Assembly: GCF_002803605.1 (NCBI RefSeq)
Contig: NZ_PHRG01000001.1
Location: 756,819-820,818, forward strand
Reading direction: 5' to 3'
Source: Acinetobacter pseudolwoffii
GTDB lineage: Bacteria > Pseudomonadota > Gammaproteobacteria > Pseudomonadales > Moraxellaceae
Length of the DNA: 64,000 nt
Position 1 is the stretch's first letter. Each line of letters starts with the position of its first letter. Under the pieces are notes generated by a model. That model ran no database searches. It worked only from the letters and a program-made list of their open reading frames with translations, and was not told where the DNA came from. A program made the translations under genes and the position numbers. Positions 1 through 64,000 of this stretch are shown in pieces.

Positions 1-1680
1 GTAGTTCATCAGGTTATTGAAGTTTTCATCCAGACGGTCGGTGACGATCTCACCCATCTTCTCGGCAAAGAGACGACGGTTATCGAGCTTCACATAACCA
101 CGATCCTGAATGGTCGAGATAATTGCAGCATAGGTCGATGGACGGCCAATGCCTTTTTTCTCGAGTTCTTTGACCAGTGAGGCTTCAGTAAAACGAGCTG
201 GTGGCTTGGTGAAATGTTGAGATGGATCAAGCTTCTGAAGTTTCAGCACTTCACCGACTTTCACTGCCGGTAATAGAATATCGTCATCCGCTTTGTTGGC
301 ACCACGCACCCGGGTAAAACCATCAAAGACCAGCGTCCGGCCTTTGGCTTTTAGTTCTACGCCATTGGCATTGACTAAAATGGTTGAAGACAGGTATTCA
401 GCCGGTGTCATCTGACAGGCCACAAACTGGCGCCAGATCAAGTCATAGAGACGCTGTGCATCACGCTCCACACCGACCAGACTGTCACCTTTGAGGCCCA
501 CAGTAGATGGACGGATTGCCTCATGCGCTTCTTGCGCGCCGGCTTTATTGCCATAGCGGTTTGGTTTGGCCGGCAGGTACTTCTCACCAAATTCTGATTC
601 GATATGGCCACGGACCATGCTTACCGCATCATCACTCAGGAAGGTCGAGTCGGTACGCATATAGGTAATGAAACCGGCTTCATACAGGCGCTGTGCCAGC
701 ATCATGGTTTTCTTCACAGAAAAACCGAGACGGGTACTGGCCGCCTGTTGCAGCGTCGATGTGATATAGGGCGCGCTTGGATTGACCTTGGTTGGCTTAT
801 CTTCACGGGCAGAAACGGTATAATCCGCATCTTTAATCAGGTTTAACAGTGCATCCGTTTCGTCTTTATTACGAAGCTTTAAAGTCTTGCCATTTTGCTT
901 GACTGCTTCCAGACGGATGTCATCTTTTTTCGATTTGGTATCGGCAAACACCTGCCAGTATTCTTCAGGAATAAAGGCCCGAATTTCACGTTCGCGTTCA
1001 ACCACCAGTTTCACCGCAACCGACTGTACACGACCGGCTGACAGGCCACGGGCAATCTTTTCCCACAAGAGTGGTGAAATCATGAAGCCGACCACGCGGT
1101 CCAGGAAACGGCGTGCCTGCTGGGCATTGACTTTATTGGTGTCCAGACGTGAAGGATGCTTAAAGGCTTCCTGAATGGCATTTTTGGTAATTTCGTTGAA
1201 GACCACACGTTGATAACGTGACTCATCGCCGCCAATCACTTCTTTTAAATGCCAGGCAATCGCTTCCCCTTCTCTGTCCATATCCGTTGCCAGATAGACT
1301 TCATCGACTTGCGCTGCCAGTTTTTTCAGTTCGGCAACCACATGTTCTTTGCCAGGAAGCACTTCGTATTTGGCTTTCCAGTCATGTTCCGGATCGACAC
1401 CCATGCGGTTAATCAACGCATTCTGTGATTTTTCAGCTTTCTGTTCATCTGTCAGTTTGGTGCGTGTCGCCGGCTTTTTCTCTGTCGATTTGGCAGAGCC
1501 GCCTGTTGGCAAGTCACGGACATGACCGACTGATGATTTTACGATGTAGTTTGGACCAAGGTACTTATTGATTGTTTTCGCTTTTGCAGGCGACTCCACA
1601 ATCACTAAGGCACGCTTACTTCCAGCGTCGGGAGACTTTGCTGTGCTGCTTTTTGATGTGGACCGAGGAGCGTTCGCCAT
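1..1680 (-). CDS. topA: DNA topoisomerase I, 5' portion (gene continues off the left edge)
   Basis: Type IA topoisomerase that relaxes negative supercoils by cutting one strand through a 5'-phosphotyrosine. The ATG is at 1680 and 560 codons lie in the window with no stop; E. coli TopA has 865 residues, so roughly the last third is missing. After about 20 Ser/Thr/Lys-rich residues the Toprim start [18 protein letters not shown] is visible. The metal-binding [14 protein letters not shown] motif follows, and the active-site tyrosine sits in [10 protein letters not shown] at about residue 340 (codon 661-663). The N-terminal extension of about 20 residues relative to E. coli fits that numbering. 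The assignment is secure. Confidence 0.97.
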
Positions 1681-1710
1681 AATTAACCGTTAATCCTGTT
1701 TATTTCTAAA

Positions 1711-2160
1711 TTAAAGTTCAGCCAAAGCGTGTAATAGTGCTTTGATATCGTCGAGTTGGGCTGCTCTTAAATCAGCATGTTCATCCCAATACAATCCGAC
1801 ACAGTTGGCCTGCATATCAATAGCATAAATGCCTTTTAATGCAATGGGAAAATCTTTAAATTTCTCATCACCCTGCACAATTTCGAGTTTATTATCGACA
1901 ACACGGGCACGCATCAAGGGTAAACGCGCATCTGGCATGAGTACGCTGTAGTACGCAACCATACTGGCACGACTTTCAGTGGCCTTTGGAATTTTGGTCC
2001 AGTCGGGTGCAACCACCAAACGTGGATGCAGACCCATTTTGCGGGCTTTGTCACGCATGATGCCAAGCGCTTTTTCTCTTGGGCTGACACGTAAGCCAAA
2101 AATTGACCCCATGACAAAAATGATGATGATCACCGCTACCCAAATTCCAGTGTTTTCCAT
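1711..2160 (-). CDS. Hypothetical single-pass inner-membrane protein, 149 aa
   Basis: I do not recognise a named family. Residues 6-24 form one hydrophobic segment (VAVIIIIFVMGSIFGLRV) followed by a basic stretch, so it is probably N-terminally anchored with a cytoplasmic domain of about 120 residues. The rest is soluble, mixed alpha/beta-looking sequence. The ATG at 2160 has an AAAGG-type ribosome site 7 bases upstream. It lies 30 bp upstream of topA on the same strand and may be co-transcribed with it. Codon use looks like that of its neighbours. Confidence 0.75.
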   Translation of the reverse strand: MENTGIWVAVIIIIFVMGSIFGLRVSPREKALGIMRDKARKMGLHPRLVVAPDWTKIPKATESRASMVAYYSVLMPDARLPLMRARVVDNKLEIVQGDEKFKDFPIALKGIYAIDMQANCVGLYWDEHADLRAAQLDDIKALLHALAEL

Positions 2161-2230
2161 AGTTCAACCTTTATGTTCTATTATTAGAGTTGCATAAGCA
2201 CAATATAAAACGCAAGTTTGCACGATAAAA

Positions 2231-3229
2231 TTAATTCAAGAACATTTCATGACTATATAAAACTTCGTGACCATTCCAGTAAATATAACCCTTCTCAATC
2301 AGTTCTTTCAGCAGCAGACGGATATCCGATTGAGGAAAGAGCTGCTCTAGCAAATCACGTAATTCATAAATATCTTTGGGTTTGTCGCCCTGAAGTTCGC
2401 GCAGTTTACGTGCGACTTCCAGTTGCACTGGATCAATCCGGTTAAAGTTTTTAAACAGGTCTTGCTGGGCTGACTGAATTGGAGTTTGCAATGCTTCAAC
2501 TGGAGCATCATCAACTTTGAGCCGGGACATGACCTGATCCAGTTTTGGATTTTCAAGCGGATCTTGTTCATCCAGATTGAGCTGTAGCCACTGTTTCAGG
2601 ACTTTTTTACGGAAGCTGATCTGCTCATCATAGCGTTTGACAATTTTCAGGTTAATCAGCATGCCGACCACATGCTGGGCCTTCACGGGCATGACGTGCA
2701 GAATATTGGCAACTGAATTTTTTAAGGTTTCCAAGGTATTTGGCTTACCACTCATTTTCCCTAGAGCATCACAGTACTTTTTCACCAGTTGCAAGGCCGG
2801 TTTGTTGCGGATCGCCTCCAGACTAGGCAGGTAATTTTTAACATGCTCTGCTGGAATAGAGACTTCATCGGGCTGAATCTGAATCAGGCTACATTTAATA
2901 TCAGAGGCTTGCAGCATCTGCTGCAACATCTCGCTGCTGTCCATCGCCGAGATCAACTCGACTTCGGTTTCCGGCTCCAACAACGCCATCAGCTGACCGA
3001 CAATGACCGCATATTCATATTCTTTCTGGGGCGATTCAGGTGTATCCAGAATGATGATCTGTCCACTCGCAATCCAGCCGGCCAGCTCGGTTAAATCTTC
3101 TAATGAAAATTCAAATGTTCCGGCACAATTTAACAGATACAGGCTGGAATAATGCGTCACAATTTCACGCAGTAACTTGGCCGTCGGAAAATTATTTTCG
3201 AGGTCGAGTAGAACAACTTTTGGATGCAT
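2231..3229 (-). CDS. PIN-like-domain protein of unknown function, 332 aa
   Basis: The N-terminal 120 residues start with VVLLDLENNFPTA, a D-x-E-N acidic pattern typical of PIN-like/NYN nuclease-fold domains, and later have an ILDTPESPQKEYEYA segment. The remaining 200 residues are charged and helical, with no motif I can name. The frame stays open 21 codons upstream, but I chose the ATG at 3229 because the conserved-looking fold begins there. The PIN-like assignment rests on the motif pattern alone and is tentative; the reading frame itself is convincing. It is followed downstream, after a 70 bp gap, by the small membrane protein gene next to topA. Confidence 0.6.
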   Translation of the reverse strand: MHPKVVLLDLENNFPTAKLLREIVTHYSSLYLLNCAGTFEFSLEDLTELAGWIASGQIIILDTPESPQKEYEYAVIVGQLMALLEPETEVELISAMDSSEMLQQMLQASDIKCSLIQIQPDEVSIPAEHVKNYLPSLEAIRNKPALQLVKKYCDALGKMSGKPNTLETLKNSVANILHVMPVKAQHVVGMLINLKIVKRYDEQISFRKKVLKQWLQLNLDEQDPLENPKLDQVMSRLKVDDAPVEALQTPIQSAQQDLFKNFNRIDPVQLEVARKLRELQGDKPKDIYELRDLLEQLFPQSDIRLLLKELIEKGYIYWNGHEVLYSHEMFLN

Positions 3230-3453
3230 GGGACAAGCTTCTGAAATGTACCTGAAAGCCAGTATTAGAGTAGGAAGTGAGTGAAAGGTCAAATAATTTC
3301 ATGGTGAATATTCGGGTTGCAGCGGATTTACCAGATTCCAACCGAGTGGAAGATTACATATTTGATCTTGCTGCAAGCAGGTCAGAAATCGCTAGATTCC
3401 AGGCTGAGAGCTGATTAAATGAATCGAATCATCGGTGAAATAGCAGCTGTAAT

Positions 3454-3484
3454 AAAAAAACCCTTATCGCATATAAGGGTTTTA
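3454..3484 (-). terminator. Rho-independent terminator of slyX
   Basis: The arms AAAACCCTTAT and ATAAGGGTTTT enclose a 5-base loop. On the minus strand they are followed by a run of T, just past the slyX stop. The T runs on both sides would also let it work on the plus strand. Confidence 0.8.
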
Positions 3485-3503
3485 TTAAATGATTGCTTGC
3501 AAA

Positions 3504-3749
3504 TTAATAATGTGGCGGACGATCAGCAACCGGATCAAAATCCGCAATTCCTTCAGAACGGTCTGAGGACTCAACACGTTGATATAACAGGCTCATTTGC
3601 TTTTTCAGATCGGCAATTTCCAGAGTCTGTTTAGCCACCTGATCATTCAACTGTTCAACTAAATCGTCTAAAAATGCAATTCGCACTTGCAAATCTTCAA
3701 TGGGTGCGGAAAATGACGCCTGATCATTTAGATTTTGTTGTTTAGTCAT
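3504..3749 (-). CDS. slyX: SlyX family protein, 81 aa
   Basis: A small coiled-coil protein of the SlyX family, whose molecular role is not settled. Residues 17-60 have the family's heptad pattern (DLQVRIAFLDDLVEQLNDQV), and the C terminus ends in the characteristic PPHY. The length matches the family (70-80 residues). It is divergent from uup with only about 30 bp between the start codons, so the two promoters must overlap. A terminator follows the stop. Confidence 0.88.
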   Translation of the reverse strand: MTKQQNLNDQASFSAPIEDLQVRIAFLDDLVEQLNDQVAKQTLEIADLKKQMSLLYQRVESSDRSEGIADFDPVADRPPHY

Positions 3750-3782
3750 TTAAAGTCCTCATTGGGGATTTCAGGAAACATT

Positions 3783-5681
3783 ATGGCCTATATTACCCTT
3801 AGGGATGTCCAACTTGCGTTTGGTGGACCCGCCCTGCTCAACGGCGCGAATTTTAACTTGGAGCGCGGCGAACGAGTGTGTTTGATTGGCCGTAATGGTG
3901 AGGGTAAGTCTACCTTACTTAAGCTGATTGAAGGAAGTTTACTGCCGGATAGCGGCGAAGTTTCATTACAAAATGGCATCACGATTTCGATGCTGGCCCA
4001 AGATGTACCGATGGATTCCGGCAAAGTTGCTGACATCGTGGCCGATGGTGCCGGTGAAGCGTCGGAAGTTTTGCGTGCCTACCATGCAGCCAGTGAAGCC
4101 TGTGTACTCGGCGATATGGACGCTTGTGACCGCATGGGCAATCTGCAACACAAAATGGACCAGCTCGATGGCTGGGCGCTGGAAACCAAGGTCAATTCGA
4201 TTTTAAGCAAAATGGGGCTGGACCCAGATGCAGATCTTGCCGATTTGTCCGGTGGTCGTAAGCGTCGTGTCCTATTGGCACGTGCCTTGCTGACTCAGCC
4301 AGATGTCTTATTACTCGATGAACCGACCAACCATTTAGATGTTGAAAGTATCGAGTGGCTGGAAAAATTCCTGCTCGATCAAAACAATTTAACTCTGTTA
4401 TTCATTTCGCATGACCGTGCCTTTGTCGATAGCATCGCCACCCGTATTGTGGAACTGGATCGTGGTCAATTGCGCAGTTATGAAGGTAACTATTCACGTT
4501 ACTTAGAACTCAAAGCCATGCAAATGGAAGCTGAAGAAAAGCAGAATGCGCTGTTTGATAAAAAGCTGGCGGAAGAAGAAGTCTGGATCCGTCAGGGCAT
4601 CAAAGCACGCCGTACCCGTAACGAAGGTCGTGTTCGCGCTCTAAAAGCACTGCGTGAAGAATCCAAAGCGCGCCGTTCGCAACAAGGTAAAGTGGCGATG
4701 GCGACTCAGGATGCCAACCGTTCCGGCAAACTGGTCTTTGAGATTGAGAACCTGAGTGTGAAATTCGGTGACAATGCACCGATCATTAACAACTTCTCGG
4801 CACTGGTTTTACGCGGTGACCGTATCGGTCTGGTCGGTGATAACGGTGTCGGTAAAACCACACTGATTAAAGCCATTCTGGGCGAGCTTGAGCATGGCGG
4901 CACGGTGAAAACCGGTACACAGCTGGAAGTAGCCTATTTCGACCAACTGCGTAATGCACTGGATCTGGAAAAGTCGGTCAAAGATAACGTTTCTGAAGGC
5001 TCTGACCACGTGGATGTGAATGGTAACCGTCGTCATATCTATAGCTATTTACAAGACTTCCTGTTCTCGCCAGAACGTGCACGTACCCCAGTCAAAGCGT
5101 TGTCTGGTGGTGAACGCAACCGTATCTTGCTGGCGAAACTGTTGCTGAAACCATCGAATCTGATTGTGATGGATGAACCAACCAACGATCTGGATATGGT
5201 GACCCTAGAGTTACTGGAAGAAATGCTCGGTGGCTACAAAGGCACCTTGTTATTGATCTCGCATGACCGTGCCTTTATGGACAACGTGGTGACCTCCACT
5301 TGGGTCTTTGATGGTAAAGGCAATATCGACGAATATGTCGGTGGTTATCAGGATTATCTTGAACAGCGTCCGGATCAAACCGTGGTCGATCAAAAAAGTG
5401 CCGTGAAAAAAGCCATGGCCAAAGCTGAAGCCGCACCCGTTGCTGCCAAAAAAGTCAAACTCAGCTACAAAGATCAACGCGCGCTCGAGCAACTTCCGGC
5501 TGAAATGGAAGCGCTGGAAAAAGAGCAAGCTGAGATCAATACACAACTGGCTGATGGCTCTTTATTTGTCAGTGATTCCGATAAAGCCATGCAACTGTCT
5601 CAGCGTTTATCAGAAATTGATGAACTGTTACTGGAAAAATTAGAACGTTGGGAAGAGCTGGATAACCTTAGCAACGGCTAA
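3783..5681 (+). CDS. uup: ABC-F family ATPase Uup, 632 aa
   Basis: A soluble tandem-ABC ATPase of the ABC-F class with no membrane domain. The Uup branch is tied to ribosome-associated functions and to suppression of transposon excision. Both cassettes are complete. The first has Walker A GRNGEGKST, signature LSGGRKRR and Walker B VLLLDEPTNHLD. The second has GDNGVGKTT, LSGGERNR and LIVMDEPTNDLD. The last 80 residues are charged and coiled-coil, as in Uup's DNA-binding C-terminal domain. The frame is open 16 codons further upstream, but MAYITLRDVQLAFGG at 3783 matches the family start. A strong terminator follows. Confidence 0.93.
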   Translation: MAYITLRDVQLAFGGPALLNGANFNLERGERVCLIGRNGEGKSTLLKLIEGSLLPDSGEVSLQNGITISMLAQDVPMDSGKVADIVADGAGEASEVLRAYHAASEACVLGDMDACDRMGNLQHKMDQLDGWALETKVNSILSKMGLDPDADLADLSGGRKRRVLLARALLTQPDVLLLDEPTNHLDVESIEWLEKFLLDQNNLTLLFISHDRAFVDSIATRIVELDRGQLRSYEGNYSRYLELKAMQMEAEEKQNALFDKKLAEEEVWIRQGIKARRTRNEGRVRALKALREESKARRSQQGKVAMATQDANRSGKLVFEIENLSVKFGDNAPIINNFSALVLRGDRIGLVGDNGVGKTTLIKAILGELEHGGTVKTGTQLEVAYFDQLRNALDLEKSVKDNVSEGSDHVDVNGNRRHIYSYLQDFLFSPERARTPVKALSGGERNRILLAKLLLKPSNLIVMDEPTNDLDMVTLELLEEMLGGYKGTLLLISHDRAFMDNVVTSTWVFDGKGNIDEYVGGYQDYLEQRPDQTVVDQKSAVKKAMAKAEAAPVAAKKVKLSYKDQRALEQLPAEMEALEKEQAEINTQLADGSLFVSDSDKAMQLSQRLSEIDELLLEKLERWEELDNLSNG

Positions 5682-5702
5682 ATATTCCACGAGTATTTGC
5701 TC

Positions 5703-5734
5703 AAGCATCTGTATTCGTACAGATGCTTTTTTTT
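5703..5734 (+). terminator. Rho-independent terminator of uup
   Basis: An 11-bp perfect stem (AAGCATCTGTA/TACAGATGCTT) is closed by a TTCG tetraloop and followed by eight T. Confidence 0.93.
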
Positions 5735-5790
5735 ATTTCAAGAATCTTCTCTGTTAGACTGCACTTAATCTTTTAGCCCTATATTGTTCT

Positions 5791-6726
5791 ATGAGTACCC
5801 AGCCTGCATATCAACCCGGCGAATTTCAATGGTCATTCCTGTTACCTCGATACTGGGGCAATTGGCTGGGTATTATTTTCCTGATGATTTTGGCGATTTT
5901 ACCATGGGCCATTCAGTATCGTCTGGCCTATCTGCTGGGCCATCTGTCTTTTAAGTATCTGCCCTCACGTCGCGACACCACACTGCGCAATCTGGAAGTC
6001 TGTTTTCCTGAATGGTCTGCCGAGCAAATACAGGACAATGCGCGTCAGGTTTTTATCGATCAAATGCTGGGGGTTTTTGAAACCTTAAATGCCTGGTACA
6101 GTCCGAAATGGTTTCAGGATCGCGTCAGTATTGAAGGACTGGAACATATTCAGAATGCTCAAGCCGAAGGCCGGGGTATGCTGTTACTAGGCACGCATTC
6201 GACCTTACTGGATGCTGGTGGATATCTGTGTGCACAATATTTTGAACCGGATGTGGTGTATCGCCCACAGAATAATCCACTTTTGGACATGCTGATTTAC
6301 CGTTGTCGCGCCACGATTTATGCCCATCAAATTGATCATGATGATATGCGCGGTCTGGTACGTAATCTGAAAAAAGGCCATGCAATCTGGTACAGTCCGG
6401 ATCAGGATTATGGTTTAAAACAAGGGGTGATGGCACCTTTCTTTGGTGTACCGGCGGCAACCGTCACCGCGCACCGTCGTTTACTGAAAATGACCAAAGC
6501 TGCTGCGATTCCTTTATATTTCTATCGTCATGGCGATATCAAAAATCCACGCTACCATGTACTGATTGAACCGGCACTGGAGAATTTCCCTAGTGAGAAT
6601 GAAGTCGAGGATGCTACTCGCGTGAATCTGATAATTGAACAGCAGCTACGCATCGCACCGACCCAATATATGTGGTTCCACCGCCGTTTTAAAACTCGCC
6701 CTGAAGGTTATAAGGAAATTTACTAA
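5791..6726 (+). CDS. lpxL: Lipid A late acyltransferase (LpxL/HtrB family), 311 aa
   Basis: An inner-membrane acyltransferase that transfers a fatty acid from acyl-ACP to the Kdo-lipid A precursor. One N-terminal membrane segment (about residues 27-45, LGIIFLMILAILPWAI) is followed by the catalytic HX4D motif in GTHSTLLDAGG. The later YSPDQDYG and FFGVPAATVT blocks are typical of the family. The length fits HtrB/LpxL (about 305-325). LpxL and LpxM are homologues, and sequence reading alone favours LpxL but does not prove the acyl position. The gene stands alone between the uup terminator and a decayed region. Confidence 0.85.
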   Translation: MSTQPAYQPGEFQWSFLLPRYWGNWLGIIFLMILAILPWAIQYRLAYLLGHLSFKYLPSRRDTTLRNLEVCFPEWSAEQIQDNARQVFIDQMLGVFETLNAWYSPKWFQDRVSIEGLEHIQNAQAEGRGMLLLGTHSTLLDAGGYLCAQYFEPDVVYRPQNNPLLDMLIYRCRATIYAHQIDHDDMRGLVRNLKKGHAIWYSPDQDYGLKQGVMAPFFGVPAATVTAHRRLLKMTKAAAIPLYFYRHGDIKNPRYHVLIEPALENFPSENEVEDATRVNLIIEQQLRIAPTQYMWFHRRFKTRPEGYKEIY

Positions 6727-6762
6727 ATCTGTTTGATCCTAGACTTTAAATCGCTACAGCTC

Positions 6763-7140
6763 CTATAGTTTAAAATCCTGTTGATGATCTGTACCTTGAT
6801 AGATCTACATAGCTTTCGTTAGTCCCGCACGCATGAAGCCTAAGACCTGATAAAATCCTATTGTCTGCTGATCGGCCACTAAAATCTGCTGATGAAATCC
6901 TGAATAACATTACCACATATTTTACATGATCCGCCGACCAATGCCTTGTCGTTGCCAGTCCGGATCAATCAATAAGTGTGGGAAATACACCCCCAGAAAG
7001 CCATCTGAAATCGCATTCGCCAGTCCGACCAGCTGACCATTTATACGTGCAGTGACCAGACCATGGATTGGCACGATAGAGCTGAAGTATTTCTGATCCA
7101 TTCACTGAGTCATCACTGGCAATAACATTTTCCATTCTGC
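6763..7140 (-). pseudogene. Decayed GNAT acetyltransferase gene
   Basis: One minus-strand frame reads LVGLANAISDGFLGVYFPHL, then LIDPDWQRQGIGRRIM, which includes the acetyl-CoA-binding Q/RxxGxG/A loop of GNAT enzymes. After two stops it continues in the same frame with GFHQQILVADQQTIGFYQ and VLGFMRAGLTKAM, a typical GNAT C terminus. I count in-frame stops near 6930, 6919 and 6806, and another near 7103 in the 5' part, so it cannot make a full protein. The 5' end is not defined. It probably belonged to the small GNAT family that ends in a WIYKGxDH-like tail. Confidence 0.8.
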
Positions 7141-7220
7141 ACTGTAAAAATATAGCTTTAAGCCTAAAATTATCTTTAATAATCAATTAAATATTTAAAA
7201 AAATTCACTCTGAAAATAAT

Positions 7221-7257
7221 TTAACCCGGGTTCTACATCCTGTAAAACCCGGGTTAA
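7221..7257. other. Perfect inverted repeat with self-palindromic arms
   Basis: The 12-base arms TTAACCCGGGTT and AACCCGGGTTAA flank a 13-base spacer. The core AACCCGGGTT is itself a palindrome, so the site reads as two identical 10-bp palindromes 15 bp apart. No T tract follows, so it is not an ordinary terminator. The rest of the gap from 7141 to 7478 is AT-rich and I see no gene in it. Confidence 0.7.
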
Positions 7258-7478
7258 TGAGGTTGTGCTTTCATCTATTATAATTGGTTCTATTTTTTGT
7301 GATTTCCCTTTCAGCATCATATCCATGATGTTTTCATTCAGCTTCGTCTTCCTTATGAGAATATCCTTTCTCGACTCCCTGTGCTGATAAACCTAGAATA
7401 CCTGGATTGCTCATGATTGCCCATCCGCAAGAAGCGCAAACTGATGTAAGCAATCTCTTACACTTTTCTCTTAAAAAG

Positions 7479-8609
7479 TTAAGAGATTTTGCCGCCATCT
7501 TTATAAGCCATGGCAATTTCATCGGTCACTATTTTTTCCTCTTTCTCTGCTTTCTGAATCCCCTCTTCTATGGCCTCTTGTGCTTCCTGCTCATCTTCAT
7601 CGGTTTGCTCCAATTCTTCCTGAATATGCTCAAAGACCCGACCGGTTTGTAAAACCAGAAAGACCGGAAAATGATCAGAACCGATATGGGGCAGACGCTC
7701 CATATGGACCAGAGCAAAATCGGTACTGTGAAATACGTGATCGAGCGACCAGCGAAAAAAAGGATAATCTGCATGAAAGGTGTTTACATAATGACGTCCG
7801 ACGCGTGGATCCAGCAGTCCGCTAATGCGCTGAAACAGCCGCGTAGTACGAGACCAGGCCACATCATTCAGATCCCCCATGACGATGCAACTTTCATCTA
7901 AATCTTTGATCTGATCCCCGACAATTAACAATTCCGCATCACGTAAAGTAGAATCCTTGGCTTCAGTTGGGCTCGGTGGTTTCGGGTGCAGGCAGTACAG
8001 CTGCACCGGCTGTCCCGAGCCTAAAATCACTGTGGTATGAATGGACGGAATCTCGTCGCTTAAAATAAACTTGACCTGGGTATTGCGAAGTTCCAGTTTA
8101 CTATACAGGTGCATGCCATACAGGTTATCCAAAGGCACAGGCACACGATAAGGATAATCTGCTTCAATCACCGACAGTTCATTTTGCCAGGTTTGATCCG
8201 TTTCCAGCGTTAACACCAAGTCTGGCTGATGGGTCTGGATCTGTTCAATCAGTCGATGATATTGAGTATTGGTGGTCAGTACGTTCGAAACAATCAGGGA
8301 GATTTGCCGCTGCGGATCCAGTTGATCCTGTTTGACCTGCTTGACCTGTTTTTTCCAGATAAAGGTATAGGGCAATACCATTTTTAGCTGATAAGCCAAA
8401 GCCGCAATCAGGGCCACAAAAATCAGCTGATTCAAGACAGTCCAGGGATGCTCCACCACCAAAAACAGCACAAAGGCAATAAAGCCCAAGACCAGAATTT
8501 GTAAGCGTGGAAAATCCGCACCTCGAATCCACCATTCATCGCGTGGGATCAGTGACCAGAAACTTAACCAAATGACAATGATTGCCACAATTTGGATAAC
8601 CCATATCAT
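7479..8609 (-). CDS. Endonuclease/exonuclease/phosphatase-fold membrane protein, 376 aa
   Basis: A metal-dependent EEP-fold enzyme anchored in the inner membrane; the substrate cannot be told from sequence. Three hydrophobic segments occupy residues 1-20, 33-50 and 56-78. The catalytic domain follows with LVLTLETDQTW (metal-binding Glu), VMGDLNDVAWS (the GDxN motif) and GSDHFPVFL (catalytic SDH). The last 50 residues are a very acidic tail (QEELEQTDEDEQEAQEA). The ATG at 8609 opens directly into the first membrane segment. It is divergent from asd. Confidence 0.85.
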   Translation of the reverse strand: MIWVIQIVAIIVIWLSFWSLIPRDEWWIRGADFPRLQILVLGFIAFVLFLVVEHPWTVLNQLIFVALIAALAYQLKMVLPYTFIWKKQVKQVKQDQLDPQRQISLIVSNVLTTNTQYHRLIEQIQTHQPDLVLTLETDQTWQNELSVIEADYPYRVPVPLDNLYGMHLYSKLELRNTQVKFILSDEIPSIHTTVILGSGQPVQLYCLHPKPPSPTEAKDSTLRDAELLIVGDQIKDLDESCIVMGDLNDVAWSRTTRLFQRISGLLDPRVGRHYVNTFHADYPFFRWSLDHVFHSTDFALVHMERLPHIGSDHFPVFLVLQTGRVFEHIQEELEQTDEDEQEAQEAIEEGIQKAEKEEKIVTDEIAMAYKDGGKIS

Positions 8610-8797
8610 AAAGCGTGCTCTTAATTAAGTTATTATTTTTTCTGAAAGAAAAATGACGTTATCAATTTTGTATGTATCATAAAGCAGATATTTCGCTCAA
8701 GAATATTGATGTTTTGATTGTGTAGCACTTGCAGTTGAGTCCCTTTTTGATACACTCGAATCCCTTTAGAATTTTTAACGCACCGAGGCAAAGTGAC

Positions 8798-9916
8798 ATG
8801 AGAGTAGGTCTGGTCGGTTGGCGCGGGATGGTCGGTTCCGTCCTAATGCAACGTATGGTTGAAGAGAATGATTTTGCTCATTTTGAGCCATTTTATTTCT
8901 CTACCAGTAATGCAGGCGGTGAAGCGCCAGCATTTGGTGGTAAGACTGCCCCAGCACTTATGGATGCATCAGATATTAACAGTCTGAAGCAGATGGATGT
9001 CATTATTACCTGTCAAGGTGGCGACTATACCTCTGAGGTTTTCCCGAAACTGAAAGCTGAAGGCTGGAATGGTTACTGGATTGATGCAGCATCGACCTTA
9101 CGTATGGATGATGAAGCCATCATCGTACTTGATCCGGTCAATATGCATGTGATCAAAGACGGTTTGGTAAAAGGCACCAAAACTTTTGTTGGCGGTAACT
9201 GTACGGTTTCCTTGATGTTGATGGGTCTAGGTGGTCTGTTCCAGAACAATCTGGTAGAATGGGCAACGTCTATGACCTATCAGGCAGCGTCTGGTGCGGG
9301 TGCGCAAAACATGCGTGAACTGATCAGCGGTATGGGTTATTTATACAATAACACCAAAGAATTACTCGATGATCCACGCTCTCCAATTCTGGATATCGAT
9401 TCGAGAATTGCTGAATTACAACGCGGTGAAGGCTTCCCATCCAGCAACTTCGGTGTGCCTTTGGCCGGTTCACTGATTCCTTATATCGACAAGCAACTGG
9501 AAAGCGGCCAGTCGAAAGAAGAGTGGAAAGGCCAGGTTGAAACCAACAAGATTCTGGGCAACCAGCAGATCGTGCCGATTGATGGTCACTGTGTGCGTAT
9601 TGGTGCCATGCGTTGCCACTCTCAGGCATTGACGCTAAAACTGCGTAAAGACGTGCCTCTGGATGAAATCGAAGACATCATTGCACGTGCCAATGACTGG
9701 TCTAAAGTGGTTCCGAATACCCGTGAAGCCTCGATGACTGACCTGACTCCAGTTGCAGTGACAGGTACGTTATCGGTTCCAGTGGGTCGTCTGCGCAAGC
9801 TCAACATGGGTAAAGAATACTTGGGTGCATTCACTGTCGGTGACCAATTGCTTTGGGGCGCTGCTGAACCATTACGCCGTATGCTGCGCATCCTGATTGA
9901 TTATAAAAACGTTTAA
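8798..9916 (+). CDS. asd: Aspartate-semialdehyde dehydrogenase, 372 aa
   Basis: Reduces aspartyl-4-phosphate to aspartate semialdehyde with NADPH, a step shared by lysine/diaminopimelate, threonine and methionine synthesis. The N-terminal Rossmann motif is [15 protein letters not shown]. The active-site cysteine lies in [12 protein letters not shown] and the catalytic histidine region is [17 protein letters not shown]. The length equals the gammaproteobacterial enzyme (about 370). The frame is open 23 codons upstream, but the ATG at 8798 starts at the family's [10 protein letters not shown] and has a GAGGCAAAG ribosome site. It precedes fimV and truA, as in Pseudomonas. Confidence 0.97.
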
Positions 9917-9939
9917 TATCCCGAGATGGATATAAAACA

Positions 9940-9970
9940 AAAAGCCGATCTTTATTGATCGGCTTTTTTA
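9940..9970 (+). terminator. Rho-independent terminator of asd
   Basis: The stem AAAAGCCGATC/GATCGGCTTTT has a 6-base loop and a T run 24 bases after the asd stop. It separates asd from the fimV pair. Confidence 0.9.
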
Positions 9971-10060
9971 TGTAACTATTGCGTAAGTATTTTACAAAAA
10001 AGAAACATCCCGTTAATCTATAATTTTCGCTATGCGATAATGACTGAGCTCACAATTAAG

Positions 10061-11635
10061 ATGACTGTATATAACAAATTAAAGCTTGCCATTTTAGCCA
10101 TTGTTGCTTCACAGAATATTTATGCGATTAACGTAGATCCGGTTCAGATCCAGTCTGCGCCTGGAGAGTTACTCTATGCTGAAATGACCTTTCGACAATC
10201 TGATATGAATTTACCGATTGAGGTGAGTCTGGCTTCGCCTGAAGATTTAATCTCGATGGGTGCATCACATCAACCGCCTGGTCATCTGAACTTTTTCACC
10301 CGGCGTAGTAGTAATGGCACCGGAGTCATTACCATTACATCGTCTCGACCAATAACCGATCGGGAACTGAATATCATTGTCAAAATTAAGGAAGGCAATG
10401 CTGCACGTTTGCAACATATCCGCACGCCTTTGCAAGCGAAAACCGATTTATTAAAAGCTAGTCTAAAACAGAATGAACGCCCACTTGCGCCAGTTGTCAT
10501 GGTCAGTGAAAAAGATATTGCTTTAAACCTGCCAGTGACTACCCATTACAACAGCTCTCCAGCCACTTCAAATAAGCAACCGGTTTTAGAAAAGCCGCTG
10601 GCTGTGCAACATGTTAGTCCGCCGACATTGTCTAGCAGTTCAATTCCTCAAGCTACACTCGCGCCAGCAGCACCATCGATTCCGGCGCAATCTATCGCTC
10701 CTACAATTAAAAGCGAGTCTGTAACTGCTGCCAATACTCAAACTACGGTTAAAACTCCAGCATCGGCCACTTCAGATTCAACGCATCATACTTCGCAGCC
10801 GATTCCATCCTCGCCTGTTGTTACAGTAAAACCAACGCCGGCACAGTCTGTATCTGCAAATACGCCAGCGAGCAAGTTATCAGCAGATCATGTTTCTCCA
10901 GAGCAAAATAAAGTATCTATGCAAAAACCGGCTGAGACTGGTTCTGAACATCAAAGCGCTTCCAGCGATCCATTGGTCAAGAAATTTGCCGAGGAACAGG
11001 CCAGAAAATCGGCTGGCTCAACTCCTCCTGTACAGACCCCAGCTCCAATTACAACAAAAGTTACACCAGCCAAGAGTGCCTCAGCCCAAGCTCAACCCAC
11101 TTATATGGTTCAGTCCAATGAGTCGCTGTGGGGAATCGCATCACGAATTGCAGCAGAACAGCAACGTCCGGTTAATGAAGTGATGCAGCAAATCAAGCAA
11201 AACAATGAACATGCCTTTATCGGAGGAAATGCCAATCGTTTACGTAAAGGTGCAGCACTGAATTTAGCTATGATGAGTACTGTAACTGCTCCGATCAAAG
11301 TCACCGCCGCCAAGCAGACACAGGCACCTTCTCAGCCTGCTACCAAAACTAAATACCGTCTGAATCAGGCTGAAATGAGTCTGGTTGCTGAGAACCAGCA
11401 CGATTCCGGACAGCTTTCTGCAAACCAGAACACAGAACACAATCAAACATCGAAGGAATTGTCATTAAAAGTTATGACAGCCCGAGAAAAAACCGTTAAA
11501 TTACAGAGAAACGTAACCGAATTAGAATTGGCACTCAATCAGAAGGATCACAGAATTCAATTATTAAATGCGCGTCTGGCCCAGCTGCAACAACAGCTTA
11601 AAGCCCAACAAGCAGATAAGAAGCCAGTTAATTAA
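10061..11635 (+). CDS. fimV: FimV N-terminal half: periplasmic LysM-containing protein, 524 aa
   Basis: FimV-type proteins act at the cell pole and in type IV pilus/secretin assembly. A signal peptide (residues 1-22, cleaved after NIYA) is followed by the FimV/TspA N-terminal beta domain (VDPVQIQSAPGELLYAEM; VSLASPEDLISMGAS; VITITSSRPITDRELNII). A Pro/Ser/Thr/Ala-rich linker of about 230 residues follows. Then come a LysM-like module (YMVQSNESLWGIASRIA) and a C-terminal coiled coil ending in LQQQLKAQQADKKPVN. No membrane segment or TPR part is present; those are in the next gene. The frame is open from 10040, but the ATG at 10061 opens directly into the signal peptide. Confidence 0.85.
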   Translation: MTVYNKLKLAILAIVASQNIYAINVDPVQIQSAPGELLYAEMTFRQSDMNLPIEVSLASPEDLISMGASHQPPGHLNFFTRRSSNGTGVITITSSRPITDRELNIIVKIKEGNAARLQHIRTPLQAKTDLLKASLKQNERPLAPVVMVSEKDIALNLPVTTHYNSSPATSNKQPVLEKPLAVQHVSPPTLSSSSIPQATLAPAAPSIPAQSIAPTIKSESVTAANTQTTVKTPASATSDSTHHTSQPIPSSPVVTVKPTPAQSVSANTPASKLSADHVSPEQNKVSMQKPAETGSEHQSASSDPLVKKFAEEQARKSAGSTPPVQTPAPITTKVTPAKSASAQAQPTYMVQSNESLWGIASRIAAEQQRPVNEVMQQIKQNNEHAFIGGNANRLRKGAALNLAMMSTVTAPIKVTAAKQTQAPSQPATKTKYRLNQAEMSLVAENQHDSGQLSANQNTEHNQTSKELSLKVMTAREKTVKLQRNVTELELALNQKDHRIQLLNARLAQLQQQLKAQQADKKPVN

Positions 11636-11702
11636 AAGTTACACATGACGATTTATTGGGATGAGTGAACATTGAATACACTCTATCCTCAAGGGGTAAA
11701 AC

Positions 11703-13013
11703 ATGCTGATTTATGTGATTCCATTAGTGATATTGATCATCGTATTAATTGTCGTCAAAAAACGACAAGATGCTCAAGAATCAGATAAAGCAAAAACTAA
11801 AACTGTAAAAGCGAAAAAACCTGGCTCTGCTTCAAAAACTGCCCCACAAAAAACCAAAGTAGTTGAGCCAGTCGGGGTCGCAAAAAAATCAGCAACGCCA
11901 TTATCCGCAGAAACGCGTAAAAAAATTGAAGGCCTGATTCAGGAACGTAATTTTTTTGCGGCCGAAGCTCAGATTAACCAGGCATTGAATCGCGACAATT
12001 CCCAGCATGAGCTCTATCTGCTGTTGTTAGATATTCATATCTTACAGAAAGATGAGTTTGCGATTTCACAACTGCTCAACCATATCCGTTCTTTAAATTT
12101 AGATGAGATTCTGGCGCAAGCTGAAGCCAAACAGCGTGAATTTGATCAATCTTTATCTGCTGTTCAAGATACGATTGATTTCCCAAGTGCACAGCTTAAA
12201 ACTTCATCTGTACAGGAAACCTCGGCATCTTCCGATGCCTTTGCTGATCTGGTCGCTCCCGCTCCTTCAAATGAGCAGGCATTTGAACAGTTGCAACAAG
12301 AGTTTCAACCAAGCAAGCCAGCTCCAGCAATTGAGCCTGTTGCGGATATTCAGCCACTTGAATTTAATTTTGAACCGACAACTACGCCGGTCATAGCGCC
12401 AAAATCTGAAGAAACTCCGGTACCTGCTGTAGATTTTGAATTTCAAGATACTTCATCTGCTGTTGTGCAAACTACACCTACGGCAGCAACAGAAACCGCA
12501 CCTGTTTTAGATTTTAAACTGGAATTGCAGCAGGCTGCTCCAGTAGAAACAGCGGCTGCTGTATCTGAAGAGATCAAGCCTCTGGATTTCTCATTTTCTA
12601 TAGGAACTCCAGCGCCTGTCGCCGAAAAAACCTCAGAACCAGCAATTGAGTTTGATCTGTCTAGTCTTTCTGCTGCTGCACCTGTGAGTGAATCTGCGAC
12701 ACAGACAGACCTTTCATCAGGCCTAGACTTTAAATTAGATCATGCAGAAACTAAACCTGCTGCAACAGGTGTTACTTTCGACATTCCTGCTACATCAGTT
12801 CAAACAGCCACAGACCAGCATGATCCACTGGTACAATCTTTCCCGGAATTACTGGACATCAATGAGGCCAGTCTGAATCTGGATCTTGCGCAGCAATATA
12901 TTCAGCTCGGTGCCTATGTTGCCGCACGTGAGATCATTGCAGAGCGAGAAGCTGAATATACGGCCGAGCAACAGCAACGCGCAGAGCAATTACTGAATCA
13001 AATCGCATCTTGA
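11703..13013 (+). CDS. FimV C-terminal half: membrane anchor plus FimV C-terminal domain, 436 aa
   Basis: It starts with one membrane segment (IYVIPLVILIIVLIVV) and a lysine-rich cytoplasmic stretch. Helical TPR-like sequence follows (IEGLIQERNFFAAEAQINQA), then a 250-residue acidic Pro/Ala/Glu linker with repeated LDFxF and LEFNF-type blocks. The end is SLNLDLAQQYIQLGAYVAAR, then a helical tail to AEQLLNQIAS, which is the FimV C-terminal domain pattern. It sits 67 bp after the N-terminal half with its own AAGGGG ribosome site. Together the two rebuild the domain order of a single Pseudomonas FimV. A role in polar organisation or pili is inferred from the family. Confidence 0.8.
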   Translation: MLIYVIPLVILIIVLIVVKKRQDAQESDKAKTKTVKAKKPGSASKTAPQKTKVVEPVGVAKKSATPLSAETRKKIEGLIQERNFFAAEAQINQALNRDNSQHELYLLLLDIHILQKDEFAISQLLNHIRSLNLDEILAQAEAKQREFDQSLSAVQDTIDFPSAQLKTSSVQETSASSDAFADLVAPAPSNEQAFEQLQQEFQPSKPAPAIEPVADIQPLEFNFEPTTTPVIAPKSEETPVPAVDFEFQDTSSAVVQTTPTAATETAPVLDFKLELQQAAPVETAAAVSEEIKPLDFSFSIGTPAPVAEKTSEPAIEFDLSSLSAAAPVSESATQTDLSSGLDFKLDHAETKPAATGVTFDIPATSVQTATDQHDPLVQSFPELLDINEASLNLDLAQQYIQLGAYVAAREIIAEREAEYTAEQQQRAEQLLNQIAS

Positions 13014-13033
13014 TGCATTTCGATTTACACTAA

Positions 13034-13060
13034 AGCAGTCAAGGGTTGGCTGCTTTTTTT
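13034..13060 (+). terminator. Terminator of the fimV pair, touching the next start codon
   Basis: AGCAGTCAA pairs with TTGGCTGCT (one G-U pair) around a GGG loop, followed by seven T. The T run ends at 13060 and the asparaginase ATG begins at 13061. Confidence 0.85.
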
Positions 13061-14029
13061 ATGATGAAAAATATTGCATTAATTTATATGGGTGGCACAT
13101 TCGGCTGTGTCGGCGATCCACTTGCCCCGATGTCTGCGGATTTATTTATTCCCAAGCTCGAACAGATACTCGCAGACCAATATTTCGTTGAATGCCACCG
13201 CGCACCAGCCATTAAAGACAGTAGTGCCTGTACAGCCGCGGACTGGCTGCAATTGGTGCAGTTTATTCAAGAACTACAATCTCGAAAGATCCAATATTTT
13301 GTGATTATTCACGGTACAGATACGCTGAGTTATGCCAGTGCAGTCCTGGCACATTTTCTCGGCAACTCGGCACATGTGGTACTGACTGGTAGTCAATATC
13401 CGCTGCTGAATGCTCAAGGCAATGAGCAGCGCGAATTTAGTGATGCGCTGGATAATCTGAGATTCGCCCTGGATTCTGTCAGTATGTGTACCGCAGGGGT
13501 CTATCTGGCTTTTCATCATCAACTAATGCATGCCCAGACGGCACTCAAACAGCATACTACCGAGTTAAATGCCTTTTCAGGTCTTGAGGCCAATATTGCA
13601 ATCCAAACCAGTCAACAATGTTATCAAATCGAAGCTGAAGATATTAAGAAAGCGGCTGGATTTAACTGCATGAGTATCATGATACAACCGATTGATCTGG
13701 CCCAGCAACTGAACAACCTGCACAGCTTATTAGCCCGACCACCGCATTTTTTATTTCTGCAAGGTTTTGGCACGGGTAATCTCGCTGTCAATGAGGCCCT
13801 GATTGCACTTATTGATCAACTCTATGACCAAGGCTGTATCTCTGTACTGACCACCCAGGTGCCTTTTGGCGCGACAGATCAGCGCTATGCCATTGCAGAA
13901 TGGGTCAATCACTGCAAAATTCTGCTGAATGAAAGTTATGGCCATGCGGATCTGTATGCAAAAGCCCTGAAAATGTATTTACAATACGACACTGTAGAGC
14001 AATGGCATCGTCATTGGTACGATCAATAA
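13061..14029 (+). CDS. Asparaginase (type I-like, cytoplasmic), 322 aa
   Basis: Hydrolyses asparagine to aspartate and ammonia. Both threonine motifs of the family are present: IALIYMGGTFG near the N terminus and VIIHGTDTLSYAS at about residue 85. GSQYPLLNAQGN and a C-terminal LQGFGTGNL block also fit. There is no signal peptide, so it is cytoplasmic. The ATG at 13061 (or 13064) follows the terminator of the upstream operon without a gap, so the usual ribosome site is absent. AAGGG in the terminator loop is the only candidate. truA starts 15 bp after its stop, so the two are probably co-transcribed. Confidence 0.88.
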   Translation: MMKNIALIYMGGTFGCVGDPLAPMSADLFIPKLEQILADQYFVECHRAPAIKDSSACTAADWLQLVQFIQELQSRKIQYFVIIHGTDTLSYASAVLAHFLGNSAHVVLTGSQYPLLNAQGNEQREFSDALDNLRFALDSVSMCTAGVYLAFHHQLMHAQTALKQHTTELNAFSGLEANIAIQTSQQCYQIEAEDIKKAAGFNCMSIMIQPIDLAQQLNNLHSLLARPPHFLFLQGFGTGNLAVNEALIALIDQLYDQGCISVLTTQVPFGATDQRYAIAEWVNHCKILLNESYGHADLYAKALKMYLQYDTVEQWHRHWYDQ

Positions 14030-14044
14030 GGTTTTGAGGTCATT

Positions 14045-14842
14045 ATGCAACGTTTTGCGGTGGGAATTGAGTTTTGTGGGATGCATTATCGGGGATGGCA
14101 GACTCAACAGCCGGGTGTTGCAAGTGTGCAGGAAACCATTGAAAAGGTACTGAGCCGGGTTGCCGATCAACCGATTAGCCTACATGGTGCCGGACGTACC
14201 GATGCGGGGGTACATGCGACCAATATGGTGGCACATTTTGATAGCAATGCCATTCGTTCTGAACGTGGCTGGCTGATGGGTTGCAATAGCCAGTTGCCCA
14301 AAGATATCTCGATTCAGTGGATCAAAGAGATGGATCACAGCTTCCATGCCCGCTTTAAGGCTCAGGCACGCCGTTACCGCTATGTGGTCTATAATCATCC
14401 TGTGCGACCTGCCTTGCTGCATAAACAGGTCACCCATGTCTATGCTCCACTCGATATTGAACAGATGATGCTGGCTGCGAAAAAGTTTGAAGGTACACAT
14501 AATTTTGAAAGCTTCCGTGCTGCAGCCTGCCAATCCAATCAACCGGTGCGCCATGTCAGCCACTGCCGTCTGATTCAGCATGGTCAATATCTGGTACTGG
14601 ATATTCAGGCCGATGGCTTTCTGCATCATATGGTGCGTAATATCATGGGCTGCCTACTGGAAATTGGTCAGGGCATGTATGCTGCCGATCATATTGATAG
14701 TATTTTCGCGGCCGAAGACCGCAAAGCTGCTGGCGTGACTGCGCCTGCCGATGGTTTATATTTTATTCATGCCGACTATCCGGAGCAGTTTGAATTGCCT
14801 AAATTACCGTTGGGGCCGCATTGGCTGAATCTGCCGGAATAA
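14045..14842 (+). CDS. truA: tRNA pseudouridine(38-40) synthase, 265 aa
   Basis: Converts uridines 38-40 of the anticodon arm to pseudouridine in many tRNAs. The family motif with the catalytic aspartate is LHGAGRTDAGVHATN at about residue 53. RARRYRYVV-type sequence (QARRYRYVVYNH) and DGFLHHMVRNIMG near the C terminus are also diagnostic. The length matches E. coli TruA (270). It sits downstream of asd and fimV as in Pseudomonas, with the asparaginase gene interposed. Confidence 0.96.
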   Translation: MQRFAVGIEFCGMHYRGWQTQQPGVASVQETIEKVLSRVADQPISLHGAGRTDAGVHATNMVAHFDSNAIRSERGWLMGCNSQLPKDISIQWIKEMDHSFHARFKAQARRYRYVVYNHPVRPALLHKQVTHVYAPLDIEQMMLAAKKFEGTHNFESFRAAACQSNQPVRHVSHCRLIQHGQYLVLDIQADGFLHHMVRNIMGCLLEIGQGMYAADHIDSIFAAEDRKAAGVTAPADGLYFIHADYPEQFELPKLPLGPHWLNLPE

Positions 14843-14865
14843 TTTTTAAATTTTTTAGAATATTT

Positions 14866-14930
14866 ACCTCCCCTAACTCCTTCTGAAAGGAGGGGAATTC
14901 CTCCCTTTTTAAAGGGAGGTTAGGAGGGAT
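14866..14930. repeat. Palindromic intergenic repeat, copy 1
   Basis: Two C/T-G/A-rich hairpins lie back to back. An outer pair is CCTCCCCTAACTCC against GGAGGTTAGGAGGG, with inner stems around TTCTGAAAGGAGGGGAA and CTCCCTTTTTAAAGGGAG. Related sequence recurs at 38131-38204 and 49506-49636. Here it lies between the convergent truA and AraC genes, where it may also end transcription. Confidence 0.75.
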
Positions 14931-14932
14931 TT

Positions 14933-15940
14933 TTAACGCTGCTTGCGTTTCCGATATTCCACTGGCGTTTCATTGGTCCAGCGTTTAAAGGCACGATAAA
15001 ACGTACTTGGTTCCGAGAATCCGGTCAGATAGACAATTCTTTCAACACTTTCAGTGGTACTCGCCAGCAAACGCTTGGCCAGACGACAACGATAATCCGA
15101 CAGAATCTGTTGAAAGCTGGTATGTGCTTCACTCAGTTGTGTTCTTAAGCGACGTGGCGTGATGTTTAGCTGTGCAGCTACAGTTTCCAGTGTGGTTTCG
15201 CCACTTTCCAAAGTAGAGCCAATCGCTCGACGAACTTCACCGACCAGATCATAACGCGCCAGTTCCTGCAGTTTTTCAATTGCCAGCTGCTCATGTAATT
15301 GTAAAAGCTCTGGTTCAGCCTGCCACAGCGGAAACTCTAGAATACTTGGGTCGAAATAAAGTCGGGTTTCTTTTTGACCTAAGCTGACCGGACACTCATA
15401 AACCCGGAAATATTCCTCGTCAGGAGCACCTTTGGAAAAATTAAAATCGATATAAATCAGTTCAAAACGTCCTTCGGTAATAAATTTGAAGAAACGCAGT
15501 ACACCCGACATGGCACACTCGGTAAAATGACGATTGACCAGACTTTCAGCAAAAGGCTGCTCGCCATTGGTTAAATAGCAGCGACCATCTTCAATCACCA
15601 ACTTGGCAGCAAAGGCATCGCTGATCAGTCGTTGATAGGCCAAGGCACGTTTCAGTCCCTCACCAAAATTTTCAGATGAAACAAACAGGTGTTCAATCAC
15701 CTGACCACGATACAGTGGTAAATGTTCGCCCAGATGCAAACCAATATCCGGGTCCTTACTGACTTCTTCAGCTGCCACCCAAAAGGCATACTGGGCACTC
15801 AGCGGCGTACGGTCATTGGCCTCGACCTGATTTAAAGCAACTCCTGCTTTGGTCAAAAGTTCTTCTGTCGGCAAACCCGCACGACGAATCGCCTGATAGC
15901 CCAAACGCAATACGACTGATGCATCCGTTAGCTGACTCAC
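14933..15940 (-). CDS. AraC-family transcriptional regulator, 335 aa
   Basis: The N-terminal 200 residues match the arabinose-binding-like domain found in OruR/ArgR-type AraC regulators (VVLRLGYQAIRRAGLP; HLPLYRGQVIEHLFVSSENF). The C-terminal 100 residues hold the two-helix-turn-helix DNA-binding domain (LETVAAQLNITPRRLRTQL; RIVYLTGFSEPSTFYRAFKR). The start is GTG at 15940 with a strong AGGAAGG ribosome site 7 bases upstream. It is divergent from infA, and the target genes cannot be told from context. Confidence 0.9.
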   Translation of the reverse strand: MSQLTDASVVLRLGYQAIRRAGLPTEELLTKAGVALNQVEANDRTPLSAQYAFWVAAEEVSKDPDIGLHLGEHLPLYRGQVIEHLFVSSENFGEGLKRALAYQRLISDAFAAKLVIEDGRCYLTNGEQPFAESLVNRHFTECAMSGVLRFFKFITEGRFELIYIDFNFSKGAPDEEYFRVYECPVSLGQKETRLYFDPSILEFPLWQAEPELLQLHEQLAIEKLQELARYDLVGEVRRAIGSTLESGETTLETVAAQLNITPRRLRTQLSEAHTSFQQILSDYRCRLAKRLLASTTESVERIVYLTGFSEPSTFYRAFKRWTNETPVEYRKRKQR

Positions 15941-16108
15941 TCAAAAGCCTTCCTTGTATGTACTTCATTTATACTTAAAAAGATTAATTTTAGATTAACT
16001 GCGATTGACCAAACTGACAACAGAAACCGACATTTTTTTAGTTAAAAAGTTTATCCTGATCGTTCGCTTATTTTACTGACAGATGATCAGTCTAACGCCC
16101 GTTTCACC

Positions 16109-16137
16109 TTGTATTTTGCAAAAAAATTGACTATAAT
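16109..16137 (+). promoter_or_regulatory. Predicted sigma-70 promoter of infA
   Basis: A perfect -10 TATAAT at 16132-16137 lies 17 bp after TTGTAT at 16109-16114 (four of six -35 bases). It is 34 bp before the infA start. Confidence 0.6.
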
Positions 16138-16171
16138 TTGCGCCTTTCCAATTTATTCATTCAGGTAGGCT

Positions 16172-16393
16172 ATGGCCAATAAAGAGGAACTCATCGAGTT
16201 CGAAGGCGTTGTCACCGAGACGCTTCCTAATACTATGTTCCGTGTACGTTTAGAGAACGGTCACGAAGTGATTGCCCACATCTCTGGTAAAATGCGTAAA
16301 CACTATATCCGTATTTTAACTGGCGACAGTGTGAAGGTTGAAATGACACCTTATGATTTGACCAAAGGTCGTATCACCTATCGTGCACGCTAA
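16172..16393 (+). CDS. infA: Translation initiation factor IF-1, 73 aa
   Basis: A single S1/OB-fold domain protein that binds the ribosomal A site during initiation. The sequence is nearly invariant for the family, with [40 protein letters not shown] and the ending GRITYRAR. The length is standard. It is monocistronic, with its own promoter and terminator. Confidence 0.98.
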
Positions 16394-16403
16394 GTTTTAG
16401 CGC

Positions 16404-16439
16404 AAGCAAAAGCCACTTTTAGTGGCTTTTTTATTGCTT
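16404..16439 (+). terminator. Rho-independent terminator of infA
   Basis: The stem AAAAGCCACT/AGTGGCTTTT has a 3-base loop and trailing T; outer AAGCAA/TTGCTT bases extend the pairing. Confidence 0.88.
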
Positions 16440-16526
16440 TAATTTTTTATTGAACAATAAAATAATTTGACACTGAACTATAAACTCACGACTATTCATT
16501 TAATTAAAATAACATGTCTAAAAACC

Positions 16527-16907
16527 ATGAATATGAAGTGCTTGGTCCTGCTGTGCAGCTTAATCCTCGTCGCCTGTGCCACAGGCGGCAAACATCACCT
16601 AAATCAGTCGCTACAACACTATGTCGGTCAAACTGCCGCACAGGTTCGCAGCCAGCTTGATCTGAGTGCAATGGGATTTAAAACCGCCCAGCAACCGATT
16701 CAGACAGCAGAGTTTCTCAGCTATACTATTTTTCGGGATATGAATATTCCGATGGGCACACCGAATATTAGTCAGAGTATCTCGATCGGTGCACCAATGC
16801 CTACGCCCTCAAATGGCGGTTATAGCATCGAGATGAAATGCCAAATCCGGTTTGAGCTGAAAGATGAAATTGTTCAATCCGTTCGCTATAACGGCAGGGC
16901 TTGTTAA
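16527..16907 (+). CDS. Small lipoprotein, 126 aa, paralogue of the next gene
   Basis: A lipoprotein of unknown function. A short signal (MNMKCLVLLCSLILVAC) ends in an LVAC lipobox. The mature part has YVGQTAAQVRSQLDLSAMGF, a hydrophobic middle, and a GGY...C...GRAC ending. Two cysteines near the C terminus (MKCQIRF and GRAC) could form a disulfide. The open frame extends 20 codons upstream, but the signal peptide begins at 16527. The next gene shares the layout and tail, so the two look like an old tandem duplication. Confidence 0.75.
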   Translation: MNMKCLVLLCSLILVACATGGKHHLNQSLQHYVGQTAAQVRSQLDLSAMGFKTAQQPIQTAEFLSYTIFRDMNIPMGTPNISQSISIGAPMPTPSNGGYSIEMKCQIRFELKDEIVQSVRYNGRAC

Positions 16908-17050
16908 GCTGTCATCCTGTAGTCCAATTTCTTTGATGGATTGATGTTGAGCTAGCTCTCGCCCCCATCTGTACCGCGTGTCAAATTACAACAATACCAA
17001 TCACACTTCCTGCCTACACTATTGATGAGTCGTTCCTGTGCAGGAGTGAA

Positions 17051-17458
17051 ATGATGCGATTTTCCTATCTCCAACTATCGCTCGGTATTTTGGCCAGTAT
17101 TTTAATAGCGGGCTGTGCACATTCCCTTAATATGGGCCAATCTGACCGCGAAGCCTATTTGCAGCAGTTTATTGGACAAAGCAGCCAGCTGATCGATCAA
17201 ACTCTAGATCTAAAACGTTTAGGTTATCAGCAGGTCAGTGGGCCTGAACTCAGTGCCCAGCAATTAAGCTATGTGGTACAGCGCCCTGTTGCAATTCCTT
17301 TGCCTGTAGCACAGTTTCCGGCAGCAGGCGGTGCTGTACCTATTCCGGTTCCTGTGAGTCCTTCAGGTGGCTATGACGTCAATCTGCAATGTAAGATCAC
17401 CTTCTTACTCAAAGATAATATTGCAACCGCAGTTCGTACTACAGGTCGAACCTGCTAA
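17051..17458 (+). CDS. Small lipoprotein, 135 aa, paralogue of the preceding gene
   Basis: The signal peptide ends in a lipobox (ILIAGC at about residue 22). The mature part repeats the layout of the upstream gene: FIGQSSQLIDQTLDLKRLGY, a Pro/Val-rich middle, and GGYDVNLQCKITFLLKD with the GRTC ending. AGGAG lies 5 bases before the first ATG. The 140 bp between the two genes holds no terminator that I can see. No function is known to me; export and outer- or inner-membrane anchoring are inferred from the lipobox. Confidence 0.78.
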   Translation: MMRFSYLQLSLGILASILIAGCAHSLNMGQSDREAYLQQFIGQSSQLIDQTLDLKRLGYQQVSGPELSAQQLSYVVQRPVAIPLPVAQFPAAGGAVPIPVPVSPSGGYDVNLQCKITFLLKDNIATAVRTTGRTC

Positions 17459-17486
17459 CCTGAGCTAGATACGAGAAATCTGACAT

Positions 17487-17516
17487 AAAAAAACGCAGCC
17501 CAAAGCTGCGTTTTTT
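17487..17516. terminator. Bidirectional terminator between the lipoprotein gene and leuB
   Basis: The CGCAGC/GCTGCG stem is flanked by six A on the left and six T on the right, so it can stop transcription arriving from either side. Confidence 0.88.
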
Positions 17517-17541
17517 AATCATTTTTTTAATCAAAACAGAC

Positions 17542-18621
17542 TTAGTTCAATGCAGCAACCACTGCCTGACCCATTTCAACTGTACCGACTTTGTGCATGC
17601 CTTCAGACATAATATCTGCTGTACGCAAGCCTTGATCCAAAACATTGCCTACGGCATCTTCAATCGCTTTGGCTGCAGCTTCTTCACGGAAAGTGTAGCG
17701 TAGCATCATCGCAACAGACAAAATTGTGGCCAATGGGTTCGCCAGGTTTTGACCCGCAATATCAGGGGCTGAACCATGACAAGGCTCATACATGCCTTTA
17801 GCATTTTCATCTAGCGAGGCTGATGGCAACATGCCGATTGAACCGGTAAGCATCGCTGCTTCGTCAGACAAGATATCACCGAACAGGTTAGAGGTGACAA
17901 TCACATCAAACTGTTTTGGTGCGCGCACCAGTTGCATCGCAGCATTGTCGACATACATATGTGACAAGTTAATTTCTGGATACTGTTCTTCTTTCAACGC
18001 AGTAACGGTTTGTTTCCACAACTCAGTGACTTCAAGTACGTTGGCTTTATCCACTGAACAGACCTTGGCACCGCGCAGCTTCGCCATTTCAAAGGCAACT
18101 TTGGCAATGCGTTTGATTTCAGATTCTGAATACACATCCGTGTTATAACCTTGCTTTTCGCCGTTTTCCAGTTCACGGATCCCACGTGGCTGACCGAAAT
18201 AAATACCACCCGTCAATTCACGCACGATCAGGATATCCAGACCTGCCACGATTTCAGGTTTCAGGCTTGAAGCATCAGCCAATTGTGGATAGAGAATCGC
18301 TGGGCGCAAGTTGGCAAACAGGTTCAGTTCGCTACGTAATTTTAATAAACCGCGTTCCGGACGGATTGAGCGCTCGATCGTATCCCATTTTGGCCCGCCG
18401 ACGGCGCCCAATAAAATTGCATCGGCTTTTTTGGCCTGTTCTGAGGTCACTTCAGGATATGGTGAACCGTGGGCATCAATTGCCGCACCACCGAGTAAAC
18501 CCTGTTCCCATGTCAAATCGAGATTAAATTTTTCATTTACACGATCCAGTACCTGCTCTGCCGCTTTGACAATTTCAGGACCGATGCCATCACCAGCTAA
18601 AATCAAAATTTGTTTAGACAT
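17542..18621 (-). CDS. leuB: 3-isopropylmalate dehydrogenase, 359 aa
   Basis: Oxidatively decarboxylates 3-isopropylmalate to 2-oxoisocaproate with NAD+ in leucine synthesis. It begins [17 protein letters not shown]. Substrate- and metal-binding blocks are visible ([43 protein letters not shown]). The length matches the bacterial enzyme (about 360). It is the last gene of the minus-strand leuC-leuD-lipoprotein-leuB series. Confidence 0.97.
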
Positions 18622-18663
18622 GAGATTTTCCGTTTAAAGCGTCAGATTCAGACCTGACAAAGG

Positions 18664-19227
18664 TTAAATTTTCTTTTCTACAAACTCTGCAATGCCGTTG
18701 ACCACATTATAAGGTTTGCAAAAACGACGAATGGTTTTTTGCTCTTGCAATAAATCCACGCAAAGCGGATCAGGTGCAGAGGCATTTAATAAACTGCTGC
18801 TACGCGCACTACGGTCGCGGAACATTTTCAAGGTATAAGTTTTGTTGGCCTGAAAGCGATGAAACACATGTAAAATTTCCGCTTTATCCTTACTGATTGG
18901 ATAAAAACGGACGACTAATTCATGCTGTCCTGCGGGTACTGACAAGTAAATCGGATTGGCCTGATTCAAATTCTTAGCCTGCAAACGTACCAATTTTTGC
19001 TTTCGCGCCTCATTACTGAGGCGGCCATTGTCGTTATTGACAATGATGGTCTGGTTTAAGCGCTCGAACTGGCAATCCGATGTTCCTTTACAGTAAATCA
19101 ACGCATTGTTTTTGCTTTCGGCATTTTCTTTGGCATGTTTGAGCTTCATGGTATCGATGCTTTGACATGCAGTCATCAGCACCGACACCGTACTTAAAGC
19201 AAGCCACTGTTTCCAATAATTCGCCAT
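18664..19227 (-). CDS. Putative lipoprotein inside the leu gene series, 187 aa
   Basis: The signal peptide (WLALSTVSVLMTAC) ends in a lipobox at about residue 17. The mature part has paired cysteines (ALIYCKGTSDCQFERLNQ; PLCVDLLQEQKTIRRFC) and a central VPAGQHELVVRFYPI stretch that looks like a beta-sandwich surface domain. I do not recognise a functional family. It lies between leuD and leuB in the same orientation, 42 bp before leuB and about 90 bp after leuD. The ATG at 19227 was chosen because the signal peptide starts there. Confidence 0.75.
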   Translation of the reverse strand: MANYWKQWLALSTVSVLMTACQSIDTMKLKHAKENAESKNNALIYCKGTSDCQFERLNQTIIVNNDNGRLSNEARKQKLVRLQAKNLNQANPIYLSVPAGQHELVVRFYPISKDKAEILHVFHRFQANKTYTLKMFRDRSARSSSLLNASAPDPLCVDLLQEQKTIRRFCKPYNVVNGIAEFVEKKI

Positions 19228-19314
19228 AATGTCTGTCTTACCCAATCAAAAAACCCAATAATCTTCCGATATTAGCAAGGGCATCGCAGTCATGCTATGA
19301 CAATTTTCGCTGAT

Positions 19315-19965
19315 TTAGCCCTGAATTTCGGCAAATACCCATGGACGTGATTGTTTGGTTTTTTCCTCATAAGCACGAATGTCATCCGCAGCTTGTAAAG
19401 TTAAACCAATATCATCCAGACCATTTAACAGGCAATGCTTACGAAATGGATCGACTTCGAACTTAAAGCTTTCACCTGTAGGGGTGCGAACTTCTTGTGC
19501 CTGCAAGTCAATGGTCAGTTGATAGCCTTCATCTGCCGCACATTCCTTAAATAACTGCTCAACAATATCTTCAGCCAAAATCACGGGCAACATACTGTTC
19601 TTAAAACAGTTATTAAAGAAAATATCGGCAAAGCTTGGTGCAATAACAGTACGGAAACCGTATTCACTCAAAGCCCACGGCGCATGTTCACGGCTAGAAC
19701 CACATCCAAAGTTGGCACGTGAAATTAAAATAGACGCACCCTGATAACGTGGCTGGTTCAAGACAAAGTCCGGATTGATCGGACGAACTGAATTGTCCTG
19801 ACCTGGATAACCTTCATCCAGATAACGTAATTCATCAAACAAATTGTCACCAAAACCGGTACGTTTGATCGATTTCAAAAACTGTTTTGGAATAATTAAA
19901 TCTGTATCGACATTGGCACGGTCTAAAGGTGCAACGATACCTTGTTCAACGGTATAAGCTTTCAT
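19315..19965 (-). CDS. leuD: 3-isopropylmalate dehydratase small subunit, 216 aa
   Basis: With LeuC it isomerises 2-isopropylmalate to 3-isopropylmalate. It opens with [20 protein letters not shown] and [12 protein letters not shown], and contains the swivel-domain motif [15 protein letters not shown]. The ATG at 19965 has TAGGAG 7 bases upstream; the open frame further upstream lacks family similarity. It starts 21 bp after the leuC stop. Confidence 0.97.
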
Positions 19966-19986
19966 GTCTGTGCTCCTACGTACCAA

Positions 19987-21420
19987 TTAAAATGAACGGA
20001 CATCAACAAAGTGACCTGCGATCGCAGCAGCGGCTGCCATGGCTGGACTCACCAGATGAGTACGACCGCCATTGCCCTGACGACCTTCAAAGTTACGGTT
20101 CGAAGTCGAGGCACAATGCTCGCCCGGTTGTAACTTGTCAGCATTCATCGCCAGACACATTGAACAGCCAGGTTCACGCCACTCGAAGCCCGCCTCGACA
20201 AATACCTTGTCCAGACCTTCCGCTTCTGCCTGGGCCTTGACCAGACCCGAACCCGGAACCACCATCGCCTGTTTGATTGAAGATGCGACTTTACGACCTT
20301 TGATTACTTCAGCTGCAGCGCGGATATCTTCAATACGCGAGTTGGTGCACGAACCGATAAATACACGATCTAACTGGATGTCTGCTAATGCCTGACCTGC
20401 ATTTAAGCCCATATATTGATAAGCACGGTTCCAGTCATTGCGTTGTACATCATCTTTGGCTTGTTCTAAAGTCGGTACTGCCTGAGACACTGGAATCACC
20501 ATCTCAGGGGAAGTACCCCAAGACACTTGCGGCTCGATTTCTTCACCTTGCAATACAACAACCGTGTCAAAGTATGCGTCATCATCTGAATGTAAAGTAT
20601 TCCAGTAAGCAACAGCCTGATCCCACTGATCTGCAGTCGGCGCATACGGACGGCCTTTAACATACTCAATGGTTTTTTCATCGACAGCCACCATGCCGAC
20701 ACGGGCACCGGCTTCAATCGCCATGTTGCACACAGTCATACGACCTTCGATAGACATGTCACGGAAGACCTGACCGCCAAATTCAATCGCGTGACCAGTA
20801 CCGCCTGCGGTACCGATCTTGCCAATAATCGCCAAGACCACATCTTTTGGTGTTACACCCTGACCTAATTTGCCATCAACACGCACCAGCATGTTTTTCA
20901 TCTTCTTTTGAACCAGGCATTGGGTCGCCAATACATGTTCAACTTCGGATGTCCCGATACCATGCGCCAAGCAGCCAAAAGCACCATGGGTTGCTGTATG
21001 CGAATCACCACATACCACGGTCATGCCCGGCAAGGTTAAACCTTGCTCAGGCCCAACCACATGCGCAATCCCCTGACGGATATCATTAATATCAAATTCA
21101 ACAATATTAAAGGTCTTGCAGTTGTCGTCCAAGGTTTGTACCTGGATGCGCGAAGTTTCATCTTCAATGCCGGCAACACCCTGTTCACGCTCTTTTTTCG
21201 AGGTGGGTACGTTATGATCTGGTGTAGCAATGTTTGCGCTTAAACGCCATGGCTTGCGCCCGGCGAGTTGTAAACCTTCAAATGCCTGTGGCGACGTTAC
21301 TTCATGTAATAAGTGACGGTCGATGTACAGTAAGGCAGAACCATCATCACGTTGTGTTACTAAATGGTCATCCCACAATTTATCATATAATGTTTTTGCT
21401 GTTTGGGTTGCGCCTGCCAT
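19987..21420 (-). CDS. leuC: 3-isopropylmalate dehydratase large subunit, 477 aa
   Basis: The iron-sulfur (aconitase-family) subunit of isopropylmalate isomerase. The cluster cysteines are visible in [16 protein letters not shown] and [13 protein letters not shown], and [20 protein letters not shown] is the family substrate block. The ATG at 21420 ([16 protein letters not shown]) fits the family start and has a GGAG ribosome site. The 260 bp upstream is shared with the divergent DUF2061 gene, and I see no obvious leucine leader peptide in it. Confidence 0.97.
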
Positions 21421-21623
21421 GTCGATGTACTCCACTGGACTGGGTAAATTCTTGCTCTGATTTTGATTATATCGCTGCTGTCACATAAATCTAATTTATC
21501 ATTTTTATTAGTTAAAAAACTTTTTGGAATCCTTCAAAAGCTGAATAAAATCATGCTTTCGCTGCATTCCCATAAATCTACTTTTCCGATCAATTTATTA
21601 AAAATATTCGTTTTTACAAATTA

Positions 21624-21642
21624 AATGAGAATTATTATTATT
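21624..21642. promoter_or_regulatory. Fur-box-like site between leuC and the DUF2061 gene
   Basis: AATGAGAATTATTATTATT matches the 19-bp Fur consensus at 12 positions by eye. It lies 40 bp before the start of the DUF2061 gene, a plausible repressor position. A-T-rich sequence makes chance matches common. Confidence 0.35.
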
Positions 21643-21681
21643 CCTGCATAGACAGAGATTTATATTTTGAGGAACTTCGAC

Positions 21682-21918
21682 ATGGCACATATCCAACGTT
21701 TTGTAGACAATAATCAGCGTATGTTTAAAAAGACCTTCAGCTATTACATTATGCACATCACGGTGGCGATGATTGTCGGTTATTTGGTGACTGGCAGTTT
21801 GGCCATGGCAATTGCCTTAAGTTTATTGGAACCCACAGTACAGGCAGTTGCGTTCTTCTTCCACGAAAAAATTTGGGAGCGCAATATCGAACAGCAGAAT
21901 GAGGACATCACCGCCTGA
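21682..21918 (+). CDS. DUF2061 small membrane protein, 78 aa
   Basis: A small inner-membrane protein of the DUF2061 type, with no known biochemical role. After a basic N terminus there are two hydrophobic segments (about residues 24-40 and 44-60, HITVAMIVGYLVTG; AMAIALSLLEPTVQAVAFF). The typical HEKIWER motif follows. The ATG at 21682 has GAGG upstream. It is monocistronic, with a possible Fur site upstream and a terminator after it. Confidence 0.8.
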   Translation: MAHIQRFVDNNQRMFKKTFSYYIMHITVAMIVGYLVTGSLAMAIALSLLEPTVQAVAFFFHEKIWERNIEQQNEDITA

Positions 21919-21942
21919 TCTTTTCTGTCGATGTTCCTGACC

Positions 21943-21974
21943 AAAGACCATCTCATCCAAGAGGGTCTTTTTTT
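21943..21974 (+). terminator. Terminator of the DUF2061 gene
   Basis: AAAGACC pairs with GGTCTTT around a 14-base loop and is followed by a T run. Confidence 0.75.
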
Positions 21975-22113
21975 GACGCTATTTAAATCCCAAGGCTTTG
22001 AAAATGTTTAGTAATGCAGCAATGCAATACAAACAAGCGAATTATGCTTTGATTTATTCTTAAAAAATAACAATAATATAATTACACATAAAAATTCTTT
22101 ATAGGTGATTAAG

Positions 22114-22989
22114 ATGAATCTCGCAGCTTTTGAAGCCTTCGTAAAAGTCATGGAAACTGGTTCGATTTCTCTGGCCGCAGATCAGCTTTTTATTACCCAG
22201 CCTGCCGTCACCAAACGTATTCACAGTCTGGAAGAATATTTTGGGGTCAAACTGTTTGAATCCGCCGGACGTGGTGTACAAGCCACCCATGCCGCGCATT
22301 CGCTATTGCCTAAAGTGAAAAACTGGCTGAATGAACTCGGTGATATTCATTATACCTTGAGCCATGAACAGGGTCAGGTACAGGGAAAATTGAAAATCGG
22401 CACCAGCCATCATATTGGCCTGCATCATCTTCCAAGTCATTTGCGCCGCTATGTACAAGAATATCCGGATGTAAGGCTGGATGTACATTTTGTCGATTCC
22501 GAGCAGGCGCACGAACAAGTCATTGCCGGCGATCTGGAACTGGCATTTTTAACCTTGCCGCCACGGGGCGATGCACGTCTGAATTATGTCACCATCTGGA
22601 ATGATCCTCTGGTCTTTGTAGTTGCACCCTTTCACCCCCTGGCCCAGCAAAAAAATCTGTGTCTGGAAAATTTGCTGAATTACCCGAGTCTGTTACCGTC
22701 TTCACATACCTATACCTCACAGATTACTTTGGCCGAGTTTGAAAAACAGGGCATTAAACCAAAAGTCAGCATGAGCAATAATCCGCTGGAATCAATCCGC
22801 ATGCTGGTATCCATTGGTCTCGGCTGGTCGGTGCTGCCAAAAACTCTGGTCAATCACGATCTGCATCAGCTGGATATCAATCTGGAAATGAACCGCCGGC
22901 TGGGCATGGTCTGGCATCCGGGTCGTACTCAGTCCAAAGCGGCGCAAGCTCTGGTTCAACTTATGCAAAGTAGTTCCCTGCCTCTTTAA
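22114..22989 (+). CDS. LysR-family transcriptional regulator, 291 aa
   Basis: The N-terminal winged helix (AFEAFVKVMETGSISLAADQ; LFITQPAVTKRIHSLEEYFG) is followed by the LysR co-inducer-binding domain (GKLKIGTSHHIGLHHLPSHL; SIGLGWSVLPKTLV). The ATG at 22114 has AGGTG upstream. It precedes ovoA on the same strand, but a terminator lies between them, so a regulatory link to ovothiol is only a guess. Confidence 0.9.
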   Translation: MNLAAFEAFVKVMETGSISLAADQLFITQPAVTKRIHSLEEYFGVKLFESAGRGVQATHAAHSLLPKVKNWLNELGDIHYTLSHEQGQVQGKLKIGTSHHIGLHHLPSHLRRYVQEYPDVRLDVHFVDSEQAHEQVIAGDLELAFLTLPPRGDARLNYVTIWNDPLVFVVAPFHPLAQQKNLCLENLLNYPSLLPSSHTYTSQITLAEFEKQGIKPKVSMSNNPLESIRMLVSIGLGWSVLPKTLVNHDLHQLDINLEMNRRLGMVWHPGRTQSKAAQALVQLMQSSSLPL

Positions 22990-22999
22990 TTCATTTCTA

Positions 23000-23031
23000 A
23001 AAATGCTGCATTCAAAACAGTGCAGCATTTT
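23000..23031 (+). terminator. Terminator of the LysR gene
   Basis: The 11-bp stem AAAATGCTGCA/TGCAGCATTTT has a 10-base loop and is directly followed by TGTTA, so the U tract is short. Confidence 0.75.
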
Positions 23032-23138
23032 GTTACCTAAATACACCCATCTGGGGATTTCTTTCGCGTATTTTTAAGATAAATCTATTCTTTTGCGATG
23101 CAGAGGAATACTTAAAATTATTCGATGGAGCCTGACGG

Positions 23139-25313
23139 ATGCAGCTCGATTCTCCCCTAAAACCCCTCTCTCAAGATAAAACAAATGCCAGCAGCCTATG
23201 GCTTTCGGCCAAACCGATGCTGTTGCCTACACCTGCGCTTGATTTTGCCGACGAACAGACAGCGCGACACAGCCTACGTGATTACTTCCTGAATACCTTT
23301 GATACCTATGAGCAGTTATTTGAATGCCTCAAGCATGAAGATGCTTTTTTTATCAAGCCAATTAATTTGCGTCATCCGCTGATTTTTTATTTTGGTCATA
23401 CCGCGACTTTTTTTGTCAATAAACTGCTGCTGAGCAAACTCATTACTGAACGTCTGAATCCGCATTTTGAAAGTATTTTTGCGATCGGGGTTGATGAAAT
23501 GAGTTGGGATGATCTGGATGAAGTGCATTATGACTGGCCGACTGTGCAGGCAGTCCGGGATTATCGGCATCAAGTGCGCGCCCTGATCTTGAACATTGTT
23601 GAGCATGCCCCGCTGAATCTGCCCTTAAACTGGCACAATCCGTGGTGGACGCTGATTATGGGCATCGAGCATGAACGGATTCATCTGGAAACGTCATCGG
23701 TGCTGATTCGTCAGCATGCTTTAGAACATGTACACCAGCATCCGCAGTGGCGTGCCAATATCATTACCGGCATTGCCCCGGAAAATAGTTTGATTGCTGT
23801 GCCTGAAGGCCAGATACATCTACAGAAAGATTTTAACCATCCTTTTTATGGCTGGGACAATGAATACGGCCAGCATGAAGCCGAAATTGCAGCCTTTGAA
23901 GCTGCAAAATATCTGGTGTCGAATCAGGAGTTTCTGGCCTTTGTCGAAGCAGATGGCTACCAGACCGGACACTACTGGAGTGAAGAAGGCTTAGGCTGGC
24001 TGCAATTTTCACAAGCGACTCATCCGTGTTTTTGGTGCAAGACTGAACTGGGCTGGTCACTGCGCCTGATGCTGGAAGAAGTCCCCATACCTTGGGATTG
24101 GCCGGTAGACGTAAATTATCATGAAGCCAAAGCCTTTTGTCAGTGGAAATCGCAACAGCTTGAAAAAACCATTCGTTTACCGACTGAGGATGAATGGTAT
24201 CGCCTGTATGCGGTTTCAGACCTGGATCCAGATTTACCCAGTCCTGAACAGGCCAATATCGAATTGAAATATGGCACCAGTTCCTGCCCGGTCGATCATT
24301 TTCGGCAGGGCGATTTCTATGATATTCAGGGCAATGTCTGGCAATGGACTGAAACGCCAATCTATCCGTTTCAGGGCTTTCAGGTGCATCCTCTTTATGA
24401 TGATTTTAGTACCCCGACCTTTGACGGGCGCCATAATATTATTAAAGGTGGCTCCTGGATTTCAGCAGGCAATGAAGCCCTGCACAGCGCACGTTATGCT
24501 TTTAGACGGCATTTCTTTCAACACGCTGGCTTCCGCTATGTCGCCTCTGATCAAGCCTTGCAACAGTTTCCTTCACAGTATGAAAGCGACCAGTTGGTGT
24601 CTCAATATCTGGAGTTTCAGTACGGCGCCGAATACTTTGGCATCGCCAATTTTGCCAAAACATTGGTGCAGCTGGCGCAGCCGTATTTCCGAGAAACTGC
24701 ATGTAAAAGTGCTCTGGATATTGGCTGTGCTACTGGCCGCGCCAGCTTTGAACTGGCACACTATTTTGATCAGGTCACCGGTCTGGATTTTTCTGCACGC
24801 TTTATTCAGCAAGCCGTCTTTCTGGCCCAAGGTCACCGAATCCGTTATCAGCTCCCCACAGAAGGTGAATTAAGCGAAGAGAAAATCTGCTCGCTTGAGG
24901 ATTTCGCTTTGGATCAGCTTGCCTCTAAAGTGGAATTTTTTCAGGCCGATGCCTGTAATCTGAAAGCACATTTTAGTGGCTATGATTTTATTCTGGCGGC
25001 AAATCTGATCGACCGGCTGCATCATCCCAAAGACTTTTTGATGCAGATCCATCAACGGATAAATATGGGTGGAATTCTACTGCTCAGTTCGCCTTATACC
25101 TGGCTGGAAGAACATACTGCACGTGATGAATGGCTGGGCGGCTTCAAGCAGGCAGACAGAGAGGTCACTACACTGGAGGGAATCTCGGAAATATTAAAGG
25201 CTCATTTTGAGCTGGTGACCCAGCCCCAGGATGTGCCTTTTGTTATTCGTGAAACCGCCAGAAAATATCAACATAGCTTGTCACAAGTCAGCATCTGGCG
25301 ACGCACTCACTAA
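23139..25313 (+). CDS. ovoA: 5-histidylcysteine sulfoxide synthase / mercaptohistidine N-methyltransferase (OvoA), 724 aa
   Basis: First and last enzyme of ovothiol A synthesis. Its iron centre joins cysteine to the histidine ring using oxygen, and its C-terminal domain methylates the mercaptohistidine. Residues about 40-200 form a DinB-like domain with the iron motif HX3HXE (H178, H182, E184 in GIEHERIHLE). Residues about 210-480 are an FGE-sulfatase domain (LPTEDEWYRLYAV; GNVWQWTETPIYPF; GGSWISAGNEALHSARYAFR). From about 520 a Rossmann methyltransferase has ALDIGCATGRASFEL and TGLDFSARFI. The length and fused layout fit full OvoA rather than EgtB alone. It is monocistronic, bounded by terminators. 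Both catalytic parts look intact. Confidence 0.9.
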   Translation: MQLDSPLKPLSQDKTNASSLWLSAKPMLLPTPALDFADEQTARHSLRDYFLNTFDTYEQLFECLKHEDAFFIKPINLRHPLIFYFGHTATFFVNKLLLSKLITERLNPHFESIFAIGVDEMSWDDLDEVHYDWPTVQAVRDYRHQVRALILNIVEHAPLNLPLNWHNPWWTLIMGIEHERIHLETSSVLIRQHALEHVHQHPQWRANIITGIAPENSLIAVPEGQIHLQKDFNHPFYGWDNEYGQHEAEIAAFEAAKYLVSNQEFLAFVEADGYQTGHYWSEEGLGWLQFSQATHPCFWCKTELGWSLRLMLEEVPIPWDWPVDVNYHEAKAFCQWKSQQLEKTIRLPTEDEWYRLYAVSDLDPDLPSPEQANIELKYGTSSCPVDHFRQGDFYDIQGNVWQWTETPIYPFQGFQVHPLYDDFSTPTFDGRHNIIKGGSWISAGNEALHSARYAFRRHFFQHAGFRYVASDQALQQFPSQYESDQLVSQYLEFQYGAEYFGIANFAKTLVQLAQPYFRETACKSALDIGCATGRASFELAHYFDQVTGLDFSARFIQQAVFLAQGHRIRYQLPTEGELSEEKICSLEDFALDQLASKVEFFQADACNLKAHFSGYDFILAANLIDRLHHPKDFLMQIHQRINMGGILLLSSPYTWLEEHTARDEWLGGFKQADREVTTLEGISEILKAHFELVTQPQDVPFVIRETARKYQHSLSQVSIWRRTH

Positions 25314-25327
25314 AGCCTTCAAGCTAA

Positions 25328-25356
25328 AAAAGCCAATCATTCGATTGGCTTTTATT
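25328..25356. terminator. Bidirectional terminator between ovoA and the DUF2789 gene
   Basis: The 11-bp stem AAAAGCCAATC/GATTGGCTTTT has an ATTC loop, with A and T runs on both sides. The two flanking genes converge on it. Confidence 0.9.
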
Positions 25357-25605
25357 TCATCCTTCACTGGTTGAGTTTTCATGCAGGGATTCATTGAGTT
25401 GATCCACCACAATGGCCCATGAACCATCAGATGCAATTTTTTCGGTTAAAAACTGACGTTGTGCTTCTGACCAGTACGGTGCATCGAGCAAAGTCAGATC
25501 TTTATGCAGTTGATGTTCGTGAATAAACTTTTCAATGCCTTCCTGAGTGGCATCCAAGCCAAGCTGCTGAAACAGATGTGTCATACGCGGTCGAACGTGA
25601 GTCAT
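25357..25605 (-). CDS. DUF2789 family protein, 82 aa
   Basis: A small soluble protein of the DUF2789 type, with no known function. The pattern MTHLFQQLGLDATQEGIEKF, then LLDAPYWSEAQRQFL and WAIVVDQLNESL, covers the whole domain. The ATG at 25605 was chosen for its GAGGTG ribosome site 8 bases upstream. It is monocistronic, and its stop codon abuts the shared terminator. Confidence 0.85.
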   Translation of the reverse strand: MTHVRPRMTHLFQQLGLDATQEGIEKFIHEHQLHKDLTLLDAPYWSEAQRQFLTEKIASDGSWAIVVDQLNESLHENSTSEG

Positions 25606-25774
25606 AGCATTACACCTCAAACTTTTCCATTATTTTCATGTCCTGTTTTTTGAGCATAACATGTCCGAGGCAAGCGGACTGTGAAAAAACATTAACACTT
25701 ATATTGAATTCGGGCAGATAAAAAAGCACAACCGAAGTTGTGCTGGATCAATCAGATGGATAAAATGCAATCAG

Positions 25775-26425
25775 TTAAATCGACCAGTCCTGTATATTCC
25801 AGCCCTGCGCTTTGGCTAAAACTTCAAGGCGGTCATCCGGATTCACTGCAATGGCATGATCGGCATATTCCAGCAAGAAACGGTCATTAATCGAATCTGA
25901 ATAGGCCCAAGACTCGGTCACATCGCGACCTTGCAGCCACTGTTCCAGACGCACCAGCTTGCCTTGTTGATAACACGCGGTATTGATCACTTTTCCGGTA
26001 TATTTGCCATCGAGTACTTCAGCATTGGTGGCAATAATTTCAGTAATGCCGAATTCACGAAAAATTGGTGCAGTAATAAAATCCGAAGTCGCGGTAATCC
26101 CGACCAGAGCATGACCGGCGTCTTTATGCCGTTGAATGGCCTTAAAACCTTCTGGACGCATTTGCGGGCGAATCACCTTTTGCATAAACAGCTGGTGCAA
26201 CTCGGTTAAATAAGCATGCTCATGTTGAGTCAGAAACTGGAACACAAATTCATTATAGGCATAGGGGTCTAACTGACCTTTTTTATAGTCGTCATAGAAC
26301 TTGTCATTCATGGCACGATGCTGCACCGGATCGACCAGACCCTCGCTGACCAGAAACTCTCCCCAAGAATGATCCGAATCCGTGTTTAACAAGGTGTGAT
26401 CGAGATCAAATAGCGCCAATTTCAT
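25775..26425 (-). CDS. HAD-IB family phosphatase, 216 aa
   Basis: A haloacid-dehalogenase-fold phosphatase of the phosphoserine/histidinol-phosphatase-like IB group. Motif I with the nucleophile and acid aspartates is LALFDLDHTLLNTDSDHSW. The threonine motif is ALVGITATSDFI and the end motif is AYSDSINDRFLLEYA. The substrate is not decided by sequence. It is divergent from rppH, and the HAD-rppH-ptsP neighbourhood is shared with Pseudomonas, where this gene is often labelled histidinol-phosphatase without proof. Confidence 0.85.
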   Translation of the reverse strand: MKLALFDLDHTLLNTDSDHSWGEFLVSEGLVDPVQHRAMNDKFYDDYKKGQLDPYAYNEFVFQFLTQHEHAYLTELHQLFMQKVIRPQMRPEGFKAIQRHKDAGHALVGITATSDFITAPIFREFGITEIIATNAEVLDGKYTGKVINTACYQQGKLVRLEQWLQGRDVTESWAYSDSINDRFLLEYADHAIAVNPDDRLEVLAKAQGWNIQDWSI

Positions 26426-26607
26426 GAAAATACTCGTAAAAACTGAAATTTAAGAAAAAAATTGTAAATCTATCTCCGCTAGTCGATAGAAATTCGTTAA
26501 GATCATAGCAATTTTAACATTTTTAAACTTTGCTTTTTTCGAGTTGGATAAAGAAATAACGCTCCCCGATGGCAAAGGTATAAATTAAACAATTTTTAGG
26601 TAGCCAA

Positions 26608-27090
26608 ATGATCGACTCTGAGGGTTTCCGACCAAATGTCGGGATCATTTTGGCAAACGATGCTGGACAAGTTTTATGGGCAAAACGCATTGGTCATAAT
26701 GCATGGCAATTTCCACAAGGAGGTATCCAATATGGAGAAACCCCTGAGCAGGCACTCTATCGTGAGCTGAGAGAAGAAGTTGGCTTATTGCCCGAACACG
26801 TCCAGATCATCGCGCAAACCAAAGGCTGGTTGCGCTATCGTTTGCCGCATCGATACATACGACCGGACTCCGATCCGGTGTGCATCGGTCAAAAACAAAA
26901 GTGGTTTTTACTCAAACTTACGGCCCCCGTTCAGCATATTCAGTTGAATCTGTCTGATCCGCCGGAATTTGATCAATGGCAATGGGTCAGTTACTGGTAT
27001 CCATTAGGTCAAGTCGTGAATTTCAAACGTGATGTTTATCGCAAAGCCCTGGTGGAGTTGTGTCAGCAGCTGCCCCAGCAAAAACCTTAA
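26608..27090 (+). CDS. rppH: RNA pyrophosphohydrolase, 160 aa
   Basis: A Nudix hydrolase that removes pyrophosphate from the 5' triphosphate end of mRNAs, opening them to RNase E decay. The full Nudix box GX5EX7REUXEEXGU is present ([20 protein letters not shown]). [11 protein letters not shown] at the start and WQFPQGG are family hallmarks. The length equals Pseudomonas RppH. rne, the nuclease it serves, is 24 kb away in this window. ptsP follows after 88 bp. Confidence 0.96.
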
Positions 27091-27178
27091 AAAATCGCAT
27101 AAATCATGCAGATTTTTTGGTCGGCTATTGTTATAAATAAACGTATCACTGAAATTCTGAATAGACGGAGCAGACCTT

Positions 27179-29476
27179 ATGTCGAATATGCAACTGGACA
27201 CGTTGAGACGTATTGTTCAAGAGATCAATGCATCTGCCAGTTTGCATGAATCCCTCGATATCATGGTCAAGCATGTCGCGGACGCCATGCATGTCGATGT
27301 CTGCTCTATTTACCTTCTGGATGAACGTAACCAGCGTTATCTGCTGATGGCTTCCAAGGGCCTGAAGGCTGAGTCCGTAGGTCACGTATCGTTACAGACT
27401 GGCGAAGGTTTGGTGGGTCTGGTCGGCCAGCGTGAAGAAATTGTCAATCTGGACAATGCACCCAAACATGAACGCTTCCTGTTCCTGCCTGAAACCGGTG
27501 AAGAGCTGTATAACTCTTTTCTGGGCGTCCCGGTGATGTACCGCCGTAAGGTGATGGGTGTGCTGGTGGTTCAGAATAAAGAATCTCAGGATTTCTCTGA
27601 AGCCGCCGAATCATTTCTGGTCACACTGTGCGCGCAGCTCTCTGGCGTAATTGCCCATGCCCATGCGGTGGGCAATATTGATGTCTTCCGCAAGCCAAGT
27701 AACCTGCCTGCCTATAAAACCTTTCAGGGGGTGTCCGGTTCAGGCGGGATTGCCCTGGGCCGGGCCGTGATTCTCTACCCGCCAGCAGATCTGGCCGCCG
27801 TTCCCGATCGTGAAGCCGATGACATCAGCGAAGAACTACAATTATTAGACAGCGCCCTCAACTCCGTCCGTGAAGAAATCCAGTCGCTCGATGACAAGAT
27901 GCAGGATGCGCTGATGGCCGAAGAACGCGCCCTCTTTAGCGTATTCTTGCGGATGCTGGATGAAAATGCCCTGCCGGCAGAAATCAAGGCGCTCATTCGC
28001 GAAGGCCATTGGGCACAGGGTGCAGTGCGCATCGTGATTGATAGTCATGTGGCACAGTTTGCCCAGATGCAGGATGATTATTTACGTGAACGGGTGGCAG
28101 ACTTAAAAGACTTGGGCCGCCGTATTCTGGCGCGTTTACAGGAAGCTGATGCCAGTCATCGTGAGCTGACCGATGAGAGTATTCTGATAGGGGAAGAGAT
28201 TTCCACTGCAGCTCTGGTTGAACTGCCAGTGGATAAAATTGCTGCGATTGTCACCACTGAAGGTGCCATGAACTCGCATATGGTAATTGTGGCACGTGCC
28301 CTCGGCATTCCGACTGTGGTCGGTGTGACTGAACTGCCAATTAATACCCTGGATGATGTAGAAATGATCGTTGATGCGCATCAAGGCCGGGTCTTCATCA
28401 ATCCGCCACGGCGTTTGCGCAGTCGCTATAAAGAAATTCAAAAAGAAGAAGAACAGATCGCCAAAGATCTGCGTCAGTACGAAACCAAAGATGCGATTAC
28501 CCCGGATGGGGTAGCGGTAAAACTGTACGTCAACACCGGCCTGATGATCGATGTGGTCCGTGGCGTGCAACGTGGTGCCAAAGGCGTTGGTTTATACCGT
28601 TCTGAAATTCCATTTATGCTACGCGACCGCTTCCCGGGCGAAGAAGAACAGCGCGCGATTTATCGCCAGCAACTCACTCATTTTGCCAATAAACCGGTAG
28701 TGATGCGTACCCTGGACATTGGGGCAGACAAAGACCTGCCGTATTTTTCAATTGAAGAAGAAAATTCGGCACTGGGCTGGCGTGGCATTCGTTTTACCCT
28801 GGATCATCCGGAAATTTTTTCTTCACAAATTCGCGCCATGCTTAAAGCCAGTATCGGACTGAATAACCTGCATATTCTGTTGCCGATGGTGACCAGTGTC
28901 AGTGAGGTTGAAGAAGCACTCTATTTACTGGAACGTGATCATGCGGCGATTCAGGAAGAAGAGCAGGTCAAAGTGAACAAGCCAAAACTTGGCATCATGG
29001 TAGAAGTGCCGAGTGTGCTGCATCAGATTGATGAGTTTTCCGAACTGGTCGATTTCTTCTCGGTTGGCTCTAACGATTTGACTCAATATCTTTTGGCGGT
29101 CGATCGCAATAATCCGCGGGTTGCCAATGTCTATTCACATTTACATCCTGCCGTACTGCGTGCCCTGACCCGTCTGGTGCAGGACTGTCATCGTAATGAA
29201 AAACCGGTCAGTATCTGCGGTGAAATGGCAGGTGATCCGCTGTCTGCGGTTTTGCTCATGGCCATGGGCTTTAATACCCTGTCGATGAGTTCGAGTAATA
29301 TCCTGAAGGTACGTAAAACCATTTGTCACGTGCCGATGAGTGATGCACAGGAATTGCTACAGCATGTGTTAAAAATGGACAATCCACTGATGGTAAAAAG
29401 CTGGCTGGAATATTATTTCAGAACCCATGGTTTGGGTGATATGGTGAAATCAGCCACGCGTATGGTGAGTGCCTAA
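27179..29476 (+). CDS. ptsP: Phosphoenolpyruvate-protein phosphotransferase PtsP (EI-Ntr), 765 aa
   Basis: First enzyme of the nitrogen-related PTS; it takes phosphate from PEP and passes it to NPr. A GAF domain occupies residues 1-160 (LHESLDIMVKHVADAMHVDV). The EI N-terminal helical part follows, then the swivel domain with the phosphorylated histidine at about residue 367 (EGAMNSHMVIVARALGIP). The C-terminal PEP-binding barrel is intact (GLYRSEIPFMLRDRFP; MVEVPSVLHQID; GSNDLTQYLLAVDRNN; ISICGEMA-type VSICGEMAGDP). The length is typical (about 750-765). It is preceded by rppH as in Pseudomonas. Confidence 0.95.
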   Translation: MSNMQLDTLRRIVQEINASASLHESLDIMVKHVADAMHVDVCSIYLLDERNQRYLLMASKGLKAESVGHVSLQTGEGLVGLVGQREEIVNLDNAPKHERFLFLPETGEELYNSFLGVPVMYRRKVMGVLVVQNKESQDFSEAAESFLVTLCAQLSGVIAHAHAVGNIDVFRKPSNLPAYKTFQGVSGSGGIALGRAVILYPPADLAAVPDREADDISEELQLLDSALNSVREEIQSLDDKMQDALMAEERALFSVFLRMLDENALPAEIKALIREGHWAQGAVRIVIDSHVAQFAQMQDDYLRERVADLKDLGRRILARLQEADASHRELTDESILIGEEISTAALVELPVDKIAAIVTTEGAMNSHMVIVARALGIPTVVGVTELPINTLDDVEMIVDAHQGRVFINPPRRLRSRYKEIQKEEEQIAKDLRQYETKDAITPDGVAVKLYVNTGLMIDVVRGVQRGAKGVGLYRSEIPFMLRDRFPGEEEQRAIYRQQLTHFANKPVVMRTLDIGADKDLPYFSIEEENSALGWRGIRFTLDHPEIFSSQIRAMLKASIGLNNLHILLPMVTSVSEVEEALYLLERDHAAIQEEEQVKVNKPKLGIMVEVPSVLHQIDEFSELVDFFSVGSNDLTQYLLAVDRNNPRVANVYSHLHPAVLRALTRLVQDCHRNEKPVSICGEMAGDPLSAVLLMAMGFNTLSMSSSNILKVRKTICHVPMSDAQELLQHVLKMDNPLMVKSWLEYYFRTHGLGDMVKSATRMVSA

Positions 29477-29517
29477 TCCGGGACTTTTCCAGTCCCTCGA
29501 CGAGTGTAGAGGTGGTT

Positions 29518-30006
29518 ATGGAATTTCTGGTTATCCTGTTCATGCTCATTGCGGTGTTCTATATTGTTATTATTGCACCTGCCTTGCGGGCCCGGAAAAA
29601 TGCGGATTATTCCGGCTCATCTTATACACGTCCTGCCAGCGGCTATGCCGATCGGCCTAAAATGTCCCCTCTATTGGGCATTGAAATTTCAGCATCCCAG
29701 CAACGGCGTTTAGGCCGAAATGATCCCTCTGTGATAGCGGCCAAACTCTATCGTCAGCAAAAAGATCAATTTGCCAGTTTTCAGCAGGCCAGAACTGAAC
29801 CTCACCCTGCACATTATGGACAGCCAAATCAGGGAAGACTGAATCAATTATTTAATGATTTTATACGAGATGAGCCAACAAATTCATCGCGGCGCTCCAC
29901 TCAAAATACACAAAATCGTAGCAACCGCCCCGTTGCCCCGCTCTCTCCACTTGGAACCAACCCCAAACAGCCAACGCGTCATCCTCAACCACCTTACAGA
30001 TCTTAA
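29518..30006 (+). CDS. Hypothetical membrane-anchored protein, 162 aa
   Basis: I do not recognise a family. The N terminus is one membrane segment (MEFLVILFMLIAVFYIVIIA) followed by basic residues. The rest is low-complexity and polar, rich in Arg, Gln, Pro and Asn (NSSRRSTQNTQNRSNRP), so likely disordered in the cytoplasm. The ATG at 29518 has AGAGG upstream and lies 41 bp after ptsP, so it may share that transcript. Its last four bases overlap the stop of a convergent small gene. Confidence 0.65.
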   Translation: MEFLVILFMLIAVFYIVIIAPALRARKNADYSGSSYTRPASGYADRPKMSPLLGIEISASQQRRLGRNDPSVIAAKLYRQQKDQFASFQQARTEPHPAHYGQPNQGRLNQLFNDFIRDEPTNSSRRSTQNTQNRSNRPVAPLSPLGTNPKQPTRHPQPPYRS

Positions 30007-30182
30007 GCTGCCATTAAAAAAGGGCGATCTTCCATGGAATATCGCCCTTGTCTGTGCTTGTTGTAGCCACGTTTTGCATTTTTCTTTCGGTCTACAAAAA
30101 CCTGACTTTTGTTGACTTCATGCATGTGTTTTGCCACAAAATTATGGATCACCACATGCTCGACTGTTTTCTTCTTGGCCAT
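30003..30182 (-). CDS. Small basic protein, 59 aa, DUF7230-like
   Basis: I translated this by hand; it is short enough to be missed by length filters. It begins MAKKKTVEHVVIHNFVAKHM, continues HEVNKSQVFVDRKKNAKRGY and ends SMEDRPFLMAA. The pattern of a lysine-rich start, NFVAKHMHEVN and FVDRKK resembles the small DUF7230-type proteins of gammaproteobacteria. The final part also encodes a terminator hairpin. The start at 30182 has an AAGG sequence upstream. The stop overlaps that of the plus-strand gene by four bases. The family assignment is from memory of the pattern, so moderate. Confidence 0.65.
   Translation of the reverse strand: MAKKKTVEHVVIHNFVAKHMHEVNKSQVFVDRKKNAKRGYNKHRQGRYSMEDRPFLMAA
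30015..30049 (-). terminator. Terminator inside the 3' end of the small basic gene
   Basis: On the minus strand AAGGGCGAT pairs with ATCGCCCTT, with inner pairing through TTCCATGGAA, followed by six T. The stop codon lies about 10 bases beyond the T run. Confidence 0.75.
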
Positions 30183-30825
30183 GTTGTACTTTCGCCTTTT
30201 AACTAGATTTTAGTGAGTTTCCACGCGAGTGGGAAAATAATGATACGCCATTTTGGACAATTTTCAAGCATATTTGCCAATGCTTTTTTTAAAAATAAAG
30301 ACCATTTAAGCAGGATATTCTGTATTACAAAAATGAGCGCTATGGCCGGAAAACATGCTGATTACATTCAGCATTTCATGATGTTTTTCACACAGACAAA
30401 ACCTGATCAAAAAAAGCATTTAAAATAAATCAGTTATAAGATTTATTTGAAACAGCACGATTCATCTATTAGTTTGATCCTTTGATAAAAACATATAAGG
30501 GACTTAAAGATTGTTATTTTCGTTTAATCCGATTCATTATTTGAGTTATCTAAAATATAGAGAATTTGATATTGTCAAAGAGTAGAAAACCGGCTACTTT
30601 TAAAAAGTAACCATTTAATTTTCAATATTTTAGACTTTATTAACTTTAAAAATATTTTTTGAGTGACATCACTCAATTATATCCTGTGAATTCCACTTTG
30701 TGCGCTAACAGTATTTATATCAAGATATTGAAAATAGAGTAAAACCTGATGCCCTTCGCAGATAACTCAATATTTTATAAATACTGGATAAACGCTACAA
30801 GATATTCAAAACTTGGAGAGGAAAA
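30183..30825. other. Long AT-rich region upstream of the catalase gene
   Basis: About 640 bp without a gene I can support. A 71-codon plus-strand open frame at 30213-30428 has no ribosome site or recognisable protein character. The region holds an 18-bp palindrome at 30659-30676, and long AT-rich stretches are consistent with a complex promoter for the catalase. Confidence 0.6.
30659..30676. promoter_or_regulatory. Operator-like 18-bp palindrome upstream of the catalase gene
   Basis: TTGAGTGA and TCACTCAA are perfect 8-base arms around CA, 150 bp before the catalase start. I cannot name the regulator. The site is too symmetric and too short-centred to be a terminator. Confidence 0.5.
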
Positions 30826-32346
30826 ATGAGCCAAGATTTTAAAAAATGCCCTGTTACCCACCTGACCACTGAAGCGGGTGCGCCTGTGGTCGACAACCAG
30901 AACAGTATGACGGCAGGTGCGCGTGGACCTTTACTCGCTCAGGATTTATGGCTGAATGAAAAACTGGCCAACTTTGTCCGTGAAGTGATTCCAGAGCGTC
31001 GTATGCACGCCAAAGGTTCAGGTGCTTTTGGAACCTTTACCGTGACCAACGATATTACCCAATATACCCGCGCAAAAATTTTCTCGGAAGTGGGCAAGAA
31101 AACCGACATGTTTGCGCGTTTCTCGACCGTCGCAGGTGAACGTGGTGCGGCCGATGCAGAACGTGATATCCGTGGTTTTGCCCTGAAATTCTATACTGAA
31201 GAAGGCAACTGGGATCTGGTCGGCAATAACACCCCGGTATTTTTCCTGCGGGATGCGCGCAAGTTTCCAGATCTGAACAAAGCCGTTAAACGCGACCCGA
31301 AAACCAACAAGCGCAGTGCCACCAATAACTGGGATTTCTGGACGCTGCTGCCTGAAGCCTTGCATCAGGTGACCATTGTCATGTCGGATCGTGGTATTCC
31401 AGACGGTTATCGTCACATGCATGGTTTTGGCAGCCATACCTTTAGCTTTATCAATGCCAATAATGAACGCTTCTGGGTGAAATTCCATATGCGTACCCAG
31501 CAAGGCATCCAGAACCTCACCGATGCTGAAGCTGAAGCATTAATCGCTAAAGACCGTGAAAGCAGCCAGACTGACCTGTTTGATGCCATCGAACGTGGTG
31601 ATTATCCAAAATGGAAAATGTATGTCCAGGTGATGCCGGAACTGGAAGCTGAAAGCGTTCCTTATCATCCATTTGACCTGACCAAAGTCTGGCCGAAAGG
31701 TGATTATCCGCTGATTGAAGTCGGTGAATTCGAACTGAACCGCAATCCGGAAAACTATTTCCAGGATGTGGAACAGGCGGCTTTTGCACCCAGCAATCTG
31801 GTACCGGGCATCAGCTACTCGCCGGACCGGATGTTACAAGCACGTTTATTTAACTATGCCGATGCCGCGCGTTACCGTGTCGGCGTGAATCACTCACAGG
31901 TTCCGGTCAATGCTGCACGCTGTCCGGTCAATTCTAACCGTCGTGATGGTCAGGGTCGTATGGATGGCAACTACGGTTCCTTGCCACATTATGAGCCGAA
32001 CAGTTTCAGCCAATGGCAGGAGCAACCGGAATTCAGAGAGCCACCACTAAAAATCACCGGTGCTGCCGATTTCTGGGATTTCCGTGAAGATGATAACGAT
32101 TACTTCAGCCAGCCACGTGCCCTGTTCAACCTGATGAATGATGAACAAAAGCAGGCCTTGTTTAATAACACGGCTGGCGCGATGGGTGATGCACTAGATT
32201 TCATTAAATACCGTCACATCCGCAATTGTTATAGTTGCGATCCGGCCTATGGCGAAGGCGTAGCACAAGCACTCGGCATGACAGTGGCAGATGCACAGGC
32301 TGCTCGTGAAACCGATCCAGCCAAAGGCTTAGCCAGCTTGCTTTAA
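30826..32346 (+). CDS. Monofunctional haem catalase (small-subunit type), 506 aa
   Basis: Breaks hydrogen peroxide down to water and oxygen in the cytoplasm. The distal histidine lies in [15 protein letters not shown], the distal asparagine in [16 protein letters not shown], and the proximal haem tyrosine in [14 protein letters not shown]. The length (about 500) and the lack of a C-terminal flavodoxin-like domain place it in the small-subunit catalases, not the HPII type. There is no signal peptide. GGAGAGG is a good ribosome site. It has a long upstream region with a palindrome and its own terminator. Confidence 0.95.
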
Positions 32347-32364
32347 GCTGCCTTAGCGATATAT

Positions 32365-32390
32365 AAAAAACCACCCTCGGGTGGTTTTTT
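32365..32390 (+). terminator. Rho-independent terminator of the catalase gene
   Basis: The stem AAAAAACCACCC/GGGTGGTTTTTT has a 2-base loop and ends in six T. Confidence 0.92.
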
Positions 32391-32442
32391 AGTGTGATAT
32401 CAAGCAGTATACAAATAATACGTCACTAGAAAAAATATAACG

Positions 32443-32886
32443 ATGAGCAAAGATATTGAAGACATCATTCAACAACACGACATCATTTTATTTGATGCTG
32501 TTTGTGTGATCTGTAATGGCTGGGCACGATTTTTGATTCAATACGATAACAAGATACAGTTTAAACTGGTCTCTGCCCAATCCCCTTTAGGTGTTGCCCT
32601 GCTCGAGCATTACCAGATGTCCACTGCACATTACAGCATGATGCTCGTCATCCAAGCTGGCACACTTTATACCGAATCCACTGCCCTGTTAAAAGTCATG
32701 CAGCATCTCGGTTTTCCGTTGAATTTAATGAGTACAGGCTATTTAGTGCCGCGTTTTATCCGCGACTTTCTGTATCGTGGGATTGCTTTAAAGCGCTATC
32801 AGCGATTTGGTAAAACTGATTATTGCCTGATTCCATCTAGCGAAAATAAACACCATTTTCTGGAAAATGCTATTCGTGAATTCTGA
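32443..32886 (+). CDS. DCC-family (DUF393) thiol-disulfide-like protein, 147 aa
   Basis: Its family is named for the conserved DxxCxxC near the N terminus, seen here as LFDAVCVICNGWARF at residues 16-30; the fold is predicted thioredoxin-like. The substrate is unknown. The later LPLNLMST/FIRDFLYRGIA-type blocks (FIRDFLYRGIALKRYQRFGK) are also family features. In relatives it often sits beside a DoxX-like membrane gene, and here the sequence after the stop is the wreck of such a gene. Confidence 0.82.
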   Translation: MSKDIEDIIQQHDIILFDAVCVICNGWARFLIQYDNKIQFKLVSAQSPLGVALLEHYQMSTAHYSMMLVIQAGTLYTESTALLKVMQHLGFPLNLMSTGYLVPRFIRDFLYRGIALKRYQRFGKTDYCLIPSSENKHHFLENAIREF

Positions 32887-32887
32887 G

Positions 32888-33141
32888 CCCGTTTTCACCC
32901 AAGCGCTTCGCACCATTCAGCTAAGCTTGGCAATGCGCTGATTCTATCAAGGACTGATTCCAAAAATACTGTTTCAGTCCCCTGCTGAAATCACAATCTG
33001 GCAAAACCTGGGCTTTGAGCGGGTACTGGCCAAAGTCTTGGTTGGATTTTCTGGCATAGGTGAAATGCTGTTTGGCTGATGCTTTCTGTGCTTGCCATTC
33101 AACTCATCAAGCAAGAACAGCGTGAAGCCATTAGACAATAA
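32888..33141 (+). pseudogene. Decayed DoxX-like membrane protein gene
   Basis: The frame 32888 onwards reads FTQALRTIQLSLAMR, a TGA stop at 32939, then FYQGLIPKILFQSPAEITIW and FERVLAKVLVGFSGIGEMLFG before a second TGA near 33077. This is the DoxX-like pattern. A shift of one base after GEMLFG restores a hydrophobic tail ending IKQEQREAIRQ and a TAA at 33139. Two stops and a probable frameshift make it non-functional. The 3' end overlaps the end of the minus-strand hydrolase gene. Confidence 0.75.
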
Positions 33142-34192
33142 TCCGTTTGCCTTCATGTACGCAGTAAAACGGATTAATCAGCTTGGAAGAATGTTTGATA
33201 ATTTCATGCAATTCATGCTCTGGCGCATCCCGATCTTCATCAGTAAGCTGGAACGTACGGTAATGAATCGCCAGTGAGCATTTGGCCTGCAAGTCCTGAT
33301 GTGCATGAAATGCATCTTCCGGATTCATATGAATCGCACGCATCAGTGCACGCGGCTCATAGGCACCGATGGGCAGCAAGGCAATTCGGGGCGCACCCAG
33401 ACGCTTGCGAACCTCTTTAAAATGCGAGGCATAACCACTATCTCCGGCAAAGAAACAATGTTCCTGACCATGCAATAAGGAAAAGCCACCCCACAAAGCA
33501 CAATTCTGATCACGCATACCGCGCCCCGAGGCATGCTGTGCCGGCGTATAGACAATGCGGATTTCTTCAAAAAATGCATTTTCCCACCAGTCCATCTCAT
33601 GCACCGTATAGTGCTTTGGCAAATACCAGGCATTGCCCAGTCCGGTATAAATTGGCATTTCAAATGTGCTATGCAACCATTCTAGCGTGGCCAGATCCAT
33701 ATGATCATAGTGGTTATGGCTGAGCAGCACAGCATCAATATGTGGTAGTTCATCTAGCGCAATACCGGCAGGAATGACCCGCTGCGGGCCAGTGGATGCA
33801 GAAGGACTGGCATATTCAGCCCAGACCGGATCGGTCAGGAAATTATAAGGCCCGATTTGAATGAGCACAGTGGCGTGACCAATAAACCAGATTTGCCAGT
33901 CATCTAAAGGCGCATCGGGACGCTGCTGTGGCAATGCACGCGGTCGCGCAAAAAACTCGGCACGTTCTGCATCGAGATTGATATTCCAAGTTTTGGATTT
34001 TCGGGTAATGAGCCATTTATATAAGTCAAAACGACTGTGCGCCCGAGCAGGATGCTCGAGATTACGAAACTGTTGTCCATTGAAATGATCTGAATGCAGA
34101 TACTCAAATACCGGCTTAGACCAGAGATGTTTCCAGCTGGACTCCGTGGTTAACTGAAATTTTTTAGTTTTGAGAAGATCTTGCATAAACAT
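33131..34192 (-). CDS. Metallo-beta-lactamase-fold hydrolase (NAPE-PLD/UlaG-like), 353 aa
   Basis: A zinc-dependent hydrolase of the MBL fold. The metal motif HxHxDH is in VLLSHNHYDHMDL, and further ligands are likely in TPAQHASGRG and CFFAGDSGYASHF. The IGHATVLIQIGPYNFLTDPV and GPQRVIPAG blocks resemble the N-acyl-phosphatidylethanolamine phospholipase D-like group, so a phospholipid or acyl substrate is possible but unproven. There is no signal peptide. ATG codons at 34192 and 34186 are both possible. Confidence 0.85.
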   Translation of the reverse strand: MFMQDLLKTKKFQLTTESSWKHLWSKPVFEYLHSDHFNGQQFRNLEHPARAHSRFDLYKWLITRKSKTWNINLDAERAEFFARPRALPQQRPDAPLDDWQIWFIGHATVLIQIGPYNFLTDPVWAEYASPSASTGPQRVIPAGIALDELPHIDAVLLSHNHYDHMDLATLEWLHSTFEMPIYTGLGNAWYLPKHYTVHEMDWWENAFFEEIRIVYTPAQHASGRGMRDQNCALWGGFSLLHGQEHCFFAGDSGYASHFKEVRKRLGAPRIALLPIGAYEPRALMRAIHMNPEDAFHAHQDLQAKCSLAIHYRTFQLTDEDRDAPEHELHEIIKHSSKLINPFYCVHEGKRIIV

Positions 34193-34648
34193 CCACTATT
34201 TATTATTCGCTATATGCAAGACAGCAACCGCTTGAAATGGTCAGGCGACGCATCTTTTAATGAGCATACAAACTAAAAACAGGCGCACTTGAGTATAGTA
34301 TGAAATCCATCACAGACAATCATGTATGTTTTTGTTATTTTAGCAAAAAAATAGCGCTCTGATAGCCTGCTGGCTGGCCGGACTAGGGGTACTATCGAGA
34401 AAGACATGATGCATGCAGTTTTTTAAAGAATACAAAATCATACCAAGCCCTACTCTGCTGATTTCAGCCAAAATTTTATCCTCATAATGTGCTGATTTGA
34501 TCGTGCATGCCTGAGTTATGCAACGATTGAGAGTGCGGACGATGAAATCTACTATTTTTAACATTTGGCCAATCTGCTAAATAAACTTGCTTAAACTCTT
34601 GTGAACGGATATAGCCATAGACTTCTTTCATCTAAAAAATTTAAAGCA
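34193..34648. other. Intergenic region with no gene recognised
   Basis: About 450 bp between the hydrolase gene and the EamA terminator. A 74-codon minus-strand open frame (34340-34564) has no ribosome site and no family pattern, so I do not call it. It could be old coding sequence. Confidence 0.5.
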
Positions 34649-34672
34649 TAAAAAAGGGCTTTCGCCCTTTTG
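34649..34672 (-). terminator. Terminator of the EamA transporter gene
   Basis: The stem AAAAGGGC/GCCCTTTT has a 4-base loop, followed on the minus strand by a T run, 14 bases after the stop. Confidence 0.85.
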
Positions 34673-34685
34673 ATTTGCTACAGAT

Positions 34686-35594
34686 TTAGCGCTTGGAAAA
34701 GTATTGCTCACGCCACTCTTTCCAAAAGTACATAATGATGCCGAACATCACCACGGCAATTCCTGCAAAGGCATGACTGCTGATGATTTCATGATTCAGA
34801 GTCGCACCAAGTACCAGTGCGATGACTGGCGTCATGACATTACTCAAAGATACTGTTGAAGCATTTAAACGCCGAATCAGCCAGAAATAACACAGCATCG
34901 CCACAATCGAGGACATGATCATGGTAAATACAAACCCGATCAGCGCCTGTGTGCCAGGCAACTGGGTCGGCATATGCTGCCAGATAAATGGAATCAAGAG
35001 CAGTGAACCGGCTGCTGATAGCAGCAGTGAACCTGTCGCTTGTGACATTGGGCTTAAAGGTGCGTTGATCTGTTTGACCCAGAAGATTGAACTGATATAG
35101 GACACCATACTGATCAGCATCAGCACCACACCCCAAGGATTCACCTTGCTGTCTGCCGAATCTAAAAATACAAAACTCAGCCCGGCAATGGCAACAGCCA
35201 TACCCGACCATTGCAGCCACACTAACTGATGAGTTTTTAAGATCACATGCCCGATCAGACCGGCAATCAGCGGCGAAAAACCAAAAATCAGGGCCATCAG
35301 ACCTGAGGTCAGATAATTGGCTGCCAAATAAATAAACAGCTGTGCACCGATTAAATTCAGACTGCCGGCCAGATAGCTTTTCATTGAGGTGCTGTCAAAA
35401 GGCAAAGGATCACGCATGATTTTTAGCAGGAATAGCGCAATAATCGATGCGCCAAAATAGCGAATGATCAGTACCCACATCGGGTGAATCTCGGCCACGC
35501 TCCAGACAATCGCCAAAGGCGTTGCGGCCCAAATCAGCACCAGTAAAGCATAAATACTTGCCGTCACCAGCATGGGAGATGAATTTGAATTCAT
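34686..35594 (-). CDS. EamA-family (DMT superfamily) transporter, 302 aa
   Basis: An inner-membrane protein with about ten hydrophobic segments arranged as two five-helix repeats, the drug/metabolite transporter layout. Characteristic pieces are LVLIWAATPLAIVWSVAEI, RYFGASIIALFLL and a second-half LSNVMTPVIALVLGATLN with a conserved proline-containing helix. The substrate cannot be assigned. The ending FWKEWREQYFSKR is basic and cytoplasmic. It is monocistronic. Confidence 0.88.
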   Translation of the reverse strand: MNSNSSPMLVTASIYALLVLIWAATPLAIVWSVAEIHPMWVLIIRYFGASIIALFLLKIMRDPLPFDSTSMKSYLAGSLNLIGAQLFIYLAANYLTSGLMALIFGFSPLIAGLIGHVILKTHQLVWLQWSGMAVAIAGLSFVFLDSADSKVNPWGVVLMLISMVSYISSIFWVKQINAPLSPMSQATGSLLLSAAGSLLLIPFIWQHMPTQLPGTQALIGFVFTMIMSSIVAMLCYFWLIRRLNASTVSLSNVMTPVIALVLGATLNHEIISSHAFAGIAVVMFGIIMYFWKEWREQYFSKR

Positions 35595-35689
35595 AAAAGA
35601 CTCAATTAAAGTTAATCAGAAAGAGTTGAACTAACTTCTCGTTCAAATCCACAATCGACAATACTGATTGCGGCATGGATGCCGCCGCT

Positions 35690-35720
35690 AAACTGGGATA
35701 TATGGACATATCCTCAGTTT
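35690..35720. other. Imperfect hairpin upstream of the EamA gene
   Basis: AAACTGGGATAT pairs with ATATCC and CAGTTT across one bulged T, with a 6-base loop. It sits in the 310-bp gap between the EamA start and the hca cluster terminator. It could be an operator or an RNA hairpin. No gene is seen in the rest of the gap. Confidence 0.45.
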
Positions 35721-35850
35721 AGAAAAAGATTTTTGTCACCTTGCGCCATGTATGGCTCATCTATCAAAAGTGAGGCATTACCTACGCAAAGTAATACAAA
35801 CCAAAACTGAAACTTGAGGTAGTGATCATATAGAGAGTATTCGATCAACA

Positions 35851-35886
35851 TAAAAAAACAGACCTATGCAAAACATAGGTCTGTTC
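35851..35886 (-). terminator. Terminator of the hca/mhpB operon
   Basis: The 12-bp perfect stem AACAGACCTATG/CATAGGTCTGTT has a 5-base loop and seven T on the minus strand, 20 bases after the hcaD stop. Confidence 0.92.
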
Positions 35887-35905
35887 CAAGATATCTCAAT
35901 ACAAC

Positions 35906-37132
35906 TTAAGCAATTTTGCGTAAGTCTTGTGTCAGATCCAAATGTTTTTCAGCTTCAAAAGCCGTATTCTTGCTGATCATTTTTTTCAGATGACGCATTT
36001 CTTTGGCCGCATTCACGGTAATACCGGCAACGATTTGACCATCGGTCACACCATACATCACGAATGAATTGTCTGCGCCTTTGGCTGCATCCATGTCACC
36101 ACGAACCAGCCATTGGGTCGCTGCCATATCACCGACAAACTGGAAGTTGATATTGAGCTGATCGGTCCAGAACCAGGCCGGATTGGCTTTTGGATGTTCG
36201 ACACCCATGACATGACGCGCAAAAATGCCTGCCTGAAGATTGGCATTTTCCCAAGTCTCGACACGGCGGAATTCGCCGTCTTCACGAAGTTGTGTCGCGA
36301 CATCGCCTGCTGCATAAATATCGGCATTTGAAGTCTGGCAATTTTCATTGACCTTGATCGCAAGATCAGCATCTAAACCGGCTGCAATGGCAAGCTGTGC
36401 GTTTGGCACAATTCCGATTCCATAAACCACAGCATCAGCACGTAACTCTTCGCCATCAGCTAAAGTCACCACAATTTCTTCACCATCTAAACGGCAAGCT
36501 GCAACTTGAGTATTTAAGCGAACATCTACGCCTGCCAGACGATGTTGTTCAAGCAGAAATTCACTTAAAATACGCGGTGAACAACGACCCATTACCATTG
36601 GTCCCTGCTCAAGCACAGTCACCTGACAGTCTTTGTAACGCGCAGAGGATGCCAGTTCAAGACCGATCACACCGCCACCGATCAGCAGAATACGTTGACC
36701 TGCTTGCAATACAGGAACCAAGGCTTGTGAATCTTCAAGGTTACGAAGCGTATAAACATGTTTGCCCAAAGCATCGAAGTTTGGCAGACGGCGCGCGGCA
36801 CCGCCTGTTGCGAGAAGCAATTTATCATAAGCAACAACATCACCATTTTGAAGTTCAACCGTTTTCGCGGTCGCGTTGATTTGAGTCACGCCATTGCCAC
36901 GAATGGTGGTCACGCCAAGATCAGCCAGTTTTTCTGCTGACAGAATTTCAATCTTGGTGTCCTCAGGTTTTAGAATCACATCTTTCGACAGTGGCGGACG
37001 CTCATAAGGAAGATGCGTTTCATCACCAATCAGAATGATTTTACCTGCGTACTTGTTGCCACGAAGTTCTAAAATCGCGCTTGCACCTGCCTGGCCAGCC
37101 CCTACAATTACGATGGTTTCGATGTTGCTCAT
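35906..37132 (-). CDS. hcaD: Dioxygenase ferredoxin reductase (HcaD-type), 408 aa
   Basis: A FAD/NADH reductase that feeds electrons to the Rieske ferredoxin of the ring-hydroxylating dioxygenase. The FAD motif is IVIVGAGQAGASAILEL, the NADH motif ILLIGGGVIGLELASSAR, and the second FAD motif is in NADIYAAGDVATQLRED. The ATG at 37132 begins at the FAD motif; the frame upstream overlaps mhpB. It starts 5 bases after the mhpB stop, so they are coupled. It is the last gene of the operon, ahead of a strong terminator. Confidence 0.9.
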   Translation of the reverse strand: MSNIETIVIVGAGQAGASAILELRGNKYAGKIILIGDETHLPYERPPLSKDVILKPEDTKIEILSAEKLADLGVTTIRGNGVTQINATAKTVELQNGDVVAYDKLLLATGGAARRLPNFDALGKHVYTLRNLEDSQALVPVLQAGQRILLIGGGVIGLELASSARYKDCQVTVLEQGPMVMGRCSPRILSEFLLEQHRLAGVDVRLNTQVAACRLDGEEIVVTLADGEELRADAVVYGIGIVPNAQLAIAAGLDADLAIKVNENCQTSNADIYAAGDVATQLREDGEFRRVETWENANLQAGIFARHVMGVEHPKANPAWFWTDQLNINFQFVGDMAATQWLVRGDMDAAKGADNSFVMYGVTDGQIVAGITVNAAKEMRHLKKMISKNTAFEAEKHLDLTQDLRKIA

Positions 37133-37137
37133 GTCAA

Positions 37138-38103
37138 TTAACCTTTTAACTCTGCAGATACGATGCCGAAGCCCGCAATCCATTCACTGATATCTTCATA
37201 GCAGTGTGTTGTCATGTCGTATTCGCCCATTTCGCTTAAGGCTGCAAATGCCGCCATCCAGGAACGGACTTCCTGACCACCACGACCGCCGTCACGACGA
37301 ATTTCATCTTCTGTCATGGCTTCTAAGGTCGCAAAATCAGCGTTCTTGAAGGTTTCAAGCAGTGCACGATCCCATTCAGCATTCAAAGGAACTGCAACCG
37401 AAGTATCGCCTGCTGCCAGTTTCTGACCGACTGCAATGACTTTGCCCTGACGCGCTTCACGTGCTTCAGGCGTTGGATTACGACCTGCTATCAGGAATTC
37501 TTCTACTGGTGGTGGAACCGAACCCATTTGCGGTGTGGGTGGATCATGCGACAGACCACCTGTACCTAAAACAAGGACACGCTCATTTTCAAGGTTTAAA
37601 GATTTAATAAACTGACCTACAGCACGGCCCAAAGCAAGGGTACGCTTGGTGGTTGGCATCGGTGCTGCAGCGCCATTAATAAAAATTGGAATCGTTGGAT
37701 AACGATCGAGTTTGCCGTCACACAGGAAGTGCAATGGCTGAGTCACCCCATGATCCGCCTGCATACGGTAAGAATATGCAACGTCGACACCTTCATCGAG
37801 TACACGTCGAACCAAACCTAATGCTTTGTCTTCAGGTACATCAATGTGATCATTGTCTTTACCATAATCCCAGTCACCCGCAGCTTTGGCACGAATACCG
37901 ACACAGAAACTTGGCATCAGGTCATAGAAGAAACCATTAAAATGGTCAGGACCAAAGGTGATAATCAGGGTTGGGTCGTAAGCTTTTACTTCAGCAGAGA
38001 GTTTTTCAAAAGCATCACGAACGGCTTGTTCTTTACGCTTTTCCTGTGGTGAAGCAAATTCCATTAAAGGACTGTGCGATGCACAAATAAGTTTAACGGC
38101 CAT
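37138..38103 (-). CDS. mhpB: 3-carboxyethylcatechol 2,3-dioxygenase, 321 aa
   Basis: Extradiol (meta) ring-cleavage enzyme that opens 2,3-dihydroxyphenylpropionate. It belongs to the type III class with conserved histidines in CASHSPLMEF, IITFGPDHFNGFF and QADHGVTQPLHFL, as in E. coli MhpB (314 residues). The ATG at 38103 has TTGGAG 7 bases upstream. It lies between hcaB and hcaD, although in E. coli mhpB belongs to a separate operon. About 115 bp holding a palindromic repeat separates it from hcaB. Confidence 0.92.
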   Translation of the reverse strand: MAVKLICASHSPLMEFASPQEKRKEQAVRDAFEKLSAEVKAYDPTLIITFGPDHFNGFFYDLMPSFCVGIRAKAAGDWDYGKDNDHIDVPEDKALGLVRRVLDEGVDVAYSYRMQADHGVTQPLHFLCDGKLDRYPTIPIFINGAAAPMPTTKRTLALGRAVGQFIKSLNLENERVLVLGTGGLSHDPPTPQMGSVPPPVEEFLIAGRNPTPEAREARQGKVIAVGQKLAAGDTSVAVPLNAEWDRALLETFKNADFATLEAMTEDEIRRDGGRGGQEVRSWMAAFAALSEMGEYDMTTHCYEDISEWIAGFGIVSAELKG

Positions 38104-38130
38104 GAGAGACTCCAAAAAGGAAGACTTAAA

Positions 38131-38204
38131 TCCTCCCCCATCCTTCCTTTAAAAGGAGGGAGATTCTTTCCCCCTCTTTTATAAAGAGGGGTAAGGGGAG
38201 ATTT
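38131..38204. repeat. Palindromic intergenic repeat, copy 2, inside the hca operon
   Basis: TCCTCCCCCATCCTTCC pairs in a long hairpin with the distal GGGGTAAGGGGAGA part, with inner hairpins CCTTTAAAAGG and CCCCTCTTTTATAAAGAGGGG. It is related to the elements at 14866 and 49506. It fills the hcaB-mhpB gap, where a hairpin could lower downstream expression or protect the 3' end of the upstream part. Confidence 0.72.
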
Positions 38205-38218
38205 TTAAAAGCAGATTT

Positions 38219-39034
38219 TTATTCGTCAAAGAAACCGGCACGGGGCTGACGTAAGCCACGAATTCCCAGACCGCATTCTGCATTGATCAGAACGCCAGTC
38301 AAAGGACGGTTATTTTGACGAGATGCCAAGAGTACGTATGAACCTGTCATATCTTCCGGTTCAGGCAAGAAATTCAATGGCATACCACGTGCAATTTTCT
38401 CAGGATCACGTGCATCGAGCAGGCCAACATTTTCCTGACCGAGCGACGCTGCGCCTTTGATATTCACATTCATACCTGACGGTGCAACCGCATTCACTCG
38501 TACTTTAGGCGCAAGCTCATAGGCCAATTCTTTCATAATACCCACTCCTGCATGCTTAGATGCAGTATATACAGGGCCTCCGCCAGCGGAGTACAGTGCC
38601 GAATTAGACAAAGTAAATATGATAGAACCTTCAGAAGCGATCAATGCATCCAGTGCAGCCTTCGCACCGAGAATGAGTGACTTGGTATTAATCCCCATAA
38701 TCTCGTCAAAGGCTTTTTCCAGCTGCTCACCAGAGGTATTGACGATATCGGCATAATGATCCCAGATCCCGGCATTGCCGACGAAACAGTCGAGTTTGCC
38801 GAAACGCTCTACAGTGGCATTCACTGCACGAACGTTGTCTGCATAGCTGGCTACATCGCCTTCAATCGCAAGAACTTTACCGCCAAAGTGTTCGTTTAAT
38901 GCCTCCACTTTTGCTTTTGAACGTTGAAGAACGGCAACTTGTGCACCCTCTTCCAGGAAACGTTCCACTAGCGCCCAGCCTAAGCCTGAACCACCACCGG
39001 TAATAAGTGCAACTTCGCCTTGTAGCCAACCCAT
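38219..39034 (-). CDS. hcaB: cis-dihydrodiol dehydrogenase (HcaB-type SDR), 271 aa
   Basis: A short-chain dehydrogenase that oxidises the cis-dihydrodiol made by the dioxygenase to the catechol, reducing NAD+. The NAD motif is ITGGGSGLGWALVERFLEEG, NNAG-type VGNAGIWDHYADI follows, and the catalytic serine and tyrosine are in FTLSNSALYSAGG and VYTASKHAG. AGGAG lies 8 bases before the ATG. It is close to hcaC, with 2 bases between them. The substrate is inferred from the operon. Confidence 0.9.
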   Translation of the reverse strand: MGWLQGEVALITGGGSGLGWALVERFLEEGAQVAVLQRSKAKVEALNEHFGGKVLAIEGDVASYADNVRAVNATVERFGKLDCFVGNAGIWDHYADIVNTSGEQLEKAFDEIMGINTKSLILGAKAALDALIASEGSIIFTLSNSALYSAGGGPVYTASKHAGVGIMKELAYELAPKVRVNAVAPSGMNVNIKGAASLGQENVGLLDARDPEKIARGMPLNFLPEPEDMTGSYVLLASRQNNRPLTGVLINAECGLGIRGLRQPRAGFFDE

Positions 39035-39036
39035 GA

Positions 39037-39363
39037 TTACTCTCCTGCCATCTCTACATATAATGCGCCGTCTTCAACCACTACCGGGAATGTTTGAATT
39101 GGATCAGTTGCCGGCAAGCAAAGTGCTTCGCCGGTTTTCAAACAAAAACGTGCAGCATGAAGTGGACATTCCACTGTACCGTCGTCTTCAAGATAACCTT
39201 CAGACATAGACGCATTGCCGTGTGAACAGCGGTCGTTCATTGCGAAGAACTCACCACCGTTATTGAATACTGCCAATGCATCAATACCATTCACGCCGCA
39301 ATCTACTTTTAGCGCTTCGCCTTCGTCTAATTCGTCAACTTGGCAAACAAAAATCTTATTCAT
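39037..39363 (-). CDS. hcaC: Rieske ferredoxin of the dioxygenase, 108 aa
   Basis: A small [2Fe-2S] electron carrier between HcaD and the HcaE oxygenase. The Rieske ligands are both present, CSHG and CPLHAARF (C-x-H and C-x2-H, 16 residues apart). The length equals E. coli HcaC (106). Its ATG overlaps the hcaF stop in a TAATG arrangement, so translation is coupled. Confidence 0.93.
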   Translation of the reverse strand: MNKIFVCQVDELDEGEALKVDCGVNGIDALAVFNNGGEFFAMNDRCSHGNASMSEGYLEDDGTVECPLHAARFCLKTGEALCLPATDPIQTFPVVVEDGALYVEMAGE

Positions 39364-39881
39364 TAGAAGAATACACTCAGGTTATGTGAGCTATAGGTCG
39401 CTTGATCCAGCATGATCTTACGGTTGAAGATCTGGAAGCCGAGGCCGCCTTCAACTTTACGGATCTTGTCATGGCGTTTACCGCAGTAAATGACAATGTC
39501 TTTCTCTTTTTGCGTACGATATAGCAAATAGGTTACATATACGTCGTATTCGCCTTCAACTTCAGCTGGCTCTACGATCACGTTGCTCACCATGTGAGTG
39601 GTACGTGATGGAGGCTCTTCAGCCCAAGCCATACCGGTTTCAAGACGTGCGACACGACGCTCTAAAAGGTCTTTGGTATCGTTGAATACCCAAGTCGTCG
39701 GTGGCTCAACTGAACGGCGACGGTCACGGGTTTGCGCGTTTGGTGTGGTACGTAGCGTATAAGAAATATCTTCAGCCAAGGTATCCAACCAATCGCGGAA
39801 TTTCCAGTCGTCCAGCAATTTTGCTTCGCGATACAGGAACTGACTGATTTGATGATGAAGTTCTAAACTCACTTGACTCAT
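39363..39881 (-). CDS. hcaF: Dioxygenase small (beta) subunit, 172 aa
   Basis: The structural beta subunit of the hexameric ring-hydroxylating oxygenase, with an NTF2-like fold. Family features include [20 protein letters not shown] near the start and [20 protein letters not shown]. The length equals E. coli HcaF (172). It overlaps hcaE by 4 bases (ATGA), so the two subunits are made together. Confidence 0.92.
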
Positions 39882-41245
39882 TTCATAAGCTCCTTCTCGT
39901 ATGCGTCAGCTGCTGCTTCAACGTCTTCCCATTTTTCATGGATCAATAAATCTGCCCAGCGGCGGTACATGCCACGTGCTGCAGTTTCAGAGAAAATATA
40001 GTTGGTGATCCCCGGAATACCATCTTCACGGATTTTCTCGTTGCCTTTACCCATTTCCATAATGAGTTTGTTTTGACGCGCTTTATAACCACGTAAAACT
40101 TTTTGGATTTCGATCCAGTTTTCAGAGTCATCTTGCTCTAGGAAACCAGCAGGACCGAAAGCACGCGTTGCAGAACGTTCAAATGCTTCTTTGACTTCTT
40201 GCGATGCTTCAGCATCCGCAATACAGAATGCCCATACTTCAGTTTTGTTTGGACCACGTGGGTGCCATACACGAAGCGTTGCCGTACCGTTCAACCAAGA
40301 CAAGGTCGGGAACATGGTGTTATGACCTGCAAGACGCAGGGCACGGACTTCACCTAAACGCTCTTTTACTTCTTCATAAGTTTCGCGGAAGTAGTTGGCT
40401 ACTTCACCGTCGACCCATACGTTTGCATCTGGTTTTTCTGTAAAGAAGAAGCCTGAACCGTGACCACGTGAACCGTACTGAAGTGCATCTTTAGCCGTTT
40501 CCCAGACTGGACGAGCCGTTTGTGCAGCACCAAGTTTTTTCGATGCTTCATCATCTGGTTTTGCGCCAAGGACTTGGATCGCAGATGCATGAGAGAACAA
40601 GGCATGATATTGGTCAGATGCAAACTGTTCCGCTGCAAATTTCCAGTTACACTCGATTTCCCATTTGTGTACACCACCGATAATTTCTGTACCACCTGGA
40701 CGACGGTCAAGTACACCATCTAGATACCAGGCGATATCGCCCATGTATTCTTCAAGATCAGGTGTGGTTTCATCCCAACAAGCGAATACCAGACCTTTGT
40801 AAGACTTGACACGATTCACTTCGACCAAGCCCCATTGCTCTTTACATGCACCTTGTGGGTAAGCACGTTCTTCAAGCGGAATGTCTTTTAAAGAACCGTC
40901 AATGCCATAAGACCAGCCGTGGTATGGGCAAGTGAATGCACGGGTATTACCACAGTCTGCGAAACTCACACGCATAGAGCGGTGACGGCACTGGTTTAAG
41001 AATGCTTTGATTGAGCCATCTTTTTGACGTGCCACGATGATCGGATCTTCACCCATATAGGTATTGAAGAAGTCACCCGCCTTTGGAATCTGGCTTTCAT
41101 GACAAAGGAACAACCAAGTACGGCCAAAAACGCGTTCAAGTTCTAATTCGTAAATATCTGGATCTGTATAGATAGATGGAGTGATACGCCCATTTTGTGC
41201 ATCGACTAAAGCGTCGATTTCACGCACATCAATTTTTCCACTCAT
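39878..41245 (-). CDS. hcaE: Aromatic-ring-hydroxylating dioxygenase large (alpha) subunit, 455 aa
   Basis: The catalytic subunit that adds both atoms of oxygen to the aromatic ring. The N-terminal Rieske domain holds [10 protein letters not shown] and CPYHGWSYG. The mononuclear iron site is visible in [17 protein letters not shown] (D-x2-H-x4-H). The length is close to E. coli HcaE (453). Choice of 3-phenylpropionate/cinnamate as substrate comes from the linked mhpB-mhpC-mhpDFE genes, not from this sequence alone. AGGAG precedes the ATG. It is divergent from the LysR gene and heads the operon. Confidence 0.92.
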
Positions 41246-41475
41246 GAAAAGCTCTCCTGTGACCCATCAAGGCACAAAGTAAATAGACTCAATTCGAATG
41301 GATAATGGATTTTGGATTGATTTTGGGGAAATATTTTTTTTGTTTCAATTAATAGCTTTAAGCAATTATTCCACGTGCTTGTTCTGATATTAAAACATTA
41401 ATAAATATCTCAAGAGTATTTACTTTCTAAATATCAAAATAACCTTCACGACATAGTTGTTTATAGATTATACTT

Positions 41476-41489
41476 CTATGAAATTATAG
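41476..41489. promoter_or_regulatory. Candidate LysR-type binding site in the hcaE-hcaR gap
   Basis: CTATGAAATTATAG has a dyad (CTAT/ATAG), 37 bases before the regulator ATG in the 280-bp divergent gap. LysR regulators usually bind such AT-rich dyads near their own promoter. The match is short and the region is AT-rich. Confidence 0.35.
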
Positions 41490-41525
41490 TAAGACATTTT
41501 TTGGATTACTCTTCGGGCTGATGAC

Positions 41526-42434
41526 ATGGAATTACGACACCTTCGCTACTTTATCACCGTTGCTGAAGAACTGAACTTTAGTAAGGCAGCACTTAAACTT
41601 TATACGGCTCAACCCTCACTTAGCCAGCAAATCAAAGACCTGGAAGAAGATGTCGGCGTCAAGCTACTCAACCGAACCAAACGTAAAGTGGAGCTGACCG
41701 AAGAAGGTGCCGTATTTCTGGAACAGGCGCGCCTGACCCTGGCACAAGCAGACAAGGCCGTTGCCATGGCACGTCAGGTGTCACAAGCCAAGCAGCAAAT
41801 GCTACGGATTGGTTTTGTTCCGGTGGCCGAGATGAAAATCTTCCCGTATATCTTGCCAAATCTGCGTGTGCAAAATCCGGATTTAAAAATTGAATTGCTC
41901 AGCCTGAACAATAATGAACAAATGCGTCTGTTGAAAAAAGGTGATCTGGATCTGACTTTTACCCGTCATAACTTCAATAGTGATGAAATTGAAAGCCAGT
42001 TTGTAATTCGTGAGCCTTTGATTTTTATATTACCTAAAGATCACCCTCTGGCAAAATACGAGAGAATTCCAGTTAAAGCATTGAATGGTATTGATTTTAT
42101 TATTCCATCAGCAGAGCAGTCACATACTTTGCATCATGCCATTCTGGACTTTGCCAAAGCCAATAACGTTGAGCTCAACATCGTACAGAAAGCGGATAAT
42201 ATCCTGTTCAATATCAACTCGATTGGTATCGGCTTGGGCTGCACCATATTACCGGGCTATATTGTACCGCTGACCATGGACAATACCGTAATTCGCCCTC
42301 TGGACGTGGAACTGCCATATCTGGATCTGTATGTCAGTTACCACAAAAACAACAAATCCTATGCGGTAACCAAATTCCTTGAGCTATTAACCCGGGTGTT
42401 TTATCTGGACATTAACCGCGACGAACAGGACTAA
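41526..42434 (+). CDS. hcaR: LysR-family regulator of the hca cluster (HcaR-like), 302 aa
   Basis: The N terminus is the typical winged helix MELRHLRYFITVAEELNFSK, with the recognition helix in LYTAQPSLSQQIKDLEEDVG. The effector domain follows (MLRIGFVPVAEMKIFPYILP; FIIPSAEQSHTL). Its position, divergent from hcaE, strongly suggests that it activates the cluster in response to the aromatic acid. E. coli HcaR is also a LysR protein of similar size (296). The symbol is by analogy. Confidence 0.82.
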   Translation: MELRHLRYFITVAEELNFSKAALKLYTAQPSLSQQIKDLEEDVGVKLLNRTKRKVELTEEGAVFLEQARLTLAQADKAVAMARQVSQAKQQMLRIGFVPVAEMKIFPYILPNLRVQNPDLKIELLSLNNNEQMRLLKKGDLDLTFTRHNFNSDEIESQFVIREPLIFILPKDHPLAKYERIPVKALNGIDFIIPSAEQSHTLHHAILDFAKANNVELNIVQKADNILFNINSIGIGLGCTILPGYIVPLTMDNTVIRPLDVELPYLDLYVSYHKNNKSYAVTKFLELLTRVFYLDINRDEQD

Positions 42435-42453
42435 TCCCGCTCCATCTCCGATC

Positions 42454-42495
42454 AAGCATATGCCATTCAACTTTTGAGTGGCATGTGCTTTTTTG
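42454..42495 (+). terminator. Terminator of the LysR regulator gene
   Basis: A 17-bp stem (AAGCATATGCCATTCAA against TTGAGTGGCATGTGCTT, two G-U pairs) with a CTT loop is followed by a T run. The rest of the gap to 42771 is AT-rich and I see no gene in it. Confidence 0.9.
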
Positions 42496-42771
42496 TTTTA
42501 TCATTTTTTGCTAAAAAATTTATTTTAAATTCTATTTTTTGATAAAGGATCAATCTGTAGCTCCTTAATTGGTCGCCTGATCTAGGCTAATACTGCCTGT
42601 TTTTCACCCTAAACTCCCTTCATTTACAACTTAAGTCTAATAAAAGTTAAGTCAGTTTTTTCTCGGCTTAAATTTAATAACTTGCTAAAAATAATTAGAT
42701 TTTTACATCAACCTATACAAATGAGAATCATATGCACTTAAATACATTCTGTTCAATATTTTGCCCACAAA

Positions 42772-42801
42772 AAAAGGATGACCGAAGCCATCCCTTTTTA
42801 A
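42772..42801 (-). terminator. Terminator of mhpC
   Basis: On the minus strand GGATGGC TTCG GTCATCC forms a stem with a TTCG loop, followed by a long T run, 13 bases after the stop. Confidence 0.85.
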
Positions 42802-42813
42802 AACACGGTAAAA

Positions 42814-43674
42814 TTATTTTACGCCGTGAACAGCAAGATAGTTTTTGATCACAGTATTGAATTCGTCTGCTTTCTCAACTTGAGACCAGTGCCCACATTG
42901 GCTGAAGATATGCGCATCAGCATTTGGAACCACATTCAGGATGTCCCAAGTACGTGATACTGGAATGACCACATCTTGCGTACCATGAATCAATAGCACT
43001 GGCACAGTAATGTCTTTCATTTTTTCGAAATCAAGCGGGAATTCGAAACGGTCACGGTCACGTGCGCCAACTACATCCATCAAACGATTTGATGCATAGT
43101 CATTTGCAGCAGAAGCAAAGCGAACTTTAACCAGTTCATCCGTGATCAAGTCTTTATTTACCACAAACATTGACAAGGTTTTCTTGATGCCTTCTTCAGT
43201 CAACACCGGGTTTGCATGCGCTTTGAGTGCAGCAGTTTGTTTCGCACCGCCTGTCCCCATAGACACGATACCCAAAACGCGCTCTGGATAATCCAGTGCC
43301 AACTGGAATGCCAACCAGCCACCTAAAGAGTTACCCACTAACCAGGTTTTTTCGATACCCAAAGCATCTAGCGTACGGATCGCATGGTCCACCCAGGCAC
43401 GAATACCATATTCAGTGTTTGGCGCAACCACAGTTTGGCCATAACCAATGGTATCAATCGCGATGCAACGTGCTTGCTCACCAATTTGTGGCAGGTTTAA
43501 CCACCAGTTTGCCGCAGCAGATACACCTGTGCCTGAACCGTGTAAAAATAGAATAGGCGTACCTTCACCAATTTCGTGGTAATGGGTCAACTCACCTTCA
43601 GCAGTTTCAATCCATTTGTCTTCCAAGCCAAAGAACGGATCTGTTTGATAGTCAGGGATTTGAACAGTGCTCAT
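42814..43674 (-). CDS. mhpC: Meta-cleavage product hydrolase (MhpC-type), 286 aa
   Basis: An alpha/beta hydrolase that splits the ring-cleavage product (2-hydroxy-6-oxonona-2,4-dienedioate in the phenylpropionate pathway) to 2-hydroxypenta-2,4-dienoate and succinate. The nucleophile serine is in WLVGNSLGGWLAFQLA, the oxyanion motif is LFLHGSGTGVSAAANW, the acid is in HGTQDVVIPV, and the histidine in CGHWSQVEKADEF. The length equals E. coli MhpC (288). It stands alone between terminators on either side, with its own 240-bp upstream region. Confidence 0.9.
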   Translation of the reverse strand: MSTVQIPDYQTDPFFGLEDKWIETAEGELTHYHEIGEGTPILFLHGSGTGVSAAANWWLNLPQIGEQARCIAIDTIGYGQTVVAPNTEYGIRAWVDHAIRTLDALGIEKTWLVGNSLGGWLAFQLALDYPERVLGIVSMGTGGAKQTAALKAHANPVLTEEGIKKTLSMFVVNKDLITDELVKVRFASAANDYASNRLMDVVGARDRDRFEFPLDFEKMKDITVPVLLIHGTQDVVIPVSRTWDILNVVPNADAHIFSQCGHWSQVEKADEFNTVIKNYLAVHGVK

Positions 43675-43911
43675 ATTACTTCCTCTTACAGTCTTTCGCT
43701 TGCGTGTCCCTCTCTTTTCAAGAATTCGACGTCAAGTTGACTCATTAAAATGACTTTTTTACATCCTTATCTTAACCGCTCAAGACGGGTCAACTGATAC
43801 AAAATTACGATTGCACACTACAAAATAAATATAATTTAAGTTTATGTTTTATATGGTTATTTTAATATCAAAACCCTTATTTATTTTCAGGATTTAGTTT
43901 ATGTACAGATA

Positions 43912-43940
43912 GAAAAACAGCGCTACACCGGATAGCGCTC
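43912..43940 (-). terminator. Terminator of the OprD-type porin gene
   Basis: The stem AGCGCTA/TAGCGCT has a 7-base loop and a T run on the minus strand, 19 bases beyond the stop. Confidence 0.85.
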
Positions 43941-43958
43941 TTGATCAAGGCAGCAGAA

Positions 43959-45221
43959 TTAGAATTTATAGGTATAAGTGGTTGCTACACGGTATTCCTG
44001 AAGGTCTGGTTTTGCTGGATTTGCAAAATTCACATCAATATACATGCCCTGTACGCCTAAACCTTTTAATTTACCTTCTGGCACAGTGTAATTGACGATT
44101 GCATTCACTTCATCCGTATTGAAGTTTTGACTTTGATATACTCCGGTACCTTGCTGATCATAGCCTTTGAAATAAATCGCTGTTGCATTTAGTCCCTTCA
44201 AGCCGACTTCAGAAAAGTCATAACCATAAGACACATGCCATGACTTTTCTTCCGGCGCTGTGAAAGTTGAGACTCCCCAGTTCGCCAAATAAGGCTGTGG
44301 CACCCAGCCTCCCAATGTCGGGAATGCACTGTCACCAAACATTTGCTGATAACCCACGCCTACCGTATGTGCACCATGATTGATTTTTGCAGCTACCGAT
44401 AATGCCTGGTTGTCGATCTCACCATACAATTTATCGCCAGATTCGGAGTTATTGAAATAACGCACATGACTATCTAATTTGGTTTTTTCACCTAACCCGA
44501 TTTTGTAATTCACACCCAGATAATGCTGCTGGTAAATGTCTTGAACATCGGCATACCAATAACTTGCACCCAACTCTTTTGTCAGCTGGTGATCTATACC
44601 GGCAATCCACATCCCATCCGCTTCTGCACCATTATCAAATTGTGGTGGATTAAATTTGGTTAAATCACGGAACTGGTTGTCATAACGGTTGTTAATCCTG
44701 TCAATATAAGCCAGTGTAAGCTTAGTATCTTTAAGCTCTTTCGACTCTAACCATGCACCGCTATAAGTTGTTAACAACTGACGCGATGGATCAAACACTA
44801 AAACTGGCGACACTGGGAGTAATTCACCAACTTTTAATTCGGTTTCTGAAACCTTGGCTTTTAAGGTTGCGCCGACTTTACCGAAATGGTCTTTTGATTG
44901 CTTGCCATCATGCGGTAAAACCCAGTCCGGATTCTTATCACGACCTTTGAGTTTAACTGCATGTTGAACTAGCACATCAGCACCGACCTTTATCCCAGCA
45001 CCGATATCGTGATAACCCGACTTGGCATCCAGAGTCACCCCTTGTGACCAAGAACCCCAGTTACGTGATGAAGCATCATCTTGATACTGGCGATCTAAAT
45101 AGAAATTTTTAAATTTTAATTGCACATTACTGTCGTCAATAAAATCTGCATTCGCTGCAGTTGTTCCTAAAGTTGCTATCGCAGCAAACATTGCTATCCA
45201 TAAGTTTTGACGACGCATCAT
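43959..45221 (-). CDS. OprD-family outer-membrane porin, 420 aa
   Basis: A substrate-selective outer-membrane channel of the OprD/OccD type, probably admitting the aromatic acid. A signal peptide (MMRRQNLWIAMFAAIATLGT, cleaved near ANA-DF) is followed by OprD-type beta strands. The diagnostic start is FIDDSNVQLKFKNFYLDRQY, and the C-terminal strand ends in phenylalanine (YRVATTYTYKF). The start at 45221 has GGGGAA just upstream. It is monocistronic, between the mhpE terminator and mhpC. No inner-membrane partner is nearby. Confidence 0.88.
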   Translation of the reverse strand: MMRRQNLWIAMFAAIATLGTTAANADFIDDSNVQLKFKNFYLDRQYQDDASSRNWGSWSQGVTLDAKSGYHDIGAGIKVGADVLVQHAVKLKGRDKNPDWVLPHDGKQSKDHFGKVGATLKAKVSETELKVGELLPVSPVLVFDPSRQLLTTYSGAWLESKELKDTKLTLAYIDRINNRYDNQFRDLTKFNPPQFDNGAEADGMWIAGIDHQLTKELGASYWYADVQDIYQQHYLGVNYKIGLGEKTKLDSHVRYFNNSESGDKLYGEIDNQALSVAAKINHGAHTVGVGYQQMFGDSAFPTLGGWVPQPYLANWGVSTFTAPEEKSWHVSYGYDFSEVGLKGLNATAIYFKGYDQQGTGVYQSQNFNTDEVNAIVNYTVPEGKLKGLGVQGMYIDVNFANPAKPDLQEYRVATTYTYKF

Positions 45222-45236
45222 GAGTTCCCCATTCAA

Positions 45237-45583
45237 CAGATAAAATCTATGTCGCCATCATGCGCAAGTCGATTTAAATAAAAAATCCGACCACAGTATT
45301 AAGATTTTCTGCTTTCATCGGCCGATATTTCAGACCTCTCCTCAAGCAACCAATCGCTTAGATTTTAAAACGATTAATTAAAATAAAAAATTGACCAGAT
45401 ATTTAATTCAAACTTTTGTTTCTTCTATTAATAAGAGTAAATTTTTTAAAATCTTTCAGCAGCCATTTTTTATTTATCGTTTTTATGTTTAAGGAAAATA
45501 TAAAGCCAAAATAATCGCTCTACAACATTATAACTAAAACATCTCACCCCAGAGTTTTAATATATTAATCAATCTCATTTAAA
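45237..45583. promoter_or_regulatory. Upstream region of the porin gene
   Basis: About 350 bp of AT-rich sequence between mhpE and the porin gene, with no open frame of note. It presumably carries the porin promoter; I could not fix -10 and -35 elements. Confidence 0.4.
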
Positions 45584-45615
45584 ATAAAAAAGCACCCAAT
45601 TTGGATGCTTTTTTA
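45584..45615 (-). terminator. Terminator of the mhpDFE operon
   Basis: AAAAAGCA and TGCTTTTT form the stem, with CCA/TGG inside and one mismatch, followed by T on the minus strand, about 35 bases after the mhpE stop. Confidence 0.75.
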
Positions 45616-45647
45616 TCAAACTTATTTTAATACTGAGCGATTAAAAG

Positions 45648-46667
45648 TTAAGCTTGTAACTCACGCGCTTTAGACATGGTTAATGCTAAATCTTCAATCA
45701 TGTCTTCCTGACCACCGACCGTACCACGACGACCAAGCTCCATCAGGATTTCACGTGCAGAAACGCCATATTTTGCTTCAGCGCGTTTAGCAAACAACAG
45801 GAATGAAGAATACACACCCGCATAACCCAAAGTTGCTGCATCACGATCCGCGCGGATCGGGTTGTGCATCATTGGAATGACCAGATCTTCAGCAACGTCT
45901 TGTACTTTGAACAAGTCAACGCCAGTGTCCATGCCCATACGGTTTGCAACCGCAATGAACAACTCAAGTGGTGTATTACCCGCACCCGCACCCAAACCTG
46001 CAGATGCCAAGTCAACACGTACTGCACCGGCTTGTACCGCAGCAACCGTATTCGATACACCCATACCCAAGTTATGGTGACCGTGGAAACCGAGCTCAAT
46101 GCTTGGGTCCAAGTGTTGACGTAAATGACCAACACGATCGATGACATCTTGAGGAAGCATATAACCTGCTGAGTCAGTGACATAGATACAGTTTGCACCG
46201 TAAGACACCATCTTGTTTGCTTCTTCAAGCAGTTTTTCAGGAGATGCCATGTGCGCCAACATCAAGAAACCGACCGTGTCCATTTCTAGTTTGCGTGCAG
46301 CCGTGATGTGCTGTTCAGAACAGTCTGCTTCTGTACAGTGTGTTGCCACACGAATAGTAGATACACCAATTTCATGCGCCATTTTCAAATGGTCAACCGT
46401 ACCGATCCCAGGCAGAAGAAGTGCAGAAATTTTGGCATTCTTCATACGTGGTACAACAGCTGTTAAATATTCTTCGTCAGTCGCAGCAGCAAAACCGTAG
46501 TTGACGGATGAACCGCCAAGGCCGTCACCATGCGTGACTTCAATTAAAGGTACGCCTGCATCATCAAGTGCTGTTGAAATCGCAATCATTTGCTCAACAG
46601 TGGTTTGATGGCGCTGTGGATGCATACCATCACGTAACGTCATATCATGAACAATAATCTTAGACAT
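45648..46667 (-). CDS. mhpE: 4-hydroxy-2-oxovalerate aldolase, 339 aa
   Basis: Splits 4-hydroxy-2-oxopentanoate to pyruvate and acetaldehyde. The DRE-TIM barrel entry motif is [18 protein letters not shown], and later [20 protein letters not shown] carries metal-binding histidines. MhpE works in a complex with MhpF that channels acetaldehyde. The length equals E. coli MhpE (337). It starts 11 bases after the mhpF stop and is last in the operon. Confidence 0.95.
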
Positions 46668-46678
46668 GTGGTTGCTCC

Positions 46679-47572
46679 TTAAGCGTCTTTATTGAATACG
46701 TGTTCTGCAAACATCTCTGCAGTACGTGCAGCAGCAGCAGTCATGATGTCAAGATTACCGGCATATTTCGGCAGGAAATCACCAAGACCTTCAACTTCCA
46801 AGTAAATTGACACGCGGTTGCCATCAAAAACTGGACCATTGACAAGCTTGTAACCCGGTACATATTTTTGAACTTCTTTAATCATTGCGTGTACAGATTC
46901 AGTGATCGCAGCTTGATCTGGCTCACCTTCTACCAGACAGTGAACTGTGTCACGCATCATCAGTGGTGGCTCAGCCGGGTTGATGATGATAATCGCTTTA
47001 CCCTGTTTCGCGCCGCCCACTTTCTCAATGGCACCGGCAGTGGTACGGGTAAATTCATCAATGTTTTTACGTGTACCTGGACCTACTGATTTAGTCGATA
47101 CCGTTGCAATGATCTCACCATATTCAACCGGTTGAACGCGAGAAACTGCAGCAACCATCGGAATCGTTGCCTGACCGCCACAGGTGACCATGTTTACGTT
47201 TGGCACTTCGCCACCCACAAGCAATGCTTCCAGGTTGACCGGTGGTACGCAGAATGGACCGATCGCAGCAGGCGTTAAGTCAATCATCAGTACGCCAAGT
47301 TCATTGAGCTTGCGGCTATTTTCAGCATGTACATAAGCAGACGTTGCATCGAATGCAATTTTAATATCATCTGCAATCACGTGAGGAAGAAGACCATCCA
47401 CACCTTCAGCGGTGGTTTTTAAACCCATTTTTGCAGCACGTGCCAGACCTTCAGAAGTTGGGTCAATCCCCACCATCCACACTGGCTCTAACCATTCGCT
47501 GCGTTGTAACTTGTAAAGCAAATCAGTACCGATATTACCTGGACCGATCATTGCACATTTAATCTTTTTCAT
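46679..47572 (-). CDS. mhpF: Acetaldehyde dehydrogenase (acylating), 297 aa
   Basis: Turns acetaldehyde from MhpE into acetyl-CoA with NAD+ and CoA. The Rossmann motif is [18 protein letters not shown] and the active-site cysteine is in [32 protein letters not shown] and [15 protein letters not shown] are also typical. It follows mhpD by 24 bases and precedes mhpE. Confidence 0.95.
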
Positions 47573-47596
47573 GAATGTACTCTCTTGGAATCTCGA

Positions 47597-48394
47597 TTAT
47601 TCAGCAGCAAATGCAGCTGTAACAGAACCGAAGCCTTCAATTTCAACTTTGAATTCATCGCCTGGTTGAGCCACAACCATAGGCCCTAAGGCACCTGTTA
47701 AGATAATGTCGCCTGCAAGTAATGGACGACCACGGCGTACCATTTCATCTGCCAGCCAAACTGCAGCATTGAGTGGGTTTGCAAGACATGCTTTACCTAC
47801 ACCGTGAGACACAACTTCGTCACCACGCGTCATGACCATTTTGCAGTTCACCAGATCAAGGTTTTCAAGTTTTACAGGTTGAGAACCTAAAACGAATGCT
47901 GCGGAAGATGCGTTATCTGCAACTGTATCAATTAAACTGATTTTCCAGTTTTCGATCCGGCTATCGACCACTTCAACTGCAGGCAGGGCATACTCAGTCG
48001 CGCTGATAATGTCTGCATAGGTATGTTTTTCTTTGGTCAAATCCTGGTTAATTACCAATGCGATTTCCGCTTCAACCTTAGGTTGAATCAGCAGACCTGC
48101 AGGAATTACTTCACCATCGCCATAGGCCATGTCAGCAAACAACATGCCGAAGTCAGGCTGATCTACGCCGAGTTGCGCTTGAACCACTTTAGAGGTTAAA
48201 CCAATTTTACGGCCGACCAGACGGCGACCTTCAGACAAAGCGCGCTCGGTATTCACTTCTTGAACGGCATAGGCAATATCTACGTCAGCACTTTCACCAC
48301 CCAGTTCTGGGCGAATCGGCGCGATCGCAGTTTGTGATAATTCAGCGCTACGAAGGGCTTGTGCAACTGATTCAACAACAGCAGAATTCGACAT
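47597..48394 (-). CDS. mhpD: 2-oxopent-4-enoate hydratase, 265 aa
   Basis: Adds water to 2-hydroxypenta-2,4-dienoate to give 4-hydroxy-2-oxopentanoate. The fumarylacetoacetate-hydrolase-like fold is recognised by GRKIGLTSKVVQAQLGVDQP, IQPKVEAEIALVINQDL and the ending ILTGALGPMVVAQPGDEFKV. The ATG at 48394 has AAGGA 8 bases upstream; upstream codons in frame lack family sequence. It is first in the mhpDFE operon. Confidence 0.94.
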   Translation of the reverse strand: MSNSAVVESVAQALRSAELSQTAIAPIRPELGGESADVDIAYAVQEVNTERALSEGRRLVGRKIGLTSKVVQAQLGVDQPDFGMLFADMAYGDGEVIPAGLLIQPKVEAEIALVINQDLTKEKHTYADIISATEYALPAVEVVDSRIENWKISLIDTVADNASSAAFVLGSQPVKLENLDLVNCKMVMTRGDEVVSHGVGKACLANPLNAAVWLADEMVRRGRPLLAGDIILTGALGPMVVAQPGDEFKVEIEGFGSVTAAFAAE

Positions 48395-48800
48395 CAATGT
48401 TTCCTTAAACTGCAAAAATTAGGCTTATGCTGAGATCTAAGATGGACAGAAAATATGGACATGATCAGGCCGATAATCCGTCAGGATTACCTTTCTCAGA
48501 GCGAGCATAGGAATAAACAGTTTTAGAATGGGAAAAATACGGCTTTTATGCCAATAGTTATTTTATTTTTTGCTATAGCTATTATCTATAAAGAAAATCC
48601 ATAAAAACCAAGACAAAACAAAATCTTAGTATTTAAAATGCATCATCATTTAGCAGAAAAACTCCGCTAATCTGACCGAATAAAATCAACATAATTGCGA
48701 CTTTAGACTAAAAGATAAGAGCAAACGCTTAAATCTGTGGCGCTCCCCGGCAGTTTTAAACCGGGGAAATACCATTTTTTACTGTAACCAAGATAATAGA
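48395..48800. promoter_or_regulatory. Region between mhpD and the HAD phosphatase gene
   Basis: About 400 bp with the mhpD promoter presumably at its left end. It contains AT-rich dyads around 48553-48590 (CTATAGCTATTATC) and a CCCCGG...CCGGGG palindrome near 48747-48768 close to the HAD stop, without an obvious T run. No gene is seen. Confidence 0.4.
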
Positions 48801-49469
48801 TTAAATCGCTTGTTTCCATTGGACTTTAGCCAACAATGCCGCATGTAAAGCGGTCACATCATCTACGATACAGATCGGATTAAATTGCGCCAAAAGCTCA
48901 GGTTCATGCACGCCATAGCTGACACCGATACTTGGCATGGCCATATTTTGTGCCATTTCCAGATCATAAGAAGTGTCACCGACCATAAGCGCATGTTCGG
49001 CCTGTACACCCGTTTCTGCCAGTATTTCTTCTAACATGAGTGGATCTGGTTTGGAACGGGTTTCACTGGCAGCACGCGTGGTCACAAACAGCTGCTCACT
49101 GTTGGTCTGCTTCAAGACACGATCCAGACCTTTACGGCTTTTACCCGTCGCCACTGCCAGCTTCACACCGTGTTGCTGCAAATCCGCAAGCATATGTGCC
49201 ACCCCTTCAAACCAGGAATCTCCGGAAGAGTTTGCCACATAGTGTTCTGAATAGCTTTGTAAAATATTGGCATGCAATTCAGGTACATTCGGAAATAAAC
49301 GCTGTGCCACTTCAGGCAAACCTAAGCCAATAATGCTTTTCGCGTCTTCATCGCTTAAAGGCTGCTGAAACTGTTGTGCTGCAAACTGCAAACTCGCCAC
49401 GATTTGACTGACCGAATCAAATAACGTGCCATCCCAATCAAAAATGACCAGTTTTACAGGTGTGTTCAT
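48801..49469 (-). CDS. HAD-IA phosphatase, phosphoglycolate-phosphatase-like, 222 aa
   Basis: A haloacid-dehalogenase-fold phosphatase with motif I in VIFDWDGTLFDSVSQI, motif II in LAVATGKSRKGLDRVL and motif III/IV in HALMVGDTSYDLEMAQN. The cap domain type suits Gph/phosphatase members, but the substrate is not decided. The ATG at 49469 has an AGGAAA ribosome site; the open frame upstream is in the repeat region. It follows rluC in the same orientation, as in Pseudomonas. Confidence 0.88.
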   Translation of the reverse strand: MNTPVKLVIFDWDGTLFDSVSQIVASLQFAAQQFQQPLSDEDAKSIIGLGLPEVAQRLFPNVPELHANILQSYSEHYVANSSGDSWFEGVAHMLADLQQHGVKLAVATGKSRKGLDRVLKQTNSEQLFVTTRAASETRSKPDPLMLEEILAETGVQAEHALMVGDTSYDLEMAQNMAMPSIGVSYGVHEPELLAQFNPICIVDDVTALHAALLAKVQWKQAI

Positions 49470-49505
49470 AAGGTTTCCTAAATTTGATTCAAGGTTAGGT
49501 AGCTT

Positions 49506-49636
49506 TACCACCTCTCTCTAGCCCTCTCCTTGTAGAAGAGGGTAGAGAGAGGTTTAATGCCTAAAGTCTCCCCTAGCCCCTCTTTAAGAAAGGAGGGGGA
49601 ATTCCCTCCTTTTTCAAAGGAGGGTTAGGGTGGATT
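49506..49636. repeat. Palindromic intergenic repeat, copy 3, tandem
   Basis: Two elements sit in tandem. The first pairs CCTCTCTCTAGCCCTC with GAGGGTAGAGAGAGG (49509-49552). The second reads CTCCCCTAGCCCCTC, an inner AAGAAAGGAGGGGGAATTCC stretch, then AAAGGAGGGTTAGGGTGGA. It fills the rluC-HAD gap and is closely related to the copies at 14866 and 38131. Confidence 0.75.
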
Positions 49637-49664
49637 GAATTTATTAAAAGAAAAAAATAAGTCT

Positions 49665-50621
49665 TTACTGAGCCGTCGGCTTATCCGCTTTCTGTGCTCT
49701 TAACTGCGCCACCAGACTCTGCATATCTTCCGGCAAAGGTGCTTCAATCATGGCATAACCCGGAATTTCCAGACGCATGGCATGCAGACACAAGCGGCGC
49801 GGTTTCGGCCCGTTATAACCAGTTTCATGACCATATTTTTCATCGCCCACCAGCGGATGACCAATACTGAGACCATGTACACGAATCTGATGGGTACGAC
49901 CCGAAAGTGGAGAGGCATAGACCAGTGTGGCATGCATAAAGCGTTCCTGCACATTCCACTGCGTCTTCGACTCTTTACCTTCTTTCGGCGATACACAGAC
50001 ACGACGCTCGCCATTGGCCAGCTCATAGCGATGTAAAGGCGCATCAATCAACTGACGGTCAAGTGCTACGTTACCTTTGACCACAGCAGCATAGGTTTTT
50101 TTAATTTTATGTTCACGCAGCATGTCCTGTAAGCTTTTCAGTACGCTACGTTTTTTCGAGATCATCACCAGACCAGACGTGTCACGGTCAATACGATGAA
50201 TCAGTTCCAGATATTTTTTCCCAGTCGCTGCACGTAAGCCTTCGATCAGACCATATGCGACACCACTACCGCCATGTACCGCGATGCCCGAAGGTTTATT
50301 CACCACCATCAGACCTTCATCTTCATAGATCACGCGGGCCAACAAACCATTGGCAACCTTGTCAGAAATGGGCGCAGCAGATTCATCTTTTTGCTCATAA
50401 CGGATCGGTGCAACACGAATCTGATCAGCAATCGCCAGTTTGGTTTCCGCCTTGATGCGTTTTTTATTGACGCGCACCTGGCCTTCACGAATCAGGCGAT
50501 AGATACGGCTTTTTGGCACACCTTTCAAACGACTAAACAGGAAATTATCGATGCGTTGTCCATCTTGATGTTCATCCACTTCAAACCAAGTGACGTTTTG
50601 CCATTGTTGCGTAGAATTCAT
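49665..50621 (-). CDS. rluC: 23S rRNA pseudouridine(955/2504/2580) synthase, 318 aa
   Basis: Makes three pseudouridines in 23S rRNA. An N-terminal S4 RNA-binding domain (GQRIDNFLFSRLKGVPKSRI) is followed by the RluA-type catalytic domain with the active aspartate in LIHRIDRDTSGLVMISKK. RTHQIRVHGLSIGHPLVGDE is a family block. The ATG at 50621 gives the usual length. It is divergent from rne with about 765 bp between the start codons, an arrangement seen in many gammaproteobacteria. Confidence 0.93.
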   Translation of the reverse strand: MNSTQQWQNVTWFEVDEHQDGQRIDNFLFSRLKGVPKSRIYRLIREGQVRVNKKRIKAETKLAIADQIRVAPIRYEQKDESAAPISDKVANGLLARVIYEDEGLMVVNKPSGIAVHGGSGVAYGLIEGLRAATGKKYLELIHRIDRDTSGLVMISKKRSVLKSLQDMLREHKIKKTYAAVVKGNVALDRQLIDAPLHRYELANGERRVCVSPKEGKESKTQWNVQERFMHATLVYASPLSGRTHQIRVHGLSIGHPLVGDEKYGHETGYNGPKPRRLCLHAMRLEIPGYAMIEAPLPEDMQSLVAQLRAQKADKPTAQ

Positions 50622-51387
50622 ACAGTTACTATGACCCAAAAAATACTAAAATTGATTAAAAACTGATCACTTAGGTTATGCTTTACACAAGAAACATAAG
50701 CTTAGCCCATAGGCAGATGATGCAAGGTTTGATATAGTCAGCGCACGGAAACCATCGTTTGTGGGTAAAAGTTGAATCATTTCAGATTTTTCTGAACTTG
50801 ATTGTTCAATTAAAGACTCACATGATACGGGAAGGTCCCCAAAGAATTATGCCGACGCCGAAGGCTTATTATATCGGCAAACAAAGCAAACTGTTGCGTT
50901 TAATTGTACCTCAGGTACATAAATCAGTTTGTCTTAAAAAATATGTCGCCAACTTTCGTTGGTTTTTAAACGTAAACTGATACACATCAGATTAGTCGCA
51001 CCCTGAAGACGACTTCAGGCTACAGCGTCGATGCATTGGATCTGCACAGTTTGTAAAGATACGACGACAATTCCGTATCAAGACACTTTCTATAAAGAAG
51101 GGATGATCTTCGAGCAATGTGACAGTGAAAGTTACATACATCCAATGCACCGCTCGTCCGCCAGTGAAGCGTTCAGGTGACTTTAATCCGTTTAAAGATT
51201 GAAGCCGTATTGCCATCATCAATACGTGAATCAAAACCGAAGCCTATCTATACAAGTAGAAGCCGGTAAGAAAAGACTCAGACCACAATGAAATTCATTG
51301 CAGATTTGAGCCATTGATCCGTGATGTGTGATGTTCGCTACGTGTATAGCGATTTTTTGCTGTGTATCACTATAAGGTGTTACACCC
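50622..51387 (+). promoter_or_regulatory. Long structured leader upstream of rne
   Basis: E. coli rne has a 361-nt 5' leader through which RNase E limits its own synthesis; this gap is of comparable or greater size. I see a perfect stem CCTGAAG/CTTCAGG with an ACGA loop (51002-51019). A second stem CCAAC/GTTGG is followed by five T (50949-50967), which looks like an attenuator. A long-range complement GCATTGGAT/ATCCAATGC lies near 51030 and 51140. No convincing open frame is present. Autoregulation here is an inference. Confidence 0.55.
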
Positions 51388-54300
51388 ATGAAACGTATGT
51401 TGATTAATGCAACACATGCCGAAGAAATTCGCGTTGCACTTGTCACTGGTCAGCGTCTTTACGATTTTGATTTAGAGAATCGTACCCGTGAACAAAAAAA
51501 ATCCAATATCTATAAAGGTCACGTGACTCGCGTTGAGCCTTCTTTAGAAGCTGTATTCGTCGAATATGGTGCAGGTCGTCAAGGCTTCCTGTCGATGCGT
51601 GAAATTGCAAACTCATATTACAAAGCCGACCCTCGCCAGACCTCAAATATCCGTGAACTGATTACGGAAGGTACCGAGCTTTTGGTTCAGGTGGAAAAAG
51701 AAGAGCGTGGCAATAAAGGCGCTGCCCTGTCTACGTTTATTTCACTTGCTGGCCGTTACCTGGTTTTAATGCCAAACAACCCGAAAGGTGGTGGTATCAG
51801 CCGTCAAATTTCTGGTGCTGTGCGTGAAGAACTGAAAGAAATGCTGGCGACGCTTAACGTACCACGTGGCATGAGCGTGATTGTGCGTACTGCCGGCATC
51901 GGCCGTTCACAAGAAGAGCTGCAACTTGATCTGCAACATCTGCTTGACCTTTGGGCACAAATCCAGAAAACAGCAAGTTCTGGCCCATCTCCAATGTTGG
52001 TGCATCAGGAAGCGGGTGTGGTGACACGTGCCATTCGTGACTACCTGCGTGATGATGTTGCGGAAATTCTAATTGACTCTGAGCAAGCCTATAACGAAGC
52101 TTATAACTTCGTAAAAGCAGTGATGCCACGTCAACTCGACAAACTGAAAACCTATACCTTAAATGAGCCTTTATTTGCTCATTTCGCGATTGAAAGCCAG
52201 ATTCAGACTGCCTATGAACGTGAAGTAAAACTCCCTTCTGGCGGTTCGATCGTCATCGATCAAACTGAAGCTTTGGTGTCGATTGACATCAACTCAGCAA
52301 AATCGACCCGCGGTAGCGATGTTGAAGATACTGCGCTGAACACCAATATTGAAGCTGCAGAAGAAATTGCGCGTCAACTCCGTTTACGCGATATCGGCGG
52401 CCTGGTGGTGATCGACTTTATCGACATGACCAAAGATCGCAACCAGCGTATGGTGGAAGCGAAACTTCGTGAAGCGACCCAGAGTGACCGTGCCCGTATT
52501 CAATTCGGTCAATTGTCACGTTTTGGCCTGATGGAAATGAGCCGTCAGCGTCTACGTCCTTCTCTTGAAGAAGCGACTGGCTATGTCTGCCCACGCTGTC
52601 ATGGTACTGGCATGGTACGTGACTTGCGTTCACTTTCACTTTCAATCATGCGTAAAGTGGAAGAGATTGCGCTGCGTGAACGTCAAGGTGAAGTTCAGGT
52701 CGAAGTTCCGGTCGAAATTGCTGCATTCATGTTGAATGAAAAGCGTCATACCTTGGTATATCTGGAACAGACCTCGAATGTACGTGTGACAGTATTGCCG
52801 CATCCGCATCTAGAAACACCGCATTATGAAATTACCTATAATGCCGAAGGCTTTGCCCCAACCAGCTATGAACGTACCGAAGCGACCCGTTCAAGTGAAA
52901 AAGAATTGGGCTATGAGTCTTCTGAATGGCATCTAGAAGAAGAGCAGCATGCGCAACACGCAGCACCAGCGCCTTCACAGCCGCAACAAAACAACGGCCG
53001 TAATAACAATAAACGCCGCAATCCACAAAACCAGCCGGCTCAACCGCAAGTGGCACAGCAAACACCTGTACAGGCAGTAGCTCCAGTAGCTTCAAGCAGC
53101 CCATGTGCATGGTTAGAAAACCTGTTTGTACAAAAACAGGCAGCGACTGTTGATCCATCACGTACTGCCAATAATGCTGCAGCAGCGATTGAACAAATGA
53201 TCAATGGCGGTGCGGTAAGTCGTGGCCAGTTCGGTCAGGTGGCTGCACCGGTTGCACAGCCAGCACCACAGCACGTAGCACAACCTGCTGCTGTATCAAG
53301 CAACAATAATGCTTACCTGGCACCATCGACTGTTGCACAAAAACAGGAACGTGATGCGGCAGAAAAACCGGCAGAGCGTGAAGAAAGAGCACCACGTCAC
53401 AACAAGAAACCGCGCAACCCGAACCCGAAGCACAAAGAACCGCGCGAGCAGGTTCAGTCTGAAGCTCCTGCACCTCAGCAACATCAAGTGCATGAAGAAG
53501 TGGTTCAGGTGTCTCGTCAAGAACAACGCCATGAAGCACGTGAAAACAAGCGTCATTCTCGCCGTCAGCATCACAACGAGCCAGCGCAGCAAAATGATGT
53601 TCAGAACAATGAACAACAGCCACAACAGGCAATGCCGCGCCGTGACCGCCGCAACCAGCAACGTCCGGAACGCCCAAATCGCCACCGCGATCCAAGTGTT
53701 CTGAACGAACAAGCGCCTCAGGCAGCTCCTGCAGTTGTTGAAGCGCTGGCCGTCAATGACAAGCAGCTTCGTGTTGAATTGGTCGATGCACCCCGTCCGG
53801 ATGTGATGCCAACAGCAATGGTCGTAAATATTGACCAGGCAAAAAGCGAAATCGTGGCATTGAATGACAATGCTACAGTTGCAACGCCAGCAGTTGAAGT
53901 CACTGCACCGGCAGATGCGCCAGTTGAAGCGGCTGCAGCTGAAAATGTGGTTGAAGCCACCTTGACAGCTCCTGTGGAAGAAATTGTAGCGACTGAAGCA
54001 ACGTCTGAAAAAACACGGGCCAGCAACGATCCGCGTCAGCGTCGTCGCCAGCAGCGTGCAGCACAGTCGCAACAACCTGCAGCTCAGCAGTTAACACCGT
54101 CACAAGTGCCAACTTTGGGCCAGTTCACCATTGGTAGCCTGATTCGTCATGTCTATGGTGAAGACTGCTCAGTGCTGATTGAACAGTTTGGTTTATTACC
54201 AACCTTCAACCGTGCTTTAGAAAAGTTCACGAAAGAGTACAACGCGAGTCTGGTGGCTGCCGCAGCGCCTGCTGCTGCTGCAGAGAAAAAACCGGTCACC

Positions 54301-54873
54301 CGTGATGTTGAAGTAACGGTAGCCAAGGTTGAAGCAGAGCCTGCTCCAGTCCTGGACCTGAACCCACCAAAACCGGTCTCAGACAAGCGTGTTGCCAACG
54401 ATCCACGTGAGCGTCGCCGTTTGGCCAAACAGGCTGCGGAACAGGCTTTGCAACAAGCCAAACAGCAGGCAAAAGTAGAAGCCGCGCCGGCGGTTGAAAC
54501 TGTGCCAGAACCTGTAGCAGTAGAAGCACCAGCTGAACCTGTTGAAGCAGCTGTAACTGAAGCACCTGTAGCATCGGAAGCAGTGGTTGAAACGACGGAA
54601 AATACTCAGCCGACGGAACCAGCAACTGAAACCGCAGCACCAGTAGAAGTGACCACTGAAGTTGCACCAGCTGAAGTTCAGGTCGAAGAAGCGGCTCCAG
54701 CTGAAGCAAGTGCTGAAACAGAAGCGCCTGTGGCAAAAAGCAAAGATGTGGCAGAAGCGACCGTAGAGGAAGCTGAAGCCAGCGAAGCGGAAAAAGCCGA
54801 GAAGCAAGCTGCTCGCCCGCGTCGTCCACGTGGCCGTCCACCGAAAAAAGCCAATACTGCAACTGAGTCATAA
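51388..54873 (+). CDS. rne: Ribonuclease E, 1161 aa
   Basis: The main endoribonuclease of mRNA decay and rRNA/tRNA processing, acting as a tetramer at the inner membrane. It begins [19 protein letters not shown] and has an S1 domain (residues about 38-120) and the 5' sensor. The DNase I-like catalytic part has metal aspartates D300 ([13 protein letters not shown]) and D343 ([11 protein letters not shown]), and the Zn-link is C401 and C404 (CPRCHGTG). Beyond about residue 520 it becomes long and disordered: Gln/Asn/Arg-rich, then Ala/Glu/Pro/Val repeats, ending [19 protein letters not shown]. This tail would hold the degradosome and RNA-binding segments. Confidence 0.97.
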
Positions 54874-54894
54874 TTTGCCCAATTGCAGTCACAT

Positions 54895-54931
54895 AAAAAA
54901 ACCTAGTCATTTCGATGACTAGGTTTTTTTT
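54895..54931 (+). terminator. Rho-independent terminator of rne
   Basis: The stem AAACCTAGTCAT/ATGACTAGGTTT has a TTCG loop and ends in eight T. Confidence 0.93.
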
Positions 54932-55046
54932 GCTAGATTTGGTCAAAATAGGTAGATTGCACTAGCTTTTTAACGTTAAAAGATGGATAGCTTGTCTACT
55001 GTATATAAATTAAACCTATCGGATACGAAAAACAAATAGGATTCTC

Positions 55047-56888
55047 ATGACCCAAATGAAACCGCACGATCTTATTGGTATTGCAGATGTCGCTGCCAAA
55101 ATCCCGGCCTTCTTAATCAAAGTGCCTAATTTGCTGACTGGGCTAAGACAGGCTTATTTACGTACTCCGAATACACCGGCCGGTCTGGGTCTGGCTTTTG
55201 AAAAAGCTTCACAGCGTAATCCTGAAGGTATCGCTTTGCGTTTTGAAGATCAAAGCTATAGTTATACCGCTCTTAATGCCTGGGCCAACCAGATTGCACA
55301 TTTTTATCTTTCCTTGGGTGCCAAGAAAGGTGATGTCGTGGCGCTGATGGTCGAGAACCGCCCTGAACTCATTGCCAGCGTGCTCGGTCTGGCCAAACTT
55401 GGTGTCACCACGGCACTGGTCAATACCTCGCAAGTGGGTAAGGTGCTGACCCACAGTATCAACCTGGTCAAACCAATTGCGGTGATTGTCGGTGAAGAGT
55501 GCCAGAACGCGGTCAACGAGATTCGTGATGACCTCAATATTAGCAGTGATCGCCTGCATTGGTTTGCCGACCAAAATACTCTAGCCGATCCGGGTCAGGC
55601 GCCTGCAGGCTTTATCAATCTGGCTGAAAAAATCGATCTCTCCCCGAAATTCAATCCACCGACCACCCATTCGGTGCAAGGCAAAGATGGGCTGTTCTAC
55701 ATTTATACGTCGGGCACCACCGGCCTGCCTAAGGCAGTCATCTTTACCAACGGGCGCTGGACGCTGGCTTATGGCACCTATGGCCATGTGCTAAACCTGA
55801 AGAAAGATGATGTGATGTACTGCACCCTGCCGCTTTATCATGCCACAGGCATGGTGGTATGCTGGTGTGGCGTGATTGCAGGTGCAGGAACGCTTGCGAT
55901 TCGACGTAAATTCTCGACCTCCTCCTTCTGGAAAGATGTAAAGAAATTTGATGCATCTGCAATTGGCTATGTCGGTGAGTTGTGCCGCTATCTGATGGAT
56001 GCCCCTCCCTCTGAACTGGAAAAAGACCATCGGGTCACCCGAATGATCGGAAATGGCATGCGCCCGAATATCTGGGACAAGTTCAAATCCCGTTTTGGGA
56101 TTCAGGAAGTGCTGGAATTGTATGCGTCCAGTGAAGGCAATGTCGGTTTTAGCAATATTTTCAATTTTGATAATACCGTCGGTTTCTCCCCGACACCCTA
56201 TGCCATTATTGCCTTTGATAAAGATAAAAATGAACCGGTTCGGGATAACAAGGGTCACTGCAAACGGGTAAAAAAAGGTGAAACTGGTTTACTGATTGGT
56301 AAAATTACCCGTCGCTCACCCTTTGATGGTTATACCGACCCGGAAAAAAACAAGTCTGTGATCATGCAGGATGTATTTGGCAAAGGTGATGCTTATTTCA
56401 ATACGGGTGATCTGGTACGTAATATCGGCTTTCGTCATGCCCAGTTTGTCGACCGCTTAGGTGATACTTTCCGCTGGAAAGGTGAAAATGTCTCGACCAC
56501 CGAAGTCGAAAATATGCTCACCGAGTATGACAAAATTGTTGAAGCCGTGGTCTATGGCGTTGAAATTCCAAATACCAATGGTCGTGCCGGGATGGCAGCG
56601 CTGACCTTAAAACCAGATATGCAACTGGATCAAGAAGACCTGCAACAGATGGTCAGCACCTTTAAACAGTGCTTGCCTGCTTATGCCGTTCCGGTGTTTT
56701 TACGTATCCAGCAGCAAGTCGAAACGACAGGCACCTTCAAATACCAGAAAAACAGGTTGAAAGAGCAAGCATTCGATCCGAATAAAACCGATGAACGCCT
56801 GTTGGTTCTATTACCAGGTGCAACGGCCTATTCTGAGCTCACAGCAGAGATTTTTGCCAACATTCAGGCCTACCAATATCGCTTCTAA
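55047..56888 (+). CDS. Long-chain acyl-CoA synthetase of the FATP (SLC27) type, 613 aa
   Basis: Activates fatty acids (possibly very long chain) to acyl-CoA through an acyl-adenylate. The AMP-binding motif is YIYTSGTTGLPKAVIFT. Later motifs are LELYASSEGNVGFSN, YFNTGDLVRNIGFRHAQFVD and RLGDTFRWKGENVSTTEVEN. The C-terminal block YQKNRLKEQAFDPNKT is the FATP signature region. The layout resembles eukaryotic fatty acid transport proteins more than FadD. AGGA lies 6 bases before the ATG. Confidence 0.9.
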   Translation: MTQMKPHDLIGIADVAAKIPAFLIKVPNLLTGLRQAYLRTPNTPAGLGLAFEKASQRNPEGIALRFEDQSYSYTALNAWANQIAHFYLSLGAKKGDVVALMVENRPELIASVLGLAKLGVTTALVNTSQVGKVLTHSINLVKPIAVIVGEECQNAVNEIRDDLNISSDRLHWFADQNTLADPGQAPAGFINLAEKIDLSPKFNPPTTHSVQGKDGLFYIYTSGTTGLPKAVIFTNGRWTLAYGTYGHVLNLKKDDVMYCTLPLYHATGMVVCWCGVIAGAGTLAIRRKFSTSSFWKDVKKFDASAIGYVGELCRYLMDAPPSELEKDHRVTRMIGNGMRPNIWDKFKSRFGIQEVLELYASSEGNVGFSNIFNFDNTVGFSPTPYAIIAFDKDKNEPVRDNKGHCKRVKKGETGLLIGKITRRSPFDGYTDPEKNKSVIMQDVFGKGDAYFNTGDLVRNIGFRHAQFVDRLGDTFRWKGENVSTTEVENMLTEYDKIVEAVVYGVEIPNTNGRAGMAALTLKPDMQLDQEDLQQMVSTFKQCLPAYAVPVFLRIQQQVETTGTFKYQKNRLKEQAFDPNKTDERLLVLLPGATAYSELTAEIFANIQAYQYRF

Positions 56889-56972
56889 GTACTGAAGTTG
56901 CCTATTTTTTGTTTAGATAAAGCACAATTGTTCTATTTATAATCAAACATGGGCAACTTTGTTATTTTTTGC

Positions 56973-57000
56973 TTGCGCTGAAATGAGATCTTGCTACAAT
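56973..57000 (+). promoter_or_regulatory. Predicted promoter of the tRNA-Lys cluster
   Basis: TACAAT at 56995-57000 lies 16 bp after TTGCGC at 56973-56978, about 84 bp before the first tRNA. The -35 is weak. GC-rich bases follow the -10, as often in stable-RNA promoters. Confidence 0.5.
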
Positions 57001-57083
57001 ACGCTCCATCAAACAAAGTGGTGCTTTAAGCTATTTAGCTTGACTTGCACTATACATTCAAACCTAGTTTGAATGCCGGTTCA

Positions 57084-57159
57084 GGGCCGTTAGCTCAGTT
57101 GGTAGAGCAGTGGACTTTTAATCCATTGGTCCCGCGTTCGAGTCGCGGACGGCCCACCA
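57084..57159 (+). tRNA. tRNA-Lys (anticodon UUU), copy 1
   Basis: 76 nt including the encoded CCA. The acceptor arms GGGCCGT and ACGGCCC pair, the D-loop is AGCTCAGTTGGTAGAGC, the anticodon loop is CTTTTAA with anticodon UUU, and the T-arm is CGCGTTCGAGTCGCG. Identical to the next two copies. Confidence 0.97.
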
Positions 57160-57179
57160 TTTCTTTGATATCCCTTGAT

Positions 57180-57255
57180 GGGCCGTTAGCTCAGTTGGTA
57201 GAGCAGTGGACTTTTAATCCATTGGTCCCGCGTTCGAGTCGCGGACGGCCCACCA
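57180..57255 (+). tRNA. tRNA-Lys (anticodon UUU), copy 2
   Basis: Base-for-base identical to copy 1, 20 bp downstream, with encoded CCA. Confidence 0.97.
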
Positions 57256-57313
57256 TCATTCTAAAACATCAGTTTTAGAAATCTCAATCAAAGTCATTTT
57301 GATTACCCAGAAT

Positions 57314-57389
57314 GGGCCGTTAGCTCAGTTGGTAGAGCAGTGGACTTTTAATCCATTGGTCCCGCGTTCGAGTCGCGGACGGCCCACCA
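57314..57389 (+). tRNA. tRNA-Lys (anticodon UUU), copy 3
   Basis: Base-for-base identical to copies 1 and 2, 58 bp after copy 2, with encoded CCA. No terminator is obvious downstream. Confidence 0.97.
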
Positions 57390-57569
57390 TTCTTTACTTA
57401 GAATGTCTTCTGAAACATCCCCTACACTATTTTCATTTGCTTTCTATCAGCTGCTATTATATGTTCACGCTTGGATTTTAGGCTGATTTGTTTTCAAAAC
57501 TTGTTTTGATTTTTAAATAGTTTTCTTTAATCCAATTCTAAAAAAAGAGCAGCGCCGTTTCTTATCGCA

Positions 57570-58262
57570 TTATTTTCTAATATCAAATGTGGTGTCTTTT
57601 ACCAGCTCATAAGCTTTAGAGGGTGCAGGATAGCCGCGATCAAATAATTCACGATTGATTCTTTCCTTTTCACTATAGATTTTGTCCAGATTCATCACCA
57701 GATGGTTCGAATCCTTAATCGTATAATAAAAGCTCGCCCCTTCTTTACGACTCACCACCACCTCGGTACGCTCCGGATTGATAAACCAACGGTCTTTGCG
57801 ATAGGTGATATTGCTGGCAGTGCTACTTTTGGCATTATCAATAAACACTTTGCCATACTGCAAAATGCTGCGATGCACCGTACCATCCGGCATTAAGGTC
57901 AAAATAAATTCTGCCTTACCCTCATTGCAGGGCGCAAAGTTACCATCACAGTCGATCTCGGTATAATAGCGGCCGATAAAATCTTTGGCATAATCTGGTA
58001 CGACGGCCAGATTTGACTCGGTTTCTGCCCGAAGGGTAGCTTGCCCTGCTACCTGAGTTAAAGATTTTGCACTCACCGGCACGACATCAGGCTGTGCATT
58101 CGCAGCGGAAATTTTCACCCCCTCCTGTCCTGATTCTGCCTGAAGCTCCTGCTCAGGCTTGACTTGATGGCGATCACAAGCCTGTAGTATGCCCATCCCC
58201 CCCAACATTAGGCCGAATTTAAAAAAACTGCTTAATGTACAACTTGATACATCCAATTTCAT
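57570..58262 (-). CDS. Lipoprotein of unknown function (NlpE-like features), 230 aa
   Basis: A signal peptide ending LGGMGILQAC gives a lipobox cysteine at about residue 29. A polar linker of about 60 residues follows. The folded part has FIGRYYTEIDCDGNFAPCNE, then KAEFILTLMPDGTVHRSIL. Two cysteines before a TLxxDGT strand resemble the NlpE N-terminal beta-barrel (CxxC and LTLNxDGT), but spacing differs and I am not sure. It stands alone between the tRNA cluster and the PspC gene. Confidence 0.75.
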   Translation of the reverse strand: MKLDVSSCTLSSFFKFGLMLGGMGILQACDRHQVKPEQELQAESGQEGVKISAANAQPDVVPVSAKSLTQVAGQATLRAETESNLAVVPDYAKDFIGRYYTEIDCDGNFAPCNEGKAEFILTLMPDGTVHRSILQYGKVFIDNAKSSTASNITYRKDRWFINPERTEVVVSRKEGASFYYTIKDSNHLVMNLDKIYSEKERINRELFDRGYPAPSKAYELVKDTTFDIRK

Positions 58263-58505
58263 TTTAAAGCATACCTAAATTAGGAAACACAGCACGTACA
58301 GAGCACATTGCAAGCCAATGAACTTTACACAAGAGTTCAATAGAATTTTCACTATGTTAGTGGCTCTTAGAGCTGGATTTAATCTTTATTAACATTACTT
58401 AACGAATTTATTTGCAATCAGCACTTTAAAAATTTTGATCCAACTCCATTTTTGAAGTATGGATCTGTTTTAGGATTCAACCCTATTTTTAATCAGGAGA
58501 TTTTA

Positions 58506-58781
58506 ATGGCCAATGTTGGTTTATATCGCTCTAACCGCTCAAACATGATTGCAGGTGTGATGGGTGGTATTGCTGAACGTTTTGGTTGGAACGCAAATTT
58601 ATTACGCCTTATCTTTGTGGTGATTTCGGTCATGAGTGCTGCATTTCCGGGTATTCTGGTCTATCTGGTTCTGTGGTTAATCATGCCAAAAAAGCAGTAC
58701 AGCATTGAACAGGACAAGGTTCAGCAAGTTCAGGGCTATCAAAATCCTGTGCGCACCGTTAATCAGGATAAACGCTATTAA
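58506..58781 (+). CDS. PspC-domain membrane protein, 91 aa
   Basis: A short inner-membrane protein of the PspC family. The domain covers residues 5-65: LYRSNRSNMIAGVMGGIAER, WNANLLRLIFVVISV and the membrane helix GILVYLVLWLIMPKK. The C-terminal tail is polar. AGGAG lies 7 bases before the ATG at 58506; the earlier start in the open frame lacks this. No pspA or pspB gene is near, so a classic phage-shock operon is not present here. Confidence 0.87.
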   Translation: MANVGLYRSNRSNMIAGVMGGIAERFGWNANLLRLIFVVISVMSAAFPGILVYLVLWLIMPKKQYSIEQDKVQQVQGYQNPVRTVNQDKRY

Positions 58782-58856
58782 TCTGCATCCTAATTTATAG
58801 CAAGATGTATTGAAGTGCTTCCTCCTTCACCCAGTCTAATGGGGTGAGATTTTGAT

Positions 58857-58894
58857 GCCACGATAATTCCCCTAGATTATCGTGGCTTTTTTTT
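58857..58894 (+). terminator. Terminator of the PspC gene
   Basis: The 11-bp stem GCCACGATAAT/ATTATCGTGGC has an 8-base loop and eight T. Confidence 0.93.
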
Positions 58895-58997
58895 GCCTAT
58901 ATTTTTGTTATTTCTATGCTGTATGACAGCTTTTTACTTTATCTTTTAGCTCAATTAGCGATAAATTCAATATTCCAATGTTTGAAATGGATGTCAG

Positions 58998-59783
58998 ATG
59001 ACTCAGGCAGAATGGATGATGCTCTGGCTCTGTGCCTTAGCTGCACTGCTGCATGGTTTAAGCGGATTCGGCTTTCCCATGATGAGTACAGCCGTTCTGT
59101 CCAGTGAATATCCGCTGAGTATGGCAGTGACGCTTGTGATTCTGCCCTGCCTGCTGCTTAACCTGATTATGCTCAATGCCGATCCACAGCATGGCCTGTT
59201 CAGCAGTATGGGCTATTATCTCAAACGTTATTGGCCCTTAATCCTGAGTAGCCTGCTGGGAAGCATGCTCGGAGTTCAGTTATTATTCTGGTTGAATGAA
59301 GGGATTCTAAAATTATTGCTGGGTCTGGTAATTGTATTTTATGTCTTGGACCAGTTACGGGCACGACCCTTACAAGTTAGTCCGCATATTTCCAGCATGC
59401 TCTGTTTTGGTTTACTGGCCGGCATTATTGGAGGTGCGACCAATGCTATGGCACCTTTTCTGATGATGTATCTGATGAGCTGCCAGCTGTCTAAAACCGA
59501 CATCGTCATTATCAGCAATCTCAATTTTATTGCCAGTAAACTGATTCAGCTGGTTTGGCTCTTTCCCCTTCTGATTGCATTTGAAGTCCCCCAACAGCAT
59601 ATTCTGATCGGGATAAGCTTATTTGCCCTTGCTGGCGTCTGGATTGGAGGCAAAATACGCCATCGTTTATCTCAGCAGCACTTCAAATGGATTGTCCTGG
59701 CTTTACTTTTTGGCTTGGGCCTGTATGCCCTCTGGCAAAGTGCTGGATTATTGCAACAATCTGGTTATAGTATCTTTAAATAG
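58998..59783 (+). CDS. TauE/SafE-family sulfite/organosulfur exporter-like permease, 261 aa
   Basis: An inner-membrane protein with about eight hydrophobic segments. The first half has LHGLSGFGFPMMSTAVLSS, and the second repeats the pattern around LAGIIGGATNAMAPFLMMYL, the internal duplication of the TauE/SafE family. The substrate is unknown; family members export sulfite or sulfoacetate or act on other anions. The ATG at 58998 opens directly before the first helix. It is followed after 83 bp by the DASS gene. Confidence 0.85.
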   Translation: MTQAEWMMLWLCALAALLHGLSGFGFPMMSTAVLSSEYPLSMAVTLVILPCLLLNLIMLNADPQHGLFSSMGYYLKRYWPLILSSLLGSMLGVQLLFWLNEGILKLLLGLVIVFYVLDQLRARPLQVSPHISSMLCFGLLAGIIGGATNAMAPFLMMYLMSCQLSKTDIVIISNLNFIASKLIQLVWLFPLLIAFEVPQQHILIGISLFALAGVWIGGKIRHRLSQQHFKWIVLALLFGLGLYALWQSAGLLQQSGYSIFK

Positions 59784-59866
59784 GGTATTTTTTAAACAAA
59801 GCAAAATTACAAATTCAAAGCTGATATAAAAAAATGACGTAAATAAAAACCTTGCAAGGAGAGCAT

Positions 59867-61279
59867 ATGACTCAGACCAATCTAGCCACCCCAACCAATG
59901 CGATGCCTAAAGGGCTGCTCAAAGGCTGGATCCTTATTGTTGTTGCAGCTATTGTGGCCTATAGCCTCTATCTTTATCTGCCCTATGACCAGAATGCCAA
60001 TAAGGGTCTGGCTCTGCTGGCTTTTATCGGTATTCTCTGGCTGACTGAAGCGATTCATATCACCATTACCGCACTTTTAGTTCCAGTGATGGCGGTGTTA
60101 CTCGCCATGCCAATGGCCTCTGACGGGGGACTGGTTCCCATCACCACACAAGCCGCTTTGGCCACTTTTGCCGATCCTGTCATTTTCCTGTTTTTTGGTG
60201 GTTTTGCGCTGGCAACGGCATTGCATATCCAGAAGCTGGACCGGAAAATTGCCATGTGGATTATCTCCATGTCTGGTGGGCATTTGGGTATTTCTGTACT
60301 GGCGATTTTTGTGGTGACGGCGCTGCTGTCCATGTGGATTTCCAATACGGCCACTGCTGCCATGATGCTGCCTTTGGCCTTAGGCTTGCTTTCACATCTG
60401 GATGTCAGCAAGGATCGTAAAACTTTTGTCTTTATCCTGCTCGGCATTGCCTATTCGGCCAGTATTGGCGGGCTGGGCACCATGGTCGGTTCCCCTCCGA
60501 ATGCCATTGCCGCCAAGGCACTCGGCTATGATTTTGCCGACTGGATGAAAATCGGCTTGCCGATGATGTTCATTATTCTCCCCGCCATGCTAGTCAGTTT
60601 ATATCTGGTACTACGTCCAAAACTAAATCACAAAGTACAATTTGTGACCGAAGATATTCCCTGGACCGGCACCCGTATAGCCACCATGATCCTCTTTCTC
60701 TGTACTGCAATTGCCTGGATTTTCAGTAAAAAATTCACCGAAATTTTTGGTATTTCTCAGCCGGATACCTGGATTGCAATTTCGGCTGCCTGTATGGTGG
60801 TAATTCTAGGTACCGCAAGCTGGAAACAGATTGCAGAAAATACCGACTGGGGGGTCTTGTACCTATTTGGTGGTGGTCTGACCTTGAGTGCCATTCTGAA
60901 GGATTCAGGCAGTTCGCTGGTACTGGGGCAAACTCTGGCCAATGCCTTTGGTGATGCCTCCCCGCTGATGATTATTTTTGTAGTCGCCACTTTTATTATC
61001 TTCCTGACTGAATTTACCAGTAATACCGCTTCGGCTGCCCTGCTGGTACCAGTATTTGCCGCAATTGCGGATCAGATGGGCATGCCCAAAGAAATTCTGG
61101 TGATTGTCATTGGTATTGGTGCCTCATGTGCCTTTATGCTGCCGGTAGCTACCCCGCCCAATGCGATTGTTTTTGGAACCGGTCATATCCAGCAAAGCGA
61201 AATGATGAAAGTCGGTTTTGTACTGAATATTATGTGTATCTTTATTATTTCACTGTTTATTTACTGGTTCTTCCTCTAA
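59867..61279 (+). CDS. DASS (SLC13) family anion:sodium symporter, 470 aa
   Basis: An inner-membrane carrier of the divalent anion/sodium symporter family, usually for dicarboxylates or sulfate. About eleven hydrophobic segments are seen. Two family SNT motifs are present, in MWISNTATAAMMLPLALG and FTSNTASAALLVPVF, the sodium-site repeats. GTMVGSPPNAIAA and LPVATPPNAIVFGTG are the matching family blocks. AAGGAG lies upstream of the ATG at 59867. The substrate is not resolved. Confidence 0.92.
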   Translation: MTQTNLATPTNAMPKGLLKGWILIVVAAIVAYSLYLYLPYDQNANKGLALLAFIGILWLTEAIHITITALLVPVMAVLLAMPMASDGGLVPITTQAALATFADPVIFLFFGGFALATALHIQKLDRKIAMWIISMSGGHLGISVLAIFVVTALLSMWISNTATAAMMLPLALGLLSHLDVSKDRKTFVFILLGIAYSASIGGLGTMVGSPPNAIAAKALGYDFADWMKIGLPMMFIILPAMLVSLYLVLRPKLNHKVQFVTEDIPWTGTRIATMILFLCTAIAWIFSKKFTEIFGISQPDTWIAISAACMVVILGTASWKQIAENTDWGVLYLFGGGLTLSAILKDSGSSLVLGQTLANAFGDASPLMIIFVVATFIIFLTEFTSNTASAALLVPVFAAIADQMGMPKEILVIVIGIGASCAFMLPVATPPNAIVFGTGHIQQSEMMKVGFVLNIMCIFIISLFIYWFFL

Positions 61280-61290
61280 ACCAAGTCCAA

Positions 61291-61320
61291 TAAAAAAGCA
61301 CGTTTTGGCGTGCTTTTTTA
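61291..61320 (+). terminator. Terminator of the DASS transporter gene
   Basis: The stem AAAAAAGCACG/CGTGCTTTTTT has a 6-base loop. Confidence 0.92.
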
Positions 61321-61402
61321 TTGGCAAGTATCGCTGCTTTTTAAGCAAAATCCTTGCTCAAAAGCAGATGCATTAAACTCAGATAATTTCTCTAAAATCA
61401 TC

Positions 61403-62521
61403 TTATTCAGTTCTGCTTTTGATCTTAAGTTGATTGAGTTCCTGATTCAGTGCAGCAATGATATCGGCACGACTGATAATTCCCACCAGCTGTTGTTGAC
61501 TGACCACCGGAATATAATTAAAAGAACGTTCAACAAAATAAGGCACCAGATCCTGAATCGGCTGGGTCGGCTGCACCGTGACGACTTTTAAGCTCATAAT
61601 ATGCCTGACCTGATCTTCCCAACTGCTGCGAATATCTGAAGCACGCTTAAACCATTCCACCACGTCATACATGGCCAAAGTACCGACCAGTTTTTCTTCT
61701 GCATTGACCACGGGCAGGCTCATCAGGTTCATCTGTTTAAACTTGTCCAGCGCATGATGAATATTGTCATTTTCATGCAGCGTGACCACATCTTTGGTCA
61801 TAATATCCTGACAAGTAAATTCATGCACCGCGCGCGCATTGGCAATATCCTGTGCTTCCAGAATAATCTTTTGCAGGTCATATTCACTGATATCCAGCAA
61901 TTCTGTTTGCTGGTCTAGCACGTCCTGAATATCCTGCGGCTGAATGGTAACTTTCTGGGTCGGGGTTGGATCTTTAGAACGGGTATTCAGTTGCGCCTGC
62001 TGCGGATAGCTCTTGCCAATCATGCGGTTAAATACAATGGCGATGATCATCAGCAGCAGTGAATTTAAGAGCACCGGATAAAACACAAAGGCATAGCCCA
62101 GATCATGTACCGCATTTCCGCCCAAGACCGCAGTAATCGCGACCGCACCACTCGGGGGATGCAAGGAATCTGTGGTCATCATCAGCATAATCGACAGAGC
62201 GACGGCGACACTAAAAGCTTCAGTCGGATTGGCCATGAATAATGCGCAGGTTACGCCGACCACAGCCGCAATGGTATTCCCCACCATAATATTCCAGGGC
62301 TGTGCCAGAGGACTGGCCGGCACTGCAAACAGCAACACCGAAGACGCCCCCATCGGTGCAATATACCAGGCCTTAAAATCACCCAGAATCCACAAACTCA
62401 GCAATGAGGATACGGCCAAGCCGATCAGGGCACCGATGCCGCATAACAGACGGTCTTTGAGCGGAAGGACTTTGAAGTTTGGTTTTAAGGTATTGAGCCA
62501 GTCTAGATTTGAGTGAAACAC
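61403..62521 (-). CDS. HPP-family membrane protein with two CBS domains, 372 aa
   Basis: An inner-membrane protein with four to five helices in the HPP domain (residues about 25-170; DSLHPPSGAVAITAVLGGNA includes the name-giving HPP). About 70 polar residues follow, then two CBS domains (CQDIMTKDVVTLHENDNIHH; HIMSLKVVTVQPTQPIQDLV). CBS pairs often bind adenosine nucleotides. Some HPP proteins are linked to nitrite transport, but nothing here supports that. The start is GTG at 62521 with CAGGTAG upstream. Confidence 0.88.
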   Translation of the reverse strand: MFHSNLDWLNTLKPNFKVLPLKDRLLCGIGALIGLAVSSLLSLWILGDFKAWYIAPMGASSVLLFAVPASPLAQPWNIMVGNTIAAVVGVTCALFMANPTEAFSVAVALSIMLMMTTDSLHPPSGAVAITAVLGGNAVHDLGYAFVFYPVLLNSLLLMIIAIVFNRMIGKSYPQQAQLNTRSKDPTPTQKVTIQPQDIQDVLDQQTELLDISEYDLQKIILEAQDIANARAVHEFTCQDIMTKDVVTLHENDNIHHALDKFKQMNLMSLPVVNAEEKLVGTLAMYDVVEWFKRASDIRSSWEDQVRHIMSLKVVTVQPTQPIQDLVPYFVERSFNYIPVVSQQQLVGIISRADIIAALNQELNQLKIKSRTE

Positions 62522-62754
62522 AGTCTACCTGATTTACTTTTTATCGATTTTCCGCATTATAGAACCAAGCAGCCTTAAAGGTATATTTGTTTTATATCTT
62601 TTAATGCTGCAGGTATGCCTACTTTTTAGAAAAAAAATGTCGGCATGATTGCTCATCATCAAAATGGTTTTGAAGGGCTGAGGCTTTATACTTCATGCAT
62701 ATTCCAACAACATCGTGACTTACAATGAAGCTGATAAAACTGTTTAAAATCATG

Positions 62755-63597
62755 TTATTTTGCAGTAATTTCAGTGGGCTTTGATAGCGGATTTTCATCT
62801 GATTCAGATCGAATAATCGGCTCGATTTTAATCAGCTCGACCTCACCATAGAAGGTCGAAAATGCCACATCTCCGGCATCGATGCCAGTGCCAATCCGAA
62901 TTAAATTTTCTACAGGCGCCAAACGGGTCGGATCAAACAGTACCCACCCACCCTCTAAATAAGCTTCAAAAATGGCGTGAAAATCGGGTAAAAACTTTTC
63001 GATTTCGACATAACCGACCACCATGCGTGCTGGAATGCCTAAAGCACGACACAGCGCAATACCTAAATGAGCAAAGTCACGACAGACGCCCGCCCGATGG
63101 ATGAGCACATCTGTTGCAGTACTAAACTGATCCGTGCTGCCAGAAACATAAAATATATTGTTATAAATCCATTGTTCAATCGCTTTGACCCGCGCATAAC
63201 CCGGCGTCATCCAGCCAAAGGACCGATTGGCCATTTCTGCAAATAAATCCGAATTACAGTAACGGCTGGCCAGCAAATAAGGCAGCACCGCATCAGGCAA
63301 ATCCGGAATCAGCACTTCATTCAGATTATGCTGCGCATCTGCATTGATCACCGGATGACGTTCAACTGTCGCGTTATAATGCACTTCAAAGACATCACAA
63401 GGTTGGACATGCAGACGTATATAACGATTTTGATGATTTAAATCCTGGAATTCACGCCATACGACAGGCATATTAAATGTCAGTTGTTGTTCAAGAATAG
63501 TTTGATCGGAATGATGTGCCGCCTGAATCAGAAAAACAAATTCTGTGGTCTGGACAACCTTATATTTTAAATGACATTGAATTTGATAAGTGGTCAT
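62755..63597 (-). CDS. Transglutaminase-like (cysteine-protease fold) protein, 280 aa
   Basis: The N-terminal half is a beta domain seen in bacterial transglutaminase-like proteins. The catalytic triad of the core is visible: Cys in HRAGVCRDFAHLGIALCRAL, His in FLPDFHAIFEAYLEGGW and Asp in VLFDPTRLAPVEN. RMVVGYVEIEK lies between. The role is unknown; peptide or protein hydrolysis is typical for the group. No signal peptide is seen. It is monocistronic. Confidence 0.87.
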   Translation of the reverse strand: MTTYQIQCHLKYKVVQTTEFVFLIQAAHHSDQTILEQQLTFNMPVVWREFQDLNHQNRYIRLHVQPCDVFEVHYNATVERHPVINADAQHNLNEVLIPDLPDAVLPYLLASRYCNSDLFAEMANRSFGWMTPGYARVKAIEQWIYNNIFYVSGSTDQFSTATDVLIHRAGVCRDFAHLGIALCRALGIPARMVVGYVEIEKFLPDFHAIFEAYLEGGWVLFDPTRLAPVENLIRIGTGIDAGDVAFSTFYGEVELIKIEPIIRSESDENPLSKPTEITAK

Positions 63598-63910
63598 GAA
63601 TTTCCTTATTTTTAAGCATTATTATATTGTGTGAATATTAAACTAATTTTAGGATGCTAATCGTATAAGATCAGTTGAGCTTTATAATGCTCCGGTTAAT
63701 CGGATGCCATATATCTGATTTATTCTTGATTTTTAAGTTAGCCTCAATCGGCCAGTAAAGCTGAAATCACGACAGATGCATAGATGACTCTTCTTGTTTA
63801 AAGGTATTCTGGATTTTTTCAAAAAAGGTTCCACACATTAACCCTTTGCCACTCCCCTGCAAAGTCCTTATAATTGAGCACAATTTTTCTCTAATTTTAA
63901 GTGGATGACC
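63598..63910. promoter_or_regulatory. Intergenic region holding the divergent promoters of glyQ and the transglutaminase-like gene
   Basis: About 310 bp with no gene. The glyQ promoter is at its right end; the minus-strand promoter was not located. Confidence 0.5.
63846..63874 (+). promoter_or_regulatory. Predicted sigma-70 promoter of glyQ
   Basis: TTGCCA at 63846-63851 (five of six -35 bases) and a perfect TATAAT at 63869-63874 are spaced 17 bp, 37 bp before the start codon. Confidence 0.7.
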
Positions 63911-64000
63911 ATGAGTCGCGCCATATCGCATATTGATACCTTCCAAGGCTTAATTCTTGCCTTACAAACTTACTGGGCGGAGCAAGGCTGTGTAATTTTA
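63911..64000 (+). CDS. glyQ: Glycine-tRNA ligase alpha subunit, 5' end (runs off the right edge)
   Basis: Only 30 codons are present. The translated start [20 protein letters not shown] and the following [10 protein letters not shown] match the alpha subunit of the bacterial tetrameric glycyl-tRNA synthetase. An ATG at 63905 is also in frame, but 63911 gives the family-like start. A good promoter lies just upstream. Confidence 0.93.

What the first reader, a model, noticed from the sequence alone, without database searches (positions are those of the whole stretch)
10061..13013. FimV is split into two adjacent genes at the membrane boundary
The first gene has the FimV/TspA N-terminal domain and LysM-like module and stops after a coiled coil. 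The second starts exactly at the membrane segment and carries the acidic linker and FimV C-terminal domain. Each has its own start, and the second has an AAGGGG ribosome site, with 67 bp between them. In Pseudomonas one protein crosses the membrane, so a split would separate peptidoglycan binding from the cytoplasmic polar scaffold. The neighbours (asd before, truA after) match Pseudomonas, so this is the fimV locus.
Basis: partly seen in the sequence, partly recalled or inferred. Interest (0 to 1): 0.6.

Follow-up and report, generated by a model that had tools for sequence, protein, structure and literature searches.

The report
FimV split into two conserved genes
In Acinetobacter and its close relatives a protein that usually spans the inner membrane and tells the cell where to build its pili is made as two separate proteins, one outside and one inside the membrane, and the outside half, which published work describes as missing, is still there as the gene next door.

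Summary
Confirmed. The window (an Acinetobacter) encodes the periplasmic half of FimV (10061-11635: signal peptide, Ig-like domain, LysM, coiled coil) and, 67 bp later, the membrane-plus-cytoplasmic half (11703-13013), each with its own start. It is not an assembly error: of 119 Acinetobacter genomes the N-half matched in 113 and the C-half in 115, never in one listed frame; 81 of 85 junctions read have a 2-81 bp gap, and the N-half is under purifying selection. Related Moraxellaceae share the split; deeper ones keep one gene, as do 90 of 109 matched genomes of the order by frame length. Alkanindiges, sister to Acinetobacter, has a fused gene with an internal signal-peptide-like segment: re-fusion or repeated fission. 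Papers call the Acinetobacter protein truncated, lacking its periplasmic domain; that domain is the upstream gene. Lead: genomes without the N-half tend to lack PilQ AMIN domains (15 of 17 have fewer than two; 21 of 21 with it have two), but AMIN changed only four times on the tree, so this is not significant. Best reading: the periplasmic half serves the PilQ secretin, the other half is the Pil-Chp scaffold, and they are no longer joined.

The parts
8798..9916 (+). asd, aspartate-semialdehyde dehydrogenase (upstream neighbour)
   Evidence: TIGR01745 E 4.6e-190
9939..9968 (.). terminator-like hairpin between asd and the N-half
   Evidence: pattern scan, 12 pairs, reported on the minus strand; the scan found 6 such sites where shuffles give 3.7 (sd 2.0), so weak evidence
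10061..11635 (+). fimV N-half gene: secreted periplasmic protein, 524 aa
   Evidence: PF25800 E 1.3e-9; TIGR03505 E 4.6e-11; matches in 113 of 119 Acinetobacter genomes; hhalign to residues 3-379 of whole FimV
10061..10126 (+). signal peptide, cleavage expected after invariant Ala22
   Evidence: sequence; A22 invariant in the 45 N-halves of alignment A1; cleavage inferred, no signal-peptide predictor was run
10124..10429 (+). Ig-like domain (FimV_N), residues 22-123
   Evidence: AlphaFold2 beta-sandwich, pLDDT about 88-96 by block; weak Ig-fold matches in PDB, best E 7e-4
11096..11266 (+). LysM-like FimV core, residues 346-402
   Evidence: TIGR03505; AlphaFold2 pLDDT about 90
11444..11620 (+). 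single long helix / coiled coil, residues 462-520, at the C-terminal end of the N-half
   Evidence: AlphaFold2 H462-520; L506, A507, L513 invariant; coiled coil inferred
11636..11702 (+). 67-bp intergenic gap with AAGGGG ribosome site at 11691-11696
   Evidence: AAGGGG within 20 nt of the chosen start in 76 of 87 unique Acinetobacter genomes, against 0.23% of background windows
11703..13013 (+). fimV C-half gene: inner-membrane anchor plus cytoplasmic domain, 436 aa
   Evidence: TIGR03504; profile hit to 4mal FimV TPR3 E 1.3e-15; matches in 115 of 119 genomes
11715..11780 (+). transmembrane helix, residues 5-26, ending in lysines (cytoplasmic side, inferred)
   Evidence: helix in the model; hydropathy
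11907..12167 (+). TPR-like helical domain, residues 69-155
   Evidence: AlphaFold2 pLDDT mostly above 90; hhalign to residues 496-597 of whole FimV
12186..12800 (+). disordered linker, residues 162-366, acidic by eye
   Evidence: pLDDT mostly below 50
12864..13007 (+). C-terminal FimV TPR, residues 388-435
   Evidence: 4mal/4mbq are the six best Foldseek hits, 39-44% identity, though at E 0.04-0.22
13032..13056 (+). terminator-like hairpin after the C-half
   Evidence: pattern scan, 11 pairs; weak evidence as above
13064..14029 (+). asparaginase-like gene
   Evidence: PF00710 E 2.9e-29
14045..14842 (+). truA
   Evidence: TIGR00071 E 8e-65

Best explanation
An ancestral one-piece FimV was cut by gene fission in the linker between its periplasmic coiled coil and its membrane helix, and both pieces were kept as separate genes side by side. 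The first piece is exported by its own signal peptide and works as a soluble periplasmic, peptidoglycan-binding (LysM) coiled-coil protein, most likely at the PilQ secretin through its AMIN domains. The second piece sits in the inner membrane by its N-terminal helix with its TPR domains in the cytoplasm, where it gathers FimL/PilG and places type IV pili. Shown here: fission, conservation across the clade, purifying selection on both halves, domain content, partial co-loss with PilQ AMIN. From published work: the A. baylyi C-half-like protein binds FimL and places pili. Inferred: topology, absence of a physical link between the halves, peptidoglycan binding and the secretin role of the N-half.
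For: Separate frames: C-half matched in 115 and N-half in 113 of 119 Acinetobacter genomes, and the longest frame in any listed row is 645 aa, too short for both (the weaker matches were not all listed). Junction read in 87 unique genomes: AAGGGG before the C-half in 76; 82 have no other start codon between the preceding in-frame stop and the chosen start; of the 85 with an N-half, 81 have a gap of 2-81 bp. The chosen start was by script an ATG near the hydrophobic peak, so ATG in 86 of 87 is partly by construction. N-half dN/dS 0.10-0.25 in 18 of 18 chosen pairs, C-half 0.10-0.37. hhalign of each half to whole FimV. Split groups lie inside one 100/100 clade of the species tree and whole-gene groups outside it, except Alkanindiges. 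Highest KD19 after residue 45 is 1.42 in 61 N-halves. PilQ AMIN below two in 15 of 17 genomes without an N-half and in 0 of 21 with one. Ellison et al. 2022, PMC9596432 (passages): ACIAD0477, similar to the FimV C-terminus, is the top protein co-precipitated with FimL, and its deletion disperses pili.
Against: G035 and G068 lost the N-half but keep two AMIN domains. On supported branches only 4 independent pairs differ in the N-half; AMIN goes the same way in 3.4 of them on average and never the other way, sign test p 0.125-0.25, so the link is not significant once relatedness is counted. In A. baumannii a fimV deletion (ABD1_03970; I cannot tell which half) did not change transformation (PMC8811193, passages), which speaks against a strong secretin defect if it was the N-half. 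Both halves evolve much faster than asd (dN/dS 0-0.07 in the same pairs). I saw no interaction data for the N-half.
Confidence: 0.7

Rival explanations
1. The two halves still act as one FimV: they find each other, directly or through a third protein such as PilNOP, so the split is functionally silent.
For: Adjacent and in order in the 85 junctions with both, both kept in nearly all genomes; the coil at the end of the N-half holds three of its twelve invariant residues.
Against: The C-half has only a few residues before its membrane helix and the N-half has no membrane-strength segment, so little periplasmic contact surface is left. The C-half persists without an N-half in G031 (by eye), G035, G068, G215, G219 and G126.
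Confidence: 0.17
2. The N-half is an evolutionary leftover and FimV in Acinetobacter is simply truncated, as published.
For: Ellison et al. 2022 (PMC9596432, passages) state that A. baylyi FimV lacks the periplasmic domain; the N-half is absent or decaying in a few genomes.
Against: 113 of 119 genomes have it; dN/dS 0.10-0.25 in 18 of 18 pairs; Ig-like, LysM and helix intact in the model.
Confidence: 0.08
3. A full-length FimV is still made by stop-codon readthrough or frameshifting.
For: Four-base overlap (g8, one g12 genome) or 2-bp gap (G013, G030) in some lineages.
Against: In 81 junctions the gap length is spread over the three frames (30, 26 and 25), so the frame relation is not conserved; in the window an in-frame TAA lies two codons before the C-half start; the C-half has a conserved ribosome site.
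Confidence: 0.03
4. Assembly error or recent mutation in this genome.
For: None found.
Against: Same two-gene layout in 85 of 87 Acinetobacter genomes read and in other genus groups.
Confidence: 0.01

Closest known systems
FimV of Pseudomonas aeruginosa / P. putida
   Same: Signal peptide, Ig-like domain, LysM, membrane helix, acidic linker and C-terminal TPR in the same order (PMC12918733, passages); asd and truA nearby (Pseudomonas neighbourhood recalled; seen here around whole fimV of related genera).
   Different: One polypeptide of 911-919 aa there (PMC12918733); two polypeptides here, with the linker before the membrane gone.
A. baylyi FimV, ACIAD0477 (Ellison et al. 2022, PMC9596432)
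   Same: Corresponds to the C-half: an inner-membrane protein similar to the FimV C-terminus, binding FimL and placing pili along the long axis.
   Different: The paper calls it truncated and lacking the periplasmic domain and, in the passages I read, does not mention an upstream gene with that domain. I did not identify A. baylyi itself among my genomes, so the gene upstream of ACIAD0477 was not read.
HubP (Vibrio, Shewanella) and TspA (Neisseria)
   Same: LysM, membrane helix, acidic cytoplasmic region and FimV-type C-terminal TPR (HubP, from PMC12918733; TspA is named there as a homologue).
   Different: Single polypeptides (TspA recalled); not compared by sequence here.
TsaP
   Same: LysM protein associated with the PilQ secretin (PMC8811193 passage), a possible functional parallel to the N-half.
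   Different: A different gene; not compared by sequence here.

Membership tests
FimV/HubP polar landmark protein | FimV_N Ig-like domain | tested here: met
   PF25800 38.6 bits against cut-off 27, on the N-half; model
FimV/HubP polar landmark protein | LysM-like FimV core | tested here: met
   TIGR03505 42.4 bits by hmmscan, just under the 43.45 cut-off, 45.4 bits and over it in the genome search
FimV/HubP polar landmark protein | Single transmembrane helix with cytoplasmic C-terminus | tested here: met
   On the C-half, residues 5-26 followed by basic residues; orientation inferred from charges only
FimV/HubP polar landmark protein | Acidic disordered cytoplasmic region | tested here: met
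   Residues 162-366 of the C-half, low pLDDT; acidity judged by eye
FimV/HubP polar landmark protein | C-terminal FimV TPR | tested here: met
   4mal E 1.3e-15 with the C-half profile; TIGR03504 25.4 bits by hmmscan, under the cut-off of 30.65, 30.6 and 31 with neighbours in the genome search, over it
FimV/HubP polar landmark protein | All domains on one polypeptide crossing the membrane | tested here: not met
   Two genes, in this genome and in its relatives
FimV/HubP polar landmark protein | Polar localisation and binding of FimL/PilG | not testable with these tools
   For A. baylyi ACIAD0477, published: long-axis line and FimL co-precipitation (PMC9596432)

The most novel reading that the evidence does not exclude
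FimV in Acinetobacter and its sister groups is a two-protein system: the freed periplasmic half is a dedicated assembly or anchoring factor for the AMIN domains of PilQ, the freed cytoplasmic half has lost its peptidoglycan tether, and that loss is what lets pili be placed along the side of the cell instead of the pole. Alkanindiges later re-fused the two genes, leaving a signal-peptide relic inside the protein.
Probability: 0.35. Interest if true: 0.75.

Novelty: new variant of a known kind. Interest (0 to 1): 0.62.

Why it matters
A published model links the side-wall placement of pili in A. baylyi to a FimV that lost its periplasmic domain. In the genus that domain is still encoded next door and is under selection, so the model needs the missing gene tested. 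The split is a natural separation-of-function experiment for a major polar landmark protein: it makes directly testable which duties of FimV need the periplasmic part, which need the cytoplasmic part, and whether a physical link through the membrane is what makes FimV polar. The partial co-loss with PilQ AMIN domains gives a concrete partner to test.

Tried and rejected
The first species tree was wrong because I translated minus-strand loci on the wrong strand; it was redone. I considered internal translation initiation in the fused Alkanindiges gene and set it aside: the candidate start codon is TTG, CTG and ATG in the three genomes read, and I saw no ribosome site by eye. I considered cleavage at the internal signal-peptide-like segment there; topology argues against it and I could not test it. 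Promoter scan of 9850-13150: four matches, below the shuffle mean of 6.5, none inside the 67-bp gap; three lie in the end of the N-half.

Papers. ACIAD0476: none. ACIAD0477: one, PMC9596432. FimV with split and Acinetobacter: four, of which I opened PMC12918733. FimV with Acinetobacter and twitching: 30, of which I also opened passages of PMC8088505 and PMC8811193. FimV with Moraxella: seven, listing only. FimV with gene fission: none. FimV with Psychrobacter: two, listing only, not about this. Two further listings. Leong et al. 2017 on A. baylyi (PMC5542475) does not hold FimV, TspA or LysM. The library holds open-licence PMC papers only, and supplements could not be read, so a description elsewhere is possible.

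Rows dropped from the PilQ count: G126 and G169 (no PilQ found), G143 (none), G132 (PilQ cut by a contig end), G030 (matches on two contigs). In one search, of 36 genomes chosen mostly for having an N-half, 35 have a PilQ and 33 of these have frames of 697-848 aa; the other two are G132 and G030. AMIN was counted by Pfam in 38 genomes that I picked, not in all of those searched. The eleven g11 genomes without FimV are those that the listing showed; seven further genomes without a core match were not listed there.
Full report
WHAT IS THERE. The window carries asd (8798-9916), a 524-aa ORF (10061-11635), a 67-bp gap, a 436-aa ORF (11703-13013), an asparaginase-like gene (13064-14029) and truA (14045-14842), all on the plus strand. 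The first ORF matches the FimV Ig-like domain and the FimV LysM core; the second matches the FimV C-terminal TPR. A profile of C-halves finds the crystal structure of P. aeruginosa FimV TPR3 at E 1.3e-15. This genome gave a single match in each search. Terminator-like hairpins lie after asd and after the C-half, but the scan finds such sites at 6 against 3.7 (sd 2.0) in shuffles, so a two-gene transcript is plausible, not shown.

ANATOMY. AlphaFold2 of the N-half: N-terminal helix (signal peptide), Ig-like sandwich 22-123, LysM 346-402, one helix 462-520 ending four residues before the C-terminus. The C-half: membrane helix 5-26, TPR-like bundle 69-155, disordered linker, C-terminal TPR 388-435. 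Mean pLDDT is only 67.5 and 65.5; the confident parts are these domains. hhalign places the N-half on residues 3-379 of one-piece FimV of related genera and the C-half TPR-like domain on 496-597. In that reference protein the membrane helix is at 434-452 by hydropathy, so what is missing here is the roughly 55-residue linker between coil and membrane. Among 61 N-halves the highest 19-residue hydropathy after residue 45 is 1.42, below the 1.6 that I used for membrane segments.

CONSERVATION IN ACINETOBACTER. Searching 119 genomes of the genus, the C-half matches in 115 and the N-half in 113; no listed frame exceeds 645 aa, and the weakest matches were not listed. I read the junction in 87 unique genomes (94 loci, 7 of them repeats). 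AAGGGG lies within 20 nt before the C-half start in 76, against 0.23% of background windows. My script chose the start as an ATG near the hydrophobic peak, so ATG in 86 is partly built in; independently, 82 of 87 have no other start codon between the preceding in-frame stop and that start. Of the 85 with an N-half, the gap is 2-81 bp in 81, median over all 66, spread over all three frames (30, 26, 25). The four exceptions are L130 (107 bp, shortened halves), L171 (281 bp) and L029 and L277 (341 and 500 bp), whose N-half frames look broken. L131 (G034) gave no C-half start and was left out; its C-half is in two pieces. In 18 chosen pairs the N-half has dN/dS 0.10-0.25 and the C-half 0.10-0.37, asd 0-0.07; several dS values exceed 1, so these are rough. 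Both halves are maintained but fast-evolving genes.

WHERE THE SPLIT AROSE. Across 149 Moraxellaceae genomes, FimV in one frame (802-1048 aa, the 802 at a contig end) occurs in genus groups g3, g4, g5, g6, g10, g13 and g14, a short one-frame form (546-581 aa) in g2, and the split in Acinetobacter, g7, g8, g9, g11 and g12; g15 and g16 are undecided. In the order, the C-terminal model matches 109 of 115 genomes; the best match lies in a frame of 750-1304 aa in 90 and in a shorter one in 19, which include this genome, one g9 and one g2; the other short ones were not examined, so further splits or contig ends are possible. A tree from rpoB, secA, asd and truA puts all split groups and the two undecided ones in one clade with full support, but also Alkanindiges (g10, named), sister to Acinetobacter at 99/99. 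Holding the split and undecided rows together without Alkanindiges is rejected, p 0.00026. So either fission happened more than once or Alkanindiges re-fused.

THE ALKANINDIGES CLUE. Its fused protein carries, just before the membrane helix, a basic stretch, a hydrophobic stretch and an AxA-like end that look like a signal peptide. In the three g12 loci read, the separate C-half begins with its own signal-peptide-like segment followed by the membrane helix, and in g8 and two deep Acinetobacter (G013, G030) the N-half ends in a weakly hydrophobic tail just at the C-half start. I favour one early fission and a later re-fusion that stranded the signal peptide, about 60:40, by hand parsimony only.

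LITERATURE. Ellison et al. 2022 (PMC9596432; passages, abstract and outline) could not find FimV by bioinformatics, found ACIAD0477 as the top FimL co-precipitant, similar to the FimV C-terminus, and showed that its deletion disperses pili that otherwise lie in a line along the cell; they call it truncated, lacking the periplasmic domain, and suggest that truncation influenced its role. The P. putida FimV paper (PMC12918733; [quoted passage not shown] Neither, in the passages I read, mentions a separate gene with that domain; I read neither paper whole, nor supplements. A. baumannii tables list one hypothetical protein as fimV (PMC8088505, PMC8811193; passages); its deletion did not change transformation (PMC8811193); which half it is I cannot tell.

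A FUNCTIONAL LEAD. Some genomes lack the N-half: in Acinetobacter G035 and G068 keep the C-half, G031 keeps a divergent 261-aa C-half-like ORF recognised by eye, and G093 and G101 have neither; in g9 G215, G219 and G126 keep only the C-half; in ten g11 genomes asd is followed by the asparaginase-like gene with no FimV-like ORF between. PilQ was found in 29 of 31 genomes searched; the two without, G126 and G169, both lack the N-half. Pfam counts of the PilQ AMIN domain: two in 21 of 21 genomes with an N-half, whether fused (one), split or decaying; among 17 without it, none in 13, one in 2 (G093, G215), two in 2 (G035, G068). On the PilQ tree the N-half changes at least 6 times and AMIN at least 4. 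With 4 supported independent pairs AMIN goes the same way in 3.4 on average, sign test p 0.125-0.25; the naive Fisher value of 9e-9 ignores relatedness. I treat this as a lead that fits the proposed role of P. aeruginosa FimV in secretin assembly (as described in PMC9596432, citing Wehbi 2011), not as proof.

MECHANISM. The simplest reading is division of labour: a soluble periplasmic LysM coiled-coil protein acting on or near PilQ, and a membrane-anchored cytoplasmic scaffold acting with Pil-Chp. With a few residues left outside, the C-half has little to hold the N-half with, so direct coupling is unlikely, though a bridge through another pilus protein is not excluded.

VERDICT. It is a new variant of a known protein, shared by Acinetobacter and related genus groups, with a testable partner.

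Noticed in passing
L139, L140, L146 (Alkanindiges fimV): Fused FimV with an internal signal-peptide-like segment directly before the membrane helix.
   Followed up: partly
L095:5999-9117 (minus strand, genus group g2, G157): Two tandem FimV-like genes overlapping by 4 bp: one with signal peptide and a C-terminal membrane segment, the next a short one-piece FimV.
   Followed up: no
L360-L365, L401-L404 (g11); L366, L367 (Acinetobacter G031, G101); L370 (g9 G219): PilQ secretins with no AMIN domain by Pfam, in genomes lacking the FimV N-half.
   Followed up: partly
L131 (G034) and L130 (G103): fimV pair that seems to decay: C-half in two pieces in G034, N-half apparently without its coiled coil in both.
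   Followed up: partly
genome G169 (g11), no locus of interest: A single-contig genome listed as 100% complete in which neither FimV model, PilQ nor asd gave a match.
   Followed up: no
window 57084-57389: Three tandem tRNA-Lys (TTT) genes.
   Followed up: no
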